From contig NZ_JAAGOA010000004.1 in the NCBI RefSeq assembly GCF_010550675.1, positions 124,001 to 188,000 on the forward strand: DNA of 64,000 nucleotides, in the 5' to 3' direction. Below are positions 1 through 64,000 of this stretch, piece by piece. Both the position numbers and the translations under genes were made by a program. The DNA is from Phytoactinopolyspora halotolerans (lineage in GTDB: Bacteria; Actinomycetota; Actinomycetes; Jiangellales; Jiangellaceae). Each line of letters starts with the position of its first letter. Positions within the stretch are counted from its first letter, which is position 1. The notes below the pieces were generated by a model. The model was given only the letters and a program-made list of their open reading frames with translations, made no database searches and was not told the origin of the DNA.

Positions 1-1305
1 CCTGGCATCGACGTCGACGGCGTCGTCATCGCCGCCGGCGTGATTGCCACTCCGCTGCTGGTCGCAGGGGGCGCACTCGCTGCCGCGTGGCTCGCCGTGC
101 GGGCGACCTTGAGAATCTCCACGCCGCATACCTCGGGTCTGGCGGCGGTGGCTGCCCGGATCGGACTGCCGGTCCCGGCGGTCATCGGCGCCCGGTTCGC
201 CCTGGAGACGGGACGCGGGAGGAACGCGGTACCCGTCCGGCCCGCACTGCTGGGCGCCGTCACCGGCGTGCTCGGTGTGCTGGCGGCGATGACCTTCTCC
301 AGCGGCATCAACGACGCGGGGAGCAACCTGGAGCGCTTCGGCCAGACGTATCAGCTGCAGGCGTTCCTCGGCTACAACAGCACCGACCACGGTCCCGCCG
401 ACGAACTGCTCGCGGCGATCGCCGGCGACCCCGGCGTGGCCGCCGTCAACGATGCACGCCAGGACATCGGGCAGATCGCCGAGGTCGCCGTCGCGGCCAC
501 CACCTACGACCCGGTCGTCGCCGGCGAGCGGGTCGATGTGGTGCTCACCGCAGGCCGGATGCCGGAGAACGACGCCGAGATCGCACTCGGTCCGCGCACC
601 GCGGCCGCGATCGACGCGGACGTCGGCGACACCATCACCATGACCGGAACCCACGGCGAGCAGGAGCTGGCGGTGACGGGCATCGCGTTCGTGCCGGCGG
701 CGCCGCACAACGACTACGCGACCGGAGCGTGGGTCACGCCGGCCGGCTACGACGCGCTGTTCCGCGGCTTCAAGTTCCACCTCGGCCTGGTGGCCCTCCA
801 CCCTGGTGCCGACCAGGACGCCGTGGCCGGCCGGATCGCCGAGACGACCGGAGCGTTCCTGGAACCGCCCTGGCCACCGGTGGAGATCACCGAGTTGCGT
901 CAGGTCCGGCAGCTCCCCACGCTGCTCGCCGGGTTCCTGGCGGTGCTGGCACTTGGCGCGGTGGGCCACGCCCTGGCCACGGCCGTCCGCCGGCGCCGGC
1001 ACGATCTGGCGGTGCTCCGCGCCACCGGCATGACGCGGTGGCAGACCAGGGGCGTGGTGGTGACGCAGGCGACGGTGCTGGCGCTGGCCGGGGTTGCGAT
1101 CGGGGTGCCGCTGGGCGTGGCACTGGGGCGGACCCTCTGGCGCTACGTGGCCGACAGCACCCCGGTGCTGTACGTGCCTCCGGTCGCGGTGCTGGCGCTG
1201 CTGCTCGTGGCGCCGGTGGCGTTGATCGCCGCCAACCTCCTGGCCGCGTGGCCGTCGCAGCGTGCGGCCGGGATGCGTGTCGGCCACGTCCTGAGAGCCG
1301 AGTGA
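1..1305 (+). CDS. FtsX-like ABC permease, 5' truncated by window edge
   Basis: The frame is open from base 1, so this is the C-terminal half (about 434 residues) of a permease whose start lies outside the window. It aligns by eye with the second half of the three full-length paralogs that follow: a conserved arginine/valine-rich segment around bases 230-260 leading into a membrane helix, an extracytoplasmic region, then three C-terminal membrane segments with the RRRRHDLAVLRATGMTRWQ loop and the ending RVGHVLRAE. FtsX/MacB-type permeases pair with a cytoplasmic ATPase to move or sense envelope substrates without a classical import path. The ATPase is not in the window and may lie upstream. 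The stop is 6 nt before the next paralog, so it is in the same operon. Confidence 0.88.
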   Translation, partial: PGIDVDGVVIAAGVIATPLLVAGGALAAAWLAVRATLRISTPHTSGLAAVAARIGLPVPAVIGARFALETGRGRNAVPVRPALLGAVTGVLGVLAAMTFSSGINDAGSNLERFGQTYQLQAFLGYNSTDHGPADELLAAIAGDPGVAAVNDARQDIGQIAEVAVAATTYDPVVAGERVDVVLTAGRMPENDAEIALGPRTAAAIDADVGDTITMTGTHGEQELAVTGIAFVPAAPHNDYATGAWVTPAGYDALFRGFKFHLGLVALHPGADQDAVAGRIAETTGAFLEPPWPPVEITELRQVRQLPTLLAGFLAVLALGAVGHALATAVRRRRHDLAVLRATGMTRWQTRGVVVTQATVLALAGVAIGVPLGVALGRTLWRYVADSTPVLYVPPVAVLALLLVAPVALIAANLLAAWPSQRAAGMRVGHVLRAE

Positions 1306-1311
1306 GCAGCG

Positions 1312-3741
1312 ATGACCGCGGTGGCGTACTGGTTCCGGCTCGACGCCCGGCGTCGGTGGCGGTCGCTGCTGGTGTTGACGCTGCTGATCGCCGTCGCCGC
1401 CGGCACGGTCATGACGGCCGCCGCCGGTGCCCGGCGCGGTGGCACCGCGGTGGATCGGCTGTTGGAGCAGACTTCTCCGGCGACCGTGGTGGCTCAGCCC
1501 AACCAACCCGGGTTCGATTGGGACGCCGTCCGGCAACTGCCGGAAGTGAAGGCGCTCGGCACCTTCGCCCTCACCGATCAGTACGTGATCGACGAGGTTC
1601 CCAGGGATGCCTGGATCGGCCGGTATCCCGTGGCCGACGATGAGATGCTGCGCACCATCGAGCGGCCCGTCGTCCTCGAGGGCCGGCTACTGAATGCCGA
1701 CCGGGCCGACGAGGTGGTGGTCGGCCCGCGATTCCGGGACACCTTCGGGCTGGGCGTGGGCGACACCCTGACGCTGCGGCTGTATGCACCTCAGACGCTC
1801 GACGAGTTGGTCTTCTCCGGCGACGCCACCGAGGTGGAGCCCGATGGCCCCGTGGTGGAGGCTCGGATCGTCGGCGTGGTCCGTTCGCCGGCTCAGTTGC
1901 TCTCCGGCGACGAGGCGGCGGACTCCGACGGCGGGCTGCTCACCTCACCCGCGCTATTCGAGCAGTACACGCCCAACGTCCTCGGAGCCTCCGGCGAAGG
2001 CCTGGTCAATGCGGCCGTGCGGCTGCGCGGCGGCGCGAACGCGATCCCCGATTTCAAGGAAGGCTTGGAACGGGTCACCGGCCGATCCGACATCGGTGTG
2101 TGGGATCTCACCGCGGAAGCCCGGCATGCCCGCGACGTGACGGACTTCGAAGCGGACGCACTGCTGGTGTTCGCGACGGCGGCCGGGGTGGCGGCGTTGT
2201 TCCTCGTCGGCCAGGCGGTGGTGCGGTACGCCGCCGCGACCGTCGCCGACCTGCAGACCCTACGGGCCGTCGGTATGACGCCGCGCCTGACAGCTGTGAC
2301 CAGCGCCTGCGCCCCGCTGATCGCGGCCGTGGTCGGGTCGCTTTTCGGTGTGATCGTCGCCGTCGCCGCCTCGCTGTGGTTCCCGATCGGCACGGCAGCG
2401 CAGTTCGAGCCCGCTCCTGGACTCGACGTCGACGCGGCGGTCCTCGTGGCCGGCCTCGTCGCCGGTTCGATCTTGGTCGCGGCCGGCACGGCGGGTGCAT
2501 CGCTGCTCGCGCTTCGGGCGTCCCGATCGTCGTCGCCGCGGCGTTCCGTCGTCGCCGCGGCCGCCACTCGCGCGGGCGCACCGGTCCCGGTGGTTGTCGG
2601 AACGCGGTTCGCGCTGGAACCGGGGCACGGCCGTCACGCGGTGCCGGTCCGGCCGGCGTTGATCGGGGCCGTCGTGGGAACCCTCGGCGTGCTCGCCGCG
2701 TTCATGTTCTCCGCCGGCGTCGAGGACGCCGCCGACCACCCGGAGCGCTTCGGGCAGGTGCATGAGCTCGAGGCGTTGGTCGGCTTCGAGGGTGAGGACG
2801 GCGGCCCGGTGGACGAGCTTCTCCCGGAGATCGCCGCGGACCCAGCCGTCGCGGCGGTGAACGACGCGCGCGTCGCCGTCGCGGAGGCCGGCGACATGCC
2901 GGTGCCGCTGTACACGCTCGACCCCGTCGATGCCCGGTGGGAGCCGGTGGTGGTCGAAGGCCGGGCGCCGGACGGGCCGGATGAGGTGGCCCTGGCGCCG
3001 GCCAGCGCCGAGGCGATAGGCGCGTCGGTGGGCGACACAGTGCAGGTGACCGGCACGTTGGGCGTGCGGGACCTGACGGTCAGCGGGTTGGCTTTCGTGC
3101 CCGAGTTTCCGAGCCACAACACCTACGTGACGGGTGGCTGGGTGAGCGCAGTGGCCTACGATCAGCTGTTCGACCCCGCCAGTTCGTTGTCGCCGGCGTT
3201 CAAGTTCCACCTGGTGCACGTGGCGCTGCAACCCGGTGCGGATGCGGAGGCGGTAGCCGCACGGATCGAGGCGGCCCTCGGTGCGGGGGAGATGTTCTCC
3301 CAGCCCGGTCCGCCCAGCCCACTCGCGGAGCTCCGGCAGGTCAGGATGTTGCCGGTGTTCCTCGCCGCGTTCTTGGCGGTGCTGGCACTGGGCGCCGTCG
3401 GGCATGCGCTGGCGACCGCGGTGCGTCGGCGCCGGCATGACGTCGCCGTGCTCCGGGCGCTGGGGATGACACGAATCCAGGCACGTGGGGCGGCATTGAC
3501 CCAGGCCACGGTCCTGGCGCTGCTGGGCTTGCTGATCGGCATGCCGCTCGGCGTGGCTCTGGGGCGGATGGTGTGGAGGTACGTGGCGGACACGACACCT
3601 CTGTTCTACGTGCCGCCGGCGGCGGCGCTCGCGCTGTGGCTCATCGTCCCGATCGCCCTGCTGGCCGCAACTCTGTTGGCCGCCTGGCCCGGACACAGGG
3701 CGGCGTCGATGCGGGTCGGCCACGTCCTGAGGACGGAGTGA
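1312..3741 (+). CDS. FtsX-like ABC permease (tandem paralog 2)
   Basis: A full-length 809-residue permease. An N-terminal helix (about residues 18-38) is followed by a periplasmic-type domain, three membrane segments near 280-410, then a second copy of the same plan: a helix near 450, an extracytoplasmic domain and three C-terminal segments. This is the duplicated FtsX-domain layout of large actinobacterial permeases. The family works with an ATP-binding subunit in lipoprotein or peptide export or resistance; no substrate can be read from the sequence. The first 100 bases are almost identical to those of the paralog at 6233, and the last 45 to those of the paralog ending at 6225, suggesting recent duplication or gene conversion. 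ATG start, 6 nt after the upstream stop. Confidence 0.92.
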   Translation: MTAVAYWFRLDARRRWRSLLVLTLLIAVAAGTVMTAAAGARRGGTAVDRLLEQTSPATVVAQPNQPGFDWDAVRQLPEVKALGTFALTDQYVIDEVPRDAWIGRYPVADDEMLRTIERPVVLEGRLLNADRADEVVVGPRFRDTFGLGVGDTLTLRLYAPQTLDELVFSGDATEVEPDGPVVEARIVGVVRSPAQLLSGDEAADSDGGLLTSPALFEQYTPNVLGASGEGLVNAAVRLRGGANAIPDFKEGLERVTGRSDIGVWDLTAEARHARDVTDFEADALLVFATAAGVAALFLVGQAVVRYAAATVADLQTLRAVGMTPRLTAVTSACAPLIAAVVGSLFGVIVAVAASLWFPIGTAAQFEPAPGLDVDAAVLVAGLVAGSILVAAGTAGASLLALRASRSSSPRRSVVAAAATRAGAPVPVVVGTRFALEPGHGRHAVPVRPALIGAVVGTLGVLAAFMFSAGVEDAADHPERFGQVHELEALVGFEGEDGGPVDELLPEIAADPAVAAVNDARVAVAEAGDMPVPLYTLDPVDARWEPVVVEGRAPDGPDEVALAPASAEAIGASVGDTVQVTGTLGVRDLTVSGLAFVPEFPSHNTYVTGGWVSAVAYDQLFDPASSLSPAFKFHLVHVALQPGADAEAVAARIEAALGAGEMFSQPGPPSPLAELRQVRMLPVFLAAFLAVLALGAVGHALATAVRRRRHDVAVLRALGMTRIQARGAALTQATVLALLGLLIGMPLGVALGRMVWRYVADTTPLFYVPPAAALALWLIVPIALLAATLLAAWPGHRAASMRVGHVLRTE

Positions 3742-3747
3742 CGCGCC

Positions 3748-6225
3748 ATGGCGATCGTCGTGTCCTGGCTCCGTTTGGATCTCCGCCGGCGTTGGCGGAC
3801 GTTACTGGTGCTGACCCTGCTCATCGCGGTGGCGTCGGGTACGGTGATGGCGGTGGCGGCCGGGGCGCGCCGGGGAGCCAGCGCAAACGAGCGGCTCACC
3901 GCCGCAACGGCCCCCGCGACCGTGCAGATCCTGCCCAATGACCCCGCCTTCGATTGGGACATGGTGCGCCGGCTGCCCGGCGTGGAGGCGGTGGGCGTGG
4001 TGGTGTTCAGCCGCTACGAACTCGACGGCCGTCCGATCGAGGGGCCGGTGTTCGCTGATGCGGTCACGATGTACCAGTTGGAGCGGCCCACGGTACTGGA
4101 GGGTCGGCTGGCCGATCCGTCCCGCCTCGACGAGGCGGTGATCACCCCGCGATTCGCCGAAACCTACGGGGCGGGCGTGGGCGACCAGGTGGCGATCCGG
4201 CTCTACGAGCCCGGCACGCTCGACGACATCGCGCCGAACTGGCGGGAGCAGCCGTCCGCCGCCGACGCCGCGCGGGCGGACGGCCCACGTCTGCAGATGC
4301 GGATCGTCGGAGTCGTGCGCAATTCCGTGCTGTCGGAAAGCCAAGGGGATCCGGGATGGCTGATCCCCTCGGCTGCCCTCTTCACCGAGTACAGCCCGAA
4401 TCTGCTCGGCTCCTCCGCCTGGGGAGGCGCCAGCGGCCTGGTGCGCCTGGCGGAGGGCGGTGCCGGTGTGGCCGAGTTCCACCGCCGCCTGACGAACGCC
4501 AGCGGACGGGCCGACATCAGCATGTGGAACCTCGCCCAGTCCACCGAGTTCGACCAGGGCGTGGTCCGGGTCGAGTCGACCGGTCTGGCTCTGTTCGCGG
4601 TCGCCGCCGGCGTCGCGGCTGTGGTCCTGATCGGGCAGGCCGTCATGCGGTACACCGCCACGTCGATCCGCGACCTGGAGGTCCTGCGATACCTGGGACT
4701 GTCACCGCGCCAGTCCGTGTCCGCGGGCGTGGCCGGCCCGACGATCGCAGGAGTGGTGGGCGCGACGGCCGGCGTCGGGGCCGCGGTCATCGCCTCCCGG
4801 TGGTTCCCCATCGGCACGGCCGCGTCTCGCGAGCCGTCGCCCGGAATCGACGCCGATTGGCCGGTGTACGCCGCCGGATGGCCCGCGACCGTCCTCGCGA
4901 TGGCGGTCGCGTCGTGGAGTACCGCCGTGGTGGTGCTCGGCGTGCGGGCACGCGGGCGCCGCCCGAGGCCGTCGCGCATCGCGGCCGCGGTGTCCCGCTC
5001 CGGAGTTTCGCTCCCCGTGGTCCTGGGCACGCGCTTCGCGCTGGAGCCGGGCTCGGGGCGATCCGCGGTTCCGGTGCGGCCCGCGTTGTTCGGTGCCGTG
5101 GTGGGCGTGCTCGGCGTGGTGGGGGCGGTCACGTTGTCGGCTGCGATCGACGACGCGGCCGACAACCCCGCACGGTACGGGCAGGTTCATCAGCTCGAAA
5201 TGGCTCTGGGGCTCTCGGGCGAGGACACGGCGGCAGGCGGAGGCGCGCTGCCGGCCATCGAGCAGGACCCGGACGTCGTCGCGGTGAACGACAGTCGTTC
5301 AGCCGTGGCATCGCTCGCCGGGGCGAGTCTCGTCGTGTACACCGTGGATCCGGTCGCGGACCCGATGAGCGTCGTGATCACCGAGGGGCGGTTGCCGTCC
5401 TCGCCGGACGAGGTGGCGCTCGGGCCGTACGACTCGAAGCTGTACGACGTCGGCGTCGGCGGCCGTATCGAATTGGCCGGAACGCGGTCCACCCGCGAGG
5501 TGAGGGTCACAGGGCTCGCGTACGTCCCGGAAGGTCCCGAGAACTACAGCGTGGACGGGGCGTGGATGACGGGCGCAGGCTTCGACGCATTGTTCGACGG
5601 ACACGCGTCCCGCGTCGCACACATCGAGTTGCGCGACGGCGCGGACAGCGCGGCCGTGGCCGACCGGCTCCAGCGGGCCGTGTCCGCCGCCGTGAGCGGT
5701 GGCTCGACCGGTGGTCCGGCAGACGACGCCACCAGCGGTGCCAGCGGCGGTGCCACCGGCGAGGCCGACGCGATACGGGTCGAACCGGCTCTGGAACGCG
5801 ACCACTCCACCGAGCTCCGGGTGATCCGGGCGTTGCCCGTCTACCTGGCCGGGTTCCTGGCCGCGCTGGCCGTCGGAGCGGTCAGCCACGCGCTGGCCAT
5901 CGCGGTCCGGCGCCGCCATCACGACCTGGCGGTTCTCCGGGCTCTCGGGCTGACCCGTCGGCAGTGCCGCGCGGCGGTGGTCATGCAGGCAGTGGTGACC
6001 GCGCTGTGCGGGGTCGCGCTGGGCGTGCCGCTGGGTGTGGCGCTTGGGCGGACGGTGTGGCGGCACGTCGCCGAAGCGACGGTCGTGCACTACGTGCCAC
6101 CGGGACCGGGCCGGCTCCTCGTCGTGATCTCGCTGATCGTCGTCGTGACCGCAGTCGTGCTGGCCGTTTGGCCGGGGCACAGGGCGGCGTCGATGCGGGT
6201 CGGCCACGTCCTGAGGACGGAGTGA
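3748..6225 (+). CDS. FtsX-like ABC permease (tandem paralog 3)
   Basis: An 825-residue permease with the same duplicated FtsX layout as its neighbours. The N-terminus (LRLDLRRRWRTLLVLTLLIA) is the most diverged of the array, but the C-terminus ends in the same RVGHVLRTE as the preceding paralog. The second extracytoplasmic domain carries a Gly/Ser/Ala/Thr-rich low-complexity insert at about residues 650-675 that the other copies lack. Only 6 nt separate it from the upstream gene and 7 nt from the downstream one, so co-transcription is very likely. Function is as for the family: energised by a partner ATPase that is not visible here. Confidence 0.92.
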   Translation: MAIVVSWLRLDLRRRWRTLLVLTLLIAVASGTVMAVAAGARRGASANERLTAATAPATVQILPNDPAFDWDMVRRLPGVEAVGVVVFSRYELDGRPIEGPVFADAVTMYQLERPTVLEGRLADPSRLDEAVITPRFAETYGAGVGDQVAIRLYEPGTLDDIAPNWREQPSAADAARADGPRLQMRIVGVVRNSVLSESQGDPGWLIPSAALFTEYSPNLLGSSAWGGASGLVRLAEGGAGVAEFHRRLTNASGRADISMWNLAQSTEFDQGVVRVESTGLALFAVAAGVAAVVLIGQAVMRYTATSIRDLEVLRYLGLSPRQSVSAGVAGPTIAGVVGATAGVGAAVIASRWFPIGTAASREPSPGIDADWPVYAAGWPATVLAMAVASWSTAVVVLGVRARGRRPRPSRIAAAVSRSGVSLPVVLGTRFALEPGSGRSAVPVRPALFGAVVGVLGVVGAVTLSAAIDDAADNPARYGQVHQLEMALGLSGEDTAAGGGALPAIEQDPDVVAVNDSRSAVASLAGASLVVYTVDPVADPMSVVITEGRLPSSPDEVALGPYDSKLYDVGVGGRIELAGTRSTREVRVTGLAYVPEGPENYSVDGAWMTGAGFDALFDGHASRVAHIELRDGADSAAVADRLQRAVSAAVSGGSTGGPADDATSGASGGATGEADAIRVEPALERDHSTELRVIRALPVYLAGFLAALAVGAVSHALAIAVRRRHHDLAVLRALGLTRRQCRAAVVMQAVVTALCGVALGVPLGVALGRTVWRHVAEATVVHYVPPGPGRLLVVISLIVVVTAVVLAVWPGHRAASMRVGHVLRTE

Positions 6226-6232
6226 GACGGCG

Positions 6233-8728
6233 ATGACGGCGGTGGCGTACTGGTTCCGGCTCGACGCTCGGCGTCGGTGGCGGTCGCTGCTGGTGCTGAC
6301 GCTGCTGATCGCCGTCGCCGCCGGGACGGTCATGACGGCCGGCGCCGGTGCCCGGCGCGGATCGAGCGCCGTCGACCGGCTACTCGCGGAGACCATGCCG
6401 GCCACCGTGCGGGTGGAGCCGAACCGCCCGGGGTTCGACTGGGACGCGGTTCGGGCGCTGCCCGAGGTGGCGGCGCTCGGAGTGATCGCGTACAGCGGGT
6501 TCGAGATCGACGGCGAACCGGCGGGAGACTCCCTGGCGCTGCCGCCGGTGGACACCGGCATGCTCCGCACCGTTGAGCGGCCGGTGGTGCTCGAGGGCAG
6601 GGCGGCGGACCCGTCGCGCGCCGACGAGGTGGTCGTCACCCCGGCTTTCGAACGCACCCGTGGCACAGGCGTCGGTGACACCGTCACGCTCGGCCTCTAC
6701 ACCCCCGGGCAGATCGACGTCGTGCAGGGCCCGGACACCGCGTATGCCAGTACCGACGACGGAGTCCTCGGCCTGTACACGCCGGAACAACTGCAGGCCG
6801 CCCTCGCCGCCGGCTGGGACATCAACGAGACCGCACCGGCGGCCGGACCGGTGATCGAGGCGACCGTGGTCGGCGTCGTGCGTTCACCCTGGTTCGGGGA
6901 CCGGCTGCACGGCGCGGGATACGTGATCCCGTCGGCCGGGCTCTATCAGCAGTTCACAGCGCATTTCAGCGGCGCACGGGACCTGGCGGGCACCGGTGCC
7001 CTGGTCCGGCTGCACGGCGGTGCGGCGGCGATCCCGAAGTTCCGTGAACACCTGGCACAGGTCGCCGGGCAGTCCGACATCGTCGTCGTGAACCAGGCGT
7101 CGTGGGCGTCGACGACCCGCGAGGTGACCGGCTTCGAGGCGACGGCGCTGTTCGTGTTCGCCGTCGTCAGTGCGGTCGCGGCGGTCTTCCTGGTCGGGGT
7201 GGCGGTCGCGCGTCATGCTGCGGTCACCGTGACCGAGCTGACGTTCATGCGCGCGGTCGGGATGACACCGGGGCAGGCGCGCTCGGCGGCGATCATCGGC
7301 CCTGCATGCGCCGGGGTGGCCGGAGCCGCACTCGGAGCCGCCGCGTCGATACTGGCGTCGCGCTGGTTCCCGATCGGTACCGCGTCGGTCGTGGAGCCGG
7401 CGCCGGGCGTCGACGTCGATGTGGCCGTCCTCGCGGCCGGGCTGGCCGGCGTTCCGTTCCTGGTGATATCCGGCGCCGTCGCGGCGTCGGCGTTCGCATC
7501 GCGCTCGACCGAGCGACATGCGTCTGCGCGACGTTCGACGATGGCCGCGGCCGCCTCGGCTGCCGGGCTGCCGGTCCCGGTGGTGGCGGGTACCCGGTTC
7601 GCGTTCGAGCCCGGACGGGGACGTCGGGCGGTGCCGGTCCGGCCGGCGCTGCTCGGCGCGGTCGCCGGCGTCACCGGCGTGCTCGCCGCGCTGACGTTCT
7701 CCGCCGCGGTGCACGATGCGGCCACCAACCCCGCTCGGGTCGGGGTCTTGCACGGCGCCGAGGCGTATGTCGGTTTCAACGATTTCGCGTTCGTCGAGAC
7801 GTCCGCCGACGCCGTGTTCACCGCGCTGGCGGAGACGCCCGGAGTCACCGGTGTTCAGGACGTCGTCGGGAACGTGGCGGAGGCCGGTGCCGAGAGCGGA
7901 ACCGAACAGCTCGTCGTGATGTCGCCGGTTCCGCTGGGTGCGCCCGCAGAACAGATCATCACCGAAGGCAGGCCGCCGGCAGGTCCGGCCGAGGCGATGC
8001 TGGGGCTGCGTACGGTGGACGCGCTGGGCGCCGGCGTCGGCGACACGATCACCCTCACCGGCACCAGCGGGACCACAGACCTGACGGTGGTGGGCGTGGG
8101 CGGCGACGCCGTCGACACCTCGGTGGTGACCACCCGTGCAGCGTACGAGACGCTTTTCGGTGAACGGTTCCAGTTCCACATGGGCGAGGTCGGGTTCGAG
8201 CCCGGCATCGATTTCGAGACCATGCTGCCGCGCCTCCGCGACGCGCTCACCGCCGTCCCCGGTGCGAGCCCGGACACCGTCGGGATCATCCCGCCCGAGT
8301 TCGACGATCCCGCCGGGCTTCGGTTCATGCGGCCGTTGCCGCTGTTCCTGGCCGGATTCGTCGTCGTGCTGGCGCTGGGGTCGGTGGGGTACGCGCTGGG
8401 CGCGGCGGTGCGGCGTCGTGGTCCTGAGATAGCCGTGCTCCGGGCGCTGGGAATGACACCCGGGCAGTCGCGCCGTGTGGTGATCACCCAGGCCATCGTG
8501 CTGACGCTGGCGGGGCTTGCGGTCGGTGTTCCGGTAGGGCTGGCGGTCGGCCGGACCGTCTGGCGTTCCGTCGCCGACGCCATGTACATCCACTACGTTC
8601 CACCTGCGGCGGTGTGGGCGCTGGTGCTGGTGGCGCCCGTCGCTCTGCTCGTGGCCGTGCTGTTGGCGGCGGTGCCGGGACGCTGCGCGTCGTCGTTGCG
8701 GATCGCGTCCGTCCTGCGGGCCGAATGA
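6233..8728 (+). CDS. FtsX-like ABC permease (tandem paralog 4)
   Basis: An 831-residue permease, last of the array. The N-terminus is almost the same as that of the paralog at 1312 (MTAVAYWFRLDARRRWRSLL), while the C-terminal half is diverged: the conserved RRRRHD loop is RRRGPEIAVLRALG and the end is LRIASVLRAE rather than RVGHVLRTE. It also has a 25-30 residue insertion near residues 160-195. The gene lies 17 nt upstream of a histidine kinase, which suggests that the kinase and regulator control, or are signalled by, this permease array. That arrangement is common for actinobacterial FtsX/MacB transporters. Confidence 0.92.
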   Translation: MTAVAYWFRLDARRRWRSLLVLTLLIAVAAGTVMTAGAGARRGSSAVDRLLAETMPATVRVEPNRPGFDWDAVRALPEVAALGVIAYSGFEIDGEPAGDSLALPPVDTGMLRTVERPVVLEGRAADPSRADEVVVTPAFERTRGTGVGDTVTLGLYTPGQIDVVQGPDTAYASTDDGVLGLYTPEQLQAALAAGWDINETAPAAGPVIEATVVGVVRSPWFGDRLHGAGYVIPSAGLYQQFTAHFSGARDLAGTGALVRLHGGAAAIPKFREHLAQVAGQSDIVVVNQASWASTTREVTGFEATALFVFAVVSAVAAVFLVGVAVARHAAVTVTELTFMRAVGMTPGQARSAAIIGPACAGVAGAALGAAASILASRWFPIGTASVVEPAPGVDVDVAVLAAGLAGVPFLVISGAVAASAFASRSTERHASARRSTMAAAASAAGLPVPVVAGTRFAFEPGRGRRAVPVRPALLGAVAGVTGVLAALTFSAAVHDAATNPARVGVLHGAEAYVGFNDFAFVETSADAVFTALAETPGVTGVQDVVGNVAEAGAESGTEQLVVMSPVPLGAPAEQIITEGRPPAGPAEAMLGLRTVDALGAGVGDTITLTGTSGTTDLTVVGVGGDAVDTSVVTTRAAYETLFGERFQFHMGEVGFEPGIDFETMLPRLRDALTAVPGASPDTVGIIPPEFDDPAGLRFMRPLPLFLAGFVVVLALGSVGYALGAAVRRRGPEIAVLRALGMTPGQSRRVVITQAIVLTLAGLAVGVPVGLAVGRTVWRSVADAMYIHYVPPAAVWALVLVAPVALLVAVLLAAVPGRCASSLRIASVLRAE

Positions 8729-8745
8729 ACGAAAGGGCTTGATTC

Positions 8746-10401
8746 ATGAGCAGGATCGACTCGGAACGGGCCCGCGCTCGGCGCGACCGTGCCCTGTGGG
8801 TCGCGTGGTCGCTGCTCGTGGCCGCGACGATCGCGGCTGCGACATGGATGCTGCACGTGTTGCTCGATCTTCCCGATCCGCTGCTGCCGTGGGCTGCGAG
8901 CGGCGTGCTGGCGACGCCGGTGGTGGCGGCGGCGATGTTCTCGGCCCGGCTGCGGCGGCATGCGACCACGGTGTTCGGATCGACCGTGGTCGTCGGTGGT
9001 TTGGTCCTGATGGTGCTGACCGTGTATGTGGTGATCGTCGTCGGGCTCGGCGACGATGTCGACGGTTCGGAGCACGGCGTATTGGGGCTGTCGATGATCG
9101 CCGGGCTGGTGTCGGTGCTGCTGGCGAACCCGGTCCGCGCCCGGCTGCGCGACCTGGTTCGCGGCTGGTCGGGACCGCGTCGTCGGCCGGCGCGGACGGT
9201 GCTGGAGACCTTCGGTACCCGGATGACGCGGGCCGTCCCGATGGACGAGCTGCTGCTGCAGCTGACCGAGACGCTGCGCTCCACCATCGGGCCGCTGGGT
9301 GCCGAGGTCTGGACCGGGAGCGATGGCGTGCTGGAACGCACCGTCTCCGTGCCGGAGCGGCCACGCACGCGGATCACGCTCGGTGCGGCCGAGCTTGCGG
9401 CGGTCAGTGCGGCGCGTGTCTCCGGGAACGCCTGGGCCGAGGTGTGGTTGCCACAGGTGTTGAACCGCGACGAGGGGGCTGGGCAGCGGCCGGACGGGCA
9501 GAGACACGCAGAGCGCTCGCCGGACGGGAGCGGCCAGGGCGGCCACCGGTCGGCTATCCGGATCGCCCCGATCACCCACCTCGGCAAGCTGCTCGGCCTC
9601 CTGGTCGTGGCCCGGCCGCCCGGAGAGGCCGGATTCTCCGACGACGACGATCGCGTCCTGACCGAGCTGGCCCGCCAGGTGGGGCTGGCGCTGCACAACG
9701 TGTCGCTGGATACGGCGCTGCAGGCGTCGCTGGACGAGCTGAAGGAACGCAACGCCGAGCTTCAGGCGTCCCGAGCGCGCATCGTCGCGGCGGCCGATGC
9801 GTCGCGCCGGGAGATCGAGCGGAATCTGCACGACGGCGCGCAGCAGCATCTGGTGGCGATGGCGGTGAAGGTAGGGCTGCTGGCGCGGCTGGCCGGCGAC
9901 GACCCGTCGACCGTGCCGCCGATGCTGGACGAGCTGCGCGAGGAGATCCAGGTGACCGTGACCGAACTGCGCGAGCTGGCACACGGCATCTACCCGCCGC
10001 TGCTTCGCGACCACGGGCTGGGGGAGGCGCTGCGCAACGCAGCCGGCCGCGCCACCGTCCCCACGAGCGTGCGCGTGGAGACCGACCGCCGGTTTGAGGC
10101 GGGCGTGGAGGCGGCGGTCTACTTCTGCTGCCTGGAGGCGATCCAGAACGCCGCGAAGCATGCCGGTGAGGGTGCCAACGTGACGGTGCGCGTCGCGGCG
10201 GACGAGGCCGGGCTCGCCTTCACCGTCAGCGACGACGGCGCCGGGTTCGATGCGGCTGGAGGCGCCACCGGCCACGGGTTCGTCAACATGCGCGACCGTG
10301 TCGGCGCGCTCGGCGGGGCGCTGACCGTACACAGCGCTCCGGGGAGCGGGACGACGATCCGGGGTGACATCCCGGTACCAGCCGAGGTGGACGCCGCGTG
10401 A
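8746..10401 (+). CDS. Two-component sensor histidine kinase (NarL/DesK-type)
   Basis: 551 residues. Four hydrophobic segments lie in the first 135 residues, followed by a GAF-like region, a short helix rich in Glu/Arg, and a HisKA_3 dimerisation box with the phospho-acceptor His362 in ERNLHDGAQQHL. The ATPase domain follows with an N-box (LEAIQNAAKHA) and G-boxes (DDGAGFD, GHGFVNMRDR). This is the LuxR-coupled kinase class and phosphorylates the response regulator that follows. An AAAGGG ribosome binding site precedes the ATG. The GAF-like region holds a low-complexity stretch (about residues 244-268). The stop overlaps the possible GTG start of the regulator by 4 nt. Confidence 0.9.
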   Translation: MSRIDSERARARRDRALWVAWSLLVAATIAAATWMLHVLLDLPDPLLPWAASGVLATPVVAAAMFSARLRRHATTVFGSTVVVGGLVLMVLTVYVVIVVGLGDDVDGSEHGVLGLSMIAGLVSVLLANPVRARLRDLVRGWSGPRRRPARTVLETFGTRMTRAVPMDELLLQLTETLRSTIGPLGAEVWTGSDGVLERTVSVPERPRTRITLGAAELAAVSAARVSGNAWAEVWLPQVLNRDEGAGQRPDGQRHAERSPDGSGQGGHRSAIRIAPITHLGKLLGLLVVARPPGEAGFSDDDDRVLTELARQVGLALHNVSLDTALQASLDELKERNAELQASRARIVAAADASRREIERNLHDGAQQHLVAMAVKVGLLARLAGDDPSTVPPMLDELREEIQVTVTELRELAHGIYPPLLRDHGLGEALRNAAGRATVPTSVRVETDRRFEAGVEAAVYFCCLEAIQNAAKHAGEGANVTVRVAADEAGLAFTVSDDGAGFDAAGGATGHGFVNMRDRVGALGGALTVHSAPGSGTTIRGDIPVPAEVDAA

Positions 10402-11159
10402 GGCCGGGCTCAACAGGCGTCCAGACGGACATGCCGGGAACGCCCGCGATCAGCGCGGCGAACCAGTACACTCCCTGCGTGACCGACGCTGCGCGGACCA
10501 TCCGGCTGGTGGTGGCCGACGACGTGCTCCTGGTGCGCGAGGGTATCCAGCGCGTGCTGGATACGTATCCGGATATCGACGTCGTCGCCGCTGTCGGGGA
10601 TCTGGGCGCGCTGCTCGACGCCGTATCCGAGCACCGTCCCGACGTCGTCATCACCGACATCCGGATGCCGCCGGATTTCAGCGATGAGGGGATCCAGGCG
10701 GCGGCGCGGCTCTACACGGACTCGCCGGAGACGGGCGTCGTCGTGCTGTCGCAGTACGCGGAGCCGGAGTACGCGGTGAAGCTCCTGGAGCGAGGGTCGA
10801 AGCGGCGCGCGTACCTGCTCAAGGAGCGGGTCAGCGAGCCGGACCAACTGGCCGGTGCGGTACGCGAGGTTGCGGCCGGTGGCAGCGTCATCGACCCGCG
10901 CGTCGTCGAGATCCTGGTCAGCCGGGCGAAGCCGGAGACGGATCCGCTGGCCGGCCTGACGCCGCGGGAGCGGCAGGTGCTGGAGCAGATCGCGCAGGGC
11001 AAGAGCAACGCGGGGGTCGCGGCGCACTTGTACCTGACCGAGCGGGCGGTGGAGAAACACATCAACTCGCTCTTCGCCAAGCTGGGTGTGGGCAACGAGC
11101 CCGATGTGCACCGCCGGGTCGCGGCGGTGCTGCTGTACCTCTCCACCATCCAGCCCTGA
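10398..11159 (+). CDS. LuxR-family response regulator
   Basis: A receiver domain (acidic pair in LVVADD, phospho-acceptor Asp in VVITDIRMPP, switch region VVVLSQYA, Lys in AYLLKERV) is followed by a C-terminal LuxR helix-turn-helix (GLTPRERQVLEQIAQGKSN). It is the cognate partner of the upstream kinase. Start choice is uncertain. GTG at 10398 overlaps the kinase stop as GTGA and has a GAGGTGG ribosome binding site, but adds a 27-residue leader with no homology to receivers. GTG at 10479 would start right at the receiver domain and give 226 residues. The likely target is the FtsX operon itself. Confidence 0.88.
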   Translation: MRPGSTGVQTDMPGTPAISAANQYTPCVTDAARTIRLVVADDVLLVREGIQRVLDTYPDIDVVAAVGDLGALLDAVSEHRPDVVITDIRMPPDFSDEGIQAAARLYTDSPETGVVVLSQYAEPEYAVKLLERGSKRRAYLLKERVSEPDQLAGAVREVAAGGSVIDPRVVEILVSRAKPETDPLAGLTPRERQVLEQIAQGKSNAGVAAHLYLTERAVEKHINSLFAKLGVGNEPDVHRRVAAVLLYLSTIQP

Positions 11160-11443
11160 CGCTGTTCTGACCGCTGGCCAACCGGTGTCCACGCGGACCC
11201 CGTCCGCGCCGCGCAGCCGAGGACCCGCCCTGCGTCGGCACTGCAGTCTCGGCCTCTCCGCCCCTGCCTGCCCCCGGCCCTCCGCCCCCGCCCTCCGGTC
11301 CCGTCTGTCCAGGTGTTCCGGCCCCTCGGCGGGGCGTGTTCCGGGCCCTCGGCCAGGTGTTTCCGTCAGGGGATGCCTGCACCCCCGTACGCTGTGGTGG
11401 CCGCCGGATACCGCATCGGCCTCTCGCATGCAACGCTGAAGGT
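11160..11443. other. Intergenic gap, pyrimidine-rich
   Basis: This stretch of 284 bases shows no credible gene. It is strikingly C-rich on the + strand, with many CCC/CCG runs between 11200 and 11380. The promoter of the receiver gene at 11444 presumably lies in its last 60 bases. I see no clear terminator. Confidence 0.4.
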
Positions 11444-11851
11444 GTGATCGCCCCGGGTCTGCAGGCTGAAGCGCCGGCCGTCAGTGTGCTGGTGGTGGAC
11501 GACCAGGAACCGTTCCGCGCGGCGGCCCGGTTCGTCGTCCGTGCCACCGCCGGGTACCAGGTGGTCGGCGAGGCCGCCAGCGGCGAGGCCGCATTGGAAC
11601 TGGCCGAGCGGCTGCGGCCGTCGCTGGTGCTGATGGACATCAACCTGCCCGGGATGTCGGGGATCGAAGCGACCCGGCGCCTGACTCGGACGCTGCCGGA
11701 CGTCGTGGTCATGCTGCTCTCGACCTACTCCGCCGACGACCTGCCCGACGACGCCGGAACGAGCGGCGCCCGCGCGTACGTGCACAAGACCGACCTCACG
11801 CCGGACGTTCTGCGCTCCGTCATCGACGGCACCCAACCGCCCGGCTTCTGA
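11444..11851 (+). CDS. Stand-alone response regulator receiver protein
   Basis: 135 residues consisting of a single receiver domain: acidic pair in VLVVDDQEPF, phospho-acceptor Asp in VLMDINLPGM, Thr/Ser switch in MLLSTYSA and the conserved Lys in AYVHKTDL. There is no output domain. GTG at 11444 is preferred because receiver homology starts about 15 residues later; upstream in-frame codons read through C-rich sequence. No kinase is adjacent (the nearest, at 8746, has its own regulator), so it is an orphan. Single-domain receivers act as phosphate sinks or bind other proteins. Confidence 0.85.
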   Translation: MIAPGLQAEAPAVSVLVVDDQEPFRAAARFVVRATAGYQVVGEAASGEAALELAERLRPSLVLMDINLPGMSGIEATRRLTRTLPDVVVMLLSTYSADDLPDDAGTSGARAYVHKTDLTPDVLRSVIDGTQPPGF

Positions 11852-11886
11852 CCGTCCCCGCCCCATGTGTGCCTGAGTGTGTGCAC

Positions 11887-11950
11887 GTCGTGGGCTCAGG
11901 TAACGCTTGGTGCGCCCATGACCCTTCCAACCGTTACGTGAGCCCACGAG
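11887..11950. repeat. Palindromic direct repeat, copy A (upstream of AbiEi-like gene)
   Basis: Two 24-nt arms (11887-11910 and 11927-11950) are inverted copies with 3 mismatches around a 16-nt loop, able to form a long hairpin. A second copy lies at 13050-13113 in the same orientation with 58 of 64 positions the same and an identical right arm. The pair encloses a single gene. Confidence 0.85.
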
Positions 11951-12019
11951 GCCGCCAGGTTATCCACAACCCCGGCCATGCCCTTCCCGTCCAGGCGCCG
12001 GCACCCGGACGATAGCGGG

Positions 12020-13024
12020 ATGTCGGCACCCCTTACTCGCCTTCCGGCGCAGATCGAGGACGCGCTCGCCGCTGACGGCGGCCTGCTGACGGTTGCCCGC
12101 ATGCGGGAGGTCGGCATCACCCGGCCCCGCCTTGGGCGCCTGGTGCGCGCCGAGCTTCTCGTCCGGCTGGCCAAGGGTGTCTACGCCAGCCGGGAGCAAT
12201 ACGAGACCGCACCGCCATGGCCCGCCTTCGCGCTGCGTTCGCGAGCGTTCACACAGGCGTGCGGGCCGAGCGCGTGCGCCGCCGGATGGTCGGCCGTGGC
12301 GATCCGAGGGCTGCCGGCGATCGGTCCGCCCCCAGACAAGCCGCTGGTCGCCGTGGAACGAGCGGTGGGATCGGCGAACACCGCCTTCGGCGAGATCCGC
12401 GCGGTCACGTTGCCGGCGGAGGACCGTACCCTTGTCGACGGTTGTGCGACCACGACCGATGCCAGGCTTGCCGTGGACCTGGCCCGGACGTCCTCCGTAG
12501 ACGCGGCCTTGGTGGTGGCCGACGCGGTGCTGGCCTCGGGCACGACCGTCGAGCAGCTGAGCCGTGTGCTCGACACGCAGAACGGCTGGTCGGGGACGCG
12601 GAATGCGCGATGGGTCATCGAACACGCCGATGCGTATGCGGAGTCCGCTCTGGAGACGCTGGGGCGTCTGGCGTTCCTCGAACATGATCTACCCGTGCCG
12701 ATCTCCAACGCCTGGGTGGATCTTGGGGCCGACCGATTCCGGCCGGACCACCTCCTCGATGATCGGTGGCTGGTGTTCGAGGGGGACGGGGATCTGAAGT
12801 ACAACGACCGTCTCGACGCGGCACGTGTCATCGGCGACCAGCGAGAGCGGGAGTGGCGTCTGCGTGAATACGGTCTCGAGATCGTCCGGTACGGCTGGTC
12901 GGATGCCCGCCACCACCGTCGCCGGCTCGCCGAGCGGTTCCGGGCGGTCATCGCCGCTCGGGTTCCGCGGGACCGGCCGTGTCCGTGGTACCGGGAGAAC
13001 CGGACATATCGGCGGGTGGCATGA
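12020..13024 (+). CDS. AbiEi-like HTH protein with C-terminal DUF559/Vsr-like nuclease fold
   Basis: 334 residues. The N-terminal part (about 5-60) looks like the winged-helix of AbiEi-type antitoxins (ALAADGGLLTVARMREVGIT, then GVYA). The middle resembles the AbiEi C-terminal region. The end (about 235-320) has the pattern of a PD-(D/E)XK-type DUF559 domain: FRPDHLL, then VFEGDGDLKY and a basic helix with REREWRLREYGLEIVRYGW. The family is described around type IV toxin-antitoxin and restriction-like genes, but no AbiEii partner is adjacent. ATG at 11978 is also in frame; 12020 was chosen because similarity starts there. The gene is the only one between the two palindromic repeats at 11887 and 13050. 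Nuclease activity is inferred. Confidence 0.72.
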   Translation: MSAPLTRLPAQIEDALAADGGLLTVARMREVGITRPRLGRLVRAELLVRLAKGVYASREQYETAPPWPAFALRSRAFTQACGPSACAAGWSAVAIRGLPAIGPPPDKPLVAVERAVGSANTAFGEIRAVTLPAEDRTLVDGCATTTDARLAVDLARTSSVDAALVVADAVLASGTTVEQLSRVLDTQNGWSGTRNARWVIEHADAYAESALETLGRLAFLEHDLPVPISNAWVDLGADRFRPDHLLDDRWLVFEGDGDLKYNDRLDAARVIGDQREREWRLREYGLEIVRYGWSDARHHRRRLAERFRAVIAARVPRDRPCPWYRENRTYRRVA

Positions 13025-13049
13025 ATCGGATTCGGGAGCGGCTGCCGGC

Positions 13050-13113
13050 GTCGTGGGCTTAAGTAACGCTTGGCGCGCCCGTGATCCGTCCAACCGTTAC
13101 GTGAGCCCACGAG
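13050..13113. repeat. Palindromic direct repeat, copy B (downstream of AbiEi-like gene)
   Basis: Same orientation and length (64 nt) as copy A at 11887. The right arm (13090-13113) is identical, the left arm differs at 2 of 24 positions and the loop at 4 of 16. It starts 26 nt after the stop of the enclosed gene. Confidence 0.85.
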
Positions 13114-13142
13114 GCGCTCCGCCTAGGCCTGGACATTGCACT

Positions 13143-14120
13143 TCACAGGTCGATGACGTCGCGTTCGCGGCCGATGGTGACCGGGAACTCGGCGTCGGCG
13201 GCCTCGCGGGCGGCGAGCGCGTCGACCGCGTCGTCGGTGCGGGTCGGAGCATGGTGGATGAGCACGAGCCGGCCGACGTCGGCGCGGATGGCCAGGGCCA
13301 CGGCGTCGGCGACGGTGGAGTGGCCGTAGGCGACGGCGATCGCGCGCTCGGACTCGGCGAACTGCGCATCGTGCAGGAGGACATCGACGCCGTGAGCGAG
13401 CGTCGCGCCGGGGGCCGGATCGGCCGACGGGTCGTGGTCGGGGAGGTAGGCGAACGACGCGCCGTCGGCTTCGACCCGGATGCCGAAGGTGCGGCCGCCC
13501 TTGTGCGGGATGTCGGTGAGTAACACGCGTGCGCCGCCGGCCTCCAGCCACCCGGCCTCGGCCATCCGGAACCGCCACCGGCCGGCCAGGCCCTCCGGGC
13601 CGATGGGGAAGTGCGGCGGCGACATCGCACGGCCCAGCAGGGCCGCCGCCGCGGAGCCGGACTTCTCGGGCTCGGCTCCGCCTCCGGAGGGAAAGGGTGC
13701 AACGATCGGCGGCCCGGCCGTCGTACCGGTCGGGGCAGGCACGTCGACCGCGACGGCAGTGTGCTGACGAGGCGCCCCTCGGCCGACCCCATCATCGCAT
13801 TCATATCGAGGTGGAGGCGGGGCGTCTTGGGCGGGGAGGTGCAGGACGACGTCGGCGTCGGCCGTGTCGCCCGAGCGGAAGAACGGGAGGCCCTGGACGT
13901 GGTCCCAATGCAGGTGGGTGAGGACGATCTCGCCGTGGAACGGGCGATGGCCGAGCGTGCGGGACAGATGGGTCAGGCCGGTCCCGGCGTCCAACACGAG
14001 TGTCGGTGACGCTTCCCCCGTCAGCGTCACCGACACACACGACGTATGGCCGCCCACCCGGAGGTACTCGCGGCCGGGCGCGGGCATCGAGCCACGAACG
14101 CCGTGCAGCGTGATCCTCAC
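13143..14120 (-). CDS. Metallo-beta-lactamase-fold hydrolase
   Basis: 325 residues. The metal-binding signature THLHWDH lies at residues 68-74, preceded by LVLDAGTGL and followed by LTDIPHKGG, LLHDAQF and LIHHAP, matching the order of MBL-fold motifs. The N-terminus (ITLHGVRGS and GGHTSCVSV) is typical of the branch with RNase Z and PhnP-like cyclic phosphodiesterases. A Gly/Ala/Pro-rich linker sits at about 105-165. The ATG overlaps the stop of the upstream cyclic-nucleotide-binding gene by 4 nt, so the two are translationally coupled. The substrate is unknown; a phosphodiester or cyclic nucleotide is a reasonable inference from that partner. Confidence 0.85.
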   Translation of the reverse strand: MRITLHGVRGSMPAPGREYLRVGGHTSCVSVTLTGEASPTLVLDAGTGLTHLSRTLGHRPFHGEIVLTHLHWDHVQGLPFFRSGDTADADVVLHLPAQDAPPPPRYECDDGVGRGAPRQHTAVAVDVPAPTGTTAGPPIVAPFPSGGGAEPEKSGSAAAALLGRAMSPPHFPIGPEGLAGRWRFRMAEAGWLEAGGARVLLTDIPHKGGRTFGIRVEADGASFAYLPDHDPSADPAPGATLAHGVDVLLHDAQFAESERAIAVAYGHSTVADAVALAIRADVGRLVLIHHAPTRTDDAVDALAAREAADAEFPVTIGRERDVIDL

Positions 14121-15268
14121 GTGGATTCGACCTCGGCGGGTGTTCTGCCGGTCGGCTGATGTGATGCGGATCCGGCACCGCCGGCCGCAACGCCCGTCGG
14201 TGCGCTGCCGGCCGTGCCACCGGCCGTTGTGCCACCGACCGTGGCGGCGGGGGTGGCGGCGCGGTCCTCGCGGCGGTGCGTGGCGGCCAACTCGGCGAGG
14301 CGCTCGTGATCGATGGCGTCGGCCGCGGCGACGGCGACCCGTGCGGGCGTGACAGCGGTGAGCGTGGACGTGCGCAGACCGCCTTCCAGCACGGCACGTT
14401 CGCCGAGGATCGCGCCGGGGCCGATCTCGGCGAGACGGTCACCGTCCACGTCGACCGCCAGAACGCCGTCGAGCAGCAGGTACAGCTCGTCGCCTGGCGT
14501 GCCTTGCCGCGTCAACAGGTCGCCGGCGGCGAGCGTCGCGATCCTCGGACGTTGCGCCCCGCTCATCAGCAGCCGGGACATGGCCCGTTCGCCGGCGCTC
14601 TCCGCCGCGGTCACCAGAGCGGGCGAATCCTCGTCGCCCCACGGTGTGCGTGAGCCGAAGGAGTGCGCATACCAGCTGGAGAAATCGGTCAGACCGGACT
14701 TCAGGACGAGCATGCCGGCGGCGTCGTACACCCAGTGCCGCGGAAACCGGCTCGCGCCGGTGAGTTCGACCTCCGACGAGCCGTCCGGCCGCACGGTGAG
14801 GGCGAGCGTCGTCCACACCCACGGTGCCTGCATCTTCACGAACGGCGGGTGCGGGACCGGACGCGGCGCCGGCAGTCCCGTCCGACCGCCGCAGGTTTGC
14901 ACGAGTCGCGCGCTGCCGTCTTCGAGCAACTCCGGATCCCGGCGGATGACGGGGAACGCGACCGCGGTGAACGTGGTGCCGAGCTTGCCGATATGGATGG
15001 TGGTCGACCCCATCATGACGCCGGCGTCGTCGTCGTAGCCGGCCCGGACGACACGGCCGTCCTCGACGGCAGCCCAGCAGGCCAGCACGTTGGCGTACCG
15101 AAACCGGTCGTGAGCGCGCAGCTCGTCGAGGTCGTCGATCGTGTCCGGCGGCGGCTCGTCGTAGTGGGTGAATCCCAGGTCGAAGGCTTTCCGGGACATG
15201 CCGGTCACCGCCTCGGACGGGATCCACGAGAGCGATGTGGCGGTGGCGTGCACGGTTGTGGGTGTCAT
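14117..15268 (-). CDS. Cyclic nucleotide-binding domain protein
   Basis: 383 residues. A C-terminal cNMP-binding jelly roll (about 255-345) is recognisable from ATLAAGDLLTRQGTPGDELY, LLLDGVLAVDVDG and IGPGAILGERAVLEGG, which matches the phosphate-binding cassette pattern (GxxxGE-R). The N-terminal 245 residues belong to no family I recognise. The C-terminal tail is Ala/Gly/Thr-rich. The start was set at 15268 because AGGAGAGGAAG lies just upstream; upstream in-frame codons are spurious. It is first in a two-gene unit with the MBL hydrolase, a pairing that suggests a cNMP-sensing protein with an enzyme acting on a related substrate. Confidence 0.82.
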   Translation of the reverse strand: MTPTTVHATATSLSWIPSEAVTGMSRKAFDLGFTHYDEPPPDTIDDLDELRAHDRFRYANVLACWAAVEDGRVVRAGYDDDAGVMMGSTTIHIGKLGTTFTAVAFPVIRRDPELLEDGSARLVQTCGGRTGLPAPRPVPHPPFVKMQAPWVWTTLALTVRPDGSSEVELTGASRFPRHWVYDAAGMLVLKSGLTDFSSWYAHSFGSRTPWGDEDSPALVTAAESAGERAMSRLLMSGAQRPRIATLAAGDLLTRQGTPGDELYLLLDGVLAVDVDGDRLAEIGPGAILGERAVLEGGLRTSTLTAVTPARVAVAAADAIDHERLAELAATHRREDRAATPAATVGGTTAGGTAGSAPTGVAAGGAGSASHQPTGRTPAEVEST

Positions 15269-15599
15269 GGCGCTTCCTCTCCTGCCGTCGACGACGACGC
15301 TACGCAGCCGGAGCCGTGCTGTGGAGGGCGCAGACCTGCAGGTCGCAGGGGGTGCTGCCACCCGCACGGAGGTGTGGGAAAGCGGGATGCCTGCACTCTG
15401 GCCCGACGCCTTGGCTGAGCGCAGAGTTGAAGAGCCATGTCGATCACAGAGGCACGGAGCATCGAAGCGACGAGCCGCACTAGACAGGTCCGGCCGGACA
15501 AGTCCCGCCGGGCAGGTCGGTCCGGACACGCCCGACCGGACACGCCCGACCGGGCCGGCTCGCCGGAGCGCGATGACGTGCCGACGGAACGGAGGAACC
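15269..15599. other. Divergent intergenic region with short tandem repeats
   Basis: These 331 bases hold no credible gene. It must contain the divergent promoters for the cNMP protein and the SnoaL-like gene. At about 15485-15560 there are imperfect direct repeats of a short GGACACGCCCGACC-type unit. No clear -35/-10 pair could be assigned. Confidence 0.4.
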
Positions 15600-16034
15600 A
15601 TGTCGGACAACAAGGAGCGCGTGCGCAGGCTCTGGGAACAGGTCTGGCCGAACGGCGACGTCGCCGGGCTGAGCGAACTCATCCACGCGGACGGGGTGAA
15701 CCATGCGGCGCCTCCCGGCGCGCCGCAAGGCTTCGAGGGCGCGAAACAGACGATGTTCTGGCTCCGGAGCGCCTTCTCCGACGAGCGCTACGAGATTCAC
15801 CAGCTGGTCGAGGAGGGCGACACGGTGGTCGCCTTCATGACGCACCATGGACGGCACACGGGGGAGTTCATGGGCATCGAGCCGACCGGCCGGGAGTTCG
15901 CGTACCAGCACGTGCACATCCACCGGCTCGAAGACGGCAAGGTGATCGAGCACTGGTTGGTGCGAGACGACGCCACCTTCATGCAGCAGATCGGGGTGGC
16001 CGGCCCAGGTGCCGCTACGCCCGCGCCCCGGTGA
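15600..16034 (+). CDS. SnoaL-like polyketide cyclase/ester cyclase family protein
   Basis: 144 residues. The pattern NKERVRRLWEQVWPNGD, the early His (LIHADGVNHA), the central VVEEGDTVVAF-like strand, GxHxGEFMGI, then FAYQHVHIHRLEDGKVIEHW is the SnoaL/NTF2-like fold of small ester cyclases. These often act on small hydrophobic substrates, but many members are uncharacterised. A strong GGAGG ribosome binding site sits 5 nt before the ATG. The last 20 bases overlap the convergent gene at 16015. Confidence 0.82.
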   Translation: MSDNKERVRRLWEQVWPNGDVAGLSELIHADGVNHAAPPGAPQGFEGAKQTMFWLRSAFSDERYEIHQLVEEGDTVVAFMTHHGRHTGEFMGIEPTGREFAYQHVHIHRLEDGKVIEHWLVRDDATFMQQIGVAGPGAATPAPR

Positions 16035-17559
16035 TGCCGACCAGGGCAGCCAGGCCGAGCGCGCTGCGCGGGGCGTAGGCCATCCGCCACAATCCGCCGT
16101 GTGCCGCTCCGGCGGCCTCGTCCAGCCAGGGATGCTCACGCGGGGGCGCGGGTCGGCGCAGGTCGTGGACGAGCAGCGCGGCCATGAGTGTGTTGGCCGT
16201 GCCTGGTTCGAAGACCTCGACGCCGAACCGATGCGCCCCCGCGTACACCGTGGCCAGCGCGCGGTTCTTCATGACCGAGCGGGTCCGGGTGGGTGGGGCA
16301 ACGTTGAGGCTGACGGTGTGCCCGTCCGCGTGCGCCGTCGTTGCGCGCCAGCGTTGGAGCCGTTTGGCCAGCGCGTAGTTCGGGCCTTGTTGGGCGACGA
16401 GACTGTCGCAGATGCCCGGGTCGGAAGCGGGAACGTAGTTGCGTTGCAGCAGCCGGCCCGTGGACAGGATCTTCAATGGGCGGCGGATCAGCGCGAGCTT
16501 CGACCTCGCTTGATAGGCACGTACCGACTGCTCCACGGCGTCGGCGGGAACGGCGAACACGTCCGTCGGCGTGGCCAGAAAGGACAGTGCCGTGTCCGTC
16601 CGCTCCCTCATCAGGTGGGCGGAGAGCGCGTCCACGGCCATCGAGACCCGGACGTGGGTGGCGCCGTCGGCATAGGCGTAGTTTCCGAGCACCAGCCGGC
16701 CGTCCAGTTGCATGAGCCACTGGACCAGGGCGGGCAGCTCACGGAGCAGATCCGCACCGGCCCGTGATTCCAGGTCGCCGCTGCCGGGGCGGACCGGCAT
16801 GTGCAGCCGCCCGGCGTAACGACGGGCGGCGTCGGCCAGGCCTGTCCAGATGCCGGGGCGCGGCAGGTCGACGGCAGTGACGTCTCCGCCCCAGCGCAGA
16901 ACCGCCCGGACCGGACCCATCTCGGCGCCCGCGCCGAACGCGACCAGACGGACGTCCGACAGGTCCAGCCAGTCTGGGTTGGCCATGACCGTGCGCACGG
17001 CTTCCGCGGCGGAGGGCTCGAGCACGCCGGCGTCCACCCACGTGTCGAGCTGGCGGGCGAGCGCGTCACCGCTGAGGCGATCCCCGCGGTACGGCAAGAC
17101 CAGTTCGCGTTCCGGCGTGCCCGCACCGGTGACGACCGCCGTCTCGAAAGGTACGTCGGTCTGCTGGTTCAGCGCCTCGGCCAAGCTGATCTCGGCCTCG
17201 TCACCGGCACCGCGATCGGCACCGACCCCGGCACCGGCATCTGCACCGGCGCTCGTCTCGTCACGGGGACCGTCACCGGTGGCGTCGTCGGGCGGCACGA
17301 AGCGCATCCGGTCGTGCAGGGAGGCCAACCCGTCGGCGGCGATCTGCTGGGCGGCGGAAGCGGAGGTGAGCCCGGCCTCCACGAGCCGCCGGAAGTGCAG
17401 AAGGTAGCCTCGTCGCCAGTTCGTCTCGCCCTCCGCCGCGCGAGCACCCACCGCGTCCACTCCGCGCAATGCGTCCGCGACGACGGCACGTCCTAGCGCC
17501 GATGTGCTGCGTACGCCATCTGAGCTGCGCGGGAACACCACTCCGGACGGGTCGTCCAT
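16015..17559 (-). CDS. Conserved protein of unknown function (Rossmann-like motif, large)
   Basis: 514 residues that I cannot assign to a named family. Visible parts are an Ala/Gly/Asp-rich linker (about 90-120), then DVRLVAFGAGAEMGPVRAVL (about 210-230), which resembles a glycine-rich nucleotide or SAM-binding loop followed by VTAVDLPRPGIW, where the Asp would sit at the end of strand 2. It may therefore be a Rossmann-fold enzyme, possibly methyltransferase-like. The C-terminus has one or two weak hydrophobic stretches. ATG at 17559 is chosen because AGAGGA lies just upstream; a longer in-frame start has no such site. It is convergent with the SnoaL gene. Confidence 0.7.
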   Translation of the reverse strand: MDDPSGVVFPRSSDGVRSTSALGRAVVADALRGVDAVGARAAEGETNWRRGYLLHFRRLVEAGLTSASAAQQIAADGLASLHDRMRFVPPDDATGDGPRDETSAGADAGAGVGADRGAGDEAEISLAEALNQQTDVPFETAVVTGAGTPERELVLPYRGDRLSGDALARQLDTWVDAGVLEPSAAEAVRTVMANPDWLDLSDVRLVAFGAGAEMGPVRAVLRWGGDVTAVDLPRPGIWTGLADAARRYAGRLHMPVRPGSGDLESRAGADLLRELPALVQWLMQLDGRLVLGNYAYADGATHVRVSMAVDALSAHLMRERTDTALSFLATPTDVFAVPADAVEQSVRAYQARSKLALIRRPLKILSTGRLLQRNYVPASDPGICDSLVAQQGPNYALAKRLQRWRATTAHADGHTVSLNVAPPTRTRSVMKNRALATVYAGAHRFGVEVFEPGTANTLMAALLVHDLRRPAPPREHPWLDEAAGAAHGGLWRMAYAPRSALGLAALVGITGARA

Positions 17560-17819
17560 GACAATCCTCTGCTCAGCGGGGTGCAGTCGTGCCGCGACCG
17601 TAGCCAGCATCACGCCGACGGCACGGCACGCACGTATCCGTTGAAGATATCGCCTACCGGAACCGGGACGCGAGCACGCGCGCCGTATCCACGTCTGCCA
17701 TCAACCTGCTTCGCGCGGACGTGATTCACACGACCATGGACGCAGCCGGGCATCGGCGTCGTGTCCCGGGAGATGGTCGCGGCCGCGAGGGCGAACGTCC
17801 GCGTTTCGACGATAAAGAG

Positions 17820-17859
17820 TTGCCGTCATGACTATAGTGCGTGACCATGGTCATATGAC
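17820..17859 (+). promoter_or_regulatory. Promoter/operator of the toxin-antitoxin operon
   Basis: A TATAGT hexamer at 17833-17838 fits a -10 element. It is surrounded by three perfect palindromes: GTCATGAC (17825-17832), TGACCATGGTCA (17842-17853) and GTCATATGAC (17850-17859). Repeated GTCAT/ATGAC half sites over a promoter are what an autoregulating antitoxin would bind. No convincing -35 was found. Confidence 0.5.
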
Positions 17860-18106
17860 GGTACCTGCGGCTGAGAAAGGCGACACCCGGATCGCGGCCG
17901 GCCAGTTCAAGGCGACCTGCCTGAAGGTGTTGGACGAGGTCGCGGAGACACGGGCCCCGGTCACCATCACCAAGCGCGGCCGGCCCGTTGCCCGCCTGGT
18001 GCCGATTGAGCCTCCGGCGCCGCTGTTCGGTGCCCTCAGCGGGACGGTAGGCCGCTACGAGGATCTCATCAGTCCGATCGGTGATTCGTGGGATGCCATC
18101 CAATGA
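17855..18106 (+). CDS. Phd/YefM-type antitoxin
   Basis: 83 residues. DTRIAAGQFKATCLKVLDEV followed by PVTITKRGRPVARLVPI is the Phd/YefM DNA-binding half, and the C-terminal tail (SGTVGRYEDLISPIGDSWDA) would wrap the toxin. ATG at 17855 is preferred because the likely -10 element lies at 17833; a longer reading from ATG 17828 would run through it. The stop overlaps the PIN toxin start (ATGA), the usual antitoxin-toxin coupling. Autoregulation through the upstream palindromes is likely. Confidence 0.85.
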   Translation: MTVPAAEKGDTRIAAGQFKATCLKVLDEVAETRAPVTITKRGRPVARLVPIEPPAPLFGALSGTVGRYEDLISPIGDSWDAIQ

Positions 18107-18540
18107 TGCCGAGCGTGACGGCGGACAGCGGCGTCGTGCTCGACACTCACATCCTCGTGTGGCTGATGGCAGGCGACGCGCGGTTGTCGACAGAGACGCG
18201 CCAAGCCATCGAGAACGCCTCGTACGCGGCGGGTGTGAACGTCAGCGCGATCTCCTTGTGGGAGATCGCCATGCTGGTGGCCAAGGAACGGCTGCAGCTC
18301 ACACGCGATGTGGGCGAGTGGATCGATCTGGTCGTCGGCAACCCGGGGCTGAGCGTGGTGCCGCTGGCGCCGGAGATCGCGGTGGCCAGCACACGCCTTC
18401 CGGGGGAGATCCATCGAGATCCGGCCGACCGGATGATCGTGGCGACGGCTCGCACCCTGAATGCGACGCTGATCACGGCTGATCAGACATTGCTGAAATA
18501 TGGCGCCGCGGGCCACGTCGCGACCATGGCAGCCGGCTGA
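18103..18540 (+). CDS. PIN-domain toxin (VapC-like ribonuclease)
   Basis: 145 residues. PIN-domain acidic residues are present: Asp14 in VVLDTHILVW, Glu in SLWEIAMLVAK, and Asp in HRDPADRMIVATA followed by ATLITADQTLL. The family members are Mg-dependent ribonucleases that cut tRNA or other RNA when freed from the antitoxin. ATG overlaps the antitoxin stop by 4 nt. This is a typical Phd-PIN pair and often a mobile or accessory module. Confidence 0.88.
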   Translation: MMPSVTADSGVVLDTHILVWLMAGDARLSTETRQAIENASYAAGVNVSAISLWEIAMLVAKERLQLTRDVGEWIDLVVGNPGLSVVPLAPEIAVASTRLPGEIHRDPADRMIVATARTLNATLITADQTLLKYGAAGHVATMAAG

Positions 18541-18572
18541 CGGCCGGCCTCGGCGGACGGCCGGAGTCGGGA

Positions 18573-19025
18573 TCAACCGCGGCGACGGTCGAGAGCCCGG
18601 CCGGCGGGTACCTGAGCTGCCATGTCGCGTAGCAGGGTGAGGGCGGGCGCGACGGGGCGATCCCCGATGAGCGCGACGAGCCGGTCTTCGAGCCGTTGCT
18701 CGACCTCCACGACCTGCCGGGCCAGCTCCCGGCCGTGATCGGTCAACGTCAGCAGCACCTGGCGTCGGTCCTCCGGATTCGGCACCCGACGGACCAGGCC
18801 GGCGCTGACCAGGCGGTCGACGATGCGGCTGGGGTTGGTGCCGGACTCGCAGACCAGCATTTCGCCCAGCCCGTTGAGGGTCAGCGGTTCGCGTTCGGCG
18901 AGCAACCCGAGCGTCTCCGCCTGGGACGGTGTGAGTCCGAGCGGCCGGAGGTCGGTTGCCAGCTGGCGATTGCCTTCCCGCTGGAGCGCCAGGATCAGGT
19001 AGCGAAGCTCTGTGACCTCTCTCAT
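18573..19025 (-). CDS. MarR-family transcriptional regulator
   Basis: 150 residues. The winged helix is seen in LGLTPSQAETLGLLAEREPL, the recognition helix in GTNPSRIVDRLVSAGLV and the wing in RRVPNPEDRRQVLLTLTDHG. MarR proteins are dimeric repressors released by small phenolic or oxidative ligands. It follows the quinone reductase gene by 26 nt on the same strand, so it is co-transcribed and probably represses its own operon at the palindrome near 20130. A GAGGAG ribosome binding site lies somewhat far (about 13 nt) from the ATG. Confidence 0.88.
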   Translation of the reverse strand: MREVTELRYLILALQREGNRQLATDLRPLGLTPSQAETLGLLAEREPLTLNGLGEMLVCESGTNPSRIVDRLVSAGLVRRVPNPEDRRQVLLTLTDHGRELARQVVEVEQRLEDRLVALIGDRPVAPALTLLRDMAAQVPAGRALDRRRG

Positions 19026-19051
19026 CTGTGTGGCGTTCTCCTCGGGGCGGG

Positions 19052-20086
19052 TCAGGTGGTCAGCACAAGTTTGCCGGATGCTTCGCGCCGCTGAAGGGCG
19101 TGGTGGGCGTCCGCGGCCTTCTCCAATGCGAACGTCGCGCCGACGACGGGCTCGATCTCGCCGGTCGCCGCCATCGTCAGCAGCCGCTCTAGGCTGTCGC
19201 GGTACCAGTGGTGGTCCGAGGCGATCTGCCGCGGCACCATGCACAGCGCAGTGCGCTTGCCGGGCCGCAGTCCGAGCAGCGTCACGGTCAGCGCGCCGCG
19301 GATGGTGTCGGCCACCATGTGTCCGGGGCGTCCGGAGAACGCATAGCTGACCAGGACACCGCGCGGCGCGAGTATGCGAAGTCCTCTGCGCAGGTAGTCA
19401 CCGCCGATGTGGTCGAACACGGCCTGCACACCGTGCGGTTCCTCGCGCTTGATCACTTGCTCGAAGTCGTCGCGGCGGTAGTCGATGACGCGCACGCCGG
19501 CGTCCGCGAGCATGTCCTGCGCCGTCGCGGACGACGCGGTGCCATAGATGCGGACGCCGGCCCGGTGTGCGAGCTGGACGACGGCGCGTCCGACGCCACC
19601 GCTGACCCCGTGCACCAGGATCGCGTGGCCCTCGCGGACGTGGCCATGGGTCTCTAAGAGGCTCAGCGCGGTGAGGTAGTCCAGGGGAATGGAGGCGGCG
19701 GCGATGGTGTCGAGACCGTCGGGCACCGGGACCGGCAACCAGTCCGGCATCGTGACGTACTCGCTGTATGCGCCCATGTGCGGTAGGGAAGCGGCGACGC
19801 GTGTCCCGGGCTGCGCCCACCGTGGTACCGCGCCGGAAGAGCCGGGCCGGGCGTCCACCACCTCACCGACCAGCTCGTATCCCGGTGTGAGCGGCGTGCG
19901 TCGCTGCAGGAGGTAGTCGCCGGTACGGGCCATGATGTCGGTGAAACCGACGCCGGCTGCCAGCACCTTCACGCGCACTGCCCCTGATGGTGGCGCCGGG
20001 AGCACCTCGTCGACCAACCGCAGCTCATCGACGTCGCCGAATCTCTCGACGACGATCCTCCGGTTGGGAATGTCTGGAAGCTCCAT
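19052..20086 (-). CDS. NADPH:quinone reductase-like zinc-independent MDR oxidoreductase
   Basis: 344 residues of the medium-chain dehydrogenase/reductase superfamily. The N-terminal GroES-like domain includes VKVLAAGVGFTDIMARTGDY and PGYELVGEV, and the nucleotide-binding site is VHGVSGGVGRAVVQLA. The Cys/His zinc ligands of true alcohol dehydrogenases are missing, which fits the quinone oxidoreductase branch. It likely reduces quinones or reactive carbonyls with NADPH in the cytosol. ATG at 20086 has GGAG 7 nt upstream. It is the first gene of an operon with marR. Confidence 0.87.
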   Translation of the reverse strand: MELPDIPNRRIVVERFGDVDELRLVDEVLPAPPSGAVRVKVLAAGVGFTDIMARTGDYLLQRRTPLTPGYELVGEVVDARPGSSGAVPRWAQPGTRVAASLPHMGAYSEYVTMPDWLPVPVPDGLDTIAAASIPLDYLTALSLLETHGHVREGHAILVHGVSGGVGRAVVQLAHRAGVRIYGTASSATAQDMLADAGVRVIDYRRDDFEQVIKREEPHGVQAVFDHIGGDYLRRGLRILAPRGVLVSYAFSGRPGHMVADTIRGALTVTLLGLRPGKRTALCMVPRQIASDHHWYRDSLERLLTMAATGEIEPVVGATFALEKAADAHHALQRREASGKLVLTT

Positions 20087-20127
20087 GACCACGCTCCTGG
20101 TCTCTCGCTATCGGCATTAGATGTCAT

Positions 20128-20157
20128 GACACTATATGTCGCGACATCTAATGTCAA
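20128..20157 (-). promoter_or_regulatory. qor-marR promoter with operator in the spacer
   Basis: Read on the minus strand, TTGACA (20152-20157), a 17-nt spacer and TAGTGT (20129-20134) make a near-consensus sigma-70 promoter. A 28-nt imperfect palindrome (20128-20155, arms matching at 12 of 14 positions, centre TGTCGCGACA) covers the spacer and -10, ideal for repression by the operon's own MarR protein. An extra ATGTCATGACA-type half site continues towards the gene. Confidence 0.75.
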
Positions 20158-20323
20158 GCCGGTATCCCGTATGTGTGGCCGAGTGCCTGCGGTGCAGGGG
20201 CGCACGCGGACGGTGGGGGAGCGTGCCCGGATGGCGAGAATTCATCCGGGCAAGCCTTGACATACCGGAAAGATCTCCGAGATGGTCTAGACCTCACTGC
20301 GATCTTTCCCGAGAGGAGACCTG

Positions 20324-21916
20324 ATGCAACGTCGGGCCCGGAACGTCATCGCAACCCTCGCCGCCGGCGGCGTCGTGGCCGCCATCAACGTCGTCCCGTC
20401 GGCGCTTCCATCGGCGGATAGCACGAACGAGCTGGACCCGGCCGCTAAGGAACTGGCGGCCGATATAGACGAAATCCTCGCCGACCCCCGGATGGACGGC
20501 AGCCAGGTCTCCGTCGTCGTCGCCGAGGCTGAGACCGGCGACGTGCTCTACGAGCGCGACGGCGATGACCGGCTGATGCCGGCGTCGAACAAGAAACTGT
20601 TCACCGCGGCCGCGGCCATGGACGTCCTCGGCCCGGACTACACGTTCGACACCACGGTGGAGACCGACGCCCGTCACGCGGGCCGGATCCTTGCGGGCGA
20701 TCTGTACCTGCGCGGCACCGGAGACCCGACGATGCTGGCCGAAGACTACGAGGCGCTGGCGGATGAGATCGCCGACGCGGGTATCGAACGTGTGCACGGC
20801 GCCGTCGTCGTCGACGACACGTGGTTCGACGACCGGCGGCTCGGGCTCGGCTGGAACTGGGATGACGAGCAGTACTACTACTCGGCGCAGATCTCCGCGC
20901 TGAGTATCGCCCCGGACACCGACTACGACGCGGGGACGGTCATCGTCCGCGTCGAACCCGGTAGCCGCGCGGGCGACGCCGCCGAGGTCACCGTGATCCC
21001 GGAGAACGATTACGTGGAGATCGTCAACGACGCCACCACGACGGATGCGGGCAGCGGCCGGAACATCTCCATCGAACGCGCACATGGCCAGGAGGAGATA
21101 CGAGTCTCCGGCACCATCGCCACCGACTCCGCGGCGACGTCGCAGTGGCGCGCGGTATGGGAACCCACCGGCCTGGCCGCGGATGTCTTCGTCCGGGCGC
21201 TGCAGGAACGCGGGGTGCGGGTACGCGAAGGGGTGGAGTTCGGGCCGACGCCGGACGACGCACGGGTGCTTGCGTCGCACGAGTCGATGCCGCTGAGTGA
21301 GCTGCTGATCCCGTTCATGAAGCTGAGCAACAACGGTCACGCCGAGGTTCTGATCAAGGCGATGGGGCGCGAGGCCGCGGGTGCGGGCACCTGGCCGGCC
21401 GGGCTCGACGTCATGGACGACACGATGGAGGCTTGGGGCCTCGACACCGGCACGATCGGGTCCGTGGACGGGTCCGGCCTGTCCCGGCGCAACTGGATCC
21501 CGCCGAACGAGATCATCCAGCTGCTGCTCGCGGTCCAGGATGAGCCGTGGTACGACGCGTGGTACGAGTCGTTGCCGGTCGCCGGGGTGGAGGAGCGATT
21601 CGTCGGCGGCACGCTCCGGTTCCGGATGGACGGCACCGCCGCCGACGGTAACGTGCGCGGCAAGACCGGCACCCTGACCGGCGCCACCGGCCTATCCGGA
21701 TACGTGACCACCGCCGACGGCGACGAGCTGGTCTACTCGATCCTGCTGAACAACTACCTCAGCTCCAAGCCCAGCGACATCGAGGACGCGATCGCCATCC
21801 GGTTGGCCGAGCACACCGAGGGCGGCGAGCCGTCGGCGACGACGTTCCGCGCGCCGCCCGAACCTCGTACGGATCAGCCCGGCGACCTGGAATGCTCCTG
21901 GACCAAGGCCTGCTGA
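20324..21916 (+). CDS. dacB: D-alanyl-D-alanine carboxypeptidase/endopeptidase (PBP4 family)
   Basis: 530 residues of the S13 peptidase class. A signal sequence or anchor occupies residues 1-30. The three active-site motifs are present in order: SxxK as Ser88-Asn-Lys-Lys, SxN as Ser335-Asn-Asn and KTG as Lys447-Thr-Gly, with the long insertion between the first two that is characteristic of PBP4. It trims D-Ala or cross-bridges in peptidoglycan outside the membrane. AGGAGACCTG precedes the ATG. A TTGACA at 20257-20262 might be its -35, but the matching -10 is weak. A palindromic repeat follows the stop by 23 nt. Confidence 0.93.
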   Translation: MQRRARNVIATLAAGGVVAAINVVPSALPSADSTNELDPAAKELAADIDEILADPRMDGSQVSVVVAEAETGDVLYERDGDDRLMPASNKKLFTAAAAMDVLGPDYTFDTTVETDARHAGRILAGDLYLRGTGDPTMLAEDYEALADEIADAGIERVHGAVVVDDTWFDDRRLGLGWNWDDEQYYYSAQISALSIAPDTDYDAGTVIVRVEPGSRAGDAAEVTVIPENDYVEIVNDATTTDAGSGRNISIERAHGQEEIRVSGTIATDSAATSQWRAVWEPTGLAADVFVRALQERGVRVREGVEFGPTPDDARVLASHESMPLSELLIPFMKLSNNGHAEVLIKAMGREAAGAGTWPAGLDVMDDTMEAWGLDTGTIGSVDGSGLSRRNWIPPNEIIQLLLAVQDEPWYDAWYESLPVAGVEERFVGGTLRFRMDGTAADGNVRGKTGTLTGATGLSGYVTTADGDELVYSILLNNYLSSKPSDIEDAIAIRLAEHTEGGEPSATTFRAPPEPRTDQPGDLECSWTKAC

Positions 21917-21938
21917 CCGCCTCCCTCCCATCCACCAT

Positions 21939-21993
21939 CCATGATCATGAACACTAACCGTGCTATGAGAACGGTAAGTGTTCATGATCATGG
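21939..21993. repeat. Palindromic repeat family P1, copy a
   Basis: Arms 21939-21961 and 21971-21993 (23 nt, one mismatch) around a 9-nt loop; both ends carry CATGATCATG. Copies occur at 37730 and 50667. It lies just after the dacB stop, so it may act as a transcription terminator, though no U-run follows. Confidence 0.85.
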
Positions 21994-22163
21994 TCGAGGC
22001 GGCTCGCACGGCGCGGCCGTTCGACCGCGACTGCTGGATGCGCAAGCTCTGAGCTGGTAGCCTTACAGAAAGGCTCCTCGAGGTGCCTGCCAGGAAAGCC
22101 TGCGTTGCTGCCAGCGCTGCCCCAACAGGGGATCGGCTCCTGGAGGCTCCTCGGGGAGTCTTT

Positions 22164-23009
22164 TCAGTATGGGCTTTTGCAGTCTGGGCATGGCCACCAC
22201 GGTTGAGTAAATGCCAGCTTGCTGTTCGGCCTCACCTGCATTCCTAGGCTTATTACACATTCTTCGGATCTGCGGATTTGGTGCCAAATCTTGAGTAAGT
22301 AGGCACCCTCCGTATTCTGCCACACGTTTGGCCAGAACGCTGCCTTGAGGAAGCCCGCGTATACATCGGCGATCTGGCTCATCTCGTACTTGTCAGAACT
22401 CACCCAGCTCAGTTTGGAAACGAGGTCGAAAGGAACATTCTTGTCCTGCCGTTTCTTGATCTGGAAGTATCGGTGTGTGTCTGTATGGTCGTGCTTCTTG
22501 ACGTGGGAGAAATGCACCTTTACCTGCCGTTTCCCGTCCGGCCAAGCGCGTGCTGCCCACAGGACACGTTGAAGTCCGGCATACGCTATGACGTTGTAGA
22601 AGAGCGTGACGTCGTCGCGGTACGTGCCATCGCTGAGTTGCGACTTGTCTGCGACCACGTACACAACCCTCAGACCTTTTAGTGTGCTGAGAATGTTGGC
22701 TGCATGGACACGACGATCGTGATTCTTGAGATCGTCCTTCCAGGAGAGCGGCCTATCGCTTGGCACATTGAAGTCCGTCCGTAACCGGCCCAGGGCCTGT
22801 CGTGCTGATCGTTCCGCATCATCATCCACCATCACGGCCGCCATTCCGAAGATCGGGCTGGCTCTGCCCTTCAATATTCCGCGGTCCCCTGTCTCGTCGA
22901 TATAGGCCCGGAGGAGCGGCAGTTTGTGCGTCTCTGGCGGCGCTACGAACGGCTGGTAGTCGATCGAAGCCGAGAGTCGATTGGAGGTGGTCGGAGCGAC
23001 GTTCGGCAT
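22164..23009 (-). CDS. DUF3800 domain protein
   Basis: 281 residues. LLRAYIDETGDRGI with a following VDDD stretch, SWKDDLKN, then YVVADKSQL, and near the end DKYEMSQIADVYAGFLKAAF match the DUF3800 pattern, a family of probable RNase H-like fold proteins common in mobile and defence islands. Function is not established. The coding region is clearly lower in GC and uses AT-rich codons unlike its neighbours, which suggests horizontal gain. It stands alone between dacB and recO. I chose the ATG at 23009. Confidence 0.78.
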   Translation of the reverse strand: MPNVAPTTSNRLSASIDYQPFVAPPETHKLPLLRAYIDETGDRGILKGRASPIFGMAAVMVDDDAERSARQALGRLRTDFNVPSDRPLSWKDDLKNHDRRVHAANILSTLKGLRVVYVVADKSQLSDGTYRDDVTLFYNVIAYAGLQRVLWAARAWPDGKRQVKVHFSHVKKHDHTDTHRYFQIKKRQDKNVPFDLVSKLSWVSSDKYEMSQIADVYAGFLKAAFWPNVWQNTEGAYLLKIWHQIRRSEECVISLGMQVRPNSKLAFTQPWWPCPDCKSPY

Positions 23010-23139
23010 GGAAGTTGATCTTACGATTGCTCGTAGCTATAGCCAAACGCGTGACGTTGCGGACGGTTGAGTTCTGGTGTGGTCACCTCGTCGGCGAGTC
23101 GAGTCCGGGATGTCGGCGGCGTGACGGACAATAGGGGGC

Positions 23140-23916
23140 GTGAGTCTCTATCGTGACGAAGGGGTTGTGCTGCGCACCCAGAAGCTGGGTGAGGCGGATC
23201 GTATCGTCACGCTGCTGACCAGGGAGAACGGGCGCATCCGGGCGGCCGCCAAGGGGGTGCGGCGCACCACCAGCCGGTTCGGCGCCCGTCTGGAACCGTT
23301 CATGCAGGTCGACGTCCAGCTGGCCACCGGACGGACGCTGGACGTGGTCACTCAGGTGGAGACGCTGTCCCCGTACGGCACCCGGATCTGTGCCGACTAC
23401 GGTCGGTACACCGCCGGCTCCGCCATCCTGGAGACGGCGGAACGGCTCAGCGCCGAGGAGCGCGAGCCGGCCCTGCAGCACTACCTTCTGCTGGTGGGCG
23501 CGTTGCGGGCACTCGTCGGCGGCGAGCACGACCCGGCGCTGGTGCTCGACGCGTATCTGCTGCGTGGTCTGGCGATCGCCGGGTTCGCTCCGAGTTTCAC
23601 CGACTGCGCGCGCTGCAGCGCGGACGGGCCGCACCGGCTCTTCTCGGTGCAGGCCGGCGGCATGGTGTGCCCGGCGTGTCGTCCCGCAGGCACCGTGGCG
23701 CCGTCGATCGACACCGTTGCGCTGCTGAGCGCGCTGCTGACCGGCGACTGGGAGATCGCCGACGCCAGCGGTTCGCGGGCGCGCCGGGAGGCCAGCGGGA
23801 TCACGGCCGCGTTCCTGCAGTGGCATCTGGAGCGTGGCCTGCGGTCGCTTCCCCTCGTCGAGCGGGTATATCGGGAGCGGAATGTGATCGACGACGAGCA
23901 GGTGATCCAGGCGTGA
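23140..23916 (+). CDS. recO: DNA repair protein RecO
   Basis: 258 residues. An N-terminal OB-fold ([38 protein letters not shown]) is followed by the helical domain with a Cys4 zinc site (CARC, then CPAC). RecO helps RecR load RecA onto SSB-coated gaps. The GTG start at 23140 agrees with the family N-terminus. It overlaps uppS by 4 nt, the recO-uppS pair being usual in actinobacteria. Confidence 0.95.
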
Positions 23917-24701
23917 GCAGACGCGAGTACGCATCGCCGCCTCCGCACCCGTCCGGTGCGACGCCGCCCCCGATCCCGGCGGATCTGGTGCCCCGGCACG
24001 TGGCGTTGATCATGGACGGGAACGGGCGGTGGGCGAACAGCCGCGGCCTGCCGCGCACCAAGGGGCACGAAGCGGGCGAGTCGTCGCTGCTGGACGTGAT
24101 CCACGGGGCCATCGAGATGGGTATCGGCTGCCTGTCGGCGTACGCCTTCTCCACCGAGAACTGGCGCCGCTCGACGGACGAGGTGCGGTTCCTGATGGGG
24201 TTCAACCGGGAGGTGATCCGCCGTCGCCGCGATGAGCTGGACGCGATGGGGGTGCGGATCCGCTGGGCCGGACGTCGCCCCCGGCTGTGGAAGAGCGTCA
24301 TCGACGAGCTTGTCGAGGCAGAGCGTCGGACCCGGCACAATGACGTGATCACGCTGCAGTTCTGCGTGAACTATGGCGGCCGGGCCGAGCTCGGCGACGC
24401 CGCCGCCGCGCTGGCCGCGGACGTCGCCTCCGGCAAGGTCAACCCGAAGCGGGTCAACGAGAAGACGCTGGCCCGCTACCTGTACAACGCCGACCTGCCG
24501 GAGGTGGACCTGTTCGTCCGGTCCTCCGGCGAGCAGCGCACGTCGAACTTCATGCTCTGGCAGTCGGCGTACGCGGAGATGGTCTTCCTGGACACGCTCT
24601 GGCCCGACTTCGACCGGCGCGATCTATGGCGTGCGGTGGAGATCTACGCGAAGCGGGACCGGCGCTACGGCGGCGCCGACCCTAGCGCCCCGGCCGTCTG
24701 A
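23913..24701 (+). CDS. uppS: Polyprenyl diphosphate synthase (UppS family)
   Basis: 262 residues. The cis-prenyltransferase signature [13 protein letters not shown] with its catalytic Asp, then [11 protein letters not shown] and [19 protein letters not shown] are all present. It condenses isopentenyl diphosphate units into the C50-C55 lipid carrier for cell-wall synthesis. GTG overlaps the recO stop (GTGA), so they are translationally coupled. It has a short proline-rich N-terminal extension (about residues 6-20). Confidence 0.95.
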
Positions 24702-24790
24702 CTCGCCACCCTCGCCGCCCCGCCCTTCGCCATCATCATCGACTGCTGGACCGGTCACAGCGGGTATGGCGCGCGTCTCATCGCTGATGA

Positions 24791-25447
24791 CTAGGGGAGG
24801 ATGGTGATGATCTGCTCGGCTACGCCGCGCGCGGACTGCGGATTCTGGCCGGTGACGAGCCGTCCATCCGCAATGACCTGAGGGGTCCACGGCGCCGCCG
24901 CAACATGCTGGGCTCCCTGCTTGATCAGCGCGTCCGCCAGCAGGAACGGCACGGTATCGGCAAGCCCGACGATCGTCTCCTCCTCGTTGGTGAACGCCGC
25001 CACCCGCTTGCCGTCCACCAGGTATGAACCGTCGGAGAGACGCAGCCCGACCAGGGCCGCGGGCCCGTGGCAGACGGCCGCCACCACGCCGCCACGCTCG
25101 TACACGCCCGCCGCCAGCCGCTCAAGGTCGGCGTTGTCCGGGAAGTCCCACATGGTGCCGTGTCCACCGGCGAAGAAGACGACGTCGTAATCGCCGGGGG
25201 AGACGTCGGCGGCGCGGGCCGTCCGCTCGATGTCGACGGCGCGGAAGAACGCCTCCTGGGCGGGGTCGAGGTCATCCCGGCTGTCGACCGGCGCGGCCCC
25301 GCCGGCGACGGATGCTACATCGACGTCGAAGCCGGCGTCACGGAAGACATGCCAAGGTTCGGCTGCCTCGCCGGCGTGGAATCCGGTGCGGCGGCCGGTC
25401 GATCCGATGGTGTCGTGGCTGGTGAGAATGATCAGTACTCGCGTCAT
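24791..25447 (-). CDS. DJ-1/PfpI-family type 1 glutamine amidotransferase-like protein
   Basis: 218 residues. FFAGGHGTMWDF with VVAAVCHGPAALVG (nucleophile Cys in the elbow), and GFHAGEAAEPWHVF at the front are typical of the Hsp31/YDR533c branch that handles glyoxal or methylglyoxal damage or chaperones. The exact reaction is not certain. ATG at 25447 is the natural start. It is divergent from a LysR gene 72 nt away, so it is a likely target of that regulator. Confidence 0.88.
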   Translation of the reverse strand: MTRVLIILTSHDTIGSTGRRTGFHAGEAAEPWHVFRDAGFDVDVASVAGGAAPVDSRDDLDPAQEAFFRAVDIERTARAADVSPGDYDVVFFAGGHGTMWDFPDNADLERLAAGVYERGGVVAAVCHGPAALVGLRLSDGSYLVDGKRVAAFTNEEETIVGLADTVPFLLADALIKQGAQHVAAAPWTPQVIADGRLVTGQNPQSARGVAEQIITILP

Positions 25448-25519
25448 GGCACCCATGGTCAGGCCTGGTCAGGAATAGGCGCCAATAGCAAGCCCGATCT
25501 AAGCCATAGGATTTCTGAT

Positions 25520-26473
25520 GTGAACATCTCGCTCGACCTGCTACGCAGCTTCCTCGCGGTGTACCGCCAAGGCTCCATCACGGCCGCCGCGGAGTCGCTC
25601 GGCTTGGCCCAGCCGACCCTCACCGCGCAAGTCCGCTCGCTCGAGGCGGCGCTGGGGCGACGACTCTTCGACCGGCTCCCGCGCGGCGTCGCCTCCACGC
25701 CCGCCGCCGACGAGCTGGCCCGGAGGGTGGCCGGCGCGATCGATGACCTGGAGTCGGCCGTCGTGGACGAGACCACCGCGCGGTACCCGAGCACGGTGCG
25801 CATCGGTGGCCCGGCGGATTTCCTGTGCGAGCAGGCGCTACCTGCCCTGTCCGGCATGGTCGCCGACGGCCTGCAGCTGCGGACCACGTTCGGCATGCCC
25901 GACGGGCTGCTCGACGCCGTCGTCGGAGCTGACCTGGACCTCGCCGTCATCAGCGTCCGGCCGCGCCGCCGAGGTGTGCTGGCCGAGCCGTTCTACGACG
26001 AGGAGTTCGATCTGGTGGCGGCGCCGTCCTGGGCTGACCGGATCAAGCCGGAGCGTACGGATCCGGAGCGTGCCGAGCCGGAGCGTGCTGTACCGGAGCG
26101 TGCCGATCCGCAGCGGCTCGCGCCGATCCCACTCGTCGCGTACGGGGAGGAGGCCCCGATCGTGCGCCGCTACTGGCGGACCGTCTTCGGCACCCGCCTC
26201 ACTCGCACACCCGACCTGGTGGTGCCGGACCTGCGCGGCGCGCTCGCCGCCGTCACCGCCGGCGCCGGGATGACCGTGTTGCCGCGGTACCTGACCGCGA
26301 GACCGCTCGAGACGGGAAAGCTGCAGCTACTCGCCGAGCCGGAGCTTCCGCCGCTGAATACGCTCTTCCTGGTCCACCGACCACAGTCGGAAGCACGACG
26401 CTCGGTGGCGGCGGTCCGTGCCCGGCTGCTCGAACTCGGCCGCGGTCCGGTGCACTCCTCCCCAGCGGCGTGA
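25520..26473 (+). CDS. LysR-family transcriptional regulator
   Basis: 317 residues. An N-terminal winged helix (LLRSFLAVYRQGSITAAAES, QPTLTAQVRSLEAALGRRLF) is followed by a periplasmic-binding-like effector domain. At about residues 176-200 a tandem repeat PER(T/A)(D/E) of 12-bp units lengthens an interdomain loop, likely by slippage. GTG at 25520 is preceded by AGGATT. It reads divergently from the DJ-1/PfpI gene with a 72-nt shared control region, the usual layout for LysR regulation of a neighbour. Confidence 0.9.
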   Translation: MNISLDLLRSFLAVYRQGSITAAAESLGLAQPTLTAQVRSLEAALGRRLFDRLPRGVASTPAADELARRVAGAIDDLESAVVDETTARYPSTVRIGGPADFLCEQALPALSGMVADGLQLRTTFGMPDGLLDAVVGADLDLAVISVRPRRRGVLAEPFYDEEFDLVAAPSWADRIKPERTDPERAEPERAVPERADPQRLAPIPLVAYGEEAPIVRRYWRTVFGTRLTRTPDLVVPDLRGALAAVTAGAGMTVLPRYLTARPLETGKLQLLAEPELPPLNTLFLVHRPQSEARRSVAAVRARLLELGRGPVHSSPAA

Positions 26474-26576
26474 CCGCTGACCCGGCTCGGCCGGCTCTCC
26501 TCGGGTGACCGGCCGGGCCCGGACCGCCCGGACCTGCCGGCTGCAGCCGCGCCGCCGTATGCGGCATGATCACTCT

Positions 26577-27701
26577 GTGGTTATCGATGCGACATGGCTG
26601 TTGCGCCTGGAGACTGACGGCGACGGGCCGCGGCTGGCGGTGAAGGACTGTATCGACGTGGCGGGCACTCCGACGACGGCGGCGTGCCCGGCCCTGATGG
26701 ACGACCCCGCGCCGGCCGCCGCGGATGCGCCGGTGGTGGAGACCGCGCGCCGGCAGGGCGCGCGCATCGTCGGCAAGACCAACCTGGTGGAGCTGTGCCG
26801 GCACATCGACGGCATCAACCCCTGGACCGGAACGCCGACCAACCCGATCGATCCGGAACGTGTGCCGGGCGGATCCAGCAGCGGGTCGGCCGTCGCGGTG
26901 GCGAACGACGAGGCAGACGTCGGGTATGGCACCGACACCGGTGGCTCGGTGCGCGTGCCGGCAGCCTGCTGCGGCATCACCGGCCTGAAGACGACGGCGG
27001 GCCGGGTGCCGACGCACGGAGTGGTCGAATTCTCCCGCACCCTCGACACGGTGGGGCCGCTCGCACGCGACGTCGCCGGTCTGGCGGTGGGGATGGAGCT
27101 GATGGAACCGGGCTTTCGGCAGGCTGACGCGAGTGGCGTTCCGCTGACGGCGGCACGGCTGAGGTTCGCCGACGTCGACCCGGGCATTGACACCTCCCTC
27201 GACGCGGTGCTGGCGGCCGCGGGGGTGAAGACCGTCGATGTCACCCTGCCGGAATGGGAAAGCTGGGTCGCCGCCGCGAACGACATCATGGGCGCCGAGG
27301 GTTACTGGGCCCAACGGCACCTGCTGGACCGACCTGACCTGCTGGAGGAGCGCGACGTCGAGAGCATCGGGGGAGGCGCGCGGATCAAGGCCGGCCGGGT
27401 CGCGGAGTGTCGGCGCATCGGGCTGGCGGCCAGGTCCCGGCTCGGCGAGTTGCTGGCGGATCATGCCTTCCTGGCGCTGCCCACGCTGCGCGCAGAGCCG
27501 CCGCGTATGGACGATGTGCGGCCCGGGATGACGTATCTGACCGTGCCGCTCAACCTCGCCGGGCTTCCGGCCGTGGCGCTGCCGGTGCCGCGCACGGACG
27601 GAGGGTTCCCGGCGTCGCTGCAGCTGGTGGGCGCCTGGTATGCGGAGGAGGAGCTGCTGGCCGCGGCCGCCGTGCTGGAGGCCGCCGTGGCCGCCCGATA
27701 A
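26577..27701 (+). CDS. Amidase (amidase signature family)
   Basis: 374 residues, shorter than the usual 450-500. The Ser-cisSer-Lys triad can be read: Lys in RLAVKDCIDV, the Gly/Ser-rich GGSSSGSAVAVA with the cis-Ser, and the nucleophile in YGTDTGGSVRVPAACCGITG. It hydrolyses amide bonds of unknown substrate. GTG at 26577 is used; the longer reading begins in non-coding-like sequence. CATGAT 5-10 nt upstream could be the -10 of a leaderless message. It is convergent with the alcohol dehydrogenase. Confidence 0.85.
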   Translation: MVIDATWLLRLETDGDGPRLAVKDCIDVAGTPTTAACPALMDDPAPAAADAPVVETARRQGARIVGKTNLVELCRHIDGINPWTGTPTNPIDPERVPGGSSSGSAVAVANDEADVGYGTDTGGSVRVPAACCGITGLKTTAGRVPTHGVVEFSRTLDTVGPLARDVAGLAVGMELMEPGFRQADASGVPLTAARLRFADVDPGIDTSLDAVLAAAGVKTVDVTLPEWESWVAAANDIMGAEGYWAQRHLLDRPDLLEERDVESIGGGARIKAGRVAECRRIGLAARSRLGELLADHAFLALPTLRAEPPRMDDVRPGMTYLTVPLNLAGLPAVALPVPRTDGGFPASLQLVGAWYAEEELLAAAAVLEAAVAAR

Positions 27702-27707
27702 GCCTAC

Positions 27708-27755
27708 GATCACCGACGATGGCCGGACCATGGTCCACAAAACGGATCGGTGATC
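27708..27755. terminator. Hairpin between convergent genes
   Basis: The perfect inverted repeat GATCACCGA (27708-27716) / TCGGTGATC (27747-27755) encloses a second palindrome GGACCATGGTCC (27725-27736). It sits between the stops of the amidase and alcohol dehydrogenase genes, so it may serve as a bidirectional terminator. Confidence 0.5.
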
Positions 27756-27767
27756 ACAAGCTGTGGG

Positions 27768-28808
27768 CTATGGGCGGAGGACGGTGACCCCGGTCGGCGA
27801 CGAAGCGGACATCTCCAGCAGGGCGTCGACCCCGTCCTCCAGCGTGAGCTGATCGCCGAGCAGCAGCTCGGGCCGGAGCCTGCCCTGCGCGACGTCGCGC
27901 AGCATCTGTGGGTAGTCGTGCGCGGCCATACCGTGGCTGCCGAGGATCTCCAATTCGTCGGCGACGACGGGACCCATCACCACCGACTGCGCGGCGTGCT
28001 CGGCGACCAGCAGCCCGACCTGCACGTGTCGCCCGCGTGTGCGAAGGCAGCGCACCGAGTTCTGGAACGTGGCGGTATGGCCGAGCGCGTCCAGCGACAC
28101 GTGCGCCCCGCCTCCGGTGATGTCCCGGATCGCCACCGGCACGTCACTCTCGGTGCCGTCGACCACGGCGGCCGCTCCCAGGCGACGTGCCTGGTCGAGC
28201 GCCGCCGGTGCGACGTCGACCGCGACCACGTCAGCCCCGTACGCTGCCGCGATCAGCACCGCGGAGAGTCCCACCCCGCCGCAGCCGTGTACCGCGACCC
28301 ATCGTGGCGCGCCGCCCGCGCCACCCACGCCGCCCTGCTGGACGACGGCGCGGTACGCGGTGGCGAAACGACAGCCCAGACTGGCCGCCGTCGCGAAGTC
28401 CACCTCATCCGCGATGCGCACCAGATTGACGTCCGCGTGGTCGACGACCGCGAGTTCGGCGAACGAGCCCCAGCGGGTGAACCCCGGCTGTGTCTGGTCG
28501 TCGCAGACTTGCTGGTCACCGGCGCGGCACTGGACGCAGCTCCCGCATGCGTTGACGAACGGCGCGGTGACCCGATCGCCGATGCTCCAGTCTGCGGAGA
28601 CGGCCGTACCCGTCGCCACGATGGTCCCGGCGAACTCATGGCCAGGCACGTGCGGGAGCGTGATGTCGTCGTCGTGGCCCATCCAGCCGTGCCAGTCGCT
28701 GCGGCACAGCCCGGTGGCCTCCACCTTCACCACGACGCCGTGCGGCGGGCAGCTGGGATCCCGCACCTCTCGAACCTCAGGCCGCTGCCGGAACGCTTCG
28801 TACACCAT
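27768..28808 (-). CDS. Zinc-dependent alcohol dehydrogenase
   Basis: 346 residues of the MDR family. Catalytic zinc ligands are Cys in TGLCRSDWHGW and His-Glu in PGHEF. The structural zinc site is CGSCVQCRAGDQQVC (four Cys), and the NAD-binding loop is GCGGVGLSAVLIA. It oxidises alcohols or reduces aldehydes with NAD(P), substrate unknown. ATG at 28808 is supported by family start; a GTG 9 nt upstream is possible. It has no obvious operon partner. Confidence 0.9.
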   Translation of the reverse strand: MVYEAFRQRPEVREVRDPSCPPHGVVVKVEATGLCRSDWHGWMGHDDDITLPHVPGHEFAGTIVATGTAVSADWSIGDRVTAPFVNACGSCVQCRAGDQQVCDDQTQPGFTRWGSFAELAVVDHADVNLVRIADEVDFATAASLGCRFATAYRAVVQQGGVGGAGGAPRWVAVHGCGGVGLSAVLIAAAYGADVVAVDVAPAALDQARRLGAAAVVDGTESDVPVAIRDITGGGAHVSLDALGHTATFQNSVRCLRTRGRHVQVGLLVAEHAAQSVVMGPVVADELEILGSHGMAAHDYPQMLRDVAQGRLRPELLLGDQLTLEDGVDALLEMSASSPTGVTVLRP

Positions 28809-28841
28809 CGCTCGCACGTGCTCAGGGTAATGGTCCGTAAA

Positions 28842-28889
28842 ACGACGGAGAGTTCTTGTCGCTGGGGCAACCACTTCTTTCCGACGTTT
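28842..28889. repeat. Imperfect palindromic direct repeat, copy C
   Basis: 48 nt matching copy D at 29938 at 35 positions in the same orientation. It shares a right end TTTCCGACGTTT versus CTTCCGACGTTT and a common GTTNTTGTCGCTG core. Inverted arms are present but decayed. It ends at the stop codon of the enclosed AbiEi-like gene. Confidence 0.65.
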
Positions 28890-29806
28890 CACGCGGTGCG
28901 GGCAAGCCCTGCCGCCACAGCCGCCTCGATCTCGCGCAGGACGGCATCCGGCTCTTCTCGGAGGCGACGCGGAGACACCGGAACCACCGTCCAGCCGAGG
29001 GACGCGTACAGCGCGCGCCTGCGCTCCGTGCGTTCGACGCTGTCGCCGAAGCGGTGCCACTCGGCGGAATCGATCTCGACGACGACACGGGCTTCGGGCC
29101 AGCACGCATCGGGCCTGATCCGGTGCATCGTGCCAGGAAGTAGCGCGTTCCACCGTGGTTCGATCAGCACGGTGGAGCGGCGGACGAGGTCGCGCAGTTC
29201 GCACTCGGGTGCAGAACGGCATCCCGCGGTGAGATCGTCCAGGCTGCGGCGTACAAGGCCGGACCCCTTCCACCGGGCGTCACCGAGCATCGTGAGGATG
29301 CGATCCGGCGTGGTCAACCCTCGTTGAACCGCTTCGCACAACAATGCCCGAATATCGCGAAGCGACGACATGCCGCGGCAGACGTCGAGTACGGCCTGTT
29401 CGGGACTGGCGGTCGGTATCCCCGCGATGTCCCGCGACTCGGGCATCTTCGTGGTGCGCCGAACCACCACGAACGGTGTAGTACGACGTCTGCTGCGCTC
29501 GGGGATGAGAACCACCGTCTCCGCCGTCTCGGGTACATAGCGCAGCCCGTAGGCGCGGCAGGCCATAGCGCCGCTGACCACTCCGCCGTCGCCGGTCGTC
29601 AGCAGCGCTGCCCGGAGGTGATGGCGTGGCTGAAGCGGTCCGGTGAAGGTCGCGTACACGCCGCGCGTCACATGCTGCCATTTCCGTCCACGACCGAGCG
29701 CGTGAGCGATCGCCGCCGGGGTGACACCTGCGCACAGCGCCTGCCGACGGGTGACCAAGCCGTCTTGCGCGCTGATGAGCTGCGTGAGCTCGTCGGGAAT
29801 CACCAT
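28889..29806 (-). CDS. AbiEi-like HTH protein with C-terminal DUF559 domain (second copy)
   Basis: 305 residues. The N-terminal AbiEi-type winged helix (ISAQDGLVTRRQALCAGVTP, then HVTRGVYAT) is followed by the AbiEi-like middle (GIPTASPEQAVLDVCRG). The end is a clear DUF559/Vsr-like nuclease region: HRIRPDACWPEARVVVEIDS, EWHRFGDSVERTERRRALY and WTVVPVSPRRL, which gives the PD-(D/E)XK-type acidic residues. It is a diverged paralog of the gene at 12020. No toxin partner is adjacent. ATG at 29806 or 29812 both fit. It is enclosed by the repeats at 28842 and 29938. Nuclease activity is inferred, not shown. Confidence 0.75.
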   Translation of the reverse strand: MVIPDELTQLISAQDGLVTRRQALCAGVTPAAIAHALGRGRKWQHVTRGVYATFTGPLQPRHHLRAALLTTGDGGVVSGAMACRAYGLRYVPETAETVVLIPERSRRRTTPFVVVRRTTKMPESRDIAGIPTASPEQAVLDVCRGMSSLRDIRALLCEAVQRGLTTPDRILTMLGDARWKGSGLVRRSLDDLTAGCRSAPECELRDLVRRSTVLIEPRWNALLPGTMHRIRPDACWPEARVVVEIDSAEWHRFGDSVERTERRRALYASLGWTVVPVSPRRLREEPDAVLREIEAAVAAGLARTA

Positions 29807-29937
29807 GCACATGGATCTTGAACGATCCGTGGCGAACCAACAAGGCGCAACCGGAAACAGTGGATAACCGGGCAGGCAAGACCGCACGGCAGCGGCGCCT
29901 GTGGACAACCACGTCGTTCAAGGCGGTCGCACCGCGA

Positions 29938-29985
29938 GCGTCGGAAGGTTGTTGTCGCTGTGGCGATAAGAACCTTCCGACGTTT
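29938..29985. repeat. Palindromic direct repeat, copy D
   Basis: A perfect 12-nt inverted repeat CGTCGGAAGGTT (29939-29950) / AACCTTCCGACG (29971-29982) around a 20-nt loop. It aligns with copy C at 28842 (35 of 48 positions). It lies between the second AbiEi-like gene and znuB. Confidence 0.7.
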
Positions 29986-29999
29986 GGCGTAAGAACGTG

Positions 30000-30989
30000 T
30001 CAGTGTTCGTCGTAATGCTTGCCGTGGGCGGCGTGCAGGTGGCCGTCGTGCAGATAGTCGGTGTGGTCGCCGTGTTCCACTGCCGGGTGTCCGCACTCGT
30101 CATCGTGCTGGTGCGGGTGCTCCTCGGTGGGTACGTGCACCCCGGTCACCCGCGGATCCTCGCCGTTCGTGCGACGCCGCCGGCGCGCCCGCCGCACGGC
30201 CGTCCCCAACGGCCAGGCCAGCACGAACCCGGCGAGGGCGAACACGACGATGCTCGCACCCGGCGCCACGTCGACGTAGTAGGCGAACACCACGCCGCCG
30301 AGCGACGGCGCGACACCCAGGGCCAACGCGAGCGCGAACGTCGCGCGGAACCCGCGCGTCAGCTGCATCGAGGTCGCCACGGGCACCACCATCAGAGCGC
30401 TGACCAGAAGCAGACCGACGGTGCGCATCGCCACGGCGACGGTGACCGCCGCCATCACCGCGATCAGGATGCTGTATAGCCGGACCGGGATTCCGCAGGC
30501 ACGGGCGTACTCCTCGTCCTGACAGACGGCGAACAGCTGTGGTCCCAGGCCGATCGACAGCACGATCACGGCCACGGCGAGCACCCCGATCACCACCAGG
30601 TCCTCCTGAGAGACCGTGGTGATCGAGCCGAACAGGTAGGTGTTCAGCGTGGCCGCCGTGCTGCCGGCGAGCCCGGTCAGCAGGACACCGCCCGCAATAC
30701 CGCCGTAGAACAGCATCGCCAGGGCGACGTCGCCGGATGCCTTACCGTGGGCGCGCACCAACTCGATCGCCAGAGCGCCGATCACCGCCACCACCACCGC
30801 GGTCCAGACCGGCGCCCATCCCGTGAGCAGACCCACCGCCACCCCGGTCAGCGCCACGTGGCCGATCCCGTCGCCCATCAGCGCCAGCCGCCGATGCACC
30901 AGATACGTGCCGACGGCTGGGGCGGCCAGCCCGGTCAACAGCGCCGCGAGCACGGCACGCTGCATGAAGTCGTAGTTCAGGAGTTCCAT
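30000..30989 (-). CDS. znuB: Zinc ABC transporter permease
   Basis: 329 residues. At least eight hydrophobic segments from residue 5 to about 270 match the ABC-3 (ZnuB/MntB) permease family, with the start MELLNYDFMQRAVLAALLTG typical of it. An unusual basic then His/Asp/Glu-rich tail of about 60 residues contains many HxH-type groups (for example HPHQHDDECGH and HDGHLHAAHGKHYDEH) and could bind zinc on the cytosolic side. It overlaps the end of znuC by 13 nt and is third in the operon znuA-znuC-znuB. Confidence 0.92.
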   Translation of the reverse strand: MELLNYDFMQRAVLAALLTGLAAPAVGTYLVHRRLALMGDGIGHVALTGVAVGLLTGWAPVWTAVVVAVIGALAIELVRAHGKASGDVALAMLFYGGIAGGVLLTGLAGSTAATLNTYLFGSITTVSQEDLVVIGVLAVAVIVLSIGLGPQLFAVCQDEEYARACGIPVRLYSILIAVMAAVTVAVAMRTVGLLLVSALMVVPVATSMQLTRGFRATFALALALGVAPSLGGVVFAYYVDVAPGASIVVFALAGFVLAWPLGTAVRRARRRRRTNGEDPRVTGVHVPTEEHPHQHDDECGHPAVEHGDHTDYLHDGHLHAAHGKHYDEH

Positions 30990-31825
30990 CCGAACGGACC
31001 TCCCTGTTCTTCGTTGCTGTGCGGGTGGTCGTCGGGTACTCCGGCCGCGCCATGCCCGGGGGTGAGATCCTCGGTCATACCGGCTGCGGCACGCGCGGCT
31101 GCGGCCCGCCCGGGCTCTTGACCCTCGTGTGCTCCGGCATCCGCGCGCCCCGGCGGTGGTCCGTCGTGCACCACCCGGCCCGAATCCAGCGCCACCGCCC
31201 GGTCGACAAGCGACGCCAACGGTCCCATCTCGTGCAGGACCAGCAGCACCGTGCGACCAGAGGCGACGAACGTCCGCAGCGATCGGGCGAATGCCTCCTG
31301 GCTGCGTATGTCGACGCCGGCGTTCGGCTCGTCGAGCACGAGAAGATCGGGCTCACCCGCGGCCGCGCGCGCGATCAGCGCCCGCTGCTGCTGTCCGCCG
31401 GAGAGCGTGTCGATGCCGTCGTTGGTGCGGTCGGCCAGTCCGACGAGATCGATCGCCCGCGTCACCGCGTCCCGGTCCGCACGCGATGCGGGCACGAAGG
31501 GCTTGCGACGGGCGAGCCGACCCGATGCCACCACTTCTTTGACCGTCGCCGGAACTCCGCCGGCCGCCGTCGTCCGTTGCGGTACGTACCCGATCCGCCG
31601 CCACTCGCGGAACGACCGCAAGGGCCGGCCGAAGAGGGCGATGTCGCCGGCCGCGGCCGGCACCAAGCCGGCGACGGCGCGCACGAGCGTCGACTTCCCG
31701 GAACCGTTGGCGCCGAGGAGTGTGACCACCTCCCCGGCGTCCACGTGGAAGTCGATGCCGTGCAGGACCGGCTGCTCGCCGAGCGTGACGTGAAGCCCAC
31801 GCACGTCAACGACGCGTTCCGTCAT
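30977..31825 (-). CDS. znuC: Zinc ABC transporter ATP-binding protein
   Basis: 282 residues. Walker A is GANGSGKST, the signature LSGGQQQRALIARA, and Walker B LLVLDEPNAGVD, all in order. It couples ATP hydrolysis to zinc import through ZnuB. The C-terminus is an extension of about 55 residues rich in Ala/Gly with a few His, not part of the core domain. It overlaps the start of znuB by 13 nt. An inverted repeat at 31863-31872/31896-31905 lies between znuA and this gene and may modulate readthrough. Confidence 0.92.
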   Translation of the reverse strand: MTERVVDVRGLHVTLGEQPVLHGIDFHVDAGEVVTLLGANGSGKSTLVRAVAGLVPAAAGDIALFGRPLRSFREWRRIGYVPQRTTAAGGVPATVKEVVASGRLARRKPFVPASRADRDAVTRAIDLVGLADRTNDGIDTLSGGQQQRALIARAAAGEPDLLVLDEPNAGVDIRSQEAFARSLRTFVASGRTVLLVLHEMGPLASLVDRAVALDSGRVVHDGPPPGRADAGAHEGQEPGRAAAARAAAGMTEDLTPGHGAAGVPDDHPHSNEEQGGPFGWNS

Positions 31826-31913
31826 CCGATCGTCATTCGAGAGTCCGCCTCACCTGGTTGTCGCATTCTGCAACGCGTGGCCTCGGTACGCGGAGTGCAG
31901 AACGCCACCGATC

Positions 31914-33053
31914 CTAGCTGCAGCCGTTCGCGGCTTGGATCGCCTCGAGGTTCTGCCGCATCAGGCTGAAGTAGTCCTCGTCCGCGGTATCGTCCGTGAG
32001 TCCTTCGATCGGGTCGAGGACGGCGGTTTGAAGGCCCAGATCGTCGGCGATCGACTGAACGACGTCCGGGCTGGACAGCCGCTCGTAGAAGACCGTCGTC
32101 ACGCCCTCACGCTCGATCGTGTCGTGTACTTCGGCGACGCGTGCCGGAGACGGTTCCGAATCCGGGTCGAGCCCGGCGACGCCGAGCTGCTCCAGGCCGT
32201 ACCGGTCTGCCAGGTAACCGAATGCTTCGTGGCTGACGACGATGAGCGAGCGCTCGCATTGCGCCAGCCCTTCGCTGAACTCCTCGTCCAGCGCCTCCAG
32301 CTGCTCGATCAACTCGTGCGCATTGGCGTCGTAGGCGTCCGCATTGTCCGGGTCGATCTCCGCCAGCTCCTCGGCGAGCGCGTCGGCGAGGGTGGACAGG
32401 TTGGTCGGGTCGAGCCAGAGGTGTGGGTCGCCCTCGAGGCCACCGTGGTCGTGACCGTCGTCGCCCGCCTCGTCGGCGTGCTCGTCCTCGTCGGCCGCCT
32501 CCTCGTCCGCATGATCGTGCTCGTCCTCGGCGTCTTCGTCGTGGCCGTCGTCGTCGTGCTCGTCCTCGGCGTGGTCGTCGCCGGTCTCCTCGTCGGCGTC
32601 GGCGTCCTCTTCGTCGTGGTCGTGCTCGTCGTCGGCTTCCTCACCCGCATGATCGTGCTCGTCCGGGCGGAGCTCGACGACGCTCGCGGCATCCACGACC
32701 GCACCGGAACCGTTCTGCGCCACCGCCTCGTCGACGGCGGGCTGAAACTCCTCCAGGTACAGCACCAGATCCGCGTCGGCGACGGCGCCCACCTGCTGCG
32801 CGGTGAGCTCCAAATCGTGTGACTCCGTGCCCGGCTGGGTGAGATTCTCCACATCGGCGAGGTCGCCGGCGACGTGCTCGGCGACGAACGCCATGGGGTA
32901 GAAGGCTGCGGCGATCGTGGGGCCATCCGAGGACGACGCCGCGCCGTCACCGGAACCGTCGTCCGACCCGCAGCTGGCGAGAATGAGCCCGGATACCGCC
33001 AACGCAGGCAGCCAACGGAATGCAGAACGCGAAGTCATGCGATCCATTCTCAT
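31914..33053 (-). CDS. znuA: Zinc ABC transporter substrate-binding lipoprotein
   Basis: 379 residues. A lipoprotein signal ends in LASCGSDD. The cluster A-1 solute-binding fold includes FYPMAFVAEHVAG, the zinc-ligand region HDLELTAQQ and VSHEAFGYLADRYGL. A long Asp/Glu/His-rich loop (about residues 135-205) is the hallmark of zinc-specific proteins. It captures zinc outside the membrane. ATG at 33053 is chosen; 33047 and 33038 are also possible. A TATACA on the minus strand (33081-33086) and a Zur-like palindrome (33060-33074) precede it. Confidence 0.92.
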   Translation of the reverse strand: MRMDRMTSRSAFRWLPALAVSGLILASCGSDDGSGDGAASSSDGPTIAAAFYPMAFVAEHVAGDLADVENLTQPGTESHDLELTAQQVGAVADADLVLYLEEFQPAVDEAVAQNGSGAVVDAASVVELRPDEHDHAGEEADDEHDHDEEDADADEETGDDHAEDEHDDDGHDEDAEDEHDHADEEAADEDEHADEAGDDGHDHGGLEGDPHLWLDPTNLSTLADALAEELAEIDPDNADAYDANAHELIEQLEALDEEFSEGLAQCERSLIVVSHEAFGYLADRYGLEQLGVAGLDPDSEPSPARVAEVHDTIEREGVTTVFYERLSSPDVVQSIADDLGLQTAVLDPIEGLTDDTADEDYFSLMRQNLEAIQAANGCS

Positions 33054-33059
33054 GAAGAG

Positions 33060-33074
33060 TGACAACCATTGTCA
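33060..33074. promoter_or_regulatory. Zur-type operator palindrome upstream of znuA
   Basis: The perfect inverted repeat TGACAACCATTGTCA (6-3-6) lies 6 nt before the chosen znuA start and next to a TATACA -10-like element. Its position at the transcription start and the neighbouring zur gene make it a probable zinc-dependent repressor site. It does not match the longest published Zur boxes exactly, so the identity is inferred. Confidence 0.65.
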
Positions 33075-33225
33075 AAATGATGTATATTTCGGCAGCTTTG
33101 CGACTGCGGGACGTGGCACCGACATATCCGCCCGGGATCGCGCGTGTGGCGCGCCGCTCGAACTACAGTGGGGTGATAGTGAGGTAGCCGGACGCAGACA
33201 TGACGTAGAGAGGCGGTCGCCAGCA

Positions 33226-33642
33226 GTGTCGCTACAGCAGCAGCCGGCCAAGGAACAGCGGCGTACGCGCCAGCGTGCCGCCGTCGACGAGGTACTCGAG
33301 GAGACCGAGGACTTCATCAGTGCCCAAGACCTGCACGCAGCCCTGCGTTCCCGGGGCATGAGCGTCGGGCTGGCGACGGTCTACCGGACGCTGCAGACCC
33401 TGGCGGACAACGGCCAGGTCGACGTGTTGCACACCTCCAGCGGCGAGGCCGCCTACCGGCGCTGTGCACGCGACGAGCACCATCACCATCTGGTCTGCCG
33501 CTCCTGCAAGGCGACCGTTGAAGTGGCGGGGCCGGCGGTGGAGCGCTGGACCAGGTCCGTGGCCAAGGAGCACGGCTACGTCGACGTCGCGCACACTCTG
33601 GAGATCTTCGGGCTCTGTCCGCGCTGCGCCGCACAGGCCTGA
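33226..33642 (+). CDS. zur: Fur-family zinc uptake regulator
   Basis: 138 residues. The winged helix (FISAQDLHAALRSRGMSVGLATVYRTLQ) is followed by a metal-binding half with the His-rich CARDEHHHHLVC, CRSC and C-terminal CPRC motifs, as in Zur and Fur. The divergent znuACB operon makes Zur the likely identity: with zinc bound it shuts off uptake. GTG at 33226 is preferred; upstream residues are unrelated. AGAGGCGG lies a little far upstream (about 12 nt). Confidence 0.88.
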   Translation: MSLQQQPAKEQRRTRQRAAVDEVLEETEDFISAQDLHAALRSRGMSVGLATVYRTLQTLADNGQVDVLHTSSGEAAYRRCARDEHHHHLVCRSCKATVEVAGPAVERWTRSVAKEHGYVDVAHTLEIFGLCPRCAAQA

Positions 33643-33663
33643 GCCGCTGCGTGATCGCGCGCG

Positions 33664-33688
33664 CAGGCCGGCCCTAGTCGAAGGCCGG
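33664..33688. terminator. Hairpin between convergent genes
   Basis: GGCCGGCC at 33664-33671 and again at 33681-33688 pair around a 9-nt loop. It lies between the stops of zur and the convergent membrane protein gene. No U-run is present, which is usual in high-GC actinobacteria. Confidence 0.5.
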
Positions 33689-33712
33689 CCGCGGTTCCCG
33701 AACGCCCGGGAT

Positions 33713-34117
33713 CTAGAACACGCCGGTGGCCTGCGCGATGAGGAGGGCGGCGACAACCGCGATGACCGCTGCGCGGATGATTCGCGCGGCGGGCTCCAGC
33801 TTGGGCCACGCGAGCACCAGCAGCCAGGTCAGGAAGAGAATGATCAGCGCCAACAGGACGGGAGACCACGGAGCCGGCGCCAGCAGGCCGCCGAGCAGCA
33901 CACCGGCCGTGATCAGGCCCAGGAACCACTTCGGTAGCCGGGTGAGCCGGACGAGGATGGGATAGCTGGCCCGTTCCAGTCCCGCGCGCCAGCCGAGCTG
34001 TGCGACCGGAGCCGGGCCGGGCCGGCGTGAGCTGCCGGGACGCGGCGCGCGGGCGGCTCCGGGATTGGCTGGTCGCCGCTGCGGCGCGCGATGCGGTTGG
34101 CGGCGCTTCTTCGACAC
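33713..34117 (-). CDS. Small basic membrane protein (DUF6703-like)
   Basis: 134 residues. A very basic, proline-rich N-terminus (about 1-40) is followed by three hydrophobic segments (about 66-80, 85-100, 112-130). I recall similar actinobacterial proteins under DUF6703, but the function is unknown. ATG at 34117 fits. It is convergent with zur and divergent from the monooxygenase at 34316. Confidence 0.7.
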   Translation of the reverse strand: MSKKRRQPHRAPQRRPANPGAARAPRPGSSRRPGPAPVAQLGWRAGLERASYPILVRLTRLPKWFLGLITAGVLLGGLLAPAPWSPVLLALIILFLTWLLVLAWPKLEPAARIIRAAVIAVVAALLIAQATGVF

Positions 34118-34315
34118 GATCGTCCCTCATCTTCGGGCTCTGCTCGGGCTGGACATCCTGGACCGAGCGGTCCGGCGGCCGCCTCCCCGCGTGACGCGCC
34201 TGCTCGGTGAACCATGATGCGTGTGCTCCATGAATGGTACGGCCGCCTGTCGCGCGGGCGGAACCGGGTCGGATCTGACTATGCTCGTCCGTTGCCGCCC
34301 GGAGAAAGGACAGTC

Positions 34316-34789
34316 ATGCTCGTCGTCACCCGATACCGGGTTCCTCGCGCTGAGGCCCCGGCCTTCCGTGACCAGGCGTTCGAGGCGCTGCATACACTCG
34401 CGCAGCAGCCGGGCTGGAAGCGCGGACACGTCGGGCGTGCCACCGACGACCCGACGTTGTGGGTGCTCACCAGCGAGTGGCGGGATGTCGGCTCATACCG
34501 GCGCGCGCTATCCGCGTACGACGTGAAGCTGCATGTGGTGCCGCTGCTGTCGCGCGCGGTCGACGAGCCGACGGCGTTCGAGGTCATGACGCCGGACGGT
34601 GGTACGGCCCTCGCCGCCGACGCGGAGGACGTGGGCCTCGGACACGCCGCCGGGCCGGCCATCCTGACCGATCTCGATGTCCGCGATGATGGCCGGGGCC
34701 GTTCCGCGGGTTCGACCGACCCGGAAACGCGGGAGGATGATCCGGGCCGTCCCGAGGGCTCGACCGGCGCGCGGGAGAATGATCGGTGA
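34316..34789 (+). CDS. Antibiotic biosynthesis monooxygenase (ABM) domain protein
   Basis: 157 residues. The first about 90 are an ABM ferredoxin-like fold (MLVVTRYRVPRAEAPAFRDQ, WKRGHVGRATDDPTLWVLTSEW). The rest is a low-complexity acidic and Gly/Arg tail with an internal duplication of a DDxGR-type unit. ABM proteins act as small oxygenases or heme/quinol-modifying enzymes; the substrate is not known. GGAGAAAGGA precedes ATG, and TATGCT at 34280-34285 might be its -10. The stop overlaps the GTG of the YibE/F gene (GTGA). Confidence 0.8.
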   Translation: MLVVTRYRVPRAEAPAFRDQAFEALHTLAQQPGWKRGHVGRATDDPTLWVLTSEWRDVGSYRRALSAYDVKLHVVPLLSRAVDEPTAFEVMTPDGGTALAADAEDVGLGHAAGPAILTDLDVRDDGRGRSAGSTDPETREDDPGRPEGSTGARENDR

Positions 34790-36141
34790 CCGGCGCCCAT
34801 CTCCACCAGGAGGCGACCCCGGCGAGCCCTCGCGTGCGGGCGTTCGTCCTGTCGGTCCTGATCCCGCTCATCATGCTGACCATCGCCGGGCTGGTGGTGC
34901 TCTGGCCGTCCGGTGAGGCGCCCAGCATCGAGGCTGGCGACCGCGTCGACGCCGAGATCATCGACCTCCGCCCGTGCGCGGCGGCCGGCGGCGCGTCGTC
35001 GCAGAGTGGCGACACAGACAGCGGCGGCGCCGAGGGTAGCGGCGGCACTGAGGGCGGCGGTGCAGGCGATGAGGAAGGCGGTGGCACCGGCGACGGCGGC
35101 GGCGGTGGTCAGCCCGGCACCACGTGCCTGGAGGCCGACGTCCTGATCGAGTCGGGCCCGGACGAAGGGCTCGAGGTCGTGGTGCCGGTCCCGTACGGGG
35201 TCGGTGCGCCGCAGTTCGAGATCGGGGACAAGGTCGTGCTGACCGCGACCCGCGACGTCCCGCTGGAGAGCCGGTACGAGATCACCGAATTCCAGCGTGG
35301 GACGCCGCTGCTCTGGCTGGGGATCATCTTCGCGGTCGCGGTGGTGCTGCTGTCCCGGTGGAAGGGACTGGCTGCGCTGGTCGGCCTCGGGATCTCGGTG
35401 CTGATCATCGTCTTCTTCCTGTTGCCCGCACTGCTGGCCGGACAGAATCCGCTGCCGGTGGCCGTCGTCGGCGCATCCGCGATCATGATCGCCACGTTGT
35501 ACATGTCGCACGGCGTCTCGATCCGTACCTCCGTGGCGCTGATCGGGACGCTGATCAGCTTGACCCTCACCGGTCTGCTCGGCGCGCTCTTCACTGAGCT
35601 GAGCCAGTTCACCGGGCTGTTCGACGAGTCATTGGCGTACATCGGCCTGGTCGACGCCGAGCTCGACGTGCGCGGGCTGCTGCTGGCCGGGCTCGTCGTC
35701 GGCGCGCTGGGCGTGCTGGATGACACCACCGTGACGCAGACCGCGACCGTGTGGGAGCTGGCTGCGGCCGACCCGACGTCGTCCCGCCGGAAACTGTTCG
35801 CCTCCGGTATGCGCGTGGGACGGGAGCACGTCGCCGCGACGGTCAACACGCTCGTGCTGGCCTATGTCGGTGCGTCGCTGCCGTTGCTGATGCTGTTCAG
35901 CGTGACGGGGATGGGCATGACCGACGCGCTGACCAGCGAGCAAGTCGCGCAGGAGGTGGTGCGCGGGCTGGTCGGCAGCCTGGGCATCATCGCGGCCGTG
36001 CCGGTGACCACCGGGCTCGCCGCGCTGGCGGTGCGGCAGGGTGACACCCACCGGGTCGCTGGGCGCCGGCGTCGTCGTGGCGGTCCTTCGGGCGCCGATC
36101 GGCCCGCAACGGCGGAAACGGGACCGGGATCGGGTACCTGA
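34786..36141 (+). CDS. YibE/F family membrane protein
   Basis: 451 residues. An N-terminal membrane helix (about 20-42) precedes an external domain with two Cys (LRPCAAAGG and TTCLEADV) split by a Gly/Glu/Ser-rich insertion. After that come seven to eight membrane segments with the conserved LLLAGLVVGALGVLDDTTVTQ region that marks YibE/F. Function is not established. GTG at 34786 overlaps the monooxygenase stop by 4 nt. The C-terminal tail is basic and low-complexity. Confidence 0.88.
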   Translation: MTGAHLHQEATPASPRVRAFVLSVLIPLIMLTIAGLVVLWPSGEAPSIEAGDRVDAEIIDLRPCAAAGGASSQSGDTDSGGAEGSGGTEGGGAGDEEGGGTGDGGGGGQPGTTCLEADVLIESGPDEGLEVVVPVPYGVGAPQFEIGDKVVLTATRDVPLESRYEITEFQRGTPLLWLGIIFAVAVVLLSRWKGLAALVGLGISVLIIVFFLLPALLAGQNPLPVAVVGASAIMIATLYMSHGVSIRTSVALIGTLISLTLTGLLGALFTELSQFTGLFDESLAYIGLVDAELDVRGLLLAGLVVGALGVLDDTTVTQTATVWELAAADPTSSRRKLFASGMRVGREHVAATVNTLVLAYVGASLPLLMLFSVTGMGMTDALTSEQVAQEVVRGLVGSLGIIAAVPVTTGLAALAVRQGDTHRVAGRRRRRGGPSGADRPATAETGPGSGT

Positions 36142-36312
36142 ACGGGGAACGAGCACCAGAAGCCGGAACGGGTACGGGCACGGGAACGTCAACGGTACGG
36201 ACGCGGACACTGGTACGGACACGGGTACGGGTGGGTTCGACCGCTCCGACGCCGCTGATAACCTCGGTGGCTGACCGTTTCGCCGACAGCCAGCCGGATG
36301 GAGTGATCACGC
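36142..36312. other. Intergenic, short GC-rich tandem repeats before glyS
   Basis: Contains degenerate repeats of an ACGGGTACGG/ACGGACACGG unit at about 36165-36235, probably slippage-generated. A GATAAC near 36256 might be the glyS -10 element. No gene is evident. Confidence 0.4.
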
Positions 36313-37704
36313 GTGCCTGCCACCCCCGTCGATTCCGTTGTCTCCCTCGCCAAGCGGCGCGGATTCGTCTTTCCGACGGGAGAGATCTACGGCGGGACGC
36401 GGTCGGCGTGGGACTACGGGCCGCTCGGCGTGGAGCTGAAGGAGCAGATACGTCGCCAATGGTGGCGGTCGATGGTGCAGCAGCGGGACGACGTGGTCGG
36501 GCTCGACTCGGCCGTCATCCTGCCGCGCGATGTCTGGGTCGCCTCCGGCCATGTCGAGGAGTTCGTCGACCCGCTCGTCGAGTGCCAGGCGTGCCACAAG
36601 CGCTTCCGGGCGGACCAGCTGGAGGAGGAGTTCACCGAGCGCAAGGGACGCCCGCCGGAGGGCGGCCTGGCGGGCGTTGCGTGTCCGAACTGCGGTGCTA
36701 AGCGTTCCTGGACCGACCCGAGAATGTTCAGCGGCCTGCTCAAGACATTCCTCGGCCCGGTGGAGACCGCGGAGGGGATGCACTACCTGCGTCCGGAGAC
36801 CGCGCAGGGCATCTTCGCCAACGTGCTGAACGTGATGAACAGCGCGCGGAAGAAGCCGCCGTTCGGCATCGCGCAGACCGGCAAGTCCTTCCGCAACGAG
36901 ATCACCCCGGGGAACTTCATCTTCCGGACCCGCGAGTTCGAGCAGATGGAGATGGAGTTCTTCGTCGAACCCGGCACCGACGAGCAGTGGCACGAGTATT
37001 GGCTGGGTGAGCGCTGGAACTGGTACATCGACCTCGGTCTGTCCGCGGACAACCTGCGCCTCTATGAGCACCCGGCGGAGAAGCTGTCGCACTATTCGAA
37101 GCGGACCGTGGACATCGAGTATCGCTTCCAGTTCGGCGGTACCGGGTCGGAGGGGTTCGCTGAGCTGGAGGGTATCGCGAATCGCACCGACTTCGACCTG
37201 ACCACCCACTCGAAGCATTCGGGTGTGGATCTGAGCTACTTCGATCAGGAGAAGGGTGAGCGGTGGGTGCCGTACGTGATCGAGCCCGCGGCCGGCCTGA
37301 CCCGTTCCGTGTTGGCCTTCCTGCTGGATGCGTATGACGTTGACGAGGCGCCGAACTCCAAGGGCGGGGTGGACCGGCGCACGGTGCTGCGCTTCGATCC
37401 GCGGCTGGCGCCGGTGAAGGCGGCCGTGTTGCCGCTGTCCCGGAACGCGGAGCTGTCACCGAAGGCGCGGGACCTGGCGAAGGCGTTGCGCGCGCGGTGG
37501 AACGTCGAGTTCGACGACGCCGGCGCGATCGGACGTCGCTATCGTCGCCAGGACGAGATCGGTACCCCGTTCTGCGTCACGGTCGATTTCGACACGCTCG
37601 AGGACAACGCGGTGACCGTGCGCGAACGCGATTCGATGACGCAGGAACGCGTCGGCCTCGACCGGGTCGAGGGTTACCTCGCCGAGCGCCTGCCCGTGTG
37701 CTGA
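36313..37704 (+). CDS. glyS: Glycine--tRNA ligase
   Basis: 463 residues, usual for the homodimeric alpha2 bacterial/eukaryotic-type enzyme. Class II features: [18 protein letters not shown] at the front, a Cys-based zinc site (CQACHK and CPNCGAKR), motif 2 ([20 protein letters not shown]) and motif 3 region ([18 protein letters not shown]), then the anticodon-binding domain. It charges tRNA-Gly in the cytosol. GTG at 36313 gives the normal N-terminus. It is single, followed by a P1 palindrome and the convergent ABC genes. Confidence 0.96.
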
Positions 37705-37729
37705 CGCGCCCCACCTCCACCCTTTTCGT

Positions 37730-37784
37730 CCATGATCATGAACACTAACCGTGCACATAGCACGGAAAGTGCTCATGATCATGG
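37730..37784. repeat. Palindromic repeat family P1, copy b
   Basis: Arms 37730-37754 and 37760-37784 match at 22 of 25 positions around a 5-nt loop. It lies between the glyS stop and the stop of the convergent ABC permease (2 nt away), and shares the CATGATCATG ends of copies a and c. Likely a terminator for both. Confidence 0.85.
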
Positions 37785-37786
37785 TC

Positions 37787-38590
37787 TTAGGTGAGGTCGC
37801 GGCGGGTGAAGACGACGGTTCCGGCGGCGATCACCGGGACGACCACGAGCAGTGGCACGCCGATCGCCTGGAAGGTCCAGCCTTCGGAGAGCGGCGACGG
37901 CTGCAGGAACCAGTACCACGGGGACGCCCAGCGCAGGCTCTCGAACAGGTCGACCAGGCTGGACAGGCCGAACAACACGTAGGTGGCCGTGGCCAGTCCG
38001 GCGCCGGCGGCGATCGCCCACCCCTTGCTGCCGGTCGCGGCCCCGGTGGCGTAGGTGATGCCGCTGAACAGCAGCGAGAGCAGGAATGCGGCGGTGCCGG
38101 CCGCGGTCAGATCCGCGACGCTGAGCTCGTCGAGCTCGAACGGTGACCGGAATGCGACGAGCAGAACGGTCGCCACCAGGGTGAGCACGGCGAGCAGCAG
38201 GGTGGTGCCGGTCAGCCGCTCGATCGCCACCTGCCAGCGATGGACCGGGTTGGCCAGCAACGGCTCGAGCGTTCCTTCTCGCTCCGAGCCGGCGACGGTC
38301 CACGCGGCCGCGCTGATCCCGAAGATCAGTAGCACGATCGGCAGCACGTTGGAGTACAGCTGGCTGTTCAGATAGCCGGCGGGCGTCGTGAGGCCGTCGG
38401 CCGCGCCCATCATCTCCAGCAGGCCTTCCGGCATCTGCTCGACGAGCTGGTCGAACGCCGATCCGGCTTCCTTCACCGAGGGATAACTGGCCGCGGTGAT
38501 CAGCACCAGAGCCGCGATCGCCAATGACCACCACAGTGTCGCGCGCCGACGTTCCCTCAGCATCTGGCCCAGGATCAGCCCGTTCTTCAC
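37787..38590 (-). CDS. ABC-2 type transporter permease
   Basis: 267 residues. Six hydrophobic segments and the PAGYLNSQLYSNVLPIVLLI and SEREGTLEPLLANPVHRWQV loop are typical of ABC-2 permeases of the NatB/exporter type. Substrate is unknown; many such pairs export antibiotics or lipids. GTG start at 38590 overlaps the end of the ATPase gene by 4 nt, so both genes form one unit, ATPase first. Confidence 0.9.
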   Translation of the reverse strand: MKNGLILGQMLRERRRATLWWSLAIAALVLITAASYPSVKEAGSAFDQLVEQMPEGLLEMMGAADGLTTPAGYLNSQLYSNVLPIVLLIFGISAAAWTVAGSEREGTLEPLLANPVHRWQVAIERLTGTTLLLAVLTLVATVLLVAFRSPFELDELSVADLTAAGTAAFLLSLLFSGITYATGAATGSKGWAIAAGAGLATATYVLFGLSSLVDLFESLRWASPWYWFLQPSPLSEGWTFQAIGVPLLVVVPVIAAGTVVFTRRDLT

Positions 38591-39525
38591 CGGGCCACCC
38601 CCTGATCTTCGTGTGTGTGGTCCCTGTTGCTTTCGCTGTCCTGTTCATCCTGGTAGTACTCGAAGAAGATGTCTTCGAGGTCGTCGTCGTGGCTGGTGAT
38701 CCGCTCGACGCCGAGTCCGGCGAGGCGGTCGATCAGGTCCGCCGCGCTGCCGTCGACGACGACGTGGGCGGTACGTCCGTCGGCGTCCACCGTGGCGACG
38801 CCTTCCGCGTCCCGCAGCACATCGGCCGGGACATCGCCGGCGAACCGCAGCTCGAGGCGCTGGCGTGCGACGTCGCGGATGTTGGCCATGGTGTCCTCGC
38901 GTACCAGCGCGCCGGCGCGGAGAATGCCCACCCGGTCCGCGATCGCCTCCACCTCGGGCAGCGTGTGTGACGAGTACAGCACGCTGGTGCCGGCGTCGCG
39001 TCGTTCCCGGACCATCCGCAGCACCGTGCGTTGTAACAGCGGGTCGAGCCCGGCGGTCGGCTCATCCAGGATCAGCACGTCGGGATCGTGCATGAACGCC
39101 TGAATGATGGAGACCTTCTGCCGGTTTCCCGTGGAGAGCTGGCCGATCTTCCGCGACGTATCGAGCTCCAGCCGGGAGCACAGCTCGGTGATCCTGTTCT
39201 CCGGAACGCCGCCGCGCAGCCCGGCATACCAGGACAGCAGGGTGCCGGCGCGCAGGCCCCGGTCGAGCGTGACGTCGCCCACGTAACCGGCCTGGCGACG
39301 GATCTCGAGCTCGCGCGCGTGCCCGCCCAGCAGGCCCACCCGGCCGGAGGTAGGATTGATGAAACCCATCAGAGCCCGGATGCTGGTGGACTTGCCCGCG
39401 CCGTTGGGGCCGAGCAGGCCGTAGACCTCCCCGGGCCACACCTGGAGGGTCAGGTCGTCGACTGCCGTGAGCTTGCCGAACCGCTTGGTGAGCCCGTCGA
39501 CGTGAATCGATGGAGCATCGTTCAT
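38587..39525 (-). CDS. ABC transporter ATP-binding protein
   Basis: 312 residues. Walker A GPNGAGKST, a signature in the variant form LSTGNRQKVSI, Walker B VLILDEPTAGLD and the H-loop YSSHTLPEVEAIADR identify an ABC-2-type exporter ATPase. The C-terminal third resembles the accessory domain of drug and daunorubicin-type exporters. ATG at 39525 has GGAGG 5 nt upstream. It works with the permease that follows in the same unit. Confidence 0.92.
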   Translation of the reverse strand: MNDAPSIHVDGLTKRFGKLTAVDDLTLQVWPGEVYGLLGPNGAGKSTSIRALMGFINPTSGRVGLLGGHARELEIRRQAGYVGDVTLDRGLRAGTLLSWYAGLRGGVPENRITELCSRLELDTSRKIGQLSTGNRQKVSIIQAFMHDPDVLILDEPTAGLDPLLQRTVLRMVRERRDAGTSVLYSSHTLPEVEAIADRVGILRAGALVREDTMANIRDVARQRLELRFAGDVPADVLRDAEGVATVDADGRTAHVVVDGSAADLIDRLAGLGVERITSHDDDLEDIFFEYYQDEQDSESNRDHTHEDQGVAR

Positions 39526-39730
39526 CACAGCCTCCTTGATGGGCCGTCATACCCTTTGAGCGCGTGGTGGAAGCGTCATCGCGCGGATCTTGTGGTCGGA
39601 ATCGGTGCGCCGGAGCGCAGTGCCCCTGAGCGCGGAGGCGTCGGCGTGCGCCGGTGCGGTCACGGCGTGCGCCGGTGCGGCACACAGGCAGGATTCGGCT
39701 CTCGCGGGGGTCACCTTGGATAATGAACCG

Positions 39731-40948
39731 GTGATGCCTGCAGCCGCCGACCACACCAGCAGTCCGGCCGATATGTCCGCGTGCACGTCGGCCGGTCTGT
39801 CCACCGGCGTGACCACGCCCGGCGCGCGGAGCCTGGAGCTGGGCAACCTCACCGTTGATCCGCCGGTGGTGCTGGCGCCGATGGCGGGCGTGACGAACGC
39901 GGCGTTCCGTCGGCTCTGCGCAGAGCAGGGGGCCGGACTGTACGTCTGCGAGATGATCACGTCCCGGGGCATCGTCGAGCGAGACGAGAAGACCATGAGC
40001 ATGCTGGTCTTCGCCGACGCCGAGTCGGTGCGTTCGGTGCAGCTGTACAGCGTCGACCCGCACTACGTCTCCGAAGCGGTGAAAATCCTGGCCGGCGACC
40101 ACGGCGTCGCCCACGTCGATCTCAACTTCGGCTGCCCGGTGCCGAAGGTCACCCGCAAGGGCGGCGGAGCGGTGCTGCCGTACAAGCGCAACCTGCTGGG
40201 ACAGATCCTCCGGGCAGCGGTGGGCGCGGCCGAGCCGTACGGCATCCCGGTGACGATGAAGACCCGGAAGGGCATCGACGACGACCACCTGACCTACCTG
40301 GATGCCGGCCGTATCGCCGAGGAGTCCGGCTGCGCGGCGATCGCGCTGCACGGCCGGACCGCGGCGCAGCACTACTCGGGTACCGCGGACTGGGCGTCGA
40401 TCGCTGCCCTCAAGCGGCACGTCGGCATCCCGGTGCTGGGCAACGGGGACATCTGGGAGGCGTCTGATGCGCTGCGCATGGTCCGCGAGACCGGAGCGGA
40501 CGGGGTGGTGATCGGTCGCGGCTGTCTCGGCCGTCCGTGGCTCTTCCGCGATCTGGCGGCGGTGTTCGCCGGCGAGCCGGCGCCGCCGCTGCCCACCTTG
40601 GGCGAGGTCGCGGCGATGATCCGCCGCCATGCCGAGCTGCTGGCCGAGCTGCTGGGCGAGGATCGGGGGCTGCGGGATATGCGCAAGCACATGGCGTGGT
40701 ACCTGAAGGGTTTCGTCGTGGGCGGCCAGATCCGTGCGTCGCTGGGCATGGTGGAGACCTTCGCCCAGCTCGATGAGCTGCTGGCTCAGCTCGATCCGGG
40801 ACAGCCGTTCCCCGAGTCGGAGATCGGCGCCGCTCGGGGTCGTCAGGGCAGTCCGCGCAAGGTGGTCATGCCCGCGGGCTGGTTGGACGATGCCGAGGAC
40901 ACCACGGACGACATCTCCTGTGCCGAGATCGGGATCTCCGGCGGCTGA
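39731..40948 (+). CDS. dusB: tRNA-dihydrouridine synthase
   Basis: 405 residues. FMN-barrel motifs: PVVLAPMAGVTNAAFR, the catalytic Cys (about 135) in LNFGCPVPKVTRKGGGA, HGRTAAQHYSG and the phosphate-binding GNGDIWE and GADGVVIGRGCLGRPW. It reduces specific uridines in tRNA with NADPH. An N-terminal extension of about 35 residues is rich in Ala/Ser/Thr. GATAAT at 39719-39724 ends 6 nt before GTG 39731, which would fit a leaderless transcript; ATG 39734 is the alternative. Confidence 0.93.
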   Translation: MMPAAADHTSSPADMSACTSAGLSTGVTTPGARSLELGNLTVDPPVVLAPMAGVTNAAFRRLCAEQGAGLYVCEMITSRGIVERDEKTMSMLVFADAESVRSVQLYSVDPHYVSEAVKILAGDHGVAHVDLNFGCPVPKVTRKGGGAVLPYKRNLLGQILRAAVGAAEPYGIPVTMKTRKGIDDDHLTYLDAGRIAEESGCAAIALHGRTAAQHYSGTADWASIAALKRHVGIPVLGNGDIWEASDALRMVRETGADGVVIGRGCLGRPWLFRDLAAVFAGEPAPPLPTLGEVAAMIRRHAELLAELLGEDRGLRDMRKHMAWYLKGFVVGGQIRASLGMVETFAQLDELLAQLDPGQPFPESEIGAARGRQGSPRKVVMPAGWLDDAEDTTDDISCAEIGISGG

Positions 40949-41353
40949 TTCACCCGTGGAGGCAAGCGCTTCCGGGAGGGCTGGTTTCCACCAGCCTGGT
41001 CCTTACTGGTACGTACCGTCACCTGTGCCGTAGATCACGTGTGCTGTGAGCGCGCACATCGGTGTTTGACACGGTCAGACAGGTGTGCCTTCCCATGGTG
41101 AAACTGACGGTCAGGGCAATTGGTCTAGATGAGGTCTAATCAGCCGCCGTTTTGTCCGCCGGTCTCTGGTTAAGCTCCCGCACAACCTCGTACTCAGCGC
41201 CGACGTACGTCAGTCACGACAGCCAGATCGGTGAGGTCGCGCCAGGGCCAGGCGTGGGCACCACCGAGAGAGACCGATCCAGTCCCCGGAGCACTGACGG
41301 CACCCGACGCCGCCACTCTCGGGGTACGCCGTGGAGATCTGGAGGGCCGGGGA
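40949..41353. other. Intergenic region upstream of ppdK with regulator-like site
   Basis: 405 bases without a credible gene. At 41118-41130 the sequence AATTGGTCTAGAT resembles half of the GntR/DasR operator, whose consensus core is TGGTCTAGACCA, and GGTCTA recurs 11 nt later (41132-41137). TTGACA at 41066-41071 has no good -10. The ppdK control region is expected here. Confidence 0.45.
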
Positions 41354-44047
41354 GTGCACCAGTACGTATTCGACTTCTCACAAGGAAGCAAGGACGACAA
41401 GGACCTGCTCGGAGGGAAAGGCGCGAACCTCGCCGAGATGACCCGGCTCGGGCTGCCCGTCCCGCCGGGATTCACTATCACCACCGAAGCCTGCACCTAC
41501 TACCTGGACAACGGCTGCGAACCGGACGGGCTCGCCGGGGAAGTCGGCACCCACCTCGCCGAGCTGCAGGAACGGGTCGGCAAGCGGCTCGGAGACCCGG
41601 AGGACCCGCTGCTGGTCTCGGTCCGTTCCGGGGCGGCGATATCGATGCCCGGCATGATGGAGACCGTGCTCAACGTCGGACTCACCGACATCTCGGTGGT
41701 CGGCCTGGCTGCGCGTTCGGGAGACGAGCGGTTCGCCTGGGATTCGTACCGGCGGCTCATCCAGATGTTCGGCACCACCGTTCTGGGCATCCGCAACGAA
41801 AGCTTCGACGACCGGTTCGAGGCACGTAAGAAGGCGCGGAAGACCGACTCCGACGTCGACCTCGACGCATCCGACATGAAACTCTTGGTGGAGGAGTACA
41901 AGGACATTGTCTTCTCCGAGACCGGGCGGCCGTTCCCGCAGGACCCGCGGCAACAGTTGGACCTGGCCATCCGCGCCGTCTTCGACTCGTGGAACATTGA
42001 GCGCGCCCGCATCTACCGGCGTCAGGAGCGCATCCCGGATGACCTCGGTACCGCCGTGAACGTCTGCACGATGGTCTTCGGCAACCTCGGATCCGACTCG
42101 GGCACCGGCGTGGCGTTCACCCGCGACCCCGCCACCGGTGCGCAGGGCATCTACGGCGACTACCTGCCTAACGCGCAGGGAGAGGACGTCGTCGCCGGGA
42201 TCCGCAACACGCTCTCCCTGGCCGAACTGGAGCGGATCGACAAGACGTCATACGACGAACTGCTCGACATCATGGCCAGGCTCGAACGGCACTACCGCGA
42301 CCTGTGCGACATCGAGTTCACCATCGAACGTGGCAAGCTGTGGATGCTGCAGACCCGCGTCGGGAAGCGCACCGCGGCGGCGGCCTTCTGCATCGCCGGT
42401 CAGCTGGTCGACGAGGGGCTCATCGACGAGGACGAGGCGCTCCGCAGGGTCACCGGGGAGCAGCTGGCACAGCTGATGTTCCCGCAGTTCGACCCGGACG
42501 CGCCGCGCGAGCTGATCGCCACCGGCATGGCCGCCAGCCCCGGCGCGGCCGTCGGCAAGGCGGCGTTCGACTCCGCGACGGCCGTGGCCTGGGCGGACGA
42601 GGGCGAGGACGTGATCCTGGTCCGGCGCGAGACCAACCCCGACGACCTGCGCGGCATGGTGGCCGCCCGAGGGGTGCTGACCTCGCGCGGCGGCCGCACC
42701 AGCCACGCCGCCGTCGTCGCTCGCGGTATGGGGCGGACCTGTGTGACCGGTGTCGAGGCCCTCCGCGTCGACCCGAGCGCACGAGAGTTCACCACCACGG
42801 ACGGCACGCGGGTGGTGGAAGGCGACACCATCTCGATCGACGGAAGCAACGGCGAGGTCTACCTCGGTGAGGTGCCGGTGGTGCCGTCGGCCGTCGTCGA
42901 CGCGCTGCACGGGCAGCGCCCGGACGACGCCGGTGACCAGGAGCCGGTCGTCGATGCGGTGCTGCGCCTGATGAACGTGGCCGACGAGCGGCGCCGATTG
43001 GACGTCCGGGCGAACGCGGACACCCCCGGCGACGCCCGTCGCGCGCGGCAGCTGGGCGCGGCCGGTATCGGGCTGTGCCGGACGGAGCACATGTTCCTGG
43101 GGGAGCGCCGCAAGATCGTCGAGCGGCTGATCCTCGCACGCACGGATGCGCAGCGGGAGACGGCGCTGGACGAGCTGCGTCCGCTGCAGCGGGCAGACTT
43201 CGCCGAGATCCTTCAGGCCATGGACGGGTTGCCGGTCACGATCCGGCTGCTCGATCCGCCGCTGCACGAATTCCTTCCGGATCTGACCGATCTGTCCGTA
43301 CGGGTGGCCGTGGCAGAGGCCACCGGCAACCCCGACGCCGAGGCGGCGGAGCTGCTCGCTGAGGTGCAGCGGCTGCACGAACAGAACCCGATGCTCGGCA
43401 TGCGGGGCGTCCGGCTGGGCCTGGTCATCCCCGAGCTGTTCGCGCTGCAGGTGCGGGCGATCGCGGAGGCGACCGCGGAGCTGCGGGCGCAGGGACACCA
43501 CCCCTTGCCGGAGATCATGGTGCCGCTGGTGGCCGCCGTTCAGGAGCTGGAGTCGGTGCGTGAGATGGCGCGCGGAACCCTCGAGGACGTCGCCCGGGCC
43601 AGTGGGGTGGAACTCACCATCCCGATCGGCACCATGATCGAATTGCCGCGGGCCGCCATGACGGCGAAGCAGATAGCGGAGGCGGCCGAGTTCTTCTCCT
43701 TCGGCACCAACGACCTCACCCAGACCGCGTGGGGCTTCTCCCGGGACGATGTCGAGGCGGCGTTCTTCCCGGCCTACCTGGAGCAGGGCATCTTCGGCGT
43801 CAGCCCGTTCGAGTCGATCGACGCCGAAGGGGTCGGACGGCTGGTCTCGATCGCTGCGTGGGAGGGCAAAGAGGCCCGCTCCGACCTGAAGATCGGCATC
43901 TGCGGCGAACATGGTGGCGACCCGGCGTCGGTCCACTTCTTCGAGTCGATACTGCTGGACTACGTCTCCTGCTCGCCCTTCCGGGTGCCGGTCGCGCGGC
44001 TGGAGGCCGGGCGGGCTCGCGTCATGGACGCCGCACCGTCTAGTTGA
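41354..44047 (+). CDS. ppdK: Pyruvate, phosphate dikinase
   Basis: 897 residues, usual length. The N-terminal ATP-grasp region includes LLGGKGANLAEMTRLGLPVPPGFTI. The phosphohistidine domain has GGRTSHAAVVARGMG with catalytic His451, and the C-terminal pyruvate/PEP barrel includes GIGLCRTEHMFLG and GTNDLTQ. It interconverts pyruvate and PEP using ATP and phosphate. GTG at 41354 has GGAGG 9 nt upstream. A regulatory protein (DUF299) gene is not seen nearby. It can feed gluconeogenesis together with the glyoxylate genes at 47394. Confidence 0.95.
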   Translation: MHQYVFDFSQGSKDDKDLLGGKGANLAEMTRLGLPVPPGFTITTEACTYYLDNGCEPDGLAGEVGTHLAELQERVGKRLGDPEDPLLVSVRSGAAISMPGMMETVLNVGLTDISVVGLAARSGDERFAWDSYRRLIQMFGTTVLGIRNESFDDRFEARKKARKTDSDVDLDASDMKLLVEEYKDIVFSETGRPFPQDPRQQLDLAIRAVFDSWNIERARIYRRQERIPDDLGTAVNVCTMVFGNLGSDSGTGVAFTRDPATGAQGIYGDYLPNAQGEDVVAGIRNTLSLAELERIDKTSYDELLDIMARLERHYRDLCDIEFTIERGKLWMLQTRVGKRTAAAAFCIAGQLVDEGLIDEDEALRRVTGEQLAQLMFPQFDPDAPRELIATGMAASPGAAVGKAAFDSATAVAWADEGEDVILVRRETNPDDLRGMVAARGVLTSRGGRTSHAAVVARGMGRTCVTGVEALRVDPSAREFTTTDGTRVVEGDTISIDGSNGEVYLGEVPVVPSAVVDALHGQRPDDAGDQEPVVDAVLRLMNVADERRRLDVRANADTPGDARRARQLGAAGIGLCRTEHMFLGERRKIVERLILARTDAQRETALDELRPLQRADFAEILQAMDGLPVTIRLLDPPLHEFLPDLTDLSVRVAVAEATGNPDAEAAELLAEVQRLHEQNPMLGMRGVRLGLVIPELFALQVRAIAEATAELRAQGHHPLPEIMVPLVAAVQELESVREMARGTLEDVARASGVELTIPIGTMIELPRAAMTAKQIAEAAEFFSFGTNDLTQTAWGFSRDDVEAAFFPAYLEQGIFGVSPFESIDAEGVGRLVSIAAWEGKEARSDLKIGICGEHGGDPASVHFFESILLDYVSCSPFRVPVARLEAGRARVMDAAPSS

Positions 44048-44110
44048 TCTCCGCAAGATCTGCTAGATTCCCGCCGAGTCCTTCGTCCGGAAGGGGCAGG
44101 AGACGCGTCG

Positions 44111-45010
44111 GTGGGCAGTGGCGTGAGGCGATCGGTGACCGTGCTGGGCGTCAGCATGCTCATCTCGGCGGTTCCGGGCCTGGGCCCAGGTGGTCATGCC
44201 CCTAGCCGGGCGGCGCCGAATCCTGCGTCGGCGTGCGTGCCGTACGGGTCGGACGTCACCGGCGATGTGACGGCGCGCCTCTCACAGCGTGAACGGAGGC
44301 TGGACGTCGTCTCCGTTGACGATGGTGTGATCCTGATCGCGGTCGGTGTCTCGGGAGGCGGAGACCTGAAGATGTATACCGGAGGTCCGTTCACCGGCCT
44401 GACCGCGTCCAAGGCGGGGAACGGTCGGTCCCGGCGGATCAGCGGATGGTTCGCCTGCGGTGTCCGCGCGTCCGATGGTGAGCGGCCGGACCCGCCCGGC
44501 GTGCCAGATTGGCCAGATTGGCCGGAGAAGCCGGAATGGCCCTGGCCCACGGGGCGACCGACCCAGCCGCCGCGTGGCCCGACGCCGAGTCCCGAACCGC
44601 CGGCCACGCCGCCTCCCACGAGCACGGACGCGCCGACGGCTACAGCCGAACCGAGCGATCCACCGCCGGAGCGCTCCGTCACGCCGGCACCGCCCACAAC
44701 GCCAGGGCCGACGGAGCCGCCCGATCCCGCCCCGCCGGATCCCACGCGCGAGCCGGCGCCTGAGCCGACGGCCCCCGTCACACCGACCGAACCCACCGGG
44801 ACGGGGGAGCCGTCGCAGATGCCGGTACCGACATCGATACCCGCAGGTCTCGCGCCGACGAGCGATGCCGCGTCCGCCGCTGCCGGGCCGGGACGTCCTG
44901 GCTCAGCATCCCCGTCCGGGCTGGTGTGGGGTGTGGCCATGCTGGGGGCGACCGGATTGCTGGCGTCGGCCGTCGTCGCTGTGACCCGTCGTCGGCGGAC
45001 CGATGTCTGA
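44111..45010 (+). CDS. Secreted proline-rich protein with C-terminal anchor (sortase-linked)
   Basis: 299 residues. A signal-like N-terminus (1-30) is followed by a small domain with two Cys (SACVPYGSD and GWFACGV), then a long Pro/Thr/Glu/Asp-rich stalk (about 130-245). The end holds LAPTS (about 250), a hydrophobic helix (GLVWGVAMLGATGLLASAVV) and an RRRR tail. That is the layout of a sortase substrate, with LAPTS as a degenerate LAxTG-type signal. GTG at 44111 has AGGAG 8 nt upstream. It overlaps the sortase gene by 8 nt. No enzymatic domain is visible. Confidence 0.72.
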   Translation: MGSGVRRSVTVLGVSMLISAVPGLGPGGHAPSRAAPNPASACVPYGSDVTGDVTARLSQRERRLDVVSVDDGVILIAVGVSGGGDLKMYTGGPFTGLTASKAGNGRSRRISGWFACGVRASDGERPDPPGVPDWPDWPEKPEWPWPTGRPTQPPRGPTPSPEPPATPPPTSTDAPTATAEPSDPPPERSVTPAPPTTPGPTEPPDPAPPDPTREPAPEPTAPVTPTEPTGTGEPSQMPVPTSIPAGLAPTSDAASAAAGPGRPGSASPSGLVWGVAMLGATGLLASAVVAVTRRRRTDV

Positions 45011-45662
45011 GTGGAGACCACAGCACCGGCGTCGTCGCCCGGGTGTTGTGGTGATTTACGTGGTGATCTCCGTCGCGCTGTTGATCGTCGCCGGCGCCGT
45101 GTGGGTTGTGAACGTGATGTTCAAGCCGGACGGAGCCTCCGGGAACGCCGGGTCGGGCATGCCGGGCGACGACGAGCCAGCCGGTCCGGCCGCGACCTCG
45201 AGCGGACGCGGCGGTGACGAGCCGGCCCGTTTCGAGGTGTCGGTACCGGAGATCGGGGTGCACGCGCCGGTTGTCGACGTCGGATCCAGCGACGACCGGG
45301 TGCTGGCTCCGCCCGATGACCCGTTGGTGGCCGGCTGGTGGAGCGAGGGCGCGGCCCCGGGTGCCGAGGCCGGAACCGCCCTGCTCGTCGGGCATGCGCT
45401 GGAGTCTGGCACCGCGGTGTTCAACGGCGTCGGCGGACTGGAGGAAGGCGACACGATCACGCTCAGCGGTGAGGCGGAGGCAGTGATGGACTACGAGGTC
45501 GTCGCCGTCGATGTATTGCCGCCGGAGGAGCTCGCCGAACAGGCGGAGACGCTGTTCGCCCAGGACGGTCCGGCGCGTCTGGTGCTGGTGACCTGCGAAG
45601 GCTGGGACGGCGACGACTACACCTCCAACATCGTCGTCACCGCCATCCCCACCGAGCCCTAA
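45003..45662 (+). CDS. Class E/F sortase
   Basis: 219 residues. An N-terminal membrane helix (about 15-38), a linker, then the sortase barrel with the catalytic His in LLVGHALESG, and Cys-Glu in LVLVTCEGWDG where an Arg would follow. Sortases join a sorted surface protein to peptidoglycan or a pilin. Probable substrate is the preceding proline-rich protein, which overlaps it. The stop codon is the first three bases of a 90-bp palindrome. Confidence 0.85.
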   Translation: MSEWRPQHRRRRPGVVVIYVVISVALLIVAGAVWVVNVMFKPDGASGNAGSGMPGDDEPAGPAATSSGRGGDEPARFEVSVPEIGVHAPVVDVGSSDDRVLAPPDDPLVAGWWSEGAAPGAEAGTALLVGHALESGTAVFNGVGGLEEGDTITLSGEAEAVMDYEVVAVDVLPPEELAEQAETLFAQDGPARLVLVTCEGWDGDDYTSNIVVTAIPTEP

Positions 45663-45749
45663 ATGATCATGTGAAGTGGGTTTTCTCGTGCACTACCATG
45701 CCTGCAGACCTGGTGGTGCACGAGAAAACCCACTTCACCAGATCATTTA
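45660..45749. repeat. Palindromic repeat family P2, copy a (90 nt)
   Basis: Arms of about 43 nt match at 38 positions, with a CTGCAG-containing centre. It begins TAAATGATCA, whose TAA is the stop of the sortase, and ends TGATCATTTA on the complement, giving the TAA stop of the convergent ramB. A near-identical 90-nt copy is at 60151. Likely a bidirectional terminator. Confidence 0.9.
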
Positions 45750-47183
45750 GGCTGGGGCGTGGCGGTCGAGGAAGGTGTAGACGTCGGTGTCGTCGACGCC
45801 GGGGAACGTGCCCGGCGGTAGGGCAGCCAGCAGGTGCGAGCGCACCCGGGCGCTCGGCCAGGCGTGTTCCGCCCACCGCCCGGCCAGTCCCTCCGGCGGG
45901 CGACGGCAGCACGACGGGTCCGGGCAACTCGACGTGGCCCGCACCGTCGTCTCCCGGCCCTGGAACCACTTGGCGTGCGCGTACGGCACGCCGACGTCGA
46001 TCGCGAAGTCGCCGTCCGACGTGCGCTCCACATGCGTGGTGCACCAGTACGTGCCGCGCCCCATGTCCGTGTACTGGTAGTGCGAGGCGTACCGGTCCCC
46101 GGCGCTGAACACCGCCCGGGCCGCCCAGTAGCGACACACCATCTGGCCCTCGATGGCGCCGGTGACGTCGGCGGGGAACGTGACGTCGTCGTTCTCGTAC
46201 GCCTTGTAGATGATGCCGTCCTCACCGACGCGCATGAAATGGATCGGGATACCCAGGTGATGCGTCGCGAGATTGACGAACCGGTGCGCCGCCGTCTCGT
46301 AGGTGACCGCGAAGACGTCGCGCAGGTCCTCGATGGCCAGCGCCTTCGCCGACTTCGCCCGCTGCAGGAAGTCGACGGCCGGTGCCTCCGGCATGAGCAA
46401 CGCCGCGGCGACGTAGTTCACCTCGACCCGTTGCCGCAGGAAGTCCGCGTAGTTCTCCGGCTCGGAGTGGCCGAGCGCGAAATGTGCCAGCGTCTGCAGC
46501 ACGATGGTGCGCGGATCGTGGTTGGTGTGACTGGGCAGCGGCAGATAGATGCGGCGGTTGCGCAGGTCGGTGATGGACCGGGTGGCGCGTGGCAGGTCGC
46601 CGGCGCGATGCAGGGTGAACCCGAGGTGTGCGGTGAGGTCGTTGACGCCGCGTTCGGTGAGCGGCCCCTTGGTGTGTCCGATCGCCGACGACAGCCCGGA
46701 CGCGGTCTCCTCCAGCTCGGCGAAGTAGTTGTCCCGGTCGCGCATCCGCTGCCGCAGCTCGGCGTTGGCGCGCCGGGCCTCCTCCGGTGTGGCGGCCTGC
46801 TCGCTTGCCTTCCGTTCCAGCTCGGCGTGCAGACCCACCAAGGCTTCCAGCGCCTCGGTCGGCAACTTGCTGGTGACTCCGACCTGCGGCAGGCCGAGAC
46901 TGGCGTACAGCGGACTGACCTGGGCCCGGGTTAGCGCGATCTCCAAGGCCGCGCGGTGCGAGGGCGCCTCCGGCTTGAGCAGATCGGCCATGTCGACGCC
47001 GAGCGCGCCGGCGAGCACCTGGATCAGCGTCAGCCGCGGCTCACGTTTCCCGTTCTCGATCTGGGACAGCAGCGACGGCGCACGGTCGACCGCCTGAGCC
47101 AGCTCGCCCAGGGTCATGCCCTTGGCCTTGCGAGCATGCCGGATCCGCTGCCCAAGGGTCGCGAGGTCGATGTCGGTGTCCAT
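45747..47183 (-). CDS. ramB: RamB-like regulator (XRE HTH with IrrE/ImmA-like and short-chain-fatty-acyl domains)
   Basis: 478 residues. The XRE helix-turn-helix (LGQRIRHARKAKGMTLGELA and RAPSLLSQIENGKREPRLTL) is at about 10-65. The middle includes TLAHFALGH, the zinc-peptidase-like fold of ImmA/IrrE family. The C-terminus has the Cys-rich CCRRPP and YWCTTHVERTSDGD, as in the ScfR/RamB family. In Corynebacterium RamB controls the glyoxylate genes. Its divergence from aceA here supports the same role. ATG at 47183 was chosen over an upstream ATG (47195). The stop is supplied by the P2 palindrome. Confidence 0.85.
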   Translation of the reverse strand: MDTDIDLATLGQRIRHARKAKGMTLGELAQAVDRAPSLLSQIENGKREPRLTLIQVLAGALGVDMADLLKPEAPSHRAALEIALTRAQVSPLYASLGLPQVGVTSKLPTEALEALVGLHAELERKASEQAATPEEARRANAELRQRMRDRDNYFAELEETASGLSSAIGHTKGPLTERGVNDLTAHLGFTLHRAGDLPRATRSITDLRNRRIYLPLPSHTNHDPRTIVLQTLAHFALGHSEPENYADFLRQRVEVNYVAAALLMPEAPAVDFLQRAKSAKALAIEDLRDVFAVTYETAAHRFVNLATHHLGIPIHFMRVGEDGIIYKAYENDDVTFPADVTGAIEGQMVCRYWAARAVFSAGDRYASHYQYTDMGRGTYWCTTHVERTSDGDFAIDVGVPYAHAKWFQGRETTVRATSSCPDPSCCRRPPEGLAGRWAEHAWPSARVRSHLLAALPPGTFPGVDDTDVYTFLDRHAPA

Positions 47184-47393
47184 GGGAAAGCCCATTCTTC
47201 TCGGTGAGTGAAGAACCACCATAGTTCACACACAGGATCTCTAGAAAGGGCGGTCGTTGTGGGCACATTGTGTTCATGTGCCGAATGTTCGACGGCCAGT
47301 CGTCGTCCGACGGGTACGCGGCCCCGCCCGCTCGGTGGCCGTGATTCGACGAACCGACGACGTCCGGCCGTCGCGATCACCAAGGAGCGAAAC
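47184..47393. promoter_or_regulatory. ramB-aceA divergent control region
   Basis: 210 bases carrying the divergent promoters of ramB and aceA. CATAGTTCACACACA near 47220 and TTGTGTTCATGTG near 47270 are AT-rich islands in otherwise GC-rich sequence and could be regulator sites, but no consensus RamB box was identified. Confidence 0.4.
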
Positions 47394-48734
47394 ATGACGG
47401 TTGCACTCGACAGGACACAGCACGAGGTGACACAGACCCGCCGGCACGCCCCGCGGGAGCGAGCGGCCGCTGAGGCGGCGGAACTCAGGCGCACGTGGGA
47501 GACCGACCCGCGATGGGCCGGGATCCAGCGCGACTACACCGCCGACGACGTGGTCCGGCTCCGCGGGACCGTGCGCGAAGAGCACACCTTGGCCCGGCGC
47601 GGCGCCGAGCGGCTGTGGGAGCTGCTGCACACGCGGGACTACGTGCACGCCCTCGGCGCCATCACCGGCAACCAGGCGGTGCAGATGGTGCGGGCCGGTC
47701 TGGAGGCGATCTACCTGTCCGGCTGGCAGGTTGCAGCGGACGGGAACACGTCCGGGCAGACCTACCCGGACCAGAGCCTCTACCCGGTCAACTCGGTGCC
47801 GACCGTCGTTCGCCGGATCAACAACGCCCTGCTGCGCGCGGACGAGATCACCTTCGCCGAGGGCGTCGACCCCGGCGTGGACTGGCTGGCGCCGATCGTC
47901 GCCGACGCCGAGGCCGGCTTCGGCGGCCCGCTCAACGCGTTCGAGCTGGCTAAGGCGCTCATCGCGGCCGGCGCCGCTGGTGTGCACTTCGAGGACCAGC
48001 TGGCGTCGGAGAAGAAGTGCGGCCATCTGGGCGGCAAGGTGCTCGTGCCGACCGCCCAGCATGTGCGGACCCTGAACGCGGCCCGGCTGGCCGCCGACGT
48101 CGCCGGCGTCCCCACCCTGATCGTCGCGCGTACCGACGCCCTGGCGGCCAAGCTGATCACCAGCGACGTCGACCCGCGCGACCAGGAGTTCCTCACCGGC
48201 GAACGCAGCCCCGAGGGCTTCTACCGAACGACGCCGGGCCCGGAGACGGTGATCGCACGTGCGCTCGCCTACGCCCCGTACGCGGACCTGATCTGGGTGG
48301 AGACGGGTACGCCGGACCTCGACCTGGCCCGGCAGGTGGCGGAGGCGGTGCACGACCGGTACCCGCAGAAGATGCTGGCGTATAACTGCTCGCCGTCGTT
48401 CAACTGGAAGGCGCACCTAGACGACGACACGATCGCCCGTTTCCAGCGCGAGCTGGGCGCCATGGGCTATCGCTTCCAGTTCATCACGCTCGCCGGTTTC
48501 CACCAGCTCAACTACGGCATGTTCGAGCTGGCCCGCGGGTACGCCAAGGAGGGCATGACGGCCTACGTGCGGCTGCAGCAAGACGAGTTCGCCGCCGAGA
48601 GTCTCGGTTACACCGGGGTGAAACATCAGCGCGAAGTGGGCACGGGGTATTTCGACCTGGTGTCGACCACGTTGAACCCGGACGGCGAGACCGTCGCGCT
48701 GAAAGGGTCGACGGAGCAGGAGCAGTTCCACTGA
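47394..48734 (+). CDS. aceA: Isocitrate lyase
   Basis: 446 residues. The catalytic loop KKCGHLGGK with Cys209 and the [23 protein letters not shown] motifs are diagnostic. It cleaves isocitrate into succinate and glyoxylate, the first step of the glyoxylate shunt. AAGGAGCGAAAC precedes the ATG at 47394. It is followed by aceB on the same strand and divergent from the RamB-like regulator. Confidence 0.97.
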
Positions 48735-48977
48735 TAGCGGAGCGTGCGGCGGGCCCGGCCCGCGACGCGCGGCGCTGACGGTGCGCACGTCACAGGGCGC
48801 ACGTCGCAGCGCAGCGCGCCGAGTTCACGGCCGGGCACGCGCACGAGGAGAGGACATAGACGAGAGATGACTGCGAATCTGATCAATCAGCGGGCCGGCG
48901 CGGAGCAGGCGCGGGATACTGGCGGCGAGCCTGGCACGGAAGAACGACGAGACAGCCGGCGCGCGGAGGCGGGCACC

Positions 48978-50654
48978 ATGGAGACGGCAACGGCAACGGA
49001 GACGGGAGCGGTGACGGAGACGGGAGCGGCGACGGCGCCGGTCGGACGGGTCGAGATCGCCGGACCCGATGTCGGTCGGCAGGAGGAGATTCTCACCCCG
49101 GAGGCGCTGGCGTTCCTGGCGCACCTGCATGCCCGGTTCTCCGGGACGCGTGCCGATCTGCTGGCGATGCGGCAGCGGCGGCGGAATCGTATCCTGGCCG
49201 GGAAGGATCCGGACTTCCTGGCCGAGACCCGCAGCATCCGGGAGAACCCCGGTTGGCACGTCCCGCCGCCCGCTCCAGGCCTTGAGGATCGCCGGGTCGA
49301 GATCACCGGGCCGACCGAGCGGAAGATGACGATCAACGCGCTCAACTCCGGCGCGAAGGTCTGGCTCGCCGACCTCGAGGACGCGAACACGCCGCACTTC
49401 GAGAACGTCATCGGCGGCCAGGTGAACCTGTACGACGCGGTCCGTCGCAGCATCGACTACACCAGCCCGGAGGGCAAACGGTACGAGCTGCAGACCGAGA
49501 CCCCGCCGACCATCGTCGTCCGGCCACGCGGCTGGCACCTGACCGAGAAGCACCTGCGTTACGTCCCCGCGGGGACCGAACACCACGACGAGCCGATGGT
49601 GGGGGCGTTGGTCGACTTCGGCCTGTACTTCTTCCACAACGCACACGAGCTGGTGCGACGCGGCGTCGGCCCGTACTTCTACCTGCCGAAGCTGGAGAGC
49701 CACCTGGAGGCTCGGCTGTGGAACGACGTGTTCCGCTTCGCGGAGGAGGCACTGGACCTGCCGCGCGGCACGATCCGCGCCACAGTGCTGATCGAGACGA
49801 TCACCGCGGCGTTCGAGATGGAGGAGATCCTCTACGAACTGCGGGAGCACTCGGCCGGTCTGAACGCCGGCCGCTGGGACTACATCTTCAGCCTGATCAA
49901 GAACTTCCGCAGCCGCGGCGGGCGGTTCGTGCTGCCGGACCGGTCCGCGGTCACCATGACGGTGCCGTTCATGCGCGCCTACACCGAGCTGCTGGTGCAG
50001 ACCTGTCACCGGCGCGGCGCGCATGCGATCGGCGGCATGGCCGCGTTCGTCCCGTCGAAGGACCCCGAGATGAACGAGGCGGCGTTCGCCAAGGTCCGGG
50101 AGGACAAACGACGTGAGGCCTACGACGGGTTCGACGGTTCCTGGGTGGCGCACCCCGGCATGGTCGACGTCGTCCGTGAGGTCTTCGACGAGGTGCTCGG
50201 GGAGCGGCCGAACCAGATCGAGCGGCGGCGCGACGACGTCGACGTGCGGGCCGCCGACCTGCTCAGGGTCGAGCAGACGCCGGGCCGGATCACCGAGGCG
50301 GGGCTGCGTACCAACGTCTCCGTCGCGTTGCGCTATCTGGAGGCGTGGCTCGGCGGCCGGGGAGCGGTGGGAATCTTCGGGTTGATGGAGGACGCGGCCA
50401 CCGCGGAGATCTCGCGGTCCCAGCTGTGGCAGTGGATCAACACCGAGGCGGCGATCGAGGACGGCACGCTGATCACGCACCGGCTGGTGGCCGACATCGT
50501 CGCCGACGAGGCCGCGAAGCTGCTGGACGAGGTGGGCGACGATGAGACGCGACGACGCCGGGTGGAGCAGGCCCGAGAGCTGTTCGAGCAGGTCTCGCTC
50601 GCGCCGGAGTACCCGACGTTCCTCACCATCCCCGCATACGCCCACTACATCTGA
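48978..50654 (+). CDS. aceB: Malate synthase A
   Basis: 558 residues. Malate synthase motifs: [53 protein letters not shown] and the C-terminal [10 protein letters not shown]. It condenses glyoxylate with acetyl-CoA to malate. The start at 48978 is preferred because GGAGG lies 8 nt upstream; ATG at 48867 would add 37 residues of low-complexity sequence but is possible. An Ala/Thr/Glu low-complexity lead (about residues 2-20) remains. Confidence 0.93.
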
Positions 50655-50666
50655 CGTCGACCCCCG

Positions 50667-50717
50667 ATGATCATGAACACTATCCGTGCTATGTGAACGG
50701 ATAGTGTTCATGATCAT
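50667..50717. repeat. Palindromic repeat family P1, copy c
   Basis: Arms 50667-50687 and 50697-50717 are perfect 21-nt inverted repeats around a 9-nt loop. It starts 12 nt after the aceB stop. It shows compensated changes relative to copy a, as expected for a structure kept as a hairpin. Confidence 0.88.
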
Positions 50718-50741
50718 GGGCTGTGGGGTACCGGTGGTGAC

Positions 50742-51548
50742 ATGCCGGAGCTACCGGACGTCGAGGGGTTCAGCCGGGTGCTGGGCCGCGCGGGTGGCCG
50801 GAAGGTCGAGGACGTCGAGGTTCTCGACGCCGGCGTGCTGCGCGACACCACCGGCCCGGAGGTGCGCGACGCGGTGACCGGCAGCGCCTTCGGCGCGCCA
50901 TGCCGGCATGGGAAATGGCTGGTGGCGCCGCTGCACGCCCCCGGTCGGCGACACCGCAAGGACGAACCGAGCATAGTCTTCCACTTCGGCATGACCGGCG
51001 CCTTGATCTGGTCTCCGGACGAGGGGGAGGAGCGGCATCGGCACGATCGGCTGATCTTCGCCACCGACGACGGCGAGCTGCGCTTCCGTGACATGCGCAA
51101 ACTACAGGGTGTGCGATTGATGCAGGACGACGGCGACGTCGACGAGTTGCTCGCCGACAGCGGGCCGGACGCCGCGTCGATCGACCGCGACGAGCTGACC
51201 GAGCGGCTGGGCGCGAGCCGTCGGCGTCTCAAGCCGGCCCTGATCGACCAGAGCGTCGTCGCGGGGTTGGGCAACCTGCTCGCGGACGAGATCCTCTGGC
51301 AGGCGCGGCTGCATCCGGCCCGCTCGAGCGACGATCTCACGAACGACGAGTGGCGGCGCCTGTTCAGCACCATGCGCTCCGTACTGCGACAGTCGGAGCC
51401 GGTCGGCCGGGTGCCGGACCGTCGTTCCTGGTTGACCGGGCGTCGCGACGAGCCGGAAGGAAAGTGTCCGCGATGCCTGACGCGGCTGCGGCACAAACCG
51501 GTCGGCGGACGGCGCACCGTCTGGTGCCCGAACTGTCAACCATCCTGA
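50742..51548 (+). CDS. Fpg/Nei-family DNA glycosylase
   Basis: 268 residues. The catalytic N-terminus PELPDVEGFS with Pro-2 and Glu-3, KLQGVRLM region, a helix-two-turn-helix (LIDQSVVAGLGNLLADEILW) and the C-terminal zinc finger CPRC...CPNCQ are all present. It removes oxidised bases and nicks DNA. Whether it prefers 8-oxoguanine (Fpg) or pyrimidines (Nei) cannot be told, so no symbol is given. ATG at 50742. Confidence 0.92.
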   Translation: MPELPDVEGFSRVLGRAGGRKVEDVEVLDAGVLRDTTGPEVRDAVTGSAFGAPCRHGKWLVAPLHAPGRRHRKDEPSIVFHFGMTGALIWSPDEGEERHRHDRLIFATDDGELRFRDMRKLQGVRLMQDDGDVDELLADSGPDAASIDRDELTERLGASRRRLKPALIDQSVVAGLGNLLADEILWQARLHPARSSDDLTNDEWRRLFSTMRSVLRQSEPVGRVPDRRSWLTGRRDEPEGKCPRCLTRLRHKPVGGRRTVWCPNCQPS

Positions 51549-51758
51549 CGGGCGCCGCGCGGCGACGAGCCTGATGACGACGGGCCTATGGGCGACGAAC
51601 CTGACGGCGACGAACCTCACGGCGACGAGCCGCGGCGACAACCCGGGGCGGACACACTGCCTGGCCACGTCGAACGTCGCTCGCGCTCAGAGGTGTGAAA
51701 CCGCTGATTCTGGTTATGTCCTAGGGCGCCATCTCATTGACTCGGCAAGGAGGCGGTG
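51549..51758. other. Intergenic with five 15-bp tandem repeats
   Basis: At 51561-51635 there are five imperfect 15-bp units (core GGCGACGARCCT). The units would be in frame as GDEPx if translated, but there is no start or stop context, so I treat them as slippage-type repeats. The promoter of the small gene at 51759 should lie in 51690-51740. Confidence 0.45.
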
Positions 51759-51935
51759 ATGGGCGGTAAGTACAAGGGCAAGCACGCCGCAGGAAACGTG
51801 GAGCGTCCCCAGGCCGACTCGGCGCGCGAGACGACCGACGACGAGAAGTTGGAGGAAGCCGGGAAGGACCGGCCCACTCCCAACGATGTCAAACAAGCAG
51901 CGGAACGGCTCAAAGACGAGTACCCACCGCGATGA
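51759..51935 (+). CDS. Small charged protein, 58 residues
   Basis: A short gene that standard calling would miss. ATG at 51759 is preceded by AAGGAGGCG 4 nt away, an excellent ribosome binding site, and ends in TGA at 51933. The product is hydrophilic and charged: MGGKYKGKHAAGNVERPQ, an acidic centre with DDEKLEE, and a C-terminal basic helix ending KDEYPPR. No cysteine, no membrane segment. I do not recognise a family; such small basic/acidic proteins are often stress-related or RNA/DNA-associated. It lies between fpg/nei and dgt. Confidence 0.72.
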   Translation: MGGKYKGKHAAGNVERPQADSARETTDDEKLEEAGKDRPTPNDVKQAAERLKDEYPPR

Positions 51936-52029
51936 CCTGCTGCTCCGCCGGTCGCACCAGTTGCGCCAGTTGCATCGAGCTGCACCGGCTGCACCAGATG
52001 CACCGCCTGCGCCGGCTGGGCCGGCTATA

Positions 52030-53277
52030 TCAGCTGCGGCCGGATGCTCCCGCCCCCTTCAGCCTCGAGTGCAGCAGGTAGGCCGAGGCGTCGGTGAGCG
52101 AGGCGACCTGGTCGACGATGACACGCAGCCGTGCGGCGTCATCCGGTGCGTGGTCCCAGTCGTCGCGGAAGATGGGCTCCAGCCCTTCCGGCGCGCGGTC
52201 GCGTAGCAGGTCGACCAGCTCCTCGACCAGAGCGCGCTGGTCTCCGTACGTTTCGGCGCGGTCGCGTGCGGTCATCACGTAGGTGGCGGCCAGGCCCTTG
52301 AGCACACCGACCTCCAACCTCGTCTGGTGCGGGACGCACAGGTCTGCTGCGTACCTGGTCAACCGGCCGCCTCCGTACACGTCGTGCGTCGCACGCTGGG
52401 CATGCGCGCTGAACCGGCCGATCAGCTGACTGGTCATGTCCTTCAGGGCGGCAAGCGACGCGCGACGGCCGTCGTACGCGTCCACCCAGAACGAGCTGCT
52501 CCGCAGCCGATCGAGTGTGTGCAGGATCTCCTCGAGCGGGGTGTCGGGCAGGTACCAGGACCGGGTGAGCTCGGCGAAGCGTTGCCGCTCTTCCTGCACA
52601 TCGAGCACTCGCCACGGCTGGAGCCATCCGCCCACGATCGCATCCTCGACGTCGTGCACGCAGTATGCGACGTCGTCGGCGAAGTCCATCACTTGCGCCT
52701 CCAGGCATCGGCGCTGGTCGGGCGCGCCGGTGCGCAGCCAGGTGAACACCGCCATGTCGTCCTCGTAGACGCCGAACTTCTTCGGATGCACGGTGCCGCG
52801 GCGCCACGGGTACTTGGTGGCGGCGTCCAGGCTGGCGCGGGTGAGGTTGAGCCCTGCCGAGCGACCGTCCGGATGCGATGCCTTGGCTTCCAGGCGGGTG
52901 AGAAGCCGAAGCGTCTGGGCGTTGCCCTCGAAACCACCTATGTGCGCGGTGATGGTGTCCAGCGCGTCCTCGCCGTTGTGCCCGAAGGGTGGATGACCGA
53001 GGTCGTGCGCGAGGCAGGCCGTATCGACGACGTCCGGGTCGCAGCCGAGCGCTTTGCCCAGCTCGCGTCCCACCTGGGCGACCTCCAGCGAGTGGGTCAG
53101 GCGGTTGCGGACGAAGTCGTCGCTGCCCGGCGAGACCACCTGGGTCTTGGCGGCGAGCCGGCGCAGCGACGCCGCGTGCAGCACGCGCGCCCGGTCGCGC
53201 TCGAAGTCGGTACGCGTGGAGCGCTTCTCCGGCTCCGGTGCCCACCGCTCACGATCGGCGACGTCATATCCGTCCAT
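52030..53277 (-). CDS. dgt: dNTP triphosphohydrolase (dGTPase)
   Basis: 415 residues. HD-domain metal ligands are visible in [23 protein letters not shown] and [17 protein letters not shown]. It removes triphosphate from dNTPs to keep pools balanced. ATG at 53277 fits the conserved [12 protein letters not shown] start. In many actinobacteria it lies beside dnaG; here the 3' end of dnaG is about 10 kb away with a block of accessory genes between. Confidence 0.94.
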
Positions 53278-53407
53278 CAGTGCTGAGGTTATCCCCTTCG
53301 GCGACGCCGCATGCCCGAACCCCGAGCGGCGGAGCGACCCACCGCACGCTCTGACGATGATCCGCCGCACGCTCTGTCACAATGAGCGCTCAGGGGGTGC
53401 GCTGCAT

Positions 53408-54628
53408 ATGAGCTCTGGACATCGATACGCCGTGATCGGCGCGGGCATCATCGGCTCCGCCGTCGCACGGGCACTGCTCAATCGCGACGAGCGGGCGAAG
53501 GTGACAGTCCTGGAGAAAGAACCGACAACCGGGCTGCACCAGACTGGGCGGAACAGCGGCGTCGTCCACGCCGGGCTCTACTACACCCCGGGCTCCGCCA
53601 AAGCACGGTTCGCGCGACGGGGCGTGGCGCTGCTCCGCGACTACTGCGAGAAGAACAGTCTTTCATACGACGAGTGCGGGAAGGTGCTGGTCGCCCTGGA
53701 CGAGCGCGACCGGCAGCGGCTGGATGGCATCCACTCGCGGGCGCAGGCGAACGGGGTGCTCGGGGTGCGGCTGCTGGACGCGACGGAGTTGACCGAGATC
53801 GAGCCGTACGTGCGAGGCGTCGCCGGTCTGTACTCGCCGACGACGGCGGTCGCCGATTTCGCAGCAGTGGCCCGGTCGCTGCTCGACGACGCGGTCGCGG
53901 CCGGTGCCGAGGTGCACACCGGGGTGGAGGTCACCGGGTTCGACCAGGACTCGTCCGAGGTCCGTGTCGAGATGCGGCAGACGGACGTCGGCGTCAAGCC
54001 GGAGCTGACGGCTGCGTTCGACCACGTGATCATCTGTGCTGGGCTGCAGGCCGACCGCCTCGCACGGTTGGCCGGCGACGACGAGTATCCGCGGATCGTG
54101 CCGTTCCGCGGCGAGTTCGCACGGCTGCGCACCGAGCGGCGGCACCTGGTGAACGGGCTGATCTACCCGGTTCCCGACCCGCGTTACCCGTTCCTGGGTG
54201 TGCATCTGACCAAGCGCATCGACGGCGAGGTGCTCATCGGGCCGAACGCGGTGCTGGCGTTGGCCCGCGAAGGCTACCGGCGACGGGACGTCGAGCTGCG
54301 TGAGCTGGCCGGGCTACTCGGCTGGCGCGGGTTCCGGCGGTTCGCCCGGCGCAACTGGCGGGTGGGTGTCCAGGAGATGTACGGATCGCTGAGCAAGCGC
54401 GCTTTCGTGCGGGGAGCGCGTCGCTATGTCCCGGAGCTTTCCGCTGACGACGTCGTCCCGGCTCCGTCGGGTATCCGTGCGCAGGCGATGGACGCCGACG
54501 GCACCCTCGTCGACGACTTCCGGACCAGCCGGCGCGGCCGCATCCTGTGCGTGCGGAACGCGCCGTCGCCGGCCGCCACCGCGTCGCTGGCCATCGCCGA
54601 AGACATCGTGGCTGAGCTCCACCCTTAG
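53408..54628 (+). CDS. lhgO: L-2-hydroxyglutarate oxidase (LhgO-like FAD enzyme)
   Basis: 406 residues. FAD-binding AVIGAGIIGSAVARAL at the N-terminus, then TGRNSGVVHAGLYYTPGS, CGKVLVAL and the C-terminal FAD-contact region VRNAPSPAATASLAIAEDI are characteristic. It oxidises L-2-hydroxyglutarate to 2-oxoglutarate. ATG at 53408. It stands opposite dgt with a short shared upstream region. Confidence 0.9.
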   Translation: MSSGHRYAVIGAGIIGSAVARALLNRDERAKVTVLEKEPTTGLHQTGRNSGVVHAGLYYTPGSAKARFARRGVALLRDYCEKNSLSYDECGKVLVALDERDRQRLDGIHSRAQANGVLGVRLLDATELTEIEPYVRGVAGLYSPTTAVADFAAVARSLLDDAVAAGAEVHTGVEVTGFDQDSSEVRVEMRQTDVGVKPELTAAFDHVIICAGLQADRLARLAGDDEYPRIVPFRGEFARLRTERRHLVNGLIYPVPDPRYPFLGVHLTKRIDGEVLIGPNAVLALAREGYRRRDVELRELAGLLGWRGFRRFARRNWRVGVQEMYGSLSKRAFVRGARRYVPELSADDVVPAPSGIRAQAMDADGTLVDDFRTSRRGRILCVRNAPSPAATASLAIAEDIVAELHP

Positions 54629-54782
54629 CTCAGGCAGGTGCGAGTATTTACGCCGGGGGTCTTCCCCGGAACCTTCGCGGGGGCGGCGGACGAGGAGAAG
54701 CGGGGGTGGGAGCCGCTTCAATGGGCGACGACCGGCGGTTCCACTGGAGGACGACCTGGCGCGTGGCATTGCAGTATTCGCT

Positions 54783-54851
54783 GGACACGACTCGCCATGG
54801 AGTGTCATTACCTAAATGTGCCTACCACCTGCGTGGTGGAACGGAAGTTGA
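54783..54851 (+). repeat. R element, copy 1
   Basis: 69 nt matching copy 2 (54969-55037) at 54 positions. It holds a CCACC/GGTGG hairpin followed by the invariant AACGGAAGTTGA. It lacks the GC-rich terminator-like tail found after copies 2 and 3. Confidence 0.7.
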
Positions 54852-54968
54852 CGCTCTCCAGTCAGAGCTGCGTCACTCCAGCATCCTGCAGGTGAAAGAG
54901 TAGGGCTTATAGATATTTCCGCCGGGCTCGCATTCGTAGCCGCTAAACCCACACCTGACCCATCATGT

Positions 54969-55085
54969 GGACGCGACAGGGCTTGTCGTGTCATGATTCA
55001 AGAGTGCCGACCACCCGCGTGGTGGAACGGAAGTTGAGGCCGGGACCCCCGCCGGAGGACGGGACCCGGCCTTCGCGCTTCGCGA
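54969..55085 (+). repeat. R element, copy 2, with terminator-like tail
   Basis: Contains the CCACC/GGTGG hairpin (55009-55025) and invariant AACGGAAGTTGA (55026-55037). A GC-rich inverted repeat follows (GGCCGGGACCC, then GGGACCCGGCC) and TTCGCGCTT. The tail ends just before the stop of the DUF3800 gene. The layout hairpin-constant box-terminator could be a small RNA unit. Confidence 0.65.
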
Positions 55086-55091
55086 AGCCAT

Positions 55092-55697
55092 TCATCGGAT
55101 TTTGACCTCGATCTGCTCGGTCAGAGATGCTAGCGGCTCGAACCACTCGGGGTTGCCGTTGTGCTTCGCGTTTGCCGCGCCAGCGACCGCATCGGCAGCC
55201 CAGAGCATGGGCTCATCACGTGGAAGAGCGAACTCAAGCCTGATATCTGAGGTCACCGTGCGCGCACCGCGCAGGTGCTTGACCATCTTCACGTCCTTCC
55301 GGTTCAGGGACTGGGTACGGCTTTCCATCCACACGCAGCTCACGCTCAAGGTGTCTAGACGATGGAGAAGCTGCTCGAAGCAGAGCCGCCTGGCTCGTTC
55401 TTGGCGAGTGCCATCGACGTGGGTCCCGACTATAACGAGGCACGTTACGTCGGCCGCGCTGAGCGCAGCCGCGATCTTGTGACGACGGTCGGCGTTCTCA
55501 TCCCTCCAGTGCAGGCGACCGTGTTTGCGAACGAGCATGGCGCGCATGGCGTCACGTGTTGACTCGCACTCCGATGAATCTGCGATGACGGCTGCAAGAA
55601 TGTAGAACCCACCCGCGGGCAGGACGCGGATTGACTCGTCGACCCATGCATGCCATGCGGGAGCATCAGGTAGCATCAGGGAGTCATCGTCGTTCAT
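55092..55697 (-). CDS. DUF3800-like protein (second)
   Basis: 201 residues. WHAWVDESIRVL at the front, LHWRDENADRRHKIAAAL in the middle, then LRGARTVTSDIRLEFALPRD and LWAADAVAGAANAKHNG match the DUF3800 pattern (predicted RNase H-like fold; early and late Asp/Glu). Shorter than the copy at 22164 and only distantly related. ATG at 55697. It lies alone between R copies 2 and 3, read opposite to the R elements. Function unknown. Confidence 0.7.
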   Translation of the reverse strand: MNDDDSLMLPDAPAWHAWVDESIRVLPAGGFYILAAVIADSSECESTRDAMRAMLVRKHGRLHWRDENADRRHKIAAALSAADVTCLVIVGTHVDGTRQERARRLCFEQLLHRLDTLSVSCVWMESRTQSLNRKDVKMVKHLRGARTVTSDIRLEFALPRDEPMLWAADAVAGAANAKHNGNPEWFEPLASLTEQIEVKIR

Positions 55698-56009
55698 AAG
55701 GCCATGGTGCCAGCCACCACTGACAATACAACGCATTAATGCGCTCCAAGGAGCGGTGCAACGTAGTCAGAGGAAAATAAGGGTTAACCGCAGCCGTCGA
55801 ATTCATACATACTAGAGCTGTGCCGCCACCCGTTCGGCGGAACGGAAGTTGAGGCCGGGGAACCCCGTCGGACGATGGGACCCGGCCCTTCGCGCTGTGT
55901 CGACGCTGTGTGGCTGGCCATAGCGACTGGTCAGGGAGGCGCCGCGTAGGCGCGGCAGCGTCGCGAGCGCCCGCGGTGAGACCGTCGATGCCGCCGACGC
56001 GTGGTGCGC
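55698..56009. other. Intergenic with R element copy 3
   Basis: 312 bases with no credible gene. Bases 55698-55815 include AT-rich sequence (GAAAATAAGGGTTAACC, 55771-55787). The R element copy 3 is at 55820-55899. The rest, up to the ligD stop at 56010, is CG-rich. Confidence 0.5.
55820..55899 (+). repeat. R element, copy 3, with terminator-like tail
   Basis: 80 nt closely matching 55004-55085. The hairpin arms are CCGCC/GGCGG where copy 2 has CCACC/GGTGG, a compensated base-pair change. AACGGAAGTTGA and the GGCCGGG...CCCGGCC tail are kept. Confidence 0.7.
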
Positions 56010-58562
56010 TCAGACGTTGAGCTCGGGGAGTTGCTGTTCGAGCTCGAGGAGCGGTCGGAATAGCTTGGCGCGATCGTCGAGCTGCGCCAGGACCTGGCCG
56101 GCTTCCAATCGCAGGCTATCCTCGTCGGCGTCGCCACCGGCCACGGCCTCGACCTCGTCCCAGGTCAGCGGAACCGAGACGGTAGGCCGAGATCGCGCCC
56201 GTAGCGAGAACGGCGCCACCGTCGTCTTGTGGGCCGTGTTCTGGCTCCAGTCGACGAACACTTTGCCCTTGCGGCGCGCCTTCGTCATGCGGGAGACGAC
56301 GTCGCCGGGGTTCTCGTGCTCGGCCAGTTGAGCGACGGCGTGCGCGAAGGGTTTGGTCTCGTCATAGGTGACCTGCGTGTTCAGCGGCACAGCCAGATGC
56401 AGCCCCTTCGACCCGGACGATTTCACCAGCGCCTTCAGACCGACGTGGTTGAGCACGTCGCGCACCCAGACGGCCACCTTGGCGCATCCGGCCAGCCCGA
56501 CGCCCTCGCCAGGGTCCAGATCGAAGACGATGAACGTCGGCCGCTCCACATCCTCGGCACGGGCCAGCATGGTGTGCAGTTCCAAGTCCGCCAGGTTGGC
56601 CACCCACACCAACGTCGGCAGGTCATTGACCAGGCAGTACTCCACCTCGCGGTTGTTGCTCTCGCTCCAGATCGGTGCGGTGGACACCCAGTCCGGGCGG
56701 TGCGACGGGCATTGCTTCTCGTAGAAGCTCTCGCCGTCGACGCCGTCCGGGTAACGCTTCATGGTCAGCGGGCGGTCGCGCAGGTGGGGGAGGAGCGCTG
56801 GGGCGACCTCGTGGTAATACGCGATGACGTCGCCCTTCGTCATCCCGGTCTCCGGGTAGAAGACCTTGCCCAGGTTGGACAGCTTCAGCTTCTTGCCCTC
56901 GACCTGCACCCGGCCCTCGGTCATCTCGTCGGCGCCGTTACCGTCGTCGCCGTCGCGTCCGCGATCTGCCTTGCTGGACCCGCGTTTGCCGCCGTCTCCG
57001 TCGTCGGAGCCACGCTTCTCGCGTCGTCGACCGTCGTCGCGGTCATCGTCCGCGGAGACACCGGCAGGGGCGTCGTCGGCGGGATTCTGGGTCGCCTCGG
57101 GCGGCGCCGCCGTCTCTTCGCGGAAGACCTCGTGGGCGGGCTTGTCGTCGCGCAAACCGACATATGCCGGCTGCCGCAGCGTGCGCGACGCCGTCCACTC
57201 CCGGAACTCCACCTCGCAGACCAGTTCCGGGTCGACGAATACCGTGTCCTTGGTCTGCGGTTGCCGGCCGGTGAACGGACTGTCCTTGCGACGCAGCGGA
57301 TCCAGCCGTTCGCGCAGCATCCGCAGCGTCTTGGCGTCGAATCCGGTGCCGACCTTTCCGGCGTAGCGCAGTTTCGGTCCGTCGCCGTCGTCCTGATCCT
57401 CGTAGTAGCCGACCAGCAGCGCGCCGAGGTCACCCTGGCGCTGACCTTGCCCGGACGTCCAGCCGCCGATCACCGCCTCTTGCCGATACACGTTCTTCAC
57501 CTTCAACCAGTCCCGGCTTCGCCGCCCGGGCTGGTACCGGCTGTCCAGCCGCTTGGCGATGACGCCCTCGATGCCGCGCTCCCGCGTCGCCGCCAGCAGC
57601 GCGGCACCGTCCTCGCGGTGGTAGCCGGGAACGCTCCAGCTCTTGCCGTCCAGTTCCAGCGCTTCCAGCTCGCGTCGTCGTTCCTCGTAGCTCAGCGGCA
57701 GCAGCGACCGTCCGTCGAGGTAGAGCAGATCGAAGATGATGTACGTCACCGGAATCTCGCGCTGACGCTGACGAACCTTCGCCTCGGCGAGGTTGATCCG
57801 CGGCTGGAGTCTCTCGAAGCTGGGCCGGCCCTCGTCGAACGCGACCAGCTCGCCGTCGAGGATGACCCGGTGTGATCCCAGCTGGCGCATGAGCGGGCCG
57901 ATCTCCGGATACTGCCCGGTGATGTCCCGGCCGTTGCGGTTCACGAGGCGCAACTTGCCCACCTCGCCGTAGGCGAGCGCGCGGACGCCGTCCCATTTGA
58001 CCTCGAAGCCCCAACCCTCCTGATCCGGCGGCAGTTCGGAGAGCGTGGCGAGCATCGGCTCGATGTTGTCCGGCATCGGGTCCCGGCCGGCCTCGGGCGG
58101 ATCCATCCGGTGGATCAGCCAGTTCTTCGCGTCGTCGCCGTGGCCGGTCTGGAACAGCGCGAACTTGCCGGTCGCCCGCTTGCCGTGCAGTCTCATGATG
58201 ACTTCGTCGTCGCGGAATTTCTCCGCCTCGTAGGTCCCGGTGTCCCAGACGGTCATCGATCCGCCGCCGTACTCGCCAGCCGGGATGTCGCCTTCGAAGG
58301 TCAGGTATTCCAGCGGGTGGTCCTCGGTGTGCACCGCCAGCCGGTTGTGCTTGGGGTCGTCCGGCAGCCCGCGTGGCAGCGCCCAGGAGACCAGGACGCC
58401 GTCGTGCTCCAGCCTCAAGTCCCAGTGCAGCCGCCGGGCGTGGTGCTCCTGGATGACGAAGCGGTTCCCGGCCGGCTCGGCTGCGTCGTCGCCTTGTGGT
58501 TCCGGCGTCTGATCGAACGAGCGCTTCTTCCGGTACTCGCGGAGCTTCTCGGATCCGGCCAT
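56010..58562 (-). CDS. ligD: ATP-dependent DNA ligase LigD (phosphoesterase-ligase-polymerase)
   Basis: 850 residues with three domains in order. The N-terminal 3'-phosphoesterase (RFVIQEHHARRLHWDLRLEH; EYGGGSMTVWDTGTYE) is at about 30-150. The ligase core has catalytic Lys189 in FEVKWDGVRALAY and runs to about 470. After an acidic/basic linker comes the polymerase (primase-like) domain (LSNLGKVFYPETGMTKGDVI, FDLDPGEGV, SSGSKGLHLAVPL). It repairs double-strand breaks by end joining with Ku. ATG at 58562 is 4 nt downstream of the ku stop, so both are one operon. Confidence 0.95.
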   Translation of the reverse strand: MAGSEKLREYRKKRSFDQTPEPQGDDAAEPAGNRFVIQEHHARRLHWDLRLEHDGVLVSWALPRGLPDDPKHNRLAVHTEDHPLEYLTFEGDIPAGEYGGGSMTVWDTGTYEAEKFRDDEVIMRLHGKRATGKFALFQTGHGDDAKNWLIHRMDPPEAGRDPMPDNIEPMLATLSELPPDQEGWGFEVKWDGVRALAYGEVGKLRLVNRNGRDITGQYPEIGPLMRQLGSHRVILDGELVAFDEGRPSFERLQPRINLAEAKVRQRQREIPVTYIIFDLLYLDGRSLLPLSYEERRRELEALELDGKSWSVPGYHREDGAALLAATRERGIEGVIAKRLDSRYQPGRRSRDWLKVKNVYRQEAVIGGWTSGQGQRQGDLGALLVGYYEDQDDGDGPKLRYAGKVGTGFDAKTLRMLRERLDPLRRKDSPFTGRQPQTKDTVFVDPELVCEVEFREWTASRTLRQPAYVGLRDDKPAHEVFREETAAPPEATQNPADDAPAGVSADDDRDDGRRREKRGSDDGDGGKRGSSKADRGRDGDDGNGADEMTEGRVQVEGKKLKLSNLGKVFYPETGMTKGDVIAYYHEVAPALLPHLRDRPLTMKRYPDGVDGESFYEKQCPSHRPDWVSTAPIWSESNNREVEYCLVNDLPTLVWVANLADLELHTMLARAEDVERPTFIVFDLDPGEGVGLAGCAKVAVWVRDVLNHVGLKALVKSSGSKGLHLAVPLNTQVTYDETKPFAHAVAQLAEHENPGDVVSRMTKARRKGKVFVDWSQNTAHKTTVAPFSLRARSRPTVSVPLTWDEVEAVAGGDADEDSLRLEAGQVLAQLDDRAKLFRPLLELEQQLPELNV

Positions 58563-58566
58563 GGAA

Positions 58567-59520
58567 CTAGGATGCCTTCTTGCCGCTCTGCTTGCCCTTC
58601 CCGCCGCTCTTCGAGCCGGCCTTGGACCGGGACCCACTCTTCGAACCGCCGCTCGATCTGCCCTTCGATGTGCCGCCGGAGCCGCTCTTCGATCCACCGC
58701 TCGACGTGCTCTTAGATCCACCGCCGGAGGCGCTCTTCGAGCCGCGTGCCTGTTCGATACTGCGTTCCAGGGCGGCCACCAGGTCGACGACGTTGTCCTC
58801 CGGCTCCTCCGGCTCGGCGACTTCGACCTCCTCGCCCTTGGCCTTCTGCTCGATCAGCTTGAGCACCTGTTCCCGATAGGTGTCGTGGTAGTTCTCGGGC
58901 TTCCACGACGTGCTCAGCTGCTCGATGAGCTTGACGGCGGTGTCGAACTCGCGCTGCGGGAGCTCTTGTTGCCCGGGCAGGATGTCGGCGACCTCGTGCG
59001 GATCCCGGATCTCGTCGGCGAAGAACATGGTGTTGAGCACTAAGACGTCGCCCTCGGCGCGGATCGTGGCTAGATACTCCTTGTTCCGCATCACCAGCTT
59101 GGCGATGCCGGCCAGGCCGGACTCCTTCATGGCGTCGCGGAGCAGCGCATATGCGTGCGCCTGCTCCTCGCTGCGCGGTGCGAGGTAGTAACTGCGCTGG
59201 TAGTAGATCGGGTCGATCTCGGCGAGTTCGACGAAGTCGTCGATGGTAATGGTGCGAGACGTCTCCGGCTGGACGGCTTCGAGCTCTTCTTGTGTCACGA
59301 TGACGTGGTCGCCGCTGTCCGTTTCGTACCCCTTGGTGATGTCGTCGTACTTGACCTCGCGGTCGGTACCTTCGGCCACGCGCTTGTTGCGGACGCGCTT
59401 GCCGGTCCCCTCTTCGAACTGGTGGAACGACACGTCGCGGTTCTCGGTCGCCGAGTACAGGCCGACGCCGATGTTCACCAGCCCGAAGCTGATCGTCCCG
59501 GTCCACACTGGCCGTGCCAT
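58567..59520 (-). CDS. ku: Non-homologous end joining protein Ku
   Basis: 317 residues. The core WTGTISFGLVNIGVGLYSAT and KRVAEGTDREVKYDDITKGYE and VLNTMFFADEIRDP are standard bacterial Ku. It binds DNA ends as a homodimer and recruits LigD, which follows directly. The C-terminal 60 residues are an Ser/Gly/Lys low-complexity tail (K and S repeats), as found in long-tailed actinobacterial Ku and thought to add DNA contact. ATG at 59520. Confidence 0.96.
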   Translation of the reverse strand: MARPVWTGTISFGLVNIGVGLYSATENRDVSFHQFEEGTGKRVRNKRVAEGTDREVKYDDITKGYETDSGDHVIVTQEELEAVQPETSRTITIDDFVELAEIDPIYYQRSYYLAPRSEEQAHAYALLRDAMKESGLAGIAKLVMRNKEYLATIRAEGDVLVLNTMFFADEIRDPHEVADILPGQQELPQREFDTAVKLIEQLSTSWKPENYHDTYREQVLKLIEQKAKGEEVEVAEPEEPEDNVVDLVAALERSIEQARGSKSASGGGSKSTSSGGSKSGSGGTSKGRSSGGSKSGSRSKAGSKSGGKGKQSGKKAS

Positions 59521-59694
59521 ATGGTCCAGTTACCCGATTCGCACGCGCCGCATGCTGGAGCCCGCCCGCGTGGCGGCCGCTGCCGTCGTCCCTATGCGCA
59601 GGTAACTCGGCGATTTCTCCGAATGCCCGGCACACCCGTGGGTACAGCAGGCGTAAGCGCAATGTACAACTCAACCAGATGAGGGAGACGAGTC

Positions 59695-60114
59695 ATGGCA
59701 CAGAAGGTCAGTGAGGTCATGACAGGTGGGCCGGTGACCGCGGACGTCAGCACATCGGTCCAGCAAGTGGCACAGATGATGCGGGATCAGGGCATCGGTG
59801 ATGTGGTCGTCACGGACGAGAACGGGGTCTGCGGCTTGGTCACCGATCGTGACATCGTCGTCCGGGGCCTCGCGGTCAACGGGGATCCGACGCGGATGAC
59901 GGTCGGCGACATCTGCAGCCGGAACCTGGTGGCGGTGAACGCCGACGACGACATCGACGAAGCGGTCCGCATCATGCGGGAGCACGCGGTACGTCGGCTG
60001 CCCGTTACCCGTGACCAGCAGCTTGTGGGCATGGTGTCGATCGGGGACCTGGCGGTCGATCAGGACCGTCGGTCGGCCCTGGCGGACATCAGCGCCGCTC
60101 CGCCGAACACCTGA
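59695..60114 (+). CDS. CBS-domain pair protein
   Basis: 139 residues. Two CBS modules: KVSEVMTGGPVTADVSTSVQ and DIVVRGLAVNGDP, then ICSRNLVAVNADDDIDEAVR and VGMVSIGDLAVDQ. CBS pairs bind adenosyl nucleotides and act as small energy sensors; no attached enzyme domain is present. GGGAGACGAGTC precedes ATG. It is divergent from ku and followed by a P2 palindrome. Confidence 0.88.
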   Translation: MAQKVSEVMTGGPVTADVSTSVQQVAQMMRDQGIGDVVVTDENGVCGLVTDRDIVVRGLAVNGDPTRMTVGDICSRNLVAVNADDDIDEAVRIMREHAVRRLPVTRDQQLVGMVSIGDLAVDQDRRSALADISAAPPNT

Positions 60115-60150
60115 TCACCCAGCTGCTCTCCACTATCCACCCACCCGTCC

Positions 60151-60240
60151 TAAATGATCATGTGAAGTGGGTTTTCTCGTGCACCACCAGGTCTGCAGAC
60201 CTGTTGGAGCACGAGAAAACCCACTTCACATGATCATTTA
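60151..60240. repeat. Palindromic repeat family P2, copy b (90 nt)
   Basis: Same length as copy a (45660-45749). Outer 40-nt arms match at 38 positions, with GTCTGCAGAC in the centre. Its right end TTTA gives the TAA stop of sodC. The left end TAAATGATCA is 36 nt after the CBS gene stop. Confidence 0.9.
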
Positions 60241-60873
60241 GGAGTCGCCGGTGGGTTGGATGGTGCCGCAGGCGATGCGGTCGCCGGCGTCGCCGGTGTC
60301 CAGGGTGTCCTGGTCGGCTTCTCCGTACCGCTGCGGGATGTTCGCCTGGTTGTCGGGCTGCTCATGCACGATGACGGCCGCCCCGGCCTCGGTCAGGTCA
60401 TCCAGCCGGAACCGATCGGTGACCACCGCACTCTCCGCGCTGCCATCGGTCTTGACCAGCAGCGGGGGAAGGTCGCCGGCATGCTCCGGGTGGTTCTCGT
60501 CGCCGGCGGTGTAGTGCCCGCCAGCACTCGTGAATGCACCCTCCGGGGCGTCGGCGTCGCACATCGGCGACTCGTGGATATGGAAGCCCTTGTAGCCAGG
60601 TTCCATATCCCAGAAGCGAGCCTCGACGACGGTTCCGGACTCGTGCTGCGCCAGCAACACCTGCCCGATCTCGGATCCGCCCACATCGACCACGGCGACC
60701 TGGACCACGCCTTCCGCGGTCGCGTCATCGATGATCTCGGCGACGCTCGTGTCGCCACCATGGCCGTCCGTGTCGTCCGACGTGCCCGGCGTGTCGCTGG
60801 GGGACTCGGCACAGGCCGCCACCGCCACCAGCGACATCACCATCAGCGGCAGTGCCCAGGGACGCCATTGCAT
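60238..60873 (-). CDS. sodC: Superoxide dismutase [Cu-Zn], lipoprotein
   Basis: 211 residues. A lipoprotein-like N-terminus (SLVAVAACAESP) places it outside the membrane. The metal site is seen in GFHIHESPMCD, SAGGHYTAGD, HPEHAGDLP and AAVIVHEQPDN; the disulphide Cys pair is in SPMCD and ACGT. It turns superoxide into hydrogen peroxide. ATG at 60873. Its stop codon is the end of the P2 palindrome. Confidence 0.93.
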   Translation of the reverse strand: MQWRPWALPLMVMSLVAVAACAESPSDTPGTSDDTDGHGGDTSVAEIIDDATAEGVVQVAVVDVGGSEIGQVLLAQHESGTVVEARFWDMEPGYKGFHIHESPMCDADAPEGAFTSAGGHYTAGDENHPEHAGDLPPLLVKTDGSAESAVVTDRFRLDDLTEAGAAVIVHEQPDNQANIPQRYGEADQDTLDTGDAGDRIACGTIQPTGDS

Positions 60874-61031
60874 ACTCCCACCCCTTCGGCTCGGCGATAT
60901 GCACACGTCCGTACCCGGAGCGTTGCGTCCGTAACCCGTGCAAGCTCCCGAATCGACTTCGATGCAGCGTGTGATCCGGTCGCTCGCGGGTATCCAGCGG
61001 GTGTGAGCGAATGACAGAGAGGTGTGGTGTG

Positions 61032-61505
61032 ATGTCCATCCTTCGGCGCCTTGCGAGCGTCCCTTGGTGGGCGTGGATGCCGCTGCTCGTGGTCGGGTTC
61101 GCGATCATGGTCATCGGGGCCGGATGGTTCCCTCTGTTCGCGATCGCCTTGGGCTGGGCGCTCGTCACCTTGTTGCGCCGGTGGCCACCCGAGGCGGAGA
61201 ACGCCGACACGAGCGCATCCCCAGACGGCGGCGTCGACGTCAATGTCAACGTCATGACCGGTCAGCGGCAGGAGACCACCGAGACCATGGTGGCCCGCAT
61301 GTCGGACGAGCAGCTCTACGCATTATGGGCGCAGACCAGCCAGGATCTGCGGCACAAGTACCTGCCGGCGAGCATTCTCTCGCACGCGCAGCTCCGTGAG
61401 GCGCTACTGGAGGAGATGACTCGTCGGCATCCGGACGTGATCGGACGCTGGCTCGCCGACCGGCCTGATCAGCGCGATCCCCGGACATACCTGGGGCAGG
61501 GGTGA
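61032..61505 (+). CDS. Small protein with two N-terminal membrane helices
   Basis: 157 residues, no family recognised. Hydrophobic segments at about 12-28 and 30-46 (WWAWMPLLVVGFAIMVIGAG; LFAIALGWALVTLL) with a soluble, Glu/Arg-rich C-terminal part (about 85-157) that looks helical. ATG at 61032 follows AGAGAGGTG; ATG at 61011 is also in frame. It is divergent from sodC. A longer frame of the acyl-CoA synthetase follows within 10 nt. Confidence 0.65.
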   Translation: MSILRRLASVPWWAWMPLLVVGFAIMVIGAGWFPLFAIALGWALVTLLRRWPPEAENADTSASPDGGVDVNVNVMTGQRQETTETMVARMSDEQLYALWAQTSQDLRHKYLPASILSHAQLREALLEEMTRRHPDVIGRWLADRPDQRDPRTYLGQG

Positions 61506-61662
61506 AAACGAGCTGAACACGAACGGTGACGGCCAGGAGCGATCGACGGCCGCCGAAGCCGCCGAAGCCGCCGACGCAGCGGGGCATGCTGCCCAGCTAG
61601 AGGGGCATGCAGCCGCGGCAGAAGGGCCTGAGCCGTCGCCGGTCGACCCCGGCGACAACCTG

Positions 61663-63393
61663 GTGTCGCGCCTGTATCGGCGCGCGCAGACGACGCCGTC
61701 CAGTCCTGCGCTCGCCGTTCCGGACGAGGACGGCTGGCACGAGTTGTCGTGCGCGGAACTGGCCGATCTGGTGAGTTCCGCCGCCACCGGCCTGGTCGGG
61801 CTGGGAGTGGCCGCCGGTGACCGGGTCGCGCTGATGAGCGAGACCCGCGTGGAGTGGGCGGTGAGCGATCTGGCGATCCTCTCCGCGGGAGCGGTGACCG
61901 TGCCGCTGTACGAGACCAGCTCGGTGGAGCAGTGCCGGGCGATCCTGGAGGACTCCGGATGCCGGCTCGCCCTCACCGATCAGGCGGCCACCGCTGAACG
62001 AATCCGCTCCGCAGGCGACGTCGACGTGCTGGTCTTCGACGACGGCGGGCTCGACCACCTGCGCGATGCCGGCGGAGCGGACGACGGTGCAGCGGGCGAC
62101 GGCGGAGCGGACCACGGCGCCGAGGCCGATCGCCGTGCGGAGGCGCTCGCCCCCGACGACGTCGCGACGGTGGTCTACACATCGGGGACGACCGGGCGGC
62201 CCAAGGGCTGTGTGCTCACGCACCGCAACCTTGCCTGGACGACCACGCAGGTCCGTCGCCACCTGGATGCGGTCCTGTCCGACGACGGTTCGCTGCTGCA
62301 ACTGTTGCCGTTGGCGCACATCTTCGCCCGGTTGATCCACTATGTCTGCCTGGACAGCGGGGTGACGGTGGGGTTCGCCCGCGACACGCGGGACCCGCGG
62401 GGCGACGTGCGCGCATACCGGCCCAGCCTGTTCGTCGGGGTGCCGCGCGCATTCGAGAAGGTGTACGAAGCGGCTCGGGCGCAGGCCGAAGGCCCGGTGC
62501 GGCGGCGGATCTTCGCCGCGGCCGAGTCCGCCGCGCGAGACTGGTCCACCGCCGGTGGACGACCGGGCGTGCCCCTGCGCGCTCGGCACCTGCTCGCGGA
62601 TCGGTTGGTGTTCCGCCGGCTGCGGGAGGCGATGGGCGGCCGGGTGCGTCACGCCGTCTCCGGTGGGGCACCACTGGCCGAGGACGTGGTGCACTTCTTC
62701 CGCGGGGCCGGGCTCCCGATCCTGGAAGGGTACGGCCTCACCGAAACCACCGGTCCGGCCACCGCCAACGCTCCCGAGGCGACCCGGGTGGGCTCGGTGG
62801 GAACGCCGTTGCCCGGGGTCGGCGTCCGCATTGCCGACGGCGAGATCCTCGTCAGGGGCGGCAACGTGTTCCAGCGCTACCACCACGAGGACGCACGCGG
62901 CGACGATTTCGACGGGGAGTGGTTCCACACCGGGGATCTGGGTGAGCTCGACTCCGACGGATTCCTCTACGTCACCGACCGGAAGAAAGAACTGATCACC
63001 ACGGCGGCCGGCAAGAACGTGGCGCCTGCCCCGCTGGAGAACCGCGCCAATCGGCACCCGCTCGTGTCGCAGACGATGGTCGTCGGGGACCGGCGGCGTT
63101 TCGTCGCCGCGCTGGTCACTCTCGACGAGCAGGAGTTGAGCCGGTTCGCTGAGGAGCATGGGGTCGATCTCGACGACAGGAGTCCTAACGACGACGAGAC
63201 GGTCCGGGCAGAGGTGCAGAAAGCCATCGACGCCGCCAACGAACTGGTGGCCCGCTCCGAGTCGATCCGTGAGTTCGCGATCGTCGACCGCGAGTTCACC
63301 GAGGAAGCGGGGGAACTGACGCCGACGCTGAAGCTCCGCCGCCGGGACGTCGCGGAACACTTCGCCGACGTGATCGAGTCGATCTACGCGTGA
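61663..63393 (+). CDS. Long-chain acyl-CoA synthetase (AMP-forming, FadD15-like)
   Basis: 576 residues. A3 motif YTSGTTGRPKGC, A5-type GYGLTETTG, A7 FHTGDLG and A10 region LTPTLKLRRR are present. It activates fatty acids to acyl-AMP and then acyl-CoA. An Asp/Gly/Ala-rich insertion lies at about 130-165. The GTG at 61663 is the first standard start in the frame, but it has no ribosome binding site, and similarity to relatives appears to begin slightly upstream. The open frame runs back to 61441 with only CTG options (61513, 61465), so a CTG start is possible. Convergent with dnaG. Confidence 0.88.
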   Translation: MSRLYRRAQTTPSSPALAVPDEDGWHELSCAELADLVSSAATGLVGLGVAAGDRVALMSETRVEWAVSDLAILSAGAVTVPLYETSSVEQCRAILEDSGCRLALTDQAATAERIRSAGDVDVLVFDDGGLDHLRDAGGADDGAAGDGGADHGAEADRRAEALAPDDVATVVYTSGTTGRPKGCVLTHRNLAWTTTQVRRHLDAVLSDDGSLLQLLPLAHIFARLIHYVCLDSGVTVGFARDTRDPRGDVRAYRPSLFVGVPRAFEKVYEAARAQAEGPVRRRIFAAAESAARDWSTAGGRPGVPLRARHLLADRLVFRRLREAMGGRVRHAVSGGAPLAEDVVHFFRGAGLPILEGYGLTETTGPATANAPEATRVGSVGTPLPGVGVRIADGEILVRGGNVFQRYHHEDARGDDFDGEWFHTGDLGELDSDGFLYVTDRKKELITTAAGKNVAPAPLENRANRHPLVSQTMVVGDRRRFVAALVTLDEQELSRFAEEHGVDLDDRSPNDDETVRAEVQKAIDAANELVARSESIREFAIVDREFTEEAGELTPTLKLRRRDVAEHFADVIESIYA

Positions 63394-63414
63394 CCGCTGC
63401 CGACTCGCATCCGG

Positions 63415-64000
63415 CTACGCCACCCCGATGCCGCGTTCGCGCAAGTCCCGGCGGTGCGCTTCGAGCGTCATGAGTTCGCCGAAGAGCCGGTTGTACACCT
63501 CGACCTCGGCGGACGGATCGGTCCGCTGCAGCCGCGCCTTCAGCGCTACCAGCCGTCGCGAGACCCACACCTCGGTCAGCCGGAGCACGATCGACTCGGC
63601 GTAGCGGGGCATGCTCGCGTCGTCGGTGGGGATGGTCTCCATGGCGAGCTCGGACAGCACGTGCCGGGTGACGTCGTCCTTCGCTGCGGCGAGCAACGCG
63701 TCCATCCAGGCCGCACCACCGCCTTGGGTGGCGCACCCGCCGGCCTGCGCGATCGCCTCCCGTGCGGCGCGGAAGACGGGCGAAAGGAACGCCTCCGGTT
63801 CGATCGCGTCGAAGGCCGGTCCGGCGAACGCGGGACGCTGCACGGCGACGCGCAGCACCTCCCGCTCGAGCGCCAGCGTCTGCGGATCGACATTGCCGTG
63901 GCTGGGCACGCTGAGCGCCTGCTGGTCGGCCGGTGCCGTGGCGCCGTTGCCGGCGGGCGAGCGGCGCGGGCCGCGATCCGGGGCTCCGGCGGCGCCACGC
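63415..64000 (-). CDS. dnaG: DNA primase, 3' end (partial)
   Basis: The frame is open to the window edge, giving about 194 C-terminal residues. A basic Pro/Ala linker is followed by a helical region (EREVLRVAVQRPAFAGPAFD, then FRAAREAIAQ, ALLAAAKDDVTRHVLSELAM and EVEVYNRLFGELMTLEAHRRDLRERG), matching the helicase-binding C-terminal domain of DnaG. Primase makes RNA primers in replication. The identification is by domain and by dgt being its usual neighbour. The acyl-CoA synthetase stop is 21 nt away, so the two converge. Confidence 0.85.
   Translation of the reverse strand, partial: RGAAGAPDRGPRRSPAGNGATAPADQQALSVPSHGNVDPQTLALEREVLRVAVQRPAFAGPAFDAIEPEAFLSPVFRAAREAIAQAGGCATQGGGAAWMDALLAAAKDDVTRHVLSELAMETIPTDDASMPRYAESIVLRLTEVWVSRRLVALKARLQRTDPSAEVEVYNRLFGELMTLEAHRRDLRERGIGVA

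Follow-up and report, generated by a model that had tools for sequence, protein, structure and literature searches.

A single plausible gene in this stretch of DNA (the window, by which we mean all 64,000 nt analysed) stands between two copies of one palindrome, and the question raised by the locus is whether gene and repeats form a unit that moves, the gene product acting on its own palindrome. The window lies on contig C34 of a 7.3-Mb genome (G000), which was compared with four congeners (G001 to G004). The two copies (11886-11952 and 13049-13115, both on the forward strand and in the same orientation) are 67-nt direct repeats, 91% identical and 1163 nt apart from start to start, and each is itself an inverted repeat with a 16-nt loop: the arms of the first (11888-11910 and 11927-11949) are 23 nt long and 91% complementary, those of the second 26 nt and 85%. 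The first-pass annotation had described two palindromic units alike at 58 of 64 positions and 1163 nt apart, with inverted arms around a 16-nt loop and enclosing one gene of AbiEi-like or restriction fold, and all of this was borne out. The repeats are not a product of chance, since the locus has a direct-repeat score of 55, against a maximum of 31 among 90 control pairs of outer flanks, and the palindrome is found again elsewhere in G000.

The enclosed gene and its relatives

The reading frame of the gene (11978-13024, forward strand) is open from 11978, and its start is probably the ATG at 12020, a prediction based on the orthologue L025, which begins MSAPL at the equivalent position. We know of no agreed function for the family. 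In the AlphaFold model of the product (pLDDT 88.6), residues 23-218 (12044-12631, forward strand) match the AbiEi antitoxin 6y8q (Z 9.8, rmsd 5.3, 181 residues aligned; Foldseek E 6e-6), and residues 223-330 (12644-12967, forward strand) have their best-scoring match in the homing endonuclease I-Bth0305I (3r3p; Z 11.7, rmsd 2.7, 97 aligned), with Z 11.0 for 3hrl and Z 9.4 for Vsr (1cw0; rmsd 2.8, 105 aligned). Foldseek performs poorly for this second half (E-values of 0.49 for 3r3p and 0.88 for 1cw0, neither significant), so that the match rests on the Z-scores. Pfam places an AbiEi_4 domain at residues 28-70 (E 6.6e-6) and finds it in 17 of 19 aligned members, with a weak match to DUF559 in three of them; the NCBIfam search returned no family for the window protein. 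Residues E226, D257, E268, D270, G271 and K274 are invariant in all 19. The protein is an AbiEi-like, DNA-binding winged-helix half fused to a Vsr/EDxHD-type nuclease. The family is under purifying selection, with dN/dS of 0.13-0.26 in five pairs of homologues (a sixth pair was omitted for a stop in the stretch taken, later placed upstream of the start), and at least two of the 23 copies in the genus (L020 and L080) are broken.

PADLOC AbiEi profiles also match the protein (best E 3.8e-13), which would suit an orphan gene of defence or toxin-antitoxin type, its repeats being scars of recombination. However, the three neighbouring proteins scanned with Pfam at the window locus are two response regulators and a beta-lactamase-fold protein, with no AbiEii toxin among them, and the repeats are gene-specific palindromes dispersed elsewhere, so that this reading is barely tenable. 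A toxin-antitoxin pair was rejected on the same lack of AbiEii among the three neighbours.

The seven family matches in G000 amount to six copies, one of them split, and G001 to G004 hold 2, 7, 4 and 6 matches, respectively. Matches were present in 21 of 22 genomes of the family and in 139 of 197 sampled genomes of the class (up to 11 each, only the best 11 per genome being scored, so that higher counts are possible), and plasmids gave a single weak match, in Tsukamurella, annotated DUF559. To judge how general the arrangement is, 450 nt on each side of 95 loci (23 in the genus, 40 in the rest of the family, Jiangellaceae, and 32 in the class) were compared, the 90 outer-flank pairs of the same loci serving as the control with the maximum of 31 given above. 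Split copies were merged and each gene was counted once; L164, L188 and L194 were excluded as lying at contig ends and L042 as a weak match. The class loci favour near relatives, because they were the highest-ranking hits. Flanking direct repeats outscore every control (more than 31) at 19 of the 23 genus loci, 8 of the 40 in the rest of the family and 14 of the 32 in the class. Hairpins with a score of at least 13 were found upstream and downstream, respectively, at 17 and 19 of the 23 genus loci (outer flanks, 0/23 and 1/22), at 16 and 13 of the 40 other family loci (1/40 and 0/39) and at 20 and 14 of the 32 class loci (1/32 and 1/29). The repeat-flanked arrangement is general, but it is a minority in the family outside the genus.

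The window itself holds a second, divergent paralogue (28913-29806, reverse strand; profile match, E 3.3e-18), outside the 95 loci, which lies between direct, partly palindromic repeats (28843-28889 on one side and a palindromic one at 29939-29985 on the other). At the gathering score, Rfam matched neither palindrome of the window locus, and its only match in the window was a DUF3800-IV RNA (69.6 bits, 22071-22161), which adjoins an ORF of unassigned product (22164-23009, reverse strand). The gene beside this RNA was considered as a second such system and rejected, there being no direct palindromes flanking it.

Between the first palindrome and the gene stands TTATCCACA (11960-11968, forward strand), its sole copy in the window and identical to the DnaA-box consensus. 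The same sequence lies upstream on the gene strand at 13 of 24 genus loci (the 23 and the second paralogue), 2 of 40 family loci and none of 32 class loci, and in none of the outer controls. Its core, TCCACA, occurs there at 22/24, 32/40 and 18/32 loci, against 0, 0 and 1 outer controls, and on the other strand at 6, 6 and 15, against 4, 2 and 0; on either strand, it is present at all 32 class loci, against one control. The consensus of the motif is GTTATCCACAG in the genus, GTTGTCCACAG in the family and GTCGTCCACAG in the class. These upstream motifs are presumably DnaA boxes, although there are no DnaA-binding data. That the motif stays fixed while palindromes and proteins diverge points, by inference, to recognition by a host factor rather than by the element's own protein.

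Dispersal of the palindromes and their tie to the gene

Palindromes differ between gene clades. The window's own (type 1) was counted with a covariance model made from eight G000 copies, whose strand rows usually include each place twice: 56 rows were obtained in G000, 49 in G002 and 62 in G004, 5 in G001 and 2 in G003, and the palindrome occupies at least 25 places in G000, the genome that these counts favour because it provided the model. G001 is without a near relative of the window gene (best 39%), and G003 has two relatives, 58-60% identical, with different palindromes. Type 2 (TTCTCGTGC...GCACGAGAA, a pattern drawn from copies of G000, G001 and G004) gave 73, 61 and 22 forward matches in these three genomes, all of which have the cognate gene. 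It gave six in G002, each with 2-3 mismatches, and none in G003, and the cognate gene was not found in either; the reversed pattern, used as a control, gave no matches. A third type, with arm CTGGCTCAGAGTTGCG, is present 16 times per strand in G003, where it flanks the gene L027, with two single-arm matches in G001 and none in G000, G002 or G004. This co-occurrence of gene and palindrome is a correlation, and five genomes are few for such a test. Lone copies outnumber the cognate genes about 10 to 70 fold; two of type 2, the type flanking the gene at G000:C1:518161-519045, lie in the window at 45658-45751 (AAATGATCATG...TTCTCGTGC...) and 60148-60243.

Several type-2 copies lie within about 260 bases of contig ends in G000 and G001 (for example, G000:C25:4-47 and G001:C2:119-162), so that these palindromes may be points at which the assemblies break, and the copy numbers may be lower bounds. 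The window also contains a third dispersed family, (CC)ATGATCATGAACACTA..CCGT, in three copies within the 64 kb (21939-21993, 37730-37784 and 50667-50717), with one arm also in L012 at 6285 and an ATGATCATG end in common with type 2; no owner gene was found for it. At L270 (G000:C9), two copies of yet another type (CCATGATCATCGAGGAT; 2169-2244 and 3549-3604) adjoin a duplicated segment of a flanking gene, as if the repeats had driven a tandem duplication, and at L009 (7165-7298) an extra copy lies inside a 150-nt repeat near a frame-broken paralogue, with a 28-nt half-arm unit in three tandem repeats (7215-7298).

Among 34 of the 95 loci (score above 31 and a hairpin in both repeats, minus L020, L035 and L080), palindrome similarity and protein similarity show a weak to modest correlation that exceeds chance (Spearman 0.157, a value reached in 9 of 2000 permutations). 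The palindromes change fast, since none of the 478 pairs with protein identity below 40% reaches a palindrome similarity of 0.35. Their structure is selected, changes in the arms being compensatory: covariation scores 0.231, whereas shuffles give 0.110 (none of 500 as high) and a slid alignment at most 0.084. Stem pairs changing on both sides (15 of 23) are not above shuffles (53 of 500 as high). The alignment had 106 rows, which are not independent, because both strands of each place were included, and the score is favoured by the fitting of the alignment to the structure.

In size, dispersal and places, these palindromes resemble REPs, as far as the accessible part of PMC3733652 describes them, and 17 of the 51 type-1 copies listed carry CGTC or CCTC at one end (CGTC in 11). 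It could be proposed that they are ordinary REPs or MITEs mobilised in trans by a transposase of known kind (RAYT or an IS), the AbiEi-nuclease gene being a passenger. Such a proposal is very improbable, since the Y1 transposase (PF01797) was found in none of the five genus genomes, in a search that responded in 5 of 14 controls and did not cover DDE-type transposases, and each of the three palindrome types follows an AbiEi-nuclease gene of its own. RAYT as the mover was rejected as far as this Pfam search reaches.

Occupied, lone and empty sites

The anatomy of type 2 relates the lone copies to those bearing a gene. Outer arms and one core make up a lone copy, which is almost perfectly palindromic, about 92 nt long and sharply bounded (AAATGATCATG...CATGATCATTT); both outer arms are present in 19 of the 20 G001 copies inspected. 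In the gene-bearing form of G000 and G004, a core stands on each side of the gene; the left outer arm is found only on the upstream core and the right outer arm only on the downstream core. As the outer arms are split around the gene, the gene-bearing element equals the ends of a lone copy plus the gene and a second core. In G001 the palindrome downstream of the gene is cut short, and L240 and L244 are lone copies with arms as in G004, without the right outer arm. Within one genome the outer arms agree with each other, but they vary from genome to genome.

The places where the palindromes lie allow a reading in which nothing moves: they would be terminators or operators bound by an AbiEi-like regulator, and the dispersed copies its regulon. 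AbiEi antitoxins bind inverted repeats. Lone copies are mostly intergenic, since, of six inspected in G000, two overlap a GC3-rich ORF (one an antisense ORF, the other the end of an ORF) and four overlap none, and 22 type-2 copies have C-rich left and G-rich right flanks resembling a terminator stem (C at -3 in 21, G at +3 in 22). Entry of type 2 into matched terminator stems was rejected as an idea, the flanks pairing with their own partners only slightly better than with others (p 0.052). Against the regulon stand the sharp ends and split arms just described, the nuclease residues invariant in 19 of 19 aligned members, a palindrome copy number that follows the gene, and the presence or absence of whole units at orthologous sites; we consider it decidedly unlikely.

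These sites were compared among species representatives, not strains. At the window locus, G004 has 27 bp where G000 has 1290, which is an empty site; in G002 the orthologue is present and its two palindromes have changed in concert, G001 is rearranged, and no flanks were recovered in G003. Locus A (type 2) bears the gene in G000, G001 and G004, a lone degenerate palindrome in G002 and no palindrome in G003. Locus C bears the gene in G003 and G004; it is an empty site in G001, its flanks being 24 nt apart, against about 1460 nt in G003, and unidentified sequence of about 1.3 kb occupies the place in G000 and G002. At locus B, the gene is at one place in G000, G002, G003 and G004; G001, without gene and palindrome, is no clean empty site, because about 1.1 kb of other DNA is present instead. 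Locus D yielded only one flank in G001. Six lone sites of G000 were sought in the relatives, two of them (C63:106030 and C21:9922) without a usable flank pair. The site C63:198920 is common to G000 and G002, with arms that differ compensatorily, and its flanks are contiguous in G001, G003 and G004; C65:112038 is occupied in G000 and G002; the G002 alignment shows no palindrome at C1:264859; and C23:265858 is absent in G002, the G001 gap there holding a type-2 palindrome. The intergenic flanks were too diverged for a target-site duplication to be read (window locus, loci A and C, four lone sites). Occupied, lone and empty states thus exist. The first-pass annotation, which had likened the unit to REP-associated transposases and homing nucleases and looked to further repeats beside such genes, single palindromes and empty sites, was upheld on each point, with the three states met at one locus and a homing endonuclease as the best match of the nuclease half.

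That match, the equivalence of a gene-bearing copy to a lone copy with gene and duplicated core, and the occurrence of lone and gene-bearing states at one locus would also agree with homing: lone palindromes would be cut by the nuclease and mended on the template of a gene-bearing copy, thereby gaining the gene and a second core, so that the lone palindrome is the target and not a derivative. Yet the lone copies, for all their excess over the cognate genes, remain unfilled, the spread of lone palindromes to new places is left unexplained, and, as the gene-bearing state of locus A is common to three genomes, its loss in G002 is simpler. Homing is therefore unlikely.

The proposed element and known systems

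The reading that we favour, with a probability of roughly two in three, is that the window unit is a minimal mobile element that works like REP/RAYT with an unrelated enzyme; mobilisation is inferred, without biochemistry. The element would consist of palindrome, DnaA-box-like motif, one gene and palindrome. Recognition of the arms of the element's palindrome is assigned, by inference, to the AbiEi-type half, and nicking or cutting to the nuclease, probably when the palindrome is extruded as a hairpin at replication, a substrate that is also inferred; such cutting would allow copies of the palindrome to enter intergenic sites resembling terminators. If the protein acts in trans, gene-less palindromes could as a consequence multiply to tens of copies, and a gene-bearing copy could be reduced to a lone palindrome by recombination between its flanking repeats. 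In genomes that have lost the gene, the dispersed copies would be expected to decay. With tens of uncut palindromes beside a would-be nuclease, cutting must be conditional; control through DnaA is again an inference. The mobile-element reading has evidence against it in the rest of the family, where repeats exceed the control at only the 8 of 40 loci counted above.

Whether all this amounts to a new class of minimal mobile elements, widespread in Actinomycetes, in which an AbiEi-type winged-helix plus Vsr/EDxHD nuclease would act in trans to mobilise its own palindrome and would be expressed in step with replication via the DnaA box, and so to an independent invention of the REP/RAYT arrangement without an HUH, DDE, tyrosine or serine recombinase, is for us an evenly balanced matter. 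No published description of AbiEi/DUF559 genes with dispersed palindromes was found in titles and the openings of abstracts among the papers listed, most subscription journals being outside coverage. To our knowledge, the Vsr/EDxHD-type nuclease fold has not been known as a stand-alone transposase, and it would, if the reading is true, be a spreader of palindromes. If each gene owns dispersed palindromes, a large gene family and a class of intergenic repeats, both unexplained, would account for each other. Specificity is open to direct test, because arm sequences have been swapped naturally between orthologues.

Among known systems, IS200/IS605 elements and MITEs likewise have a gene between subterminal palindromes and gene-less derivatives with the same outer ends, but the enzyme here is unrelated and no target-site duplication has been demonstrated. 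Type IV AbiE shares the fold of residues 23-218 through its antitoxin (6y8q), whereas here a nuclease is fused to it and AbiEii is not among the three window neighbours. With Vsr and the EDxHD homing endonucleases such as I-Bth0305I, the window protein has in common the nuclease fold (Z 9.4 and 11.7) and the conserved acidic and lysine residues of the EDxHD/PD-(D/E)XK group, the nuclease-half Foldseek matches not being significant. Unlike those endonucleases, it is found with no intron, intein or conserved target gene at the loci studied, and its own palindromes are dispersed through the genome; membership of the group is untested at its key feature, the cutting of the gene-less allele. CGTC-tagged REPs are small dispersed palindromes reported without a dedicated transposase, with stems of 8-9 bp and in five phyla, Actinobacteria not among them, according to the accessible part of PMC3733652; CGTC, as noted, also occurs in type-1 copies. 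By the tests made, the system is not a member of REP/RAYT, having no Y1 enzyme and no consistent GTAG tag beside the hairpin (inspection of 51 type-1 and 20 type-2 copies). In REP/RAYT (REPtrons, TnpAREP), enzyme and palindrome have co-evolved, according to the accessible part of PMC8266576. The enzyme there is an HUH Y1 protein and the palindromes measure 20-40 bp, whereas here an AbiEi winged-helix half is joined to a PD-(D/E)XK-type nuclease, the palindromes measure about 60-95 nt and a DnaA-box-like motif is added; the likeness lies in the arrangement itself, with a single gene between copies of a palindrome that also recurs at many intergenic places.
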